From assembly GCA_947460365.1 (NCBI GenBank), contig CANHJH010000006.1, forward strand, positions 1 to 38,169: a DNA stretch of 38,169 bases, written 5' to 3'. Shown here in pieces: positions 1 to 38,169 of this stretch. Source of the stretch: Sphingobacteriia bacterium. GTDB lineage: Bacteria > Bacteroidota > Bacteroidia > Chitinophagales > Chitinophagaceae. Numbering within the stretch: the first letter of the stretch is position 1; each line of letters begins with the position of its first letter. A model generated the notes under the pieces. The model was not told the DNA's origin. It did not search any database and saw only the letters and a list, made by a program, of their open reading frames with translations. The position numbers and the translations under genes were made by a program.

Positions 1-762
1 ACTATCGCTTCGTATAAATCCATTAATTAAATCTCTTACCGGACTTACATTTCGTTTTAAAACGATGAGCTCTTTGCGCAATGCGTTTATTTCTGCCAAT
101 GATCTTTTATTACTGCTACGGATAATAATGTCTTCTAAAAATTCTATTCGCTCTCCAATTTTTTCCATCACCAAATAGTAATTGTCTACAATCATATCTA
201 GCATGGCATAACAGAGATAATCGGCTCCGGATGTTCTTAACTTACTCCCGGCAATTTTTAGTTTTTCTCTGATCGGATTAAAAACATCTCGTCCGGCATC
301 TTCCTGAAATGAAAAAACAAATTGATGACCCAATACAATACTAATTTGCTCTGTTTCTACTGTACCCGTTTTATCATTAAAGTACAACATGTTTAATAGG
401 CAATATAAAACCGGAGAGAGATTGTCCATTTTAGGACGTTGCCCAATACTTAATATATCTTCTATAATTAAATAGTGAATGCCAAAGTGGTTACAGGCCG
501 CTTCTACGTCTTTTTTTCTGATGCCATCTACATTAATCCAACTGATTTTATTATTATCTCTACATTCAAATGTTTCATTTATTTCACTGAATTTTTTTTC
601 ATTAAACTGCTCCGCATTATAATCATATACATGCACATGAATATCAGCAGCTTCTTCTCGAATAGGTGCTGCTGTTGGGTTTACCAAAAAAATATCGCGC
701 GTTCTTTTGGTATTAAATAAGGATAATACATTAAAATATTTGAGGTATTTATGCTGTGCCAT
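1..762 (-). CDS. corA: CorA-family Mg2+/Co2+ transporter, C-terminus truncated by the window edge
   Basis: Manual reverse-strand reading from ATG at 762 stays open to base 1 (MAQHKYLKYFNVLSLFNTKRTRDIFLVNPTAAPIREEAADIHVHVYDYN...ISWINVDGIRKKDVEAACNHFGIHYLIIEDILSIGQRPKMDNL...). This matches the CorA N-terminal domain pattern. It is absent from the ORF track because it is open at the edge. Confidence 0.85.
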   Translation of the reverse strand, partial: MAQHKYLKYFNVLSLFNTKRTRDIFLVNPTAAPIREEAADIHVHVYDYNAEQFNEKKFSEINETFECRDNNKISWINVDGIRKKDVEAACNHFGIHYLIIEDILSIGQRPKMDNLSPVLYCLLNMLYFNDKTGTVETEQISIVLGHQFVFSFQEDAGRDVFNPIREKLKIAGSKLRTSGADYLCYAMLDMIVDNYYLVMEKIGERIEFLEDIIIRSSNKRSLAEINALRKELIVLKRNVSPVRDLINGFIRSDS

Positions 763-789
763 TATTTTTAAAGATAGCTTAAGGTCGGT

Positions 790-1566
790 TTACAAAGGCC
801 TAATCCAAATATTTCTAAATGCAACCGGATTGCCACCATCAAACCCATGATCTTGTAACATAAGCTGCTCTTTACTTTTATGTGCTTTATAAGATGGCAG
901 TCCAATCCACTCAACGTTGCCTTTAACTTTTACATTGTTTTGTATCAACACGCCATTATGAAATACGGTAAAGCGTGCAGAGTCTTGCAATGCCCCATTG
1001 GCACTAAATACCGGTGCAGTAAATACCACATCATACGACTGCCACTCGCCCGGCTTTTTTGCTGCATTTACTAATGGAATATGTTGTTTGTAAATACTAC
1101 CCGCTTGTCCGTTTACATAAGTAGGGTTATTGTAAGCATCCAATATTTGCAACTCATAACGACCCATTAAATATACACCGCTGTTTCCGCGTGTTTGTCC
1201 CTCACCGGCAATTTCAGCCGGACTCTTCCATTCAATATGTAACTGGCAACTTCCAAATGCCTCTTTTGTTTGAATACTACCAGATCCTTTCACTACGTTT
1301 AAAACGCCTTGTGCATCTATTTTCCAGCCGGGTTCGGTGCCGTCGGTTTTTTGCCAACTTTTTGTATCCGTTCCATTAAACAATATAATCGCATCCGATG
1401 GTGCGTCGCTGTTGGTTTGACCTGGGGTAACTTTTACAGGAACCGGTTTCCACTCTTCTGTTTTAGCTGCTTCTCTAAAAATACTGTCTTGCTTAGGGTC
1501 TTTTTGCGCAATCAAACTTTGGGTAACAGCCATACAAACCAGCAATGCAATCAACTTTTTTTTCAT
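790..1566 (-). CDS. DUF1080 (3-keto-disaccharide hydrolase-like) secreted protein
   Basis: 258 aa; signal peptide MKKKLIALLVCMAVTQSLIAQ; DUF1080-like IILFNGTDTKSWQKTDG...GNSGVYLMGRYELQILDAY. Confidence 0.85.
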   Translation of the reverse strand: MKKKLIALLVCMAVTQSLIAQKDPKQDSIFREAAKTEEWKPVPVKVTPGQTNSDAPSDAIILFNGTDTKSWQKTDGTEPGWKIDAQGVLNVVKGSGSIQTKEAFGSCQLHIEWKSPAEIAGEGQTRGNSGVYLMGRYELQILDAYNNPTYVNGQAGSIYKQHIPLVNAAKKPGEWQSYDVVFTAPVFSANGALQDSARFTVFHNGVLIQNNVKVKGNVEWIGLPSYKAHKSKEQLMLQDHGFDGGNPVAFRNIWIRPL

Positions 1567-1920
1567 GTGTATTTGTTTTTTAATGGTCGTATGAAATTCA
1601 CTTATTCTTTTATTTACTGTTGATATGTAAATTTTATTAAATAGCTTGTTTCATTGATAGGTTTTTTTCTAATAAAATTGAATGTATATAAAAAAAATTT
1701 AGTCACCTAAAGAAAAACCCTTTATGGAAGATTTGATACCCTTCATGTTTAAAAATGACCGTTTCATATAAAAAATGAGGTGTTTCTAAATATTTGTTTT
1801 GATTTTAATATAAATAACACGGTGAAATTTTATTAAAAACAGGTATAAATACGCTGAATTATTTACTTAATTTACAAATTAATGATGTTTATGCAGAATT
1901 GTTTATAAATAAAATTAGCC

Positions 1921-2583
1921 ATGAATATGCGAAAAATTACCCTTTTAATTGGTGCTAATCAAACGGTTTTTAGAGTTGGTTTAAATTCATTATTACAGCA
2001 TGTTCCCGAATTAGAAATAATAGGGGAAGCCAACAATGCGAGTGCTTTGGTTGAAAAAGCCTTTACATTAAAACCGGATATTGTTTTAACTGATACAGAA
2101 TTATTGGTAATTGATGATGTTGACACCACCAATGCATTACTGAATCAGCTGCCAGACAGTAGACTTATTGCTATGTGTTCTAGTGTTAAAGACGCTACTA
2201 TTCTTCGTCTTCTGGAACTGGGCGTATTGAGTTGTTTAGCAAAAACAGCGGATGAAGCGGAGATTTATGAAGCCATACAAACAGTGTACAGAGGCAAACC
2301 TTTTTTCTGTAAAGAGATATTACCTCGACTAAACGATCTGTTTACCAAAAAATATACCGGAGGTACGCCCAAATATATCATTGACTTTAGCAATAGAGAA
2401 CGAGATATTATGCAATTAATTTGCATGGAATACACCAGCAAAGAAATTGCCGATAAATTATACCTAAGCAAGCGAACCGTTGAAGGCCATAGAACTAAAA
2501 TAATGCACAAAATCGGTGCTAAAAGTATTGCCCGGATAATTACATACGCGATTGAATATGGCATTTATAGCACCGCTTCTTAA
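1921..2583 (+). CDS. LuxR/NarL-family response regulator, atypical receiver domain
   Basis: 220 aa; receiver-like N-terminus and C-terminal HTH (FSNRERDIMQLICMEYTSKEIADKLYLSKRTVEGHRTKIMHKIGAKS). Confidence 0.85.
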   Translation: MNMRKITLLIGANQTVFRVGLNSLLQHVPELEIIGEANNASALVEKAFTLKPDIVLTDTELLVIDDVDTTNALLNQLPDSRLIAMCSSVKDATILRLLELGVLSCLAKTADEAEIYEAIQTVYRGKPFFCKEILPRLNDLFTKKYTGGTPKYIIDFSNRERDIMQLICMEYTSKEIADKLYLSKRTVEGHRTKIMHKIGAKSIARIITYAIEYGIYSTAS

Positions 2584-2586
2584 GCC

Positions 2587-2772
2587 TTAAACGCCCACCT
2601 TAATCGGTATGCAATAGTTCAACGACTCCTGAACGCTCGCATCTGAAGCTGTTGACTCCATGTATTTTTTGTTCAAATACTGGTGATAACGTTGCTGTTT
2701 ATTGCCATTAAATAAAAAATACGCTAATCGCACATCAAGCCACTTTTCAATACTTTTTAATAAACCTATCAT
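2587..2772 (-). CDS. Possible small hypothetical protein (61 aa)
   Basis: ORF convergent with the response regulator and ending 4 bp from its stop; no recognised family. Confidence 0.3.
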   Translation of the reverse strand: MIGLLKSIEKWLDVRLAYFLFNGNKQQRYHQYLNKKYMESTASDASVQESLNYCIPIKVGV

Positions 2773-3103
2773 GTCAATTTGTTTTATTGTTTGATGGTTT
2801 TTCTTTCAGGATATAAGGATTAAACCATCAACATTTACGAAATAACACTTTCAATGCATTATTAAAAATGATAATGGACAATAAATATACTGATAGTTAT
2901 TAGATTTATTATATATAAATGGAAATATTTATTAATTTTTATAAATATTTCTTTAAAATGGGCGGCTGAAGTGGTTTTTTTGTTGTTTTATTGATATTTT
3001 ATGGGTGTTTTGTATCCTTACCGTCTATGCAAACAATCTTGCGGTATCCGATTGCTACAGGAAGATTTAGCCTAATTTGTGCATCCTTTTAATTCGGTTA
3101 TAT

Positions 3104-4285
3104 ATGTTGGCTAAAAAACAGTTTTTACACACCATCCGGTTATATGCTTGGTGTTTGCTGGTTGCCTGTAATGGCGTTAGTTCTATAAACAATACCGCAC
3201 AACCCACTACTCAACTTAAAAAAATCAATGTAATTGCTTGTACCAAAGGAATGCCCGAAGCAGACAGCACCCTTTATGTACATGGAGGCGCCGCTGCATT
3301 TGAACCTACGATTGAAAACATTACCAATAAAAAAATTCCTGTTGTTGCCAATATGGTATGGATTCCTGGTGGCACTTTTAGTATGGGTGCACCCAATCCA
3401 GTTGGCATATCTAACGGAGGTAATCACGCCATGGAAGATTGCAGACCCATTCATCGGGTAAAAGTACATGGCTTTTTAATGGATGAACATGAAGTTACCA
3501 ATGAGGCTTTTGCTGCTTTTGTAAAAGCTACCGATTACAGAACCATTGCCGAGCAAACGCCCACTCAGGAAGAGTTTCCGGATGCCTCACCCGAAATGCT
3601 TAAAGCTGGTTCGGTTGTTTTTTCTCCTCCAACAGATGCCGTTTCGCTCAACGATTATTTACAATGGTGGAGTTATGTACCCGGCGCTAACTGGAAACAT
3701 CCGGAAGGCCCTAACAGCTCTATTAAAGGAAAAGAAAAATATCCGGTAGTGCACATTGCCTGGGAAGATGCTGTTGCGTATGCTACCTGGGCCGGCAAAA
3801 GATTACCCACCGAAGCCGAATGGGAATTTGCTGCTCGTGGCGGATTAACCGGAAATATGTTTGCATGGGGTAATCAATTTAAACCCAACGGTAATTACAT
3901 GGCCAATAATTTTCAGGGGCAGTTTCCGAATAATAATTCCGGAGCGGACGGGTTTACAGGTATTGCACCCGTAAAAAAATATCCGGTGAATGGGTATGGA
4001 TTGTATGATATTGCTGGGAATGTTTGGGAATGGTGCGCAGACTGGTATAGAAATGATTATTACCAAACACTTCAACCAAAAGGTGTTGCCGATAATCCAC
4101 CAGGACCATCAGATAGTTTTGATCCCGATGAGCCCGGCGTGAAGAAAAAAGTGCAACGCGGCGGCTCCTTCCTTTGCACCGATCAGTATTGTAGCCGCTA
4201 TATGATGGGTACCAGGGGCAAGGCCGATTGGCGAACCGGTACCAATCACTCCGGATTTAGATGTGTGAAAGATGTGGTACAGTAA
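3104..4285 (+). CDS. Formylglycine-generating enzyme (SUMF1/FGE-sulfatase) family protein, putative lipoprotein
   Basis: ATG start at 3104 (the track ORF begins at an upstream TTG at 3077). Lipobox-like LLVACN; FGE-sulfatase motifs WIPGGTFSMGA, KRLPTEAEWEFAARGG, YDIAGNVWEWCADWY, RGGSFLCTDQYCSRY. Confidence 0.88.
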   Translation: MLAKKQFLHTIRLYAWCLLVACNGVSSINNTAQPTTQLKKINVIACTKGMPEADSTLYVHGGAAAFEPTIENITNKKIPVVANMVWIPGGTFSMGAPNPVGISNGGNHAMEDCRPIHRVKVHGFLMDEHEVTNEAFAAFVKATDYRTIAEQTPTQEEFPDASPEMLKAGSVVFSPPTDAVSLNDYLQWWSYVPGANWKHPEGPNSSIKGKEKYPVVHIAWEDAVAYATWAGKRLPTEAEWEFAARGGLTGNMFAWGNQFKPNGNYMANNFQGQFPNNNSGADGFTGIAPVKKYPVNGYGLYDIAGNVWEWCADWYRNDYYQTLQPKGVADNPPGPSDSFDPDEPGVKKKVQRGGSFLCTDQYCSRYMMGTRGKADWRTGTNHSGFRCVKDVVQ

Positions 4286-4434
4286 TATCTTCGCGCTTTG
4301 CTATGGGCTCCTCACTGGTTTTCATGTGTTGTTTAATTACTAAAAACAGTGGTTTAATGTGGAGAAAAGTTAATTGTTCCAAAATCAATGTGATTTAGTT
4401 GTTTTTCTGTATTTTCAATGTACAACCTGTCTAT

Positions 4435-5256
4435 ATGCTTAACGAAATAGTCAATTACTTCAGCACCATACCCAGTTTACACCGCGCAATTATACTTGCT
4501 GGTGGTATTACATTTTTTTGGATTATTGAAGGAGCCATCCCTTTGTTTGGTTTTTCTTACCAAAAATGGAAACATGCTTCCATTAATATCTTTTTTACCA
4601 TTACTACAATTGTTATCAATTTTGCATTTGCACTGGTGATGGTTAAATCCAGCGACTGGGCAATTGCGCATCATATCGGCATCTTAAATTTGGTAGAATT
4701 GCCGCTTTGGGTAAGCATGATTGGAGGGTTGTTACTGCTCGATTTAATTGGTGCATATTTCATTCATTTTATTGAGCATAAAATTAAATGGATGTGGAAG
4801 TTTCACATGGTACACCATGCCGATACACATGTAGATACTACCACCGCCAATCGCCATCATCCCGGCGAAAGCGTGTTCAGAGCCGTTTTTACCATTATGG
4901 GGGTAGTTATTTGCGGGGCTCCTATGTGGTTGGTTATGTTATACCAAAGTATTAGTGCCGTGCTTTCTCAATTTAACCATGCCAATATGCGTTTACCGCT
5001 TTGGCTAGACAATGCCATTAGCTGGATTATTGTTTCCCCTAATATGCATAAAGTGCATCACCACTATTTACAGCCTCAAACCGATAGTAACTTCGGCAAT
5101 ATTTTTTCTATCTGGGATCGGATTTTTGGAACATTTAACTATACCCCTATCGAACAAATCCGTTATGGGTTAGATGTTTTAAATGATGCTACAGATGAAC
5201 AATTGACCTATCAGTTAAAAATCCCTTTCGATAATTCTATTAAAACACATTACTAA
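4435..5256 (+). CDS. Sterol desaturase / fatty acid hydroxylase family protein
   Basis: Histidine motifs [20 protein letters not shown] and NMHKVHHHY; more likely start MLNEIVNYF at 4435. Confidence 0.85.
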
Positions 5257-5293
5257 ATCGGGTTTTGAGTGCATCTTTGCACAAAGTATTTGT

Positions 5294-6010
5294 ATGAAGA
5301 TTGTTGCAATGATACCGGCACGATATGCTGCTACCCGTTTTCCTGCTAAGCTGATGCAAATGCTGGGTAACAAATCCGTTATTCGTCATACTTACGATAA
5401 TACCATGGCCACCGGATTATTTACCGATGTGGTGGTGGTTACCGATAGTGCTATTATTTTCAATGAAATTACCGGCAATGGTGGTAAAGCTATCATGAGC
5501 CTTAAAAACCACGAAAGCGGGAGTGATAGAATTGCCGAAGCTGCTTCCAACCTAGACGTAGACATCATTGTAAATGTTCAGGGTGATGAGCCTTTTGTGC
5601 AAAAAGATCCCCTCGAAAAACTATTAGCTGTTTTTACCGATGAAAAAGTTCAAGTAGCTTCTTTAATGCAAGTGCTTAAAGAGCAAGCGTTGATTGAAGA
5701 TGCCAACTACGTAAAAGTAGCGGTTGACCGAAATATGAATTCGTTATTTTTCTCGCGCAGCGTTATTCCTTATCCCAGAAGTAAAGAGGTGGTTACTACC
5801 TATTACGAACATATTGGGGTTTATGCTTTTCGCAAACAAGCACTACTCAATTTCACCTCATGGCCAATGACACCTTTAGAAGCTGCTGAAAAAATTGAAT
5901 GTTTACGCTACCTTGAATATGGCGTTCCTTTAAAAATGGTACTCACCCAATACATGGGCGTTGAAATAGATACGCCGGAAGATTTAATAAAAGCCACTAA
6001 ACTATTATAG
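5294..6010 (+). CDS. kdsB: 3-deoxy-manno-octulosonate cytidylyltransferase (CMP-Kdo synthetase)
   Basis: [47 protein letters not shown] motifs. Confidence 0.93.
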
Positions 6011-7078
6011 CTTTTCATATAAACCCCGTAGCTTTTCGCGAGTCATTGTTTTTTCCCAATCCTTGCCTAAGGCGTTCTCCCACAACGGTTTCATTCCCAA
6101 TGATACATTAATCATGGTATCGAATTGCTCATCGGTTAAGCCCTTACAAATACCTTGTGGGATTGCTATATTATTCTTCTCCACCATGTATTTAAACTCT
6201 TTTACACCGGCAGGATAATATTCTTCCAAATGATTCATTACAATACAATTTCCAACACCATGCTTAGTACCCAATAAATAACTCAACCCGTAACTTACCG
6301 CATGCGCTACACCCACCTGTGAATAAGCAATACTCATCCCTCCTGCATATGATGCCATCATTAATTGATCATCACACTCCTCATCCCAATGATTTTTATC
6401 TACAAAGACTTTCTGACAAAGTTGTAAGGCCTTCTCTCCATAGCTTTTGCTGAACTCGTTTAAGAAGGTTCCCTCTAAACTTTCAATACAATGAATATAA
6501 CAATCCATGCCTGTATAAAAACGCTGGTTTACCGGGGCGTCTTTTGTTAATTCAGGATCTAAAACAATCTGATCAAATGGCGTAAAATCGCTGTTCATAC
6601 CCAGCTTACGTGTTGGGCCTGTTAATACCGTTGTGCGGCTTACTTCTGCGCCAGTACCGCTTAATGTGGGTATACCAGCTTTATAAACTCCTGCCTGTTG
6701 AACCAAATCCCATCCCTGATAATCGGCCGATGAGCCGGGGTTGGTCATCATTAAAGAAACCGCTTTAGCTAAGTCGAGGGTTGATCCACCCCCAATGCCA
6801 ATTACACCACTTATCGTACCAAATTCATCTTTTAAAGATTTAGCCAACGCATCTACCTGCGTAGTCTTTGGTTCATAGGTTACATCTGCTAAAATAACTT
6901 TATCTTTTCCACGCAATGGAATTCTGGAGATCAATGGTTTCCCGTCAAAAAAATGATCTACTAAAAATATCATAGGAGCATCGCCCTTTCGCTGCGGTGC
7001 TAATATTTCATCTAACTGATTAAAACTACCGCGGCCATATACCACGTAACTCACCATTTTAAAATTTCTGAAACTCAT
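6005..7078 (-). CDS. kdnB: Iron-containing alcohol dehydrogenase family; probable 3-deoxy-D-manno-octulosonate 8-oxidase (KdnB-like)
   Basis: Fe-ADH fold motifs ([88 protein letters not shown]). These resemble, from memory, Shewanella KdnB. Located next to kdsB. Confidence 0.75.
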
Positions 7079-7229
7079 ATAAGGTGTTTTTCTATTTACA
7101 AAGATGCAAATTATTTTATTATGGGACGATTAATTGAAATAAGGTATTGTTTTATACGTAGAATGCGCAGACAGACCAATAGCGCAGTCGTTGGTGTTCG
7201 ATGTATATCGTTGCAAACTGTATGCATTT

Positions 7230-8138
7230 TTATTCTATGATTTTATTGGTTGTTAGCCAATTGGTTAACCTATCGAACCATGCTTCTTTTGCCATAGCAT
7301 TATGTAGACCAAAACCATGGCCGCCATTTTGATAAAAATGTGCTGCTACGGGTATATTGTTTTTAATGAGTGCTTCATAATAACGAAGGCTGTTTAATAT
7401 CGGTACCGCTTTGTCGTCGGCTGCGTGAACCATAAATGTTATGGGCGTTTGGGAGGACACGTTTAATTCATTTGAAAATTTTTGCGTAACCGCCTCGCTG
7501 GGGTTGTTCCCTAATAAATTATTTCTAGATCCAATATGGGTAAATGTTTTATCCATAGTAATTACAGGATAAATTAACATAGAAAAATTAGGACGCAATG
7601 AAGTGTTGGCCTGATTGTCTATTACTTTTTCTGAAAATCTTGTCGCAAGGGTACTTGCCAAATGTCCACCCGCTGAATAGCCCAATACACCAATCAAATT
7701 TGGGTTTACACCCCATGTATCAGCTTTCTCTCTAACAATTTTTATGGCCTGCTGCACATCCTGAAATGCAACCAACTCCTTCTGTAAGCTGATGCTATCG
7801 GAGGGTAATCTGTAAATTAACACAAAAGCTGAAACACCAATGGCATTAAACGCTTTTGCCGTTTCAGCTCCTTCGTGCCCGGCAGCTAGCCTGGCATAGC
7901 CACCACCCGGACAAATAATTACAGCCGCTTTGGTGGCATTGGGGTGTGGTGCGATGTATGGAATAAGGCGTGGTTGGGTAACGTTGGCGTAGCTAACATG
8001 CCCATTTCCAAAATGTTCAATATGTTCTTTTACTTGATTTGGAATGCTATTGGGAATGTTACCGGTATATAAATTCATTTCTTGTGCTTCACTAAATTTA
8101 GCCAAAACAGATACTAGTAGCAAAAAAATTATATTCAT
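7230..8138 (-). CDS. Alpha/beta hydrolase (acetyl-xylan-esterase/lipase-like), exported
   Basis: Signal peptide; CPGGGYARLAAGHEG; GYSAGG nucleophile elbow; HAADDKAVP; GGHGFG. Confidence 0.85.
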   Translation of the reverse strand: MNIIFLLLVSVLAKFSEAQEMNLYTGNIPNSIPNQVKEHIEHFGNGHVSYANVTQPRLIPYIAPHPNATKAAVIICPGGGYARLAAGHEGAETAKAFNAIGVSAFVLIYRLPSDSISLQKELVAFQDVQQAIKIVREKADTWGVNPNLIGVLGYSAGGHLASTLATRFSEKVIDNQANTSLRPNFSMLIYPVITMDKTFTHIGSRNNLLGNNPSEAVTQKFSNELNVSSQTPITFMVHAADDKAVPILNSLRYYEALIKNNIPVAAHFYQNGGHGFGLHNAMAKEAWFDRLTNWLTTNKIIE

Positions 8139-8240
8139 TTGTATGGTTGATGATTGGTTTTTATATATATCGCCTTCTTTCTTTACCCACTTTTTGCTTG
8201 CGGTATTTTGATGTTCAATCCCCCCTTAAAGCCTCCCTAC

Positions 8241-10280
8241 TTACTGCATGCTTTGTAACTCTTTTTGTAACCTAAACATTTCATCTCTTAACCTGGCAGC
8301 TTCTATAAAATCAAGGTCTTTGGCGGCTTTCTCCATTAACTTCTTGATTTTTTGAATGGCTTTTTCCATTTGTGGAATGGTAGCGTACGACTCCTGCTCA
8401 TCTGCCGCTTTAGTAACAACCAGTTGTTCGTCTTGTTGCAGCGCATACGGATTAGACGGATCGTATCCTTTAATATCTAATACCGATGTTTGTGCAAATA
8501 CTTGCTCCTTACTTTTAGAAACCGTGGTAGGCACTATATTGTGTTGAATATTGTATGCGATCTGTTTTTCTCTTCTGCGATTGGTTTCGTCGATGGTGCG
8601 CTGCATGCTCATGGTCATTTTATCGGCATAAAAAATTACCGTTCCATTTACATTACGTGCCGCCCTGCCGGCTGTTTGTGTTAGCGATCGCTCATTCCGT
8701 AAAAAGCCTTCTTTATCGGCATCTAAAATAGCCACCAACGATACTTCGGGTAAATCTAATCCCTCCCTTAATAAGTTTACGCCTACCAATACATCTATTA
8801 CGCCCAAACGCAGGTCGCGCAAAATTTCTACGCGCTCTAACGTATCTACATCACTGTGTATGTATTTAGATTTAATATTGATGCGGCCCAAATATTTGTC
8901 CATCTCCTCGGCCATGCGTTTGGTTAAGGTTGTCACCAAAACTCGGTCACCACGTTTCACGCGGTCATCAATTGCATCTAACAAATCGTCAATCTGGTTA
9001 ACGCTGGGTCTTATTTCTATTGGAGGATCTAACAAACCTGTTGGACGAACCACCTGCTCTACTACTACGCCACCGGTTTGTTCTAACTCATACTCTCCGG
9101 GGGTGGCGCTTACAAAAATGGTTTGGCCGATTATACTTTCAAATTCATGAAAGTTCAATGGACGGTTATCGATGGCGCTGGGTAACCTGAATCCATATTC
9201 TACCAATACCAGTTTTCTGCTTCTATCGCCGCCATACATACCGGCAATCTGCGGTATGGTTTGATGGCTCTCATCTATCACACATAAAAAATCTTTCGGG
9301 AAATAATCAAGCAAACAAAATGGACGAGTGCCGGGTTTTCTTCTATCAAAAAATCTTGAATAATTTTCTATACCGCTGCAATAGCCTAATTCGCGAATCA
9401 TTTCTAAATCGTATTCAACACGTTCTTTAATTCTTGCAGCTTCCTCTCTTTTACCGATCGATTTAAAGTATTCTACTTGCGCCATCATTTCATCTTGTAT
9501 CTCATGCATTACTTCAACAATCATGTCTTTCGGCGCTAAATATAAATTGGCCGGAAAAATAGCTGCGGTATCCATCACGCCAATGCGCTTACTGGTTTCG
9601 GTTTCAATGCTTTCAATTTCTTCTATTTCATCACCAAAGAACGTAATGCGGTAACTAAAATCAACATAGGGTAAATTAATATCGATGGTGTCGCCTTTCA
9701 CACGAAATGTACCTCTGGTAAAATCGCCCTGCGACCGATTGTATAAAGCGTTTACCAACGAATGCAAAAAAGCTTGTCGGGCAATGACTTGTCCCTTTTC
9801 AATTCTAATGATTCCATTAGCATATTCGGTAGGGTTGCCCATACCATAAATACAACTTACGCTGGCCACTACAATAATATCTCTTCTTCCACTAAGAAGT
9901 TGGGACGTGGCTTGTAAACGAAGCTTATCTAGTTCTTCATTGATGCTTAAATCTTTTTCGATGTACACATTACTCACCGGCATGTAGGCTTCGGGTTGGT
10001 AATAATCGTAGTAACTTACAAAATAGCCTACTGCATTTTCCGGAAAAAACTGTTTAAATTCTCCGTACAATTGCGCCACCAAGGTTTTGTTATGGGTAAG
10101 AACCAACGTGGGTCGTTGTACATTTTGAATGAGGTTGGCAATGGTAAATGTTTTACCACTACCCGTTACGCCTAATAAGGTTTGAAATTGTTCTCCCTCA
10201 TTCAATCCATCGGTTAATTGTTGAATAGCGCTGGGCTGATCGCCGGCAGGAGTATATGCAGAATGGAGCTTAAAAGGCAT
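8241..10280 (-). CDS. uvrB: UvrABC system protein B (excinuclease subunit)
   Basis: 679 aa; GVTGSGKTFTIANLI Walker A, YYDYYQPEAYMP, DESHQTIPQ, C-terminal UVR motif. Confidence 0.97.
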   Translation of the reverse strand: MPFKLHSAYTPAGDQPSAIQQLTDGLNEGEQFQTLLGVTGSGKTFTIANLIQNVQRPTLVLTHNKTLVAQLYGEFKQFFPENAVGYFVSYYDYYQPEAYMPVSNVYIEKDLSINEELDKLRLQATSQLLSGRRDIIVVASVSCIYGMGNPTEYANGIIRIEKGQVIARQAFLHSLVNALYNRSQGDFTRGTFRVKGDTIDINLPYVDFSYRITFFGDEIEEIESIETETSKRIGVMDTAAIFPANLYLAPKDMIVEVMHEIQDEMMAQVEYFKSIGKREEAARIKERVEYDLEMIRELGYCSGIENYSRFFDRRKPGTRPFCLLDYFPKDFLCVIDESHQTIPQIAGMYGGDRSRKLVLVEYGFRLPSAIDNRPLNFHEFESIIGQTIFVSATPGEYELEQTGGVVVEQVVRPTGLLDPPIEIRPSVNQIDDLLDAIDDRVKRGDRVLVTTLTKRMAEEMDKYLGRINIKSKYIHSDVDTLERVEILRDLRLGVIDVLVGVNLLREGLDLPEVSLVAILDADKEGFLRNERSLTQTAGRAARNVNGTVIFYADKMTMSMQRTIDETNRRREKQIAYNIQHNIVPTTVSKSKEQVFAQTSVLDIKGYDPSNPYALQQDEQLVVTKAADEQESYATIPQMEKAIQKIKKLMEKAAKDLDFIEAARLRDEMFRLQKELQSMQ

Positions 10281-10319
10281 ATTGCAAATTACTGAAAAAG
10301 AGGGAGAAGTCTTTGCTTA

Positions 10320-10622
10320 TCACCTAGCGATCCTTTCATATATCAGCTTTTTGTCTTTGTTGATAAATGGTAGAATATATGTAGAAATAGCATTACTAGA
10401 AACAAGGTCAATTTTTTTGTGTAGCTGATCTTCAAGATCAAGCTTCATATTTACAAAACCAAGACCAATATGTTTTGTGTAATCCAGTTCAACAAGTATA
10501 TCAATATCACTATTTTTATTTCCTTCCTCTCTTGCAAACGAACCAAATAAAAAAGCTCTCACTACGGGTTTTCCCTGAAAGTAATCATGAATTATTTTGA
10601 TTTCTTGATTAGAAAGTTTCAT
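10320..10622 (-). CDS. Minimal nucleotidyltransferase (MNT/MntA-like) domain protein
   Basis: 100 aa; canonical LFGSFAREEGNKNSDIDILVEL motif. Confidence 0.85.
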   Translation of the reverse strand: MKLSNQEIKIIHDYFQGKPVVRAFLFGSFAREEGNKNSDIDILVELDYTKHIGLGFVNMKLDLEDQLHKKIDLVSSNAISTYILPFINKDKKLIYERIAR

Positions 10623-10815
10623 ATAATAAAGTTAGGGGTTTATTTTATAATATTAAATATTTGAAACTCACTAATCATTATATAATGTTTACGTGTTTTA
10701 TGTGAAAGTTTATTTTACTTATAATCGCTAAAAATGAAAACGCCAATTAGTTTCGATGCTATTCTTTCTATGTATTACATTCAGATTTTTCACGTGCTTT
10801 TGTTGTTAGATTTTT

Positions 10816-11247
10816 CTAATATGAATGGTGTGCATTAAATTGCTCAACCACTAATTGTACAGCATAATTTTCATTGATTGTTTGCATTTCGATACATTCT
10901 ATTATTAAATGTATGTAGTGGTCTGATACTGTTTTTAAATCATCTATTATTATTTGGTTGTTGATTGTTTTATTGATTTCAAATACGGGTTGTGTTTGAT
11001 TAGGGTCTATAAAAAGATGTATGGGGAAAGTTTTTTCAAGCAACGCAGGCGAATTAATTACATTGTTTTTACTTGCCTTACATAATAATTTTCCCCTCAA
11101 CTGAATCATTGCACTTAGTTGCGTCCAATGGGTTTTATTTGTATCTTCTTGTACCAATGATATGGTTGATATGTGCACAAAGCTATCCGGTGCATGTAAT
11201 TGAAAGATGATTGAGGGAGTAGTTGGGGTTAGTGTAAGGGTTTGCAT
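10816..11247 (-). CDS. Hypothetical protein (143 aa)
   Basis: Open frame in the same orientation as its neighbours; no recognised domain. Confidence 0.5.
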   Translation of the reverse strand: MQTLTLTPTTPSIIFQLHAPDSFVHISTISLVQEDTNKTHWTQLSAMIQLRGKLLCKASKNNVINSPALLEKTFPIHLFIDPNQTQPVFEINKTINNQIIIDDLKTVSDHYIHLIIECIEMQTINENYAVQLVVEQFNAHHSY

Positions 11248-11323
11248 AGAGTTGTTTTAATTAATTGATGGCGTTGTGTTGTTTGTTTTATTATTGGTTA
11301 TACCTGATTGGCCAACATCATTT

Positions 11324-11663
11324 CACCCCTACGGGGCTTGGGTTTTGGGGTCAATTATTCATTCTATTATGATGTTGCCCCGCTGGGGCTTGTTCATTTG
11401 CCTTCCACAATTGCTATCTGTTCTGCCATCAACTCGTAACGCTGTTAAATCAATTGATTGATTTGGTTTTCTATTATGATGTTGCCCGCTGGGGCTTGTT
11501 CATTTGCCTTTCACTTTTGCAATCTCATACTTCGTCAATTCATACAACAGATAAACCATTTGGATAATTTATCTTTCGAAAACGAAATGCAGCTCCGGAG
11601 GAGCGATATCATAATAGCAGGTTTGAATCATAGATTTATTAAGCTCCGGAGGAGCGATATCAT
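11324..11663. repeat. REP-like hairpin cluster, left of RAYT (units L1 11364-11389, L2 11471-11495, R1 11592-11617, R2 11643-11663, plus CCCCTACGGGG at 11326-11336)
   Basis: Repeated CTATTATGATGTTGCCC(C)GCTGGGGC and GCTCCGGAGGAGCGATATCAT hairpins, with flanking text shared with the right-hand cluster. Confidence 0.85.
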
Positions 11664-12121
11664 CCAACCCATTCAAAAAGATATTTTTCATCGTATTCAA
11701 CATTAAATTTTTGTAATAAATCAAGATATTCCTCTTTAAATGTTTTCTTTTGATGATGTTGCTCCTGATTATTTATGTAGGCCATTACGTTATCTAATTG
11801 TGATTGTGCGTAAGAAAATGCACCAAACCCTTCCTGCCATTGAAATTTTTCTTTTATTAATCCTTTTTCATTTATCCATTTTGATGTATTTGCTTTGATA
11901 TCTCTCACTAATTCAGAAATAGCTATGTTTGGACTTATGCTTACAAGTATATGTATATGGTCCGGCATACCTCCAATGGCATATACTTTTTGTTTTTTTC
12001 CATTTACAATTCCACAGATGTATTTATGCAATTCGTCCTGCCATTTGTTTTGGATTAGGTTTTGTCGCCCTTTTACAGAAAACACAATATGTAAATATAT
12101 TTGGGTATATGTATTTGCCAT
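11660..12121 (-). CDS. REP-associated tyrosine transposase (RAYT) / IS200-like Y1 transposase
   Basis: 153 aa; HUH motif in GGMPDHIHILVSI; catalytic-Tyr region MAYINNQEQHHQKKTFKEEYLDLL; flanked by palindromic repeats. Confidence 0.9.
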   Translation of the reverse strand: MANTYTQIYLHIVFSVKGRQNLIQNKWQDELHKYICGIVNGKKQKVYAIGGMPDHIHILVSISPNIAISELVRDIKANTSKWINEKGLIKEKFQWQEGFGAFSYAQSQLDNVMAYINNQEQHHQKKTFKEEYLDLLQKFNVEYDEKYLFEWVG

Positions 12122-12143
12122 TTTGTATTGATTTTAATATTCA

Positions 12144-12327
12144 TTTCACCTCTACGGGGTTTGGGTTTTATGTTTTTTATTCATTCTATTATGATGTTGC
12201 CCCGCTGGGGCTTTTTTATTTGCCTTCCACAATTGCTATCTCATACTTCGTCAATTGATACAACAGATAAGCCATTTGGGCTGTTTATTTTTCAAAGCGA
12301 CCTGCAGCTCAGGAGGAGCGATATCAT
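12144..12327. repeat. REP-like hairpin cluster, right of RAYT (L3 12186-12211, R3 12307-12327, plus CCTCTACGGGG)
   Basis: Imperfect direct repeat of the 11.32-11.66 kb cluster, e.g. TTGCCTTCCACAATTGCTATCT and TCATACTTCGTCAATT.ATACAACAGATAA.CCATTTGG shared by both. Confidence 0.85.
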
Positions 12328-12331
12328 CCAA

Positions 12332-12922
12332 CTATTTCCTTTTTATCGAAAATATCATCACCGGTGGTTCAAAATATTGGTTTCGCTCTCTTTGCTCATA
12401 AATTTTCCGAACAATTTGCAAGCCTTTTGTTACTTGTGCAAAGGCGGCAAAACCTTGTTTGTCTGTAATGTTTTCTCCCCCATAATCAAAGCCCGGCTCT
12501 CTATCTAAACATATAAAAAACTCTGTACCTGCTGTTCCAGGTTCTGCCCTTGCCATCGATACTATTCCAACATCATGCTTTAGTCCGGTTTGTTTTGTAC
12601 TCTCATGCGGTATGCCTTTTACCCGCTGTGCCAATTCGTTATTGCTCTTCCAAATACCACCTTGTATTAAGAAAGATTTGGGGGCGTTAGAGGGTTGATT
12701 GTCGTTGTGCAATACCCGATAAAAATTTGCGCGCTCATACCAACCAGAATCTACATAACTTAAAAAAGCTGTGGCTGTTTTGGGCGCTTTATCTACAAAT
12801 AACTCTAAAGTAATATCGCCAAATTGTGTTTCTATAATTACTTGCGGGTTGCCCGTTGGCTTTTGTTCTTTACAAGCTAATAGCAGCATTATAATTGTAG
12901 AGGCGAATGCTATTTTTTTCAT
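12332..12922 (-). CDS. Cyclophilin-type peptidyl-prolyl cis-trans isomerase, putative lipoprotein
   Basis: Lipobox MKKIAFASTIIMLLLAC; ETQFGDITLELFVDKAPKTATAFLSYVDSGWYERANFYRV; GTAGTEFFI. Confidence 0.9.
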   Translation of the reverse strand: MKKIAFASTIIMLLLACKEQKPTGNPQVIIETQFGDITLELFVDKAPKTATAFLSYVDSGWYERANFYRVLHNDNQPSNAPKSFLIQGGIWKSNNELAQRVKGIPHESTKQTGLKHDVGIVSMARAEPGTAGTEFFICLDREPGFDYGGENITDKQGFAAFAQVTKGLQIVRKIYEQRERNQYFEPPVMIFSIKRK

Positions 12923-12938
12923 CTGACCGAATTACTGA

Positions 12939-14075
12939 TTATGGAATTATTTCAAACAGAAAAAATTGTGAACGCTGGTAAGCTGCAAAATTATTGTCGG
13001 CTACAAATAGCAATGTTTGGTGACCGTTGGGTAAAACAGGACCAAAAGTTACGCCTTCAATATTGTCGGTAAACACGCCCAAATCATCCATGTTTAACAA
13101 CAACTGTTTTTTTACTGGCGTAATTTGATTGTTATGTATAAGCGATGGGTTATTAATGATATTGGTAGCTCCTTTTACATTTATTGTAAATACTTTAATC
13201 GTACAGGCTAATCTGCCGGTAGAAAAAGATCGTTCTATTATCAGTAACTGACCGTTTCCCAAATCTAACATATCGGGTATGCCATTTACTTTAAATGCGC
13301 CCGGTATTATGGGGGCATACGCTACCGGATCTAATTCATACGCATATTGCGCGGTGTTTTTCTTTGTTGCTACATCAAATTTATACAGTCTTACAAAAGC
13401 TTTGTTGAGGGTTAAATCTGCTTTAGGCCCATCTTCATACAATGGCTCTTCTACATTAACATACAAGGTTTGGTAGTTATCTGAAAAGGTCATGCCCTCC
13501 AATACCCCATTTTGTCGAGGCCCATTTTCGCTTGCATGCATGTACAAATTTTGCGGTAAGGTAAACGTATCTACCCATGTTCCGTTGGGTTGAATAATGG
13601 TAATAGCCGGATTATTTAACAACGTGTCTTTTGCATTTACAATTCGATCTCCTTCACTACTCCATACCATTTGATGGGTAGTGGGATTATATCGCAAAGC
13701 TTCCGGATCGGGTGTTCTTTTAAGGTCTTGTTTACTACCCGGATATACTTGTGCAAATTCATCTTTCAAAAAATGCACCCCGGTAAATAGTACCGTATCT
13801 ATTTTTTGTTGATGGATTTTTATACTGGCCGTGTAATATCTTGACGGATTAATGGCAGAGCGATCATCACAAATCATATAATAGCAATCATTCACTGCAT
13901 CATACTCTATTCCCGATAATCCGCCCACAGTAGTGCTGTCATACAAAAAATTATGGGGTATTTCATAAACATCCAACAACCTGATTTTTTGAATGTTGGT
14001 TGTTTTGTTTGTTTGTGCGTTTACGTTGATGGTTGCCATTAACGATATCGCTACCATCAAATATTTTATGCGCAT
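12939..14075 (-). CDS. Esterase-like activity of phytase family protein (exported)
   Basis: Signal peptide; GGLSGIEYDAVNDCYYMICDDRS, PDPEALRYNP, NIEGVTFGPVLPNG pattern. Confidence 0.8.
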   Translation of the reverse strand: MRIKYLMVAISLMATINVNAQTNKTTNIQKIRLLDVYEIPHNFLYDSTTVGGLSGIEYDAVNDCYYMICDDRSAINPSRYYTASIKIHQQKIDTVLFTGVHFLKDEFAQVYPGSKQDLKRTPDPEALRYNPTTHQMVWSSEGDRIVNAKDTLLNNPAITIIQPNGTWVDTFTLPQNLYMHASENGPRQNGVLEGMTFSDNYQTLYVNVEEPLYEDGPKADLTLNKAFVRLYKFDVATKKNTAQYAYELDPVAYAPIIPGAFKVNGIPDMLDLGNGQLLIIERSFSTGRLACTIKVFTINVKGATNIINNPSLIHNNQITPVKKQLLLNMDDLGVFTDNIEGVTFGPVLPNGHQTLLFVADNNFAAYQRSQFFLFEIIP

Positions 14076-14087
14076 ATATGGTTGATC

Positions 14088-16310
14088 CTATTTATTTATT
14101 GTATTGAAATAGTTGGCTAATTTTTGAATTGCTCCTGCTGCCACATTGATCTGTTCCTGTGCTTCTTTCCAATCTCTTTGCTCAATGGCTTCTCTTATAC
14201 CCGGCATAGTTTTTACGCCATAGCCCGTATAAAATCCGGGTGCATATAACGTGTGCTTGTACCAGCTTCGTCTTGGTAAGCCTGCTGTGGTTAACAATTG
14301 TTGTTCTGCCTGATACAATGCTGCATTTATTTCTGCTGATTTTTGTTCGTTTTCTTGTACTTTATTTTTTTTGACATTTAGTTGTTGAGCTGAAACTTCT
14401 AATTGTTTTAATGCATTTTGCAATACAGAAAAATCTAGAAATGGCACTGCCGTTGGCACTTCTTTTATCTGTACATTATAAATGGGATTGCCCGCTAACT
14501 GCACTGCTTTAAATGTAGCTGCTTCTTGATCTACCAGTGTTTCTTCTCTTAGTTGATCGGTAATCGTCATCAACTCTTTGATGTATCCGTTTACCGTTTT
14601 GTGTAAAGCGGTAAAATCAAATGGCAACAATGCTGCATCTGCCATTCTCAATACTACCCTGCCGGTAGTTTTTGCTAACGTTACGCCATATTCAAAACCG
14701 GGATCTTTAAATTTACTGTAATGATCGTATGAATCATAGATAGAGTGATACTCTCCGCCTGCATCTTCTCCACTATATCCTATGTTTAATGACGGCACGC
14801 CCAAATGTTGAATAAAAGAAGAGAAGTCCGAACCGGAGCCCAATGCACCCATTTCGAATTGTGTTTTATTTAATGCCTCTTTTTTAGCGGCGGTTCCTTT
14901 TGCTTCTATGATTTGTTTGGCCTTAACTCTATCAAAAACCGTAACCGATTTTTGCGGATCTTTTACCTCTTTACTTATTTCTGTAATCATTTGCTCTAAT
15001 GCGTGTGACCCCTCTACATCTAAAAATCCTTTTGCATTTCCATCTGTATTAATATATACTACTGCTTTCTTTTTTAATTCATCTCCATGATCTTCTGCCC
15101 ACTCGGTTGATCCCAATAATCCCGGCTCTTCTCCATCCCAGGCACAATACACCAATGTTCTTTTGGGCTTCCATCCTGCTTTTACCAATGCGCCGATGGC
15201 CTGTGCTTCTTCTAACTCTGCTGCCATGCCGCTAATTGGATCATTGGCTCCGTTCACCCATGCATCATGGTGGTTTCCACGTACAATCCACTGATCAGGA
15301 AACTCGCTTCCCTTTATGGTGGCAATTACGTTTTGGGCTGGGGTTAATTTCCAATCGAACGATAATTTTAAATGCACTTTAGTAGATGCCGTACCACCTA
15401 TATGATAAGTAATTGGTAATGAGCCACTCCACTCTACCGGAGCAACTGTACCACCCAATGATGCTAATAATGGTTTTGCATCGTGATAACTAATGGGAAG
15501 TACTGGAATTTTTAATAAGTTAGGTGCCTCTAATCTGTTTAATCGTTTGGCTGATTCTGTTGCGCCCACATTTGGTGTTAATGGATCACCCGGATAAATT
15601 ACCATATCCATAATCGATCCGCGTTGTACACCAAATTCATTTTTAAATGGCCCCTTTGGATACACATCGCCCTGTGTATATCCATCGTCTTGTGGATCAG
15701 AATAAATGATACAACCTATTGCGCCATGCTCCTGTGCAACTTTCGGTTTTATCCCTCTCCAACTTCTACCATACTTTGCAATTACAATCTTTCCTTTTAC
15801 ACTCACCCCCATTTTATCTAACATTAAATAATCATCGGGTAAGCCATAGTTTACAAATACCAGCTCTCCGGTTACATCTCCATCGGCACTCCAGGCATTA
15901 TAGGTGGGTAATTGACCGGCTTGTGCAGATGTACCGTCTTCTTTTAACGCGGGTTCGCTTAATAACGCTTTGTATTGCGTTGGTTGAATCATTTCTAACA
16001 CCCTTGTCTGTGGCGAGGGAAACAATACCTGATACGTTTCTATTTTAACATCCCATCCCCACTGTTTAAACTTATTGTATATGCTTTGTACCACTTCGTT
16101 TCCACCTTTTGAGCCCAAGTGATGCGGCATTGCAGATAATTCTTTTACCGTTTGATCTATTCTTTTGGTACTCAACTGCGCATCATACTGCTGTTCTAAT
16201 TGCTGCTGTTTTGCCGTTGTTTTTTCTGTAAATCCACTTATTTTATTTGCGTTTTGCGCCATTCCAATCATACTTACGGATAATGATACTGCTAATAATG
16301 CCTGCTTCAT
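14088..16310 (-). CDS. M28-family metallopeptidase with PA domain (glutamate carboxypeptidase II-like)
   Basis: 740 aa; GNHHDAWVNGANDPISGMAAELEEA and WDGEEPGLLGSTEW metal-site motifs; C-terminal dimerisation-like region. Confidence 0.92.
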   Translation of the reverse strand: MKQALLAVSLSVSMIGMAQNANKISGFTEKTTAKQQQLEQQYDAQLSTKRIDQTVKELSAMPHHLGSKGGNEVVQSIYNKFKQWGWDVKIETYQVLFPSPQTRVLEMIQPTQYKALLSEPALKEDGTSAQAGQLPTYNAWSADGDVTGELVFVNYGLPDDYLMLDKMGVSVKGKIVIAKYGRSWRGIKPKVAQEHGAIGCIIYSDPQDDGYTQGDVYPKGPFKNEFGVQRGSIMDMVIYPGDPLTPNVGATESAKRLNRLEAPNLLKIPVLPISYHDAKPLLASLGGTVAPVEWSGSLPITYHIGGTASTKVHLKLSFDWKLTPAQNVIATIKGSEFPDQWIVRGNHHDAWVNGANDPISGMAAELEEAQAIGALVKAGWKPKRTLVYCAWDGEEPGLLGSTEWAEDHGDELKKKAVVYINTDGNAKGFLDVEGSHALEQMITEISKEVKDPQKSVTVFDRVKAKQIIEAKGTAAKKEALNKTQFEMGALGSGSDFSSFIQHLGVPSLNIGYSGEDAGGEYHSIYDSYDHYSKFKDPGFEYGVTLAKTTGRVVLRMADAALLPFDFTALHKTVNGYIKELMTITDQLREETLVDQEAATFKAVQLAGNPIYNVQIKEVPTAVPFLDFSVLQNALKQLEVSAQQLNVKKNKVQENEQKSAEINAALYQAEQQLLTTAGLPRRSWYKHTLYAPGFYTGYGVKTMPGIREAIEQRDWKEAQEQINVAAGAIQKLANYFNTINK

Positions 16311-16336
16311 ATAGGTTGATTTTATTTAGTGGTGGA

Positions 16337-17986
16337 TTAATTAAAAAGTGTTGGATGTTTTTCGTGCCAGTCTGTTGCCTGTTGATATGCTTTGGCTGCC
16401 AATAATATATTCGCTTCGTCGTATAAATTTCCGATAAACGTTATACTGGTGGGTAAGTTCATCCTTTTATCAAAGCCGGTTGGTACACAAACTACCGGCT
16501 GACCGGTTAAGTTGGTGATAGCGGATTGATTGCCGCTGCCCCTGGTGGGACAAATTAATACATCTACCTGTTGCATGGCTGCGTGTACTTTTTGCATCAA
16601 TACATAGCGATGTCGGTTGGCATTTACATATTCTACGGCAGGCATTATCCTTGCTACTCTAAATGTGTTGGGCCAATCAAACACACCCTGACGAGTCATT
16701 TGATCATCCATGTTGTTTCTGGTAAACTCATCAAATGCAGCGGCTGCTTCTGCACTAATTACGGCGTCCATTATATTAAAGGAATAAACGCCACTGTCCG
16801 GAAACACAATTGGAACAAGCGTTACACCCATTGCTTTAAATGTTGACAATACTTTCCATTCATTTCTGGTGGTGTCGGTTATTTTATCGAAATAATTTTT
16901 AGCGTAGCCGATTTTTAATTTTTTAATATCGTCAGATGGTCGGTAATTAAACGGTCTGTTTACTGCAGAGGGGTCTATGCCATCGGTACCGTGTATGTAA
17001 TTAAATACCACGGCAGCGTCTTCGGCGGTTCTGCAGATGGGCCCCACTTTATCTAAACTCCAGCTTAATGCCATTGCGCCAGATCTGCTGATGCTTCCAA
17101 ATGTTGGTCTTAATCCGGTTGCGCCGCAGGTAGATGATGGAGACACGATGGAACCCCATGTTTCCGTACCAATTGCAAAGGGCACTAATCCCGCTACCGT
17201 TGCTGATGCCGATCCGGCCGATGAACCCGATGAGCCTTGTGTAAGATTCCATGGGTTTTTAGTTCTTCCTCCATACCAATAATCACCCATTGCTAATGCA
17301 CCCAGGGTAAACTTAGCTATTAATACTGCGCCGGCTTCTCTTAAACAGGTATATACATACGCGTCTGTTTCTATTGTTTGGTTTTTATACGGTGCTGCAC
17401 CCCAAGTGGTAGTGGTTCCCTTTACGGCAAATAAATCTTTTAAACCATAAGGAATGCCATGTAGTAGTCCTTTGTATTTTCCGGCGGCAATTTCTGCATC
17501 TGCCTGTTTGGCTTGTTGCATGGCCAAGTCTTCGGTTAATGATATCATACATTGTAAGGTATCGCCGTATTGTTTCACTCTATCGATAAAAAATTGGGTT
17601 AACACTACCGAAGTGATTTTTTTAGATTTAAGTAAATAGGCCAGCTGTTCTATAGAATAGTACGCTAATTCTTTTTTGTTTTTTGGCAATGCACAATTTA
17701 CTTCCGGCCACTTAATAACTTTCTGTTGGCTATTCAACACCATACCGGGTAAAACCGGATTCTGATACATGCTCATCGGTACACTGTTGTTGAGTGTTTG
17801 TTGATGCATCATTTTAAAAAGGAGTACATTTTCTTTTACTCCATCATACATAGTGTCTATTTCTTGTTGGGTATAATTCAGGTCAAATATTTTGGCTGCG
17901 GAAACAATATCTTTTTTAGATACCGTGTCTTGTGCGGTAATATTTATTGTAATGATTGAAAATAGTACGTAACCAATTATTCGCAT
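16337..17986 (-). CDS. Amidase-signature family amidase, exported
   Basis: GIPYGLKDLFAVKGTTTTWG (catalytic Lys) and GSSGSSAGSASATVAGLVPFAIGTETWGSIVSPSS amidase signature; signal peptide. Confidence 0.92.
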   Translation of the reverse strand: MRIIGYVLFSIITINITAQDTVSKKDIVSAAKIFDLNYTQQEIDTMYDGVKENVLLFKMMHQQTLNNSVPMSMYQNPVLPGMVLNSQQKVIKWPEVNCALPKNKKELAYYSIEQLAYLLKSKKITSVVLTQFFIDRVKQYGDTLQCMISLTEDLAMQQAKQADAEIAAGKYKGLLHGIPYGLKDLFAVKGTTTTWGAAPYKNQTIETDAYVYTCLREAGAVLIAKFTLGALAMGDYWYGGRTKNPWNLTQGSSGSSAGSASATVAGLVPFAIGTETWGSIVSPSSTCGATGLRPTFGSISRSGAMALSWSLDKVGPICRTAEDAAVVFNYIHGTDGIDPSAVNRPFNYRPSDDIKKLKIGYAKNYFDKITDTTRNEWKVLSTFKAMGVTLVPIVFPDSGVYSFNIMDAVISAEAAAAFDEFTRNNMDDQMTRQGVFDWPNTFRVARIMPAVEYVNANRHRYVLMQKVHAAMQQVDVLICPTRGSGNQSAITNLTGQPVVCVPTGFDKRMNLPTSITFIGNLYDEANILLAAKAYQQATDWHEKHPTLFN

Positions 17987-17996
17987 GGGATGAATT

Positions 17997-18842
17997 TTAT
18001 TCTGCTATTGATTGAAAGGTATTGCCTTGTGTAATATCGCCGGTATCGAATCCTTTTTTAAACCAGTACATTCTTTGTTTGGAGGTTCCGTGTGTAAAAG
18101 AATCTGGTACCACATTTCCACCACTTTGTTGTTGCAAACGATCGTCGCCAATTGCGTTGGCTGCATTGAGGGCAGATTCTATATCTCCCGGCTCCAGTAT
18201 TTTTCTAAGTTTATTCGCATGATGTGCCCAAACGCCAGCTAAAAAATCTGCTTGCAGCTCTAGTTTTACCGATTCTTTATTGTATTCAGTTTCGCTGAGA
18301 TGATTGCGAAGCTCCTGCATTTTAGCCGATGTTCCGTTTAACTGTTGAATATGATGTCCTACTTCGTGTGCAATTACATATGCCATCGCAAATTCTCCGG
18401 GTGCATTAAATTTTTCGGTTAATTCTTTGAAGAAAGATAAATCGATGTACACTTTTTGGTCGGCCGGACAATAAAACGGACCGGTTGCCGCACTTGCAAA
18501 ACCACATCCAGATTGCGTTTGGTCTGTAAACATCCATAATTTGGGTTTTTCATAACGATCTTCGTTGGCCGTGTAAATAGAATCCCACACATCTTCTGTT
18601 AAACCCAATACTACTTTAGTAAAGGAAGCCAACCGCTCTTCATCGGCTGTTCTGCTTACTGATTGTTGTGGTGATGGTGCAATAATTTGGTTAACCACAT
18701 CGGATGGATTGCCACCCATAAATACATAAATTAATGCAATGATAATGGTGCCTACGCCTCCTTTTAAGGCAAAACCACCCATACCTCCTCCACCTCTGTT
18801 GTCTTCTACATTATCACTTTCTCTGTTTCCGCTCCAGCGCAT
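17997..18842 (-). CDS. Neutral zinc metallopeptidase (YpfJ/KPN_02809 family)
   Basis: MRWSGNRESDNVEDNRGGG N-terminus; AYVIAHEVGHHIQ zinc motif; FKKGFDTGDITQGNTF C-terminus. Confidence 0.92.
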   Translation of the reverse strand: MRWSGNRESDNVEDNRGGGGMGGFALKGGVGTIIIALIYVFMGGNPSDVVNQIIAPSPQQSVSRTADEERLASFTKVVLGLTEDVWDSIYTANEDRYEKPKLWMFTDQTQSGCGFASAATGPFYCPADQKVYIDLSFFKELTEKFNAPGEFAMAYVIAHEVGHHIQQLNGTSAKMQELRNHLSETEYNKESVKLELQADFLAGVWAHHANKLRKILEPGDIESALNAANAIGDDRLQQQSGGNVVPDSFTHGTSKQRMYWFKKGFDTGDITQGNTFQSIAE

Positions 18843-18949
18843 AGTTGTTTTTTTGGTTGATGAATTGAATGCAGTAAATAAATAACAAGTTAACTTATTT
18901 TACGGAATGTAAAATACGGTTAACGCTTTAAAGAAGAATGGAAGCTCTT

Positions 18950-19870
18950 TTATTTTACTTCCGCCAGCAATACAGCCACTTTAGCTGATACTATATGAAC
19001 TATTAAAACAGCAAGGATGATGTTGAACGATAAGTCAATAGAAAATAGTAGCGTGCTCAATACTATTAAATAAAAAGGATAAGTAAACATTAACACCCCA
19101 AATAAAACCGAATCATAAAAAACAGTTCCGGCAGTTTTTGCTCGAACAAATTTTTTGATGGTTGAATAATATGGCTGGTGCAGTACTTTACCAAACTTAG
19201 CAAATAACACAAACGGCGTTTTTTTATTTGTTGAAAATACGGGATGGGCCGTTACTAAACCTTCTAGTTGGTTTTTTAATTGTTTATTAAAAAACACATA
19301 GTTTTTTGCTTCTTCTTCGTATGGGAATAATGCTGATGCGTTTATTGGATTTCCCGCATTTAACAGTACTGTTTTACCAAATTGGGTAAAAGAATCATAG
19401 GCCAATGCTATGGGTAAAACTTTGAGCGGTTGCTGAGGTTTAGATCTGTAAGCAATTCTGGCCGCTCCTTTTTTGAAGGGTTGTATTTCATTGGTATTCA
19501 AACAAATGCCTTCAATAAAGATGAGTACTATACCGCCACTTTCTAATATTCGTTTGCTTTCGTAAAATGCATATTCGTTTAAATGCAGGTTTTCTTTTCC
19601 CTCTCTTAACCGATAAATAGGAATCATGTTGAGGAACTTGAGTAAAATCCGGTGGGTGTTGTTTTTAAAAGCGTCGCCTCTAGCTAAAAAATGCACTTCT
19701 TCTTTAAAAAACGCTCCTATTAATACTGCATCTAAAAAGGAGTTCGGATGATTCGCTACAATTAACATTGGCCCTTTTTGCTGAAACGCCTCTTTGTTAA
19801 TAACAAAAAGCCTTTTACAAAACAGCCAAATGGTGGCCCTAATAATTGGTTTAATAATAGAATATATCAA
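18950..19870 (-). CDS. 1-acyl-glycerol-3-phosphate acyltransferase-like (PlsC family)
   Basis: VANHPNSFLDAVLIG (NHxxxxD), LIFIEGICLN. Confidence 0.82.
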   Translation of the reverse strand: MIYSIIKPIIRATIWLFCKRLFVINKEAFQQKGPMLIVANHPNSFLDAVLIGAFFKEEVHFLARGDAFKNNTHRILLKFLNMIPIYRLREGKENLHLNEYAFYESKRILESGGIVLIFIEGICLNTNEIQPFKKGAARIAYRSKPQQPLKVLPIALAYDSFTQFGKTVLLNAGNPINASALFPYEEEAKNYVFFNKQLKNQLEGLVTAHPVFSTNKKTPFVLFAKFGKVLHQPYYSTIKKFVRAKTAGTVFYDSVLFGVLMFTYPFYLIVLSTLLFSIDLSFNIILAVLIVHIVSAKVAVLLAEVK

Positions 19871-20043
19871 TTGCTGGGGGTGTATCGTTTTTTCTGACGA
19901 TCAATATCGGGGATTTTTTTAAGACAGAAATAAAATAAGTCTATTTTTTTAAGTTTTGCTTGTTTTTTTGCATCAAAACGCTTCTTTTTTTCGCTTTAAA
20001 ATTAACAGCGCCTATTTCTTTAAGGAATTCATTTAGCGCTGGG

Positions 20044-20076
20044 CAAAAAATAACCCCGGCCTACTATAACCGGGGT
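20044..20076 (-). terminator. Intrinsic terminator downstream of recA
   Basis: Minus strand ACCCCGG-loop-CCGGGGT followed by a T-rich run (ATTTTTTG), 36 bp past the recA stop. Confidence 0.85.
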
Positions 20077-20111
20077 ATTTGTTTACTACTACTAACTAAC
20101 CCATCCAAAAA

Positions 20112-21200
20112 CTATTTTTTCTCTGCTTTTTCAGCTTTGCTTGGCTTCTCTGGTTTTTCCGGTTTTTCTTCCGGCACCTCCCCATTTTCATCCATCACTT
20201 CCGGTAATAAATCTGCTGCGATTTTTGCCCTTATTTTAGCTTCAATTTCATTGGCTAGTTCAGGATTATCGTGCATCAATGTTTTTACCGCTTCTCTTCC
20301 CTGACCTAATTTGTTTGAACTGTAACTGAACCAGCTGCCACTTTTTTGCACAATGCCTAATTCTACTCCCATATCAATAATCTCACCAACCTTACTAATT
20401 CCTTCTCCAAATACCAGATCAAATTCTGCTGCTCTGAATGGTGGCGCTACTTTATTTTTAACCACTTTTACTTTCACTCTGTTTCCTATTGCCTCATCAC
20501 CATCTTTTATCTGTGTCATTCTTCTGATGTCTAATCTTACAGAAGCATAGAATTTTAATGCATTTCCCCCTGTGGTTGTTTCAGGATTTCCAAACATTAC
20601 CCCGATTTTTTCTCTTAATTGGTTAATGAATATGCAGATTGTTCCTGTTTTGTTTATCGTTGCGGTTAGTTTACGCAATGCCTGACTCATTAAACGCGCA
20701 TGTAACCCCATTTTACTATCTCCCATCTCTCCCTCTAATTCGCTCTTGGGCACCAATGCCGCAACCGAGTCAATTACTACTACATCAATGGCGCCAGAAA
20801 GTATTAATCTATCTGCTATTTCTAATGCCTGCTCGCCATAATCCGGCTGCGATATCAATAAATTATCTACATCTACTCCCAATTTTTGCGCATACACACT
20901 GTCAAATGCGTGCTCCGCATCAATAATTGCACACATGCCGCCTTTCTTTTGTGCTTCTGCTATAACATGTATCGCTACCGTTGTTTTACCGGACGATTCC
21001 GGTCCGTATATTTCTATGATTCTACCTTTGGGTAATCCCCCAACGCCTAATGCCGTATCTAATCCAATTGATCCTGTAGAAATTACTTCTATTGGCATTA
21101 AACTCTTTTCATTCATCATCATCACACTGCCCTTACCGTAGTCTTTATCTATTTTGTCGATCGTTAATTTTAGCGCTTTTAATTTTTCTGCGTTACTCAT
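20112..21200 (-). CDS. recA: Recombinase RecA
   Basis: [71 protein letters not shown]. Confidence 0.98.
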
Positions 21201-21435
21201 TTGATTAGATTTTATGGGTCATTAATTGTTAGTAGTGTAAAACTAATTACAATTTTTAAATTAAACTAATTTTTTTAGTATTTTTTTACTAATTCGTTTA
21301 GTTTTTCTTTTCTCCTGCTAAATTATTGTGTGTTTTGACATAAAAAACAGGTGTTTATACTTGATTTTGGCTTTTTTTCACCCTTTTTGACCTCTTTTAA
21401 GCTGTTTTTGTTCTTTTACTGGTTTTCTTTTGGGT

Positions 21436-23352
21436 TTACCATCCTATTCCATAATCTTCTCCATTATTAGAAGAACCACCCCATATACTGCCATGCTTTC
21501 TATCTAAATATATGGCATTGATTGGCCCGCTGGTTCTATCTCCTAGACTTATTTTATACCCCATTTTCTTTAATTCCTCTTTGGTTGCTTCGGTTGTTTT
21601 GTTGGATAGTAGTATATCGCCTGCTCTTGGCTTTCTATCGCTCATTTTGGTACCACCTAGCGACAACCATAATTGATTACTGTTTACATTAGGCGCTTCA
21701 CAGGCTTGCTGCACCGTCATCTTAAACTCGTGCATATTTAAAAAGAACTGTAACAGGTTTTGGTCTTGCGTATCTCCTCCTTGTACCGCAAACGACAAAT
21801 AGGGTTTTCCGTCTTTTAATGCCATAGAAGGCGTAAGGGTTACCCTTGGTCTTTTACCGGGCTCTACTACATTAAAAGGATTGATTGATGCGTCTAATAC
21901 AAAACTTTGCAAACGCTGACTCATACCCACTCCGGTATTTCCCGCAATACATGCAGGCAACCATCCGCCGCTAGGCGTAATAGATACTACCCAACCCGAT
22001 GTATCGGCCGCTTCTACACTGGTGGTGCCTCGCCATAATCGATCCATATATTGCTCTTGCGCTAACATGGCCGTTGCCGTACTATCGTGTGCTGGCACAA
22101 AATTTCTTTTGTGCAGACTATCTGCTTCTATTTCTCTGCTTTTTAATATTTGATTATACGGGTTAATTAAGCCTTCAAATGGGTATGGATCGCCGGGTAA
22201 TATGGCCGCATTGTTTTTAAGGGGATCAATTAATTGTGCCCGTTGCTTTGCATATTCCTTACTTAATAACCCTTTCATGGGTTGATGGCTTGGTGCAAAT
22301 GCCGGATCGCCATAATAAAAATCGCGGTCGGCAAATGCTAAACTCATACTCTGATAAATCGTATTTATGTATTTAGGCGTATTATATCCCATTGATTGGA
22401 GGTCAAAATTTTCCAATATATTTAATGCTTGTAGCATAGATGGTCCTTGCGTCCATTGCGATAGTTTATATACTTCTATCCCTTTATAATTAATGTGCAT
22501 CGGCTCTTCTTCCTTTACTTTCCAGTTTGCTAAGTCGGCCTTGGTTATTAAGCCGCCTTGTTCCTGCGCACCTCTTACAAATTCATCGGCAATATCTCCT
22601 TTATAAAATCGATCGTTCGCTGCCTGGATTGCTTGTTTTCTGGTTTTCTTCTGCTTTAATGCTTGCTGTTCTGCTTCTACCATTTTAGTAAGCGTCGTCA
22701 ACAAATCTTTTTGTACAAATATTTCTCCAGCTTCCGGTGCTTCTCTTTTCTGTCCCTCGTGGGTTAAAAATACTTTTTTGCTATATGGCCATTGCTTTAT
22801 TCGTTCTTTTCCTCTTTCTATACTATTGGCTGTTTGCGCTTCTATGGGGTATCCTGCTGCCAATTGCATGGCCGGAGCCAATACCTGCTTTAAACTCATG
22901 GTGCCATATTCGGCTAACATGTGGCAGATTCCGCCAGGTGTACCAGGTGTTACTGCTGCCAGAGGGCCGTATTCTGGTGGAAATTGATACCCTTTTCCTT
23001 TAAAATAATCTGCTGTTGCTCCTGTTGGCGCTACTCCCAAAGCATTTATGCCGATTACTTTACCTGTTTTGGGATTGTATATGATGGCTTGTGTTTCTCC
23101 TCCCCAGCTTAGAACATCCCACATAGTACAAGTTGCTGCTAACATAGCTATTGCTGCATCTACCGCATTTCCTCCCTGCTGAAAAATGATGGATCCTGCA
23201 GTTGCCGCCAAAGGTTTTCCTGTAATTGCCATCCAGTTTTTACCATGTAATGGTGGTTTTTGAGTGGGTTGCGCATTTAATCCAGCACAAATGATTGCAA
23301 AACAACATATTATGCTTATTCTGTTCGTGGTTTTTTTGATTGCCTTGGTCAT
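21436..23352 (-). CDS. Gamma-glutamyltranspeptidase family protein, exported
   Basis: GGT/Ntn-hydrolase family motifs (GGNAVDAAIAMLAATCTMWDVLSWGGETQAIIYNPKTGKV; WRGTTSVEAADTSGWVVSITPSGG). Confidence 0.88.
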   Translation of the reverse strand: MTKAIKKTTNRISIICCFAIICAGLNAQPTQKPPLHGKNWMAITGKPLAATAGSIIFQQGGNAVDAAIAMLAATCTMWDVLSWGGETQAIIYNPKTGKVIGINALGVAPTGATADYFKGKGYQFPPEYGPLAAVTPGTPGGICHMLAEYGTMSLKQVLAPAMQLAAGYPIEAQTANSIERGKERIKQWPYSKKVFLTHEGQKREAPEAGEIFVQKDLLTTLTKMVEAEQQALKQKKTRKQAIQAANDRFYKGDIADEFVRGAQEQGGLITKADLANWKVKEEEPMHINYKGIEVYKLSQWTQGPSMLQALNILENFDLQSMGYNTPKYINTIYQSMSLAFADRDFYYGDPAFAPSHQPMKGLLSKEYAKQRAQLIDPLKNNAAILPGDPYPFEGLINPYNQILKSREIEADSLHKRNFVPAHDSTATAMLAQEQYMDRLWRGTTSVEAADTSGWVVSITPSGGWLPACIAGNTGVGMSQRLQSFVLDASINPFNVVEPGKRPRVTLTPSMALKDGKPYLSFAVQGGDTQDQNLLQFFLNMHEFKMTVQQACEAPNVNSNQLWLSLGGTKMSDRKPRAGDILLSNKTTEATKEELKKMGYKISLGDRTSGPINAIYLDRKHGSIWGGSSNNGEDYGIGW

Positions 23353-23658
23353 TGTAGTAGGATTGTTTTATTTATTTGATTATAACCAATTCCGCCAATT
23401 TTTTGTTTTGATTTGATTGAATTTTTGTTTGGATTAATCAGACTGCTTACATAAATAAGGCGGATTTCCTTTGTAGCTATGCTTTAATCCGGCGAAGCCG
23501 GCGAAATTTGAAAAATAGACCGATTTTTGAGAAAAATTTGATTAATGTTGGCTTGTACTGAATGATTTATCGTTGACTTGAACATATCGATTGGTTGTTT
23601 AGCAAAGTGATTCTTTTTTTAAAGACTTTCCAAATTTTAATTGGCATTCAATCAGCTG

Positions 23659-24066
23659 CAATGTGCATATCTGTTGTAGTATTAAATACTAATACATTTA
23701 TATAAAATCAACTACTATTATTACGGGTGTTAATATCGTGATAACTTTGTTATTAACATAGTTACATTCAATATTTTCAGTTGTTATCCACTATATTTTA
23801 ATACTATATGCACATTGTTTTATACTGTTTTTATGTATTTTATTGGCTTTTACACAATGCAATTTTCCTTTATTCACGTTTCTTTTATTTCTCTATTAAC
23901 AAGCTTTTCACTGTGCATTAACATGTATAATTTCAGTATATTTTTCAGATATTTGGCTTCCTACTCCTTTTCTTTCTGACTTATTCTTCTTCTTTTCACA
24001 CATTTTTTTCGGATTTTGTTATTTTTACACCTATATTCCTCTTTATTCACAACATATTGTGTATAA
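23659..24066. promoter_or_regulatory. Cluster of DnaA-box-like 9-mers with a 12-bp inverted repeat
   Basis: Exact TTATNCACA at 24043-24051 (+) and 24058-24066 (-). One-mismatch versions at 23662-23670(-), 23784-23792, 23806-23814, 23848-23856, 23870-23878, 23912-23920(-). CAATGTGCATAT (23659-23670) is the exact inverse of ATATGCACATTG (23806-23817). The function is inferred. Confidence 0.4.
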
Positions 24067-24127
24067 TTTTTCCCTTATTTTTGCTCTCCCTTTAAACTAT
24101 GGGAACTCATTCTTTAATTTATCTTAT

Positions 24128-26218
24128 ATGTCTGTAATTCAAAGTATTCGCGACAGAGGCACATGGATCATTTTTGTAATTATTGCTTTAGCATTAATTG
24201 CTTTTATCTTACAAGATGGTGCTCAAAGAGGAGGCTCTGCCTTTTCTAATTCTTCAGTTATTACCAAAGTAAATGGTGTTGAAATTCAAAGAGGTGATTT
24301 TGAAGATAAACTAAAAAATGCTGAGGCTATGTATGCTAGTCAAGGCGCCACCAGAGAACAACTTATAGGCAATGTTTGGAATCAAGAAGTGGAGAAAGTT
24401 TTATTAGAGCAAGAATTTGATAAATTAGGTATTACTGTTTCTCCAAAAGAACTCAATGATATATTATTTGGTCAGAATTCTCCATTAAGACAAGAATTCA
24501 CAGATCCTAATACTGGTGAATTTCGTGTAGATGATGCTAAGAGAGCATTTGCTCAAATTAAAAAGAGTAAAAATGCAGAGCAAATAAAAATGATTACTAC
24601 TGGTTATATTGATCCAGCTATAGAAAACGGTAAAAGAAATAAATACCAAAATTTGTTAATTCAATCTGCATATATACCAAAATGGCTAGTTGACAAACAA
24701 TCTGCTGATAATAGCAGCATGGCATCTATTTCATATGTTTACATTCCCTATGGTGCTATTGCTGATACATTAGCTAAAGTTTCTGATGATGACATTAGTT
24801 CTTATGTTAAAAAACATGCTGTTGAATTTGAAAAAACAGAAGAAACTAGAAATATTTCATTTGTTAGTTTTTATGCAGGTCCTTCTTCTACTGATTCTAT
24901 TAATGCTTTAAATCAATTAATGGAATTATCTACTGAATTTCAATCTACCAGTGATTCTAAAGCTTATTTAGCTAAAGTTGGGACTGAATTAGCTTTCTAC
25001 GATAGTTATTTTGGTAAGAATAAAATGCAAATGTCTCTTAAAGATTCAATTGTTAAAACCCCTGTTGGTAAAGTATTCGGACCATATATAGACGGTAATA
25101 ATTATGTTTTAGCTAAAATGGTTGGTATTAAACAGTGGGCTGATAGTGCTTCAGTTCGTCATATTTTAATTGCTACCGTTGATCCAAGAAGTGGACAAGA
25201 AATTCGTCCTGATTCTGTTGGTAAATCTTTAGCTGATAGTATTGATAGAGCTATCAAATCCGGTGCTGATTTTAATACACTTGTTGCTAAATATTCCGAC
25301 GACCAAGCTAGTAAAGTTAAAGGTGGTGTGTATGAGTATTTTCCTCAAGGTCAAATGGTTATTCCGTTTAATGATTATGCTTTTGATAATGCAGTTGGCT
25401 CAAAAGGTGTTGTTAAAACGGATTTTGGTTACCATGTAGTTGAAGTAATTGGTCATAAAAATGTTAGTCCTGCTTACAAAATTGCTTATTTAGCTAAACC
25501 TATTCTTCCAAGTAATGAAACCATTAGTTTAGCAAGTAATACTGCTGCACAATTTGTTGCTGAAAGTAAAAATGCCAAAACTTTTAACGAGCAAGCTAAG
25601 ATTAAAAACCTTCCTATTTTAACAGCTTCTGATATAAAAGCAAACGATTTCACTATCAATACAATCGGCTCTTCTAGATCTTTAGTTCGTTGGATTTATG
25701 AAAAAAGTGAAGGTGATGTTTCTGAACCTACTGAAATTGATGATCAAATAGTTGTTGCCTTTATTTCTGCTATTAATAAACCAGGTTTATTAAGTGCAGC
25801 TGAAGCTAGACCAACTGTTGAAGGTATTGTAAGAAATGAGAAAAAAGCTAAAATCATTATAGACACTAAAATAAAAGGTTCTTCTCTTAATGAAATTGCT
25901 TCTTCAACTGGTTTTTCAGTTGGACGTTTAGACAGTTTATCTTTTGGTAATAATTTTATTACCGGTTTAGGAAGTGAACCAAAAATTATTGGAGCTTCAT
26001 TTAATAAGTCAATATCTACTAATTCAAGTTCTGCAATTGCAGGTTCAAATGGAGTATTTGCTATACAAACTATTGCTGTTTCTGCTGTTCCTTCCGCATT
26101 TAATAATGCTGCTCTTTCTGAATCTTTATTGCAATCTCGCAAAATGTCTATTTACAGAAGCGCTGAATCTTTAAGAAAAAGTGCAACTATTAAAGATTTA
26201 AGGTCTACTTTTTATTAA
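24128..26218 (+). CDS. SurA N-terminal / PpiC domain peptidylprolyl isomerase (PpiD-like)
   Basis: MSVIQSIRDRGTWIIFVIIALALIAFILQDG transmembrane anchor; PpiC motif ASVRHILIATVD...SLADSIDRAIKSGADFNTLVAKYSDDQASKVKGG. The ATG at 24128 is preferred over the GTG at 24059 in the track. Confidence 0.9.
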   Translation: MSVIQSIRDRGTWIIFVIIALALIAFILQDGAQRGGSAFSNSSVITKVNGVEIQRGDFEDKLKNAEAMYASQGATREQLIGNVWNQEVEKVLLEQEFDKLGITVSPKELNDILFGQNSPLRQEFTDPNTGEFRVDDAKRAFAQIKKSKNAEQIKMITTGYIDPAIENGKRNKYQNLLIQSAYIPKWLVDKQSADNSSMASISYVYIPYGAIADTLAKVSDDDISSYVKKHAVEFEKTEETRNISFVSFYAGPSSTDSINALNQLMELSTEFQSTSDSKAYLAKVGTELAFYDSYFGKNKMQMSLKDSIVKTPVGKVFGPYIDGNNYVLAKMVGIKQWADSASVRHILIATVDPRSGQEIRPDSVGKSLADSIDRAIKSGADFNTLVAKYSDDQASKVKGGVYEYFPQGQMVIPFNDYAFDNAVGSKGVVKTDFGYHVVEVIGHKNVSPAYKIAYLAKPILPSNETISLASNTAAQFVAESKNAKTFNEQAKIKNLPILTASDIKANDFTINTIGSSRSLVRWIYEKSEGDVSEPTEIDDQIVVAFISAINKPGLLSAAEARPTVEGIVRNEKKAKIIIDTKIKGSSLNEIASSTGFSVGRLDSLSFGNNFITGLGSEPKIIGASFNKSISTNSSSAIAGSNGVFAIQTIAVSAVPSAFNNAALSESLLQSRKMSIYRSAESLRKSATIKDLRSTFY

Positions 26219-26240
26219 TCTTTAACTTCTATTATATTAA

Positions 26241-26267
26241 AAAGCTCGGTTTATCCGGGCTTTTTTT
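26241..26267 (+). terminator. Intrinsic terminator after the PpiD-like gene
   Basis: AAAGCTCGG-tttat-CCGGGCTTTTTTT, stem with one G-U pair. Confidence 0.85.
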
Positions 26268-26301
26268 ATTTATACTTATAGAATCTTTTTACCTTTATAT
26301 C

Positions 26302-26808
26302 ATGAATGATATTATTAATAAAGTTGCAGATAGTGGTTTAATAAGCCTTGATTTGGAAGAATTTTATCCTAAAGATGCTGACATTGCAGTATTTGATTTT
26401 ACAGACTATTTATTTATGGGTCTTATTTTGAAAGAAAAAGATTTTAGATTTGCTTTACAAAATCTAGATTTATCTCTTTTTGAAAATAAATATGTTGCTG
26501 TCACTTGCTCCACTGATGCCATTATTCCCATGTGGGCAAATATGTTAGTTGTTTCTACCTTAAATAGTTCTAGTTATTCTATTTTTTTTGGTAATAAAAA
26601 TTTGGTTAAAGAATCTATATTACTTTCAAATCTTAATAAATTAGATGCTTCTCAATATCTTGATAAACGTATTGTAGTTAAAGGTTGTGGAGATTTACAA
26701 ATTCCAGAATCTGCTTATATTACAGTTACTTCGCTTTTATTACCTTATGTAAAAAGTATTATGTATGGTGAACCTTGTAGTACTGTTCCAATTTACAAGA
26801 AAAAATAA
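26302..26808 (+). CDS. DUF2480 family protein
   Basis: 168 aa; overall pattern (ISLDLEEFYP, CSTDAIIPMWANMLV, RIVVKGCGDLQIPESAYI) recalled as the Bacteroidota DUF2480 family. Confidence 0.8.
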   Translation: MNDIINKVADSGLISLDLEEFYPKDADIAVFDFTDYLFMGLILKEKDFRFALQNLDLSLFENKYVAVTCSTDAIIPMWANMLVVSTLNSSSYSIFFGNKNLVKESILLSNLNKLDASQYLDKRIVVKGCGDLQIPESAYITVTSLLLPYVKSIMYGEPCSTVPIYKKK

Positions 26809-27555
26809 TTATCTACTTTTAACCTCATTATACCGTACATCGTAATCTTTTCTCAACGTTCCAAATAATCTATCCCATATTAATGTATAAAGGCCATAAT
26901 TCCCTTTATAATATTGATGATGTTGATTATGACTGATGGACGTATTTATCCATTTACCTATTCTTGTTTTATTAAAACCCTTAGGATAAATTTCATATCC
27001 TAAATGTCCATATATATTATATACAATTGAAAATAAGAAAAACACTGTTAAATGCGTTATGTGTATAGGAACTGTAAAATAAAATATAAATATGATTCCT
27101 TGTTCTATAATTGCTTCAAAAGGATGAAAAGAATATGCAGCCCATGGTGATGGATTCGTTGACTTATGGTGCACTAAATGTATATATTTAAATATTTTAG
27201 GATGATGCATTATTCTATGAATTAAATAGAAATATGCATCATGTACAAAAAACATTATTATAAACAATAAGTAATAATACAACCATCCTCTTTCTGATAT
27301 TTCATAATATCTCGTAGTATAATTTACAATTGGTTTTGAATTTAATCCTATTAGTATGCAAGTAAATATTATCATTGTGAATAATGAATACAATGCCTCC
27401 CTTATATATTCCTTATTATTAGGAAATTTTTGTTGTATTTTATATTTTATCCATTTTTGTTTATTTATAATATAAAACAAAACAAAAAATGTTATGACTA
27501 GTAAATAATATTTACTGCTGATTTTTAGAAAAATTTTTATGAATAGGTTTTCCAT
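26809..27555 (-). CDS. Sterol desaturase / fatty acid hydroxylase family protein
   Basis: HDAYFYLIHRIMHH, HLVHHKSTNPSPWAAYSFHP, HNQHHQYYKGNYG histidine clusters. Confidence 0.9.
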   Translation of the reverse strand: MENLFIKIFLKISSKYYLLVITFFVLFYIINKQKWIKYKIQQKFPNNKEYIREALYSLFTMIIFTCILIGLNSKPIVNYTTRYYEISERGWLYYYLLFIIMFFVHDAYFYLIHRIMHHPKIFKYIHLVHHKSTNPSPWAAYSFHPFEAIIEQGIIFIFYFTVPIHITHLTVFFLFSIVYNIYGHLGYEIYPKGFNKTRIGKWINTSISHNQHHQYYKGNYGLYTLIWDRLFGTLRKDYDVRYNEVKSR

Positions 27556-27559
27556 ATAT

Positions 27560-30385
27560 TTAATGTGCTTCTAACCAATTTTTGCCCTTTCCTATTTCTG
27601 CTTCTACCGGTACATCGTTTGGTAATTTTAAAGCATTTTTCATGCAATTTAGTATTAAATTTTCAAGTTCTTCTGTTTCATCCATAACAGCATCAAATAT
27701 TAATTCATCATGTACTTGTAGTATCATTTTTGATTCATATTTCTTTTGATTCATCTCATTATGAATTTTAATCATAGCTAATTTTATCATATCAGCTGCT
27801 GTTCCCTGTATGGGTGAATTTATAGCATTCCTTTCCGCATATCCTCTTACTGTAAAATTACTACTGTTAATATCTCTCAAATATCTCTTTCTTCCCATTA
27901 ATGTTTCTACATATTCGTGTTCTTTAGCAAAATTGATTTGATCATCCATATATTGTTGAATATTTGGAAATTCTTTTTTGTAATTATCTATTATTTCTTT
28001 TGCTTCTGCTCTTGTTATTCCTAAATTCTCAGATAATCCGAAAGCACCTTGACCATAAATGATCCCAAAGTTTACACTCTTCGCTTTATATCGCATTTCT
28101 TTTGTAACAGCATTTTCTTCTATTCCATAAATTTTTGCAGCTGTTGCAGTATGTATATCTTTTTTATTTTTAAATGCTTCACACATATTAGGATCACCAC
28201 TAATAGCTGCTACTATACGTAATTCTATTTGTGAATAATCTGCACTTATCAATATTCTATTTTCATCTCTTGGTATAAATGCTTTTCTAATCTCTCTACC
28301 TTTTTCTGTTCTGATTGGTATATTTTGTAAATTAGGATTGTTACTACTTAATCTGCCTGTTACCGCAACAGCCTGAGCATAACTGGTATGAACCCTACCT
28401 GTTTTAGGATTTATCATTGCAGGTAAAGCATCTACATAGGTTGATTTTAATTTTGTTAATTCTCTAAAACCCAATATATCATCTACTATTTTATTTTGTG
28501 CTGCTAATTTTAACAAAACATCTTCTCCAGTTGCATATTGACCGGTTTTTGTTTTCTTAGCTTTTGGATCTAATTTCAATTTTTCAAATAGTACTTCTCC
28601 TAATTGTTTAGGAGATGCTAAATTAAATCTAACACCTGCTTCCTGATATACTTTTTCTTCAAAGTTTTTTGCTTCTATTTCTAATTGCTTACTGTATTCT
28701 TCCAAAAATTTAAAATCTATTTTCACTCCTTCATATTCCATTGCAGTTAATACTTTAACCAATGGATTTTCTACTTCATTAAATACTTTCTCTACCTTAT
28801 TTTCTTTCAATAATTTTTCAAACTCTTTTTTTAATTGGTAGGTTATATCTGCATCTTCTGCTGCATATTCTTTAACTGTCTCTACTGCAACATCTCTCAT
28901 GTTACCTTGATTTTTTCCTTTTTTCCCAATCAACTTTTCTATCGAAACAGGTTCATATTGTAAATATTGTATACTTAATAAATCCATACTTCTTCTACCC
29001 TCAGGATCTATTACATAATGTGCTAACATGGTATCAAATAATTCCCCTTTAATCTCTATTCCATACCATTTTAATACCAATAAATCATATTTTATATTTT
29101 GTCCAATCCATATTATTTCCTTACAAGAAAATAATTCTTGAAATTTATTTAATCTGTTTTTTGTAATTGTTTGATCTGTACCAAATGGCACATAATATCC
29201 AGTATGTTCTTCATACGAAAAACTCATACCCACTATTTCAACATTATTTGCATCTGTTCCTGTAGTTTCTGTATCAAAACATATTTCTTTTTTACTCTTC
29301 AGTTTTATTATTAATTCATCTATTGCAATATCATTATCTATTAATTCATACAGATGTTTTGTGTTTTCTATATTTTTAATATTCAATGATACTTGTTCCT
29401 CTATATCGTTTTTTATTTCACTAGTTTTACCTTTTGATTCTTTTGTTTCTACTAAATTTCCAAATAGATCTATTTGTTTGCTTTCATTATTTGTTTGAAA
29501 AGGATTGTATACTTCTCCTAAAATTCTCTTACCTAATGTTTTAAATTCTAATTCAGTAAATATTGTAGCTAATTGTTCTTTATTCGATTCCTTTAATTCA
29601 TAATCTTGTTCATGAAATGTTACTGGTACATCAGTAATTATTTTAGCTAATTTTTTACTTATAATTGCTGATTCTCGTCCGTTTCTTATTTTTTCTCCCA
29701 TTGCTCCCTTTATAGTATCTGCATTGGCTAATACATTCTCCAACGTATCAAATTCTTTTAACAATTTTGCAGCTGTTTTTTCTCCCACACCCGGAATACC
29801 CGGTATATTATCTACTGCATCACCCATTAATCCTAAAATGTCCACTACTTGTTCTATCCTAGCAATTCCCCATTTTTCACATACTTTTTCAGCTGTTAAT
29901 ATTTCCTCTGCACTCCCCATATAAGGTGGTTTATAGATATATATGGATGGTTTTGTTAATAATTGTCCATAATCTTTATCAGGTGTTACCATGTACACTT
30001 CATAGTTGAGTTCTGCTGCTTGCCATGCAAGTGTTCCGATGATATCATCTGCTTCATATCCATCCATTTCTATTACAGGAATATTGAATCCTCTTATTAT
30101 ATCCTGTATATATGGAATAGCTGTTATTAAATCTTCTGGAGCTTCTTGTCTGTTTGCTTTGTATTCTACAAAATCTGTATGACGTTCTGTAGGAGCATGT
30201 GTATCAAAGCATACTGCAATATGGGTTGGTTTTTCTTTATTGATTAAATCGAATAAGGTACTGGTAAAACCAAATTGTGCATTGGTATTTAATCCCTTTG
30301 AGGTAATTCTTGGATTTCTAATCAATCCATAATATGCACGATATATTAGTGCCATCGCATCTAATAAAAATAATTTCTTTCCCAT
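27560..30385 (-). CDS. polA: DNA polymerase I
   Basis: 5'-3' exonuclease N-terminus (MGKKLFLLDAMALIYRAYYG), DEDD exonuclease-like middle (CFDTETTGTDANN), polymerase motifs (ISADYSQIELRI, RYKAKSVNFGIIYG, LQVHDELIFD). Start set to ATG at 30385 because the track start (30424) falls in the upstream gene's terminator. Confidence 0.97.
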   Translation of the reverse strand: MGKKLFLLDAMALIYRAYYGLIRNPRITSKGLNTNAQFGFTSTLFDLINKEKPTHIAVCFDTHAPTERHTDFVEYKANRQEAPEDLITAIPYIQDIIRGFNIPVIEMDGYEADDIIGTLAWQAAELNYEVYMVTPDKDYGQLLTKPSIYIYKPPYMGSAEEILTAEKVCEKWGIARIEQVVDILGLMGDAVDNIPGIPGVGEKTAAKLLKEFDTLENVLANADTIKGAMGEKIRNGRESAIISKKLAKIITDVPVTFHEQDYELKESNKEQLATIFTELEFKTLGKRILGEVYNPFQTNNESKQIDLFGNLVETKESKGKTSEIKNDIEEQVSLNIKNIENTKHLYELIDNDIAIDELIIKLKSKKEICFDTETTGTDANNVEIVGMSFSYEEHTGYYVPFGTDQTITKNRLNKFQELFSCKEIIWIGQNIKYDLLVLKWYGIEIKGELFDTMLAHYVIDPEGRRSMDLLSIQYLQYEPVSIEKLIGKKGKNQGNMRDVAVETVKEYAAEDADITYQLKKEFEKLLKENKVEKVFNEVENPLVKVLTAMEYEGVKIDFKFLEEYSKQLEIEAKNFEEKVYQEAGVRFNLASPKQLGEVLFEKLKLDPKAKKTKTGQYATGEDVLLKLAAQNKIVDDILGFRELTKLKSTYVDALPAMINPKTGRVHTSYAQAVAVTGRLSSNNPNLQNIPIRTEKGREIRKAFIPRDENRILISADYSQIELRIVAAISGDPNMCEAFKNKKDIHTATAAKIYGIEENAVTKEMRYKAKSVNFGIIYGQGAFGLSENLGITRAEAKEIIDNYKKEFPNIQQYMDDQINFAKEHEYVETLMGRKRYLRDINSSNFTVRGYAERNAINSPIQGTAADMIKLAMIKIHNEMNQKKYESKMILQVHDELIFDAVMDETEELENLILNCMKNALKLPNDVPVEAEIGKGKNWLEAH

Positions 30386-30412
30386 ATTGCTAAGGTAATA
30401 AATACCCATAAA

Positions 30413-30440
30413 AAAGCCCTTCATTTATTTGAAGGGCTTT
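30413..30440 (-). terminator. Intrinsic terminator of the amidohydrolase gene pair
   Basis: Perfect 10-bp stem AAAGCCCTTC/GAAGGGCTTT with an 8-nt loop; T-run on the minus strand; immediately follows the stop at 30446. Confidence 0.9.
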
Positions 30441-30445
30441 TACTA

Positions 30446-31744
30446 TTATTTTATAGCATATTTATATTTATATCGTTCGTATAACTGTTTATGTTTATCA
30501 TTTAATTCAATTTCTCTACCCTGTATATACCCTTTTATTACATTACTATTTTTCATATCTAATATATCACCTTCTGTTATGATAATATTAGCATCTTTTC
30601 CAACCATTATACTACCCGTTTTATCTTCAATTCCCAGTATCTTAGCTGTATTATAAGTTATAGCGCTTATAGATTTTTCTTTATCTAATCCATAAGCAGC
30701 TGCTATTCCAGCATTAAATGCTAAATTTCTTCCTCTATTCTGTGAATCATCATCATTGATGCAAAATAATACACCTGCTTTTTCTAAAACAGCGGGTACT
30801 TTAAATATTTGATCAATATCATCATCTTCTACCTCAGGAAGTTCTAGTAATTGACTTAATATTACTGATATATTGTTTTGTTTGAGTAAATCAGCAACTT
30901 GCCAACTTTCTGAACCTCCTACTATTACTACATCAAAATTAAATTCTCTTACAAAGTCAATCGTTAATAGTATTTGTTTAACCTGGTCACAATGAATAAA
31001 TAATTTTGCTTTTTTGTTAAATAGGTTTCTGGTTGCTTCTAATTTTAAATTCTTTTTTATAGGCGTGCTTTCTATATAACTTTTAGCCTCTCTAAAAAAG
31101 TTTTTTACTTCTTCTACTTTATTCAATGCTTCTTTTACAGGGTCACCTGATTGATTGCCCATTCCAAAACCTCGTCCCATTGGTCTACTTACCATGCTTG
31201 GCATATAGAAATTCATACCAATATCTGTTTTATACCCGGCATCTTCTTCATTCCATGCATCTAATTGAACCATGGAAGATAAGCCACCTATTAAACTTCC
31301 TTGCGGAGCAGTGTGAGCCAACAATATACCATTCGATCGTAAGGTATTTATAATTTTAGAATCTGCATTGTATGCTGATATAGAACGTATGTTACTGTTC
31401 CATTCTCCTAATTCGTAAAAATCCTGCATACTTCTAATTCCAATTATTTCTTGTAAGCCCAATGTAGACATTGGTAATATTAATCCTGGATAAACCTGCT
31501 TCCCTTTTGCATCATATACTTTTGTATTTTCTTTTTCTACTTTTATATCTGTTCCTACTTCTTCAATTTTACCATTTTTAATTTTAATGGTTCCATTTTC
31601 TATTTTATTACCATCACCTACATGAATAGTTGCATTGGTTATATAAACAGATTCTGTTTGTTTTTTTACCGGATAAATAGTTTCTTGTGATTTTATATTA
31701 TTATGTAAAATCAATAAACTTCCTATTATTAATATTTTTTTCAT
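30446..31744 (-). CDS. Amidohydrolase-superfamily protein, exported, lacking the first HxH metal motif
   Basis: Signal peptide; N-terminal and C-terminal amidohydrolase beta-sandwich signatures (TNATIHVGDGNKIENGTIKIKNGKIEEVG; GSIMVGKDANIIITEGDIL). Confidence 0.85.
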   Translation of the reverse strand: MKKILIIGSLLILHNNIKSQETIYPVKKQTESVYITNATIHVGDGNKIENGTIKIKNGKIEEVGTDIKVEKENTKVYDAKGKQVYPGLILPMSTLGLQEIIGIRSMQDFYELGEWNSNIRSISAYNADSKIINTLRSNGILLAHTAPQGSLIGGLSSMVQLDAWNEEDAGYKTDIGMNFYMPSMVSRPMGRGFGMGNQSGDPVKEALNKVEEVKNFFREAKSYIESTPIKKNLKLEATRNLFNKKAKLFIHCDQVKQILLTIDFVREFNFDVVIVGGSESWQVADLLKQNNISVILSQLLELPEVEDDDIDQIFKVPAVLEKAGVLFCINDDDSQNRGRNLAFNAGIAAAYGLDKEKSISAITYNTAKILGIEDKTGSIMVGKDANIIITEGDILDMKNSNVIKGYIQGREIELNDKHKQLYERYKYKYAIK

Positions 31745-31767
31745 TATTGTTTATTTAAAGATTTTGA

Positions 31768-34700
31768 TTAATTAATGTCTTCTAGATCTACATCCAACAT
31801 TCTTAATTTTTCATCATGATCAGAACAATTATGCATGTATCTAAAACTTGGACTCACAGGAACTGTTATTCCTCCTGTTTTTTTCTCTCCAACCATTTTG
31901 TTTATTAATCGATTTCTTTCCTTTTTAACTTCTTTTCTTAATTCTTCATCTTTACTTCTATCAAAATATATAGTACCATCTACCACAGTATATAATGCTT
32001 TTGCATATATACTTAATGGATTATCGTTCCATAAAACAATATCAGCATCTTTTCCTTCTTTTATACTTCCCACCTTATCATCTACATGTAACATTTTTGC
32101 AGGATTGATTGTAACGAGATTTAAAGCTTCTGTTTCTGATAATCCACCATACTTAATTGTTTTAGCTGCTTCTTGATTCAATCTTCTAGCCATTTCTGCA
32201 TCATCAGAATTGATACCAACATTTAATCCAACTTTATGCATTATTGCTGCATTATATGGTATGGCGTCTTGTACTTCATTTTTGTAAGCCCACCAATCAG
32301 AGAATGTGGAAGCACTTGCTCCGTGTTCTTTCATTCTATCTGCTACTTTATAACCTTCTAATATATGCGTGAATGTATTTATTTTAAAACCAAATTTTTC
32401 TGCCACACGCATTGTGGTTAAAATTTCGCTTGCTACATAACTATGACAAGTAATGTATCTTTTCTTGTTCATTATTTCCACTAAAGCATCTAATTCTAAA
32501 TCTCTTCTAACTACTGACTTTGAAACAGTTTTATCTTTTACTTCTACTACTTTTAAACTTGCTTCATATTCTTTTGCTCTGGTAAAAGCATCTGTTAAAA
32601 CTTGCTCAACGCCCATTCTTGTATCTGGGAATCTATTGTTACCAGAAGTTAATGAAGTTCTTTTAACATTTTCACCCAATGCAAATTTTATAAAAGGATC
32701 TGACCCTTTAAATTTTAATTCTTGATCATTTACTCCCCAACGTAATTTTATTAATTGAGTTTGACCACCTATCGTATTGGCTGAACCATGTAATATATGT
32801 GAGGTTGTAACACCCCCACTTAACTGTCTATATATGTTTACATCATCTGGATTTAAATTATCTTGTATTCTAACTTCTGAAGTAACACTTTGTCCACCTT
32901 CATTAATGGATGAACATGCTATATGTGAATGTTCGTCTATAATTCCTGCCGTTAAATGTTTACCTCGTGCATCAATAATCTTTGCTAATGGCTCATTAAT
33001 GTTTTTACCGATTTTTACAATTTTACCATTTTTCACTAATAGGTCAGTCTCATTTAAAACCCCTTCTTTTTCACTTGTCCAGATAGTAGCATTCTTAAAC
33101 AATATATTTTCTTGTTTAGGTAATTGATTTTCTATTACTCCAAATGAAGTAAATGGATAAATGGTTTTACCTATGCTTCCTATATTTTTTGTTTTCTCAT
33201 TTTCAATTTCTTTCTCATTCTCTTTTTGTAAAGTTGCTGACCACACAATTAAATTACCTATTGAATCTTTTCCGTTTCCTGAAAATCCATTTTCATTTAA
33301 ATACCCACTTAAATTAAACGTATTGCTAACTATTTGTTTTGTTTTATTATCCCCTTTTTTTATACTGTTGTTGGATATGATCTTTACATACTTACCATCA
33401 AAACTAAATTTAGTATTGAATGTATCTTTATTAATTAAGTATGCAGTAGTATTATTTTTTATGTTTAAAGTATAATTCTCATTATTTATCGTTATCTGAT
33501 AATTACCATTTATATTTTTCCATAATTCATCTTTAACATTATTTCTTTCACCCTGTATCCAGTTTTGTAAAATATTTGTTTTATCGGCAAAAATAGATCC
33601 AGATGTAATTAAGAAGTTGGCCATTTTACCAGGTTCTAAACTACCTACCTTTTCATATATTCCTATTAGCTGTGCTGGAGTTTTGGTTAATGCTTCTAAT
33701 GCAGCTTTTTCTGTTAATCCATATTCCATTGCTTTTTTAATATTTGTAAAAAAGCTTTTATTGTCCTTTAAATCAGCAGAAGATAAACAAAACGGGATTC
33801 CTGCTTTTTCAATCGCACCTGGATTGGTTGGTGCTAATTCCCAATTTTTTAAATCTGCCAATGATACTAATCTTGCATCATTAACATCTTCTAAATCTTG
33901 AGTTTGAGGAAAGTTAAGTGTAACAATTAAAGGAGCTTTTGTACTAGCTACTTCATTTATTCTTTGATATTCTTTACCTGTAGATTTTATAATATATTGA
34001 ACATTGAATTCATCTCCTATTCTATCTGCTCTCATAACATTCCACAAATCGATTCCCCGATCTGTTGGATCCATGATTTGAGGAAGTGTCCAATTTTCAT
34101 TTATTTTTTTTAATGAAATATTTACTCCTTCCTTTTCAGTAGATTTATTATCCTTATACCAAATTGCATCATTATAATATTGTCTTAATAATGCAATGGT
34201 TCCCATTAATGAAGATGGATAACTCTGTGTGGATGTGCCTTTACTAAAAGATAAATTGGAGGTAGCTCTTTCTTTTAGTATTACTAAGTTTTCTTTTTTA
34301 TTATTTAATGTTACTACTGTTCCTGTTCCTCTTATGATTCCATCTTTCTGATGAGTAAGTACTGTGCCAAATCCTATGTCCCTTAATTGTTTTGCTTTAC
34401 TCTCCTCTACTGTAAAAATGTTCACAGCATCAATTTCAGCATGTATAGCTTGGTTCCATCCAAATGCACCTTTTTGATTATTGGTCATTTGACTTGATCT
34501 AAAAAAATCAAATCCACCACTAGCAGCTTGTTTTTGCGGCATTCCATAATCTGTATAAATATCTATAAAAGATGGATAGATATATTTTCCTTTGCAATCT
34601 ATGATAATGGCATCTTTAGGAATGTCTATTCCCTTTCCAATATTGTCAATTTTTCCCTCACGTATAATTAAGGTACCTTCTTGAATAGTTGTTTGTACGT

Positions 34701-34836
34701 CTTTTACAATTGTACTATTAATAAACGCGTAACAACTATTTCTTTTGTCTGCAACTCCATTTACTGGAAAAGTTTCTTGTGCTCTAATAATGACCGACAA
34801 TAGTAAGAGACTAACTACTAGTCTGAATTTTCTCAT
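31768..34836 (-). CDS. Large exported amidohydrolase with two amidohydrolase-like modules
   Basis: 1022 aa; degenerate N-terminal module (KYIYPSFIDIYTDYG; KVGSLEPGKMANFLITSG) and an apparently intact C-terminal module (AGIIDEHSHIACSS; VGSIKEGKDADIVLWNDNPLS). Confidence 0.88.
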   Translation of the reverse strand: MRKFRLVVSLLLLSVIIRAQETFPVNGVADKRNSCYAFINSTIVKDVQTTIQEGTLIIREGKIDNIGKGIDIPKDAIIIDCKGKYIYPSFIDIYTDYGMPQKQAASGGFDFFRSSQMTNNQKGAFGWNQAIHAEIDAVNIFTVEESKAKQLRDIGFGTVLTHQKDGIIRGTGTVVTLNNKKENLVILKERATSNLSFSKGTSTQSYPSSLMGTIALLRQYYNDAIWYKDNKSTEKEGVNISLKKINENWTLPQIMDPTDRGIDLWNVMRADRIGDEFNVQYIIKSTGKEYQRINEVASTKAPLIVTLNFPQTQDLEDVNDARLVSLADLKNWELAPTNPGAIEKAGIPFCLSSADLKDNKSFFTNIKKAMEYGLTEKAALEALTKTPAQLIGIYEKVGSLEPGKMANFLITSGSIFADKTNILQNWIQGERNNVKDELWKNINGNYQITINNENYTLNIKNNTTAYLINKDTFNTKFSFDGKYVKIISNNSIKKGDNKTKQIVSNTFNLSGYLNENGFSGNGKDSIGNLIVWSATLQKENEKEIENEKTKNIGSIGKTIYPFTSFGVIENQLPKQENILFKNATIWTSEKEGVLNETDLLVKNGKIVKIGKNINEPLAKIIDARGKHLTAGIIDEHSHIACSSINEGGQSVTSEVRIQDNLNPDDVNIYRQLSGGVTTSHILHGSANTIGGQTQLIKLRWGVNDQELKFKGSDPFIKFALGENVKRTSLTSGNNRFPDTRMGVEQVLTDAFTRAKEYEASLKVVEVKDKTVSKSVVRRDLELDALVEIMNKKRYITCHSYVASEILTTMRVAEKFGFKINTFTHILEGYKVADRMKEHGASASTFSDWWAYKNEVQDAIPYNAAIMHKVGLNVGINSDDAEMARRLNQEAAKTIKYGGLSETEALNLVTINPAKMLHVDDKVGSIKEGKDADIVLWNDNPLSIYAKALYTVVDGTIYFDRSKDEELRKEVKKERNRLINKMVGEKKTGGITVPVSPSFRYMHNCSDHDEKLRMLDVDLEDIN

Positions 34837-34942
34837 AATAAATAATTTTAGTATTGTAAGCTAATAATTTGAACTTACAATTCTCCAAAAATTATTCTAT
34901 TTATGATGAACGGAATATAAATATGCAACACTGTTACATATA

Positions 34943-36811
34943 TTATCTTCCCATATATACCATTAATATTTGTATATCGCTTGGATTCACTCCGCTTATT
35001 CTGCTTGCTTGTCCAAGTGTAGCAGGTTTTATTTTTACAAATTTCTGCATTGCTTCTTTTGAAATTGCGGACAGTTTAGTGTAATCAAAATCTTCAGGAA
35101 TTTTCATGTTTTCTAAATCGCTCATTTGTTCAACTAATGATTCCTCTTTTACAATATAGTGTTCGTATTTTATTTGAATCTCGGCTTGTTGAATATTTTC
35201 ACGTGAAACAGTTTTAAATTTTTCTTTTAATTCTGGCACCACATCTGTAATACCTTGTAAGGTAACATTTGGTCGTAAAAGAATTTTACCTGCTTTTTGT
35301 TTTTCTGTTATTGTAGCAGAATCTATAGATTCAAAATAGCCATTTATTTCTTCTGGTAATATATTTAAATCTTTTAATGTTTTCTTGATTTCTTTTACTT
35401 CCTCCATTTTTTGATGTACCAACTTTAATCTTTCTTCACTGGCTAATCCAAGATTATAAGATTTTTCTGTTAATCTAATATCTGCATTATCTTGTCTAAG
35501 TAAGGTTCTAAATTCTGCTCTGCTGGTAAACATTCTATAAGGCTCATCGGTACCTTTGTTGATTAAATCATCTATCAGTACTCCGATATAAGCATCACTT
35601 CTTTTTAATACGAATGGGTCTAAATTTTTTGATTTTTGATGAGCATTAATACCTGCCATTAATCCTTGACAAGCGGCTTCTTCATAACCAGTTGTTCCAT
35701 TTATTTGTCCAGCAAAAAACAAGTTTTTAATTATTTTAGTTTCGAGTGAATTAGATAATTGTGTTGGCATAAAGTAATCATACTCTATGGCATAACCCGG
35801 TCTAAATATTCTAACATTTTCAAAACCCGGTATTTGTTTCATTGCAGCATATTGTACATCTTCTGGTAAAGAAGTGGAGAATCCATTTACATATATTTCA
35901 ACTGTATTCCAGCCTTCTGGTTCTACAAATATTTGATGACGATCTCTATCTGCAAATCGATTTATTTTATCTTCTATACTTGGACAATATCTTGGCCCTA
36001 CACCTTCTATTCTTCCTTGGTACATTGGACTTCTATCGAACCCTGTTTTTAATAAATCGTGTACGGTGTTATTGGTATAAGTTATAAAACAGCTTCTTTG
36101 ATTTTCAGCTTTTACTCGTGGAATATTTAGATATGAAAAGCCTACTATTTCATCATCTCCTTTTTGTTCTTCCATTTTAGTATAGTCTAAACTTCTTCCA
36201 TCTACTCTAGGAGGTGTACCTGTTTTTAATCGATCGCTTTTCATTCCATATTCCACCAATTGTTCAGTGATACCTGTTGCTGCTTTTTCTGCAACTCTAC
36301 CACCACCAAATTGTTTTTCTCCGATATGAATTACACCATTTAAGAAAGTTCCACTTGTTACTACCACAGACTCAGCCAGTATTTCATGACCCATGCCGGT
36401 AATTACCCCACAAGCCTTTTCCTTTTTTATGATGATGGATTTAACCATGTCTTGATAGAAATCTACATTGGGTGTTTGTTCTAACATTTCTCTCCACTTA
36501 CCAGCAAACAACATTCTATCGTTTTGTGCTCTTGGACTCCACATGGCTGGCCCCTTACTTAGATTAAGCATCTTAAATTGTATAGTACTCAGGTCAGATA
36601 CAATTCCACTATAACCCCCCATTGCATCTATTTCTCTCACAATTTGTCCTTTTGCAATACCACCCATTGCCGGATTACAACTCATTTGTGCAATGGTTTG
36701 CATATTCATGGTTACCAGCAAAACTTTACTACCTAAGTTTGCTGCTGCTGCGGCGGCTTCACAACCTGCATGGCCTGCACCTACTACTATTACATCGTAT
36801 TTTGGAAACAT
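34943..36811 (-). CDS. mnmG: tRNA uridine-5-carboxymethylaminomethyl(34) synthesis enzyme MnmG (GidA)
   Basis: [104 protein letters not shown]. Confidence 0.98.
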
Positions 36812-36815
36812 GCTG

Positions 36816-36823
36816 CAAAGATA
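36816..36823 (-). promoter_or_regulatory. Putative Bacteroidota -7 element (TATCTTTG) of mnmG
   Basis: Minus-strand TATCTTTG, an exact match to the TAnnTTTG consensus, 4 nt before the ATG. Confidence 0.4.
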
Positions 36824-36888
36824 GTTCAGTATATATTTAACCGTATTTTTTTCTGCTTATTAATGTTATTTAATCACTTCTTACACAT

Positions 36889-36904
36889 TGTTCCACGTGG
36901 AACA
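36889..36904. promoter_or_regulatory. parS-like ParB site 1 (TGTTCCACGTGGAACA)
   Basis: Perfect 16-bp palindrome with the parS core; part of a five-copy array. Confidence 0.88.
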
Positions 36905-37085
36905 TACCTGTAGAACATTCTATCATTTGCTATCCATGATCTTCATTACTTCCAACTTTCTATAACTAACTACATTCTCATACATCTCCCCTAAAAACCA
37001 TTCCCTTCTACTATTAACCCTTAGACTTATCCCCCACGATTATATTATCAATGACTAATTCGCTTTCCTATTCTATACACCATGA

Positions 37086-37101
37086 TGTTCCACGTGGAAC
37101 A
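37086..37101. promoter_or_regulatory. parS-like ParB site 2 (TGTTCCACGTGGAACA)
   Basis: Identical to site 1. Confidence 0.88.
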
Positions 37102-37293
37102 TCATTTTATTCAAGCCTAAGTATTCCCGGATATTAAGCCGCCCCCTCATTTTATGGATGTTTCTCTGTGTTATAATAATAATAGGAACACTTGTTCTTG
37201 CTCTTTTACTACCCCTTACATTTATTTATTTACCGAATAGCACTTATCTGCAGATACATTTTTAGTTATTCATGTTAATAATAGGATGTATAA

Positions 37294-37309
37294 TGTTCCA
37301 CGTGGAACA
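37294..37309. promoter_or_regulatory. parS-like ParB site 3 (TGTTCCACGTGGAACA), within the 26-bp palindrome 37289-37314
   Basis: Identical core; palindrome extends to TATAATGTTCCACGTGGAACATTATA. Confidence 0.88.
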
Positions 37310-37518
37310 TTATATTATGTAATCAGCCACCCATCTGATCAGCAATTATGTCTATTAATAACCGGTAAGCATTCTTTTATTGTGACTGTGTTGCCCTAAA
37401 CAATTAAAATATCACACACAAACCGTAAGCCTCCACTTAATTTGCTGTTCTTATAGACGTACTATACCTATTGGATCAACCTTGATTGTCCTCTATCTTT
37501 AATAATACCCAGTTAAAA

Positions 37519-37534
37519 TGTTTCACGTGGAACA
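37519..37534. promoter_or_regulatory. parS-like ParB site 4 (TGTTTCACGTGGAACA)
   Basis: One base different from sites 1-3; matches the general TGTTNCACGTGNAACA form. Confidence 0.88.
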
Positions 37535-37729
37535 TTGATTTATGTATGCCGATTTGTTTGTGATTTACAATAAATAGTATTTGCTGGTTGGTGTTAGAAT
37601 CCGTTAGTGCAGTTTGTTTATTCATATAACCAGAGAGCTGTTTATAAAGGATCTATAAAACAGATTAATCTCTATCTATAAGTAAATCTTACGCCTGCTT
37701 TGTTGTACATAATCATACACCTGCTGTAA

Positions 37730-37745
37730 TGTTTCACGTGGAACA
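37730..37745. promoter_or_regulatory. parS-like ParB site 5 (TGTTTCACGTGGAACA)
   Basis: Identical to site 4. Confidence 0.88.
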
Positions 37746-38169
37746 TAAATCGTGAGGACTGGTCTAAAAGCGTTGTGCAATATGTTTATATGAGTCTGAT
37801 TTGTTTGGGCGTATTAATTGATGGGTAAATTCCAATACAATCCGTTGGATTATTCATTGATAATTGCAACCAGACAGCAATGTAAATGACTTATAACACC
37901 ATAATCATGTAGGGCATTACTTACGTAAAAATCAAGAGCTTTGACATTCAGGTTCATAAGAGCAATTAATTGTGCAGTATAAAGCGAATGCAATTGTTGA
38001 CTTTCATGCAAATGGATTTAATTGAGGTATTCTTTTTTACTAATAAGATTAGAATGAAGTGTTTATGATTCACAGGGGGGTGTACTAAATATTAGACAAA
38101 TCCAATTAAAACCCCTTATTTATTACAGCATACTACGATTAATTATTAAAGCAGTAAATAACAGAAAAG

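Follow-up and report, generated by a model that had tools for sequence, protein, structure and literature searches.

Hairpin arms at the genes of subclass 1.2 Y1 transposases: a probable REPtron-like locus in a Chitinophagaceae genome

Region 11300-12335 of the DNA analyzed here (38,169 nt from a Sphingobacteriia bacterium, contig CANHJH010000006.1, referred to as the window) contains eight short stem-loops around a 153-codon gene on the minus strand (tnpA, 11660-12121), and the question raised by this locus is which kind of transposase the gene encodes and whether the hairpins belong to that enzyme. The Y---Q--HH motif defines subclass 1.2, the sister of the IS200 transposases, and REP-associated transposases carry Y---NP (Quentin et al., 2018, PMC6006769). 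In Table 1 of that study, the REP entry for subclass 1.2 is "no", and according to its text subclass-1.2 genes are generally without terminal IS200 structures (Quentin et al., 2018, PMC6006769); the substrate and role of this subclass have been left open because it is listed without insertion-sequence ends and REP sequences. TnpA of the window matches Pfam Y1_Tnp (E=1.3e-30), passes the IS200 model of NCBIfam (78.7 against a cutoff of 55), has homologues of solved structure in the PDB (the ISDra2 and IS608 transposases), and fails the NCBIfam model of the REP-associated tyrosine transposase (REP_Tyr_transpos; 34.6 bits against a cutoff of 80). The Y motif, YINNQEQHH, occupies residues 115-123, and DHIH, WQ, and the length of 153 aa fit the description of subclass 1.2 (HuH motif DH[IV]H, WQ, ~148 aa); the alignable tail after HH in the homologues is a candidate for the conserved C-terminal extension of ~30 aa described for the subclass. 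Judged by the motifs DHIH, WQ, and Y---Q--HH, TnpA is a subclass 1.2 enzyme. The initial annotation had named the protein a RAYT, a name that does not apply in the strict sense; a class-2 RAYT label is contradicted by Y---Q--HH in place of Y---NP and by the failed REP-transposase model.

The hairpins were scored with a covariance model, R1, built from 54 sequences of 27 nt, two from the window and 52 from other genomes. The features of the locus are as follows, with scores of model R1.

11317..11338, plus strand: H1, decayed inner-type hairpin (ACCCC/GGGGC; 13.8 bits, E=0.19), 52 nt before L1
11364..11390, plus strand: L1, full L unit (29 bits), 107 nt before L2
11471..11496, plus strand: L2, L unit with one stem base deleted (from repeats and model R1)
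11591..11617, minus strand: hairpin R1, outer hairpin of the 3' arm (CTATTATGAT head; 36 bits), 51 nt from R2
11642..11663, minus strand: R2, inner hairpin of the 3' arm (21.5 bits), without the CTAT head
11660..12121, minus strand: tnpA, 153-aa Y1 HuH transposase, by its motifs (DHIH, WQ, YINNQEQHH) of subclass 1.2
12141..12161, plus strand: H2, inner hairpin of the 5' arm (ACCTC/GGGGT; 15.4 bits, E=0.077)
12186..12212, plus strand: L3, outer hairpin of the 5' arm (CTATTATGAT head; 29 bits), 51 nt from H2
12307..12327, minus strand: R3, R-type hairpin with one mismatch, directly 3' of the stop of a cyclophilin-type PPIase gene
11591..12212, no strand: putative core unit, i.e., outward-facing two-hairpin arm, tnpA, outward-facing two-hairpin arm (from arm counts at homologues)

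All six hairpins named in the initial annotation are present, including R2, which overlaps the stop codon of tnpA (TGA, 11660-11662), but two tandem units, 11317-11338 and 12141-12161, had been missed. These units, H1 and H2, have the same orientation as L1 and L3, lie 50-52 nt upstream of them, and match model R1 weakly; they are 93% identical to each other over 29 nt, and H2, a member of repeat D6, lies 20 nt from the tnpA start, at the position of the upstream peak in homologues. The L units read CTATTATGATGTTGCCCCGCTGGGGC (11364-11389 and 12186-12211; one base shorter at 11471-11495) and differ from the R units on the reverse complement (11592-11617, 11643-11663, and 12307-12327) by one paired stem substitution (C-G to T-A) and by the loop. 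Across the window, model R1 gave E=8e-7 for 11591-11617, 4e-5 for both full L units, 0.003 for 11642-11663, and 0.014 for 11471-11496, scores of two model families that arise partly by construction, as the window's own sequences are in the training set; Rfam has no match within the window. The initial description, a Y1 transposase with REP-like hairpins on both sides that face each other in inverted pairs, holds: L2 and R1 form a pair of 147 bp (11471-11617) and L3 and R3 a pair of 142 bp (12186-12327), the two being 87% identical over 144 nt. However, two-hairpin arms on either side of the gene, together with duplicated pieces of such arms, describe the locus better than two BIME-like pairs do. 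H1, L1, L2, and R3, outside the core, look like such pieces, and we read the window as one core unit (11591-12212) within a rearranged array. Separately, the linkers of the L units (11390-11470, 11496-11591, and 12212-12306) have a common antisense frame ending ...IA[IK]V[EK]GK*, perhaps the remnant of a gene end that was carried along; coding linkers in the L-R pairs (antisense peptide ends ...YEIAxVxGK*) were considered as a candidate idea.

Whether such arms are a property of the gene was addressed at its homologues. A scan of genome contigs with a six-member protein alignment yielded 80 loci, with identities of 57-82%; they belong to Bacteroidota, Ignavibacteria, Verrucomicrobia, Desulfonema, and other groups, and 71 of the 80, from named genomes, have an intact Y---Q--HH frame. 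Hairpins were located with a plain finder without a sequence model, and 495 ends of other open frames at the same loci served as controls. A hairpin lies at most 150 nt from the stop codon at 65 of 70 homologues (93%), compared with 18% of the 495 control gene ends, which contradicts the published absence of an associated REP in subclass 1.2, a property reported for the subclass but outside its defining sequence features; at most 30 nt from the stop, the counts are 49/69 and 33/495, respectively (Fisher p=2e-32). On each side of the gene, hairpin positions fall into two peaks: an inner one at 0-30 nt from the edge of the gene and, ~50 nt beyond it, an outer one. Homologues conserve an inner hairpin at the stop, of which R2 is an example. 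Arms of two hairpins are present downstream at 43/71 and upstream at 45/71 loci, compared with 9/555 control ends, and the orientation is mainly outward (111 outward vs 32 inward upstream; 89 vs 42 downstream). When hairpins are oriented by the loop alone, their common context is CTAYAAANA[TG]GTC followed by a stem of 5 bp with a loop of 3 nt, and then one T, with the CTAYAA head carried mainly by the outer hairpin; the consensus at the stem foot is [TG]GTC, and the GT[AG]G tag is absent. Hairpins, with other stems and loops, are also present at more distant subclass-1.2 genes of the same order of bacteria. One explanation of such a placement is that the hairpins are transcription terminators or mRNA-stabilizing structures of tnpA and its neighbors, with no role in transposition, and the stop codons of both tnpA and the PPIase gene are indeed abutted by hairpins. 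However, a single T, and no T-run, follows the stem, hairpins are about as frequent upstream, a 13-nt single-stranded head is conserved, and the insertions are species-specific; this explanation is considered highly improbable.

The paired substitution between L and R had been taken as a sign of selection on the stem. The substitution is real, but in R3 (12307-12327) the mismatch is uncompensated (GCTCC/TGAGC). Among head-selected sites, one per locus and uncurated, 68% of pair cells are Watson-Crick, compared with 44% after shuffling of the 3' letters (sd 2.3; maximum of 1000 shuffles 51%). In the curated alignment A4 (41 rows, after 14 of 55 head-selected rows were removed by hand as lacking a hairpin, shifted in register, or near-duplicate), 42 cells are double-changed, compared with 14.2 after shuffling, and all five pairs are changed on both sides. 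Selection of the stems for pairing is thus borne out, and the paired substitution in the window is part of a general pattern.

In the genome of the window, model R1 has 38 matches with E<=1 on more than a dozen contigs, most of them outside the window. The expectation of genomic copies of both hairpins is accordingly supported for related hairpins, which are dispersed, but not for exact copies: exact L is confined to this locus, and exact R head-and-stem to this locus and contig C243. The L and R families are low-copy in this draft genome, which is 82% complete. In 17 other genomes, the number of matches with E<=0.1 ranges from 2 to at least 151 per genome. A second, longer repeat with the same type of head and other hairpins begins at or near the ends of contigs C37, C24, and C20 (L006 1-390, L007 1-395, and L135), which suggests that the assembly breaks at unassembled copies.

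The association is specific to the subclass within the genomes sampled. In eight genomes, R1 hairpins occur near 16 of 23 subclass-1.2 genes, the other seven having no R1 match nearby, and near none of 14 other Y1 genes (13 of class 2 and one other; p=2e-5), a comparison partly biased toward subclass 1.2 by the training of R1 on its loci. Among 61 relatives, a TnpA match is present in nine of ten hairpin-positive genomes, one of the nine being weak and partial, and in 9 of 51 hairpin-negative genomes (p=2e-5). Hairpin distance and TnpA distance are correlated (Spearman 0.30; permutation maximum 0.22), a result that either coevolution or shared descent would give. These counts bear on the explanation of the locus as a classical class-2 RAYT with canonical GTAG-tagged REPs, to which the overall REPtron-like arrangement and the inverted pairs would correspond. 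That explanation is already contradicted by Y---Q--HH in place of Y---NP, and the REP_Tyr_transpos score is below the cutoff, the stem foot reads [TG]GTC without the GTAG tag, and R1 hairpins are near 0/13 class-2 genes in the same genomes; hardly any credence is left for it.

Does the locus move, and as what? In several genomes of the same genus, the PPIase gene and uvrB are adjacent without tnpA between them, and the simplest reading is therefore that the tnpA locus was inserted here; a precise empty site was not found, relatives being either too diverged between genes or occupied by other palindromes at the same place. A single gene with a nucleotidyltransferase domain (PF18765/PF01909) and a 143-aa frame without a match also lie between uvrB and the hairpin array of the window (10320-11247); neither was found in the examined stretches from relatives of the same genus, in which uvrB is next to the PPIase gene. 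On contig C243, two remnants of tnpA share an internal deletion, and R-type hairpins accompany each of them. An ordinary IS200-type insertion sequence, in which arm, tnpA, and arm move as a unit and the hairpins are its ends, would be in line with the class 1 membership shared with IS200 transposases, with the absence of the locus from same-genus relatives, and with the internally deleted remnants on C243. However, the arms are mostly inverted, facing outward on opposite strands with at least two hairpins each; by contrast, the hairpins of IS200/IS605 ends are on the same strand. Furthermore, the genome has one intact copy of the window's tnpA, the second TnpA being 47% identical, and the hairpins are many-fold more numerous than tnpA. 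For subclass 1.2 as a whole, the published copy number is 1.7 per genome, with 36% identity (Quentin et al., 2018, PMC6006769), which likewise argues against an ordinary insertion sequence, and we regard this explanation as unlikely.

Copies without tnpA are seen in Flavobacterium hungaricum, in which dispersed elements of ~160 bp, bounded by the outer hairpins, consist of two outward-facing arms and repeat the four-hairpin layout. The intergenic site of one such pair lacks it in 15 sister genomes and holds nothing or other palindromes there. The orthologous site in the sister genomes (L273-L287) often has other long inverted repeats (TTTGTCAGGCTGAGCGAAGTCGAAGCCC, TGTCATCCTGAGGAACGAAGGATCACAC, and a type with CGACGAAGGAGAAATCTTC), resembling a hot spot of palindromic elements. 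In Desulfonema magnum (G061), elements with conserved inverted termini (CTGATTATAACGG) enclose many of the dispersed hairpins; in L172-L186, the termini are CTGATTATAACGGATTT / AAATCCGTTATAATCAG with REP-like hairpins inside, and four sites have apparent flanking direct repeats of 7-8 bp, read by eye (L176, GAATTATT; L177, AGAATTTT; L182, ATAAAAG; L185, TATTTTAT). Given these conserved outer termini and apparent flanking repeats, it was considered unsafe to take these copies as REPIN-like units moved by TnpA, and the elements may have been spread by another transposase. This species also has tandem arrays of 10 to more than 20 hairpin units with ~50-52 nt spacing (L188, L190, and L189), two of the three loci being away from any examined tnpA. 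The Desulfonema elements favor a more general explanation, MITE-like spread of the hairpins by an unrelated transposase, with gathering at tnpA due to shared mobility or shared sites. However, those inverted termini are absent from the D. magnum tnpA locus and from the ~50-nt tandem arrays, the place of the hairpin at the tnpA stop is fixed in many phyla, and the association is specific to subclass 1.2; MITE-like spread is very unlikely as a general explanation.

From the observed presence, layout, covariation, and conservation across phyla of the hairpins, the dispersal of tnpA-less pairs, and the subclass specificity within the genomes sampled, we conclude that the locus is probably REPtron-like: a subclass-1.2 Y1 (HuH) transposase, hairpins on which TnpA would act, and tnpA-less pairs that would be non-autonomous. 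The IS608 and TnpA_REP mechanism is the model for our proposal; CT is the cleavage site of the enzymes from E. coli and Stenotrophomonas (PMC8266576). Briefly, each side of the gene carries an outward-facing arm of two stem-loops ~50 nt apart, of which the inner abuts the gene and the outer has the CTAYAAANA[TG]GTC head directly 5' of a 5-bp stem with a 3-nt loop. TnpA would bind the stem-loops on single-stranded DNA, probably the lagging-strand template, and, by analogy with IS608 and TnpA_REP, would be guided by bases 5' of the stem. Cutting through Tyr115 would occur near the conserved CTAY head, which by the same analogy is a candidate cut site, or at another site chosen by the bases of the stem foot, and would lead to copying or moving of hairpin units, facing pairs without tnpA being the non-autonomous form. 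Neighboring units of the same orientation are 46-58 nt apart in 26 of 44 pairs, and a spacing of ~50 nt would fit repeated cutting and joining from one head to the next, as it would replication slippage. More tentatively, and as a possibility rather than an expectation, subclass-1.2 TnpA and inverted two-hairpin arms may constitute a distinct single-strand transposable unit between IS200/IS605 and REPtrons, in which arm-tnpA-arm is autonomous and the facing pairs in Bacteroidota, Ignavibacteria, Verrucomicrobia, and Desulfobacterota are tnpA-less derivatives.

For a subclass listed so far without IS ends or REPs, the hairpin arms are the likely substrate of an orphan enzyme, and their defined head, stem, and spacing make them amenable to in vitro work. 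Some of the short palindromic repeats of Bacteroidota and other phyla may, moreover, originate from them, and they provide a point of comparison for the change of an IS200-type enzyme into a REP enzyme. Hairpins for subclass 1.2 are described in no paper found in our literature search, whose coverage excluded most subscription journals.

The locus resembles the REPtron (TnpA_REP/RAYT with REP/BIME/REPIN) in having an HuH-Y1 gene between short hairpins, often in inverted pairs, in the dispersal of copies without tnpA through the genome, and in having one TnpA for each hairpin family; it differs in the subclass 1.2 protein (Y---Q--HH), the absence of the GTAG tag, the 5-bp stems and 3-nt loops, and the conserved two-hairpin arm with ~50-nt spacing and an inner hairpin at the stop codon. 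With IS200/IS605 (IS608 and ISDra2; TnpA of subclass 1.1), it shares the Y---Q motif, a protein of ~150 aa, subterminal hairpins, and bases 5' of the stem that could act as a guide, whereas the low copy number, the inverted multi-hairpin arms, and the hairpin families that outnumber the gene set it apart. CGTC-tagged REPs, for which the transposase was then not known, often have the tag TGTC and occur in some Bacteroidetes (Di Nocera et al., 2013, PMC3733652); however, they have stems of 8-9 bp starting with A-T pairs and CCA tails, neither of which is seen here, and an assignment of the hairpins to this type was dropped because stem length and tail differ. The published subclass 1.2 (PMC6006769) agrees with the present one in DHIH, WQ, YIxNQxxHH, ~150 aa, low copy number, and occurrence in Bacteroidota, although it was described without REP or terminal structures, which nearly all intact homologues in the present analysis were found to have. 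Y1 enzymes with REP-like hairpins are of a known kind; the occurrence of such hairpins as the rule in subclass 1.2, with the two-hairpin arm, appears to be new.
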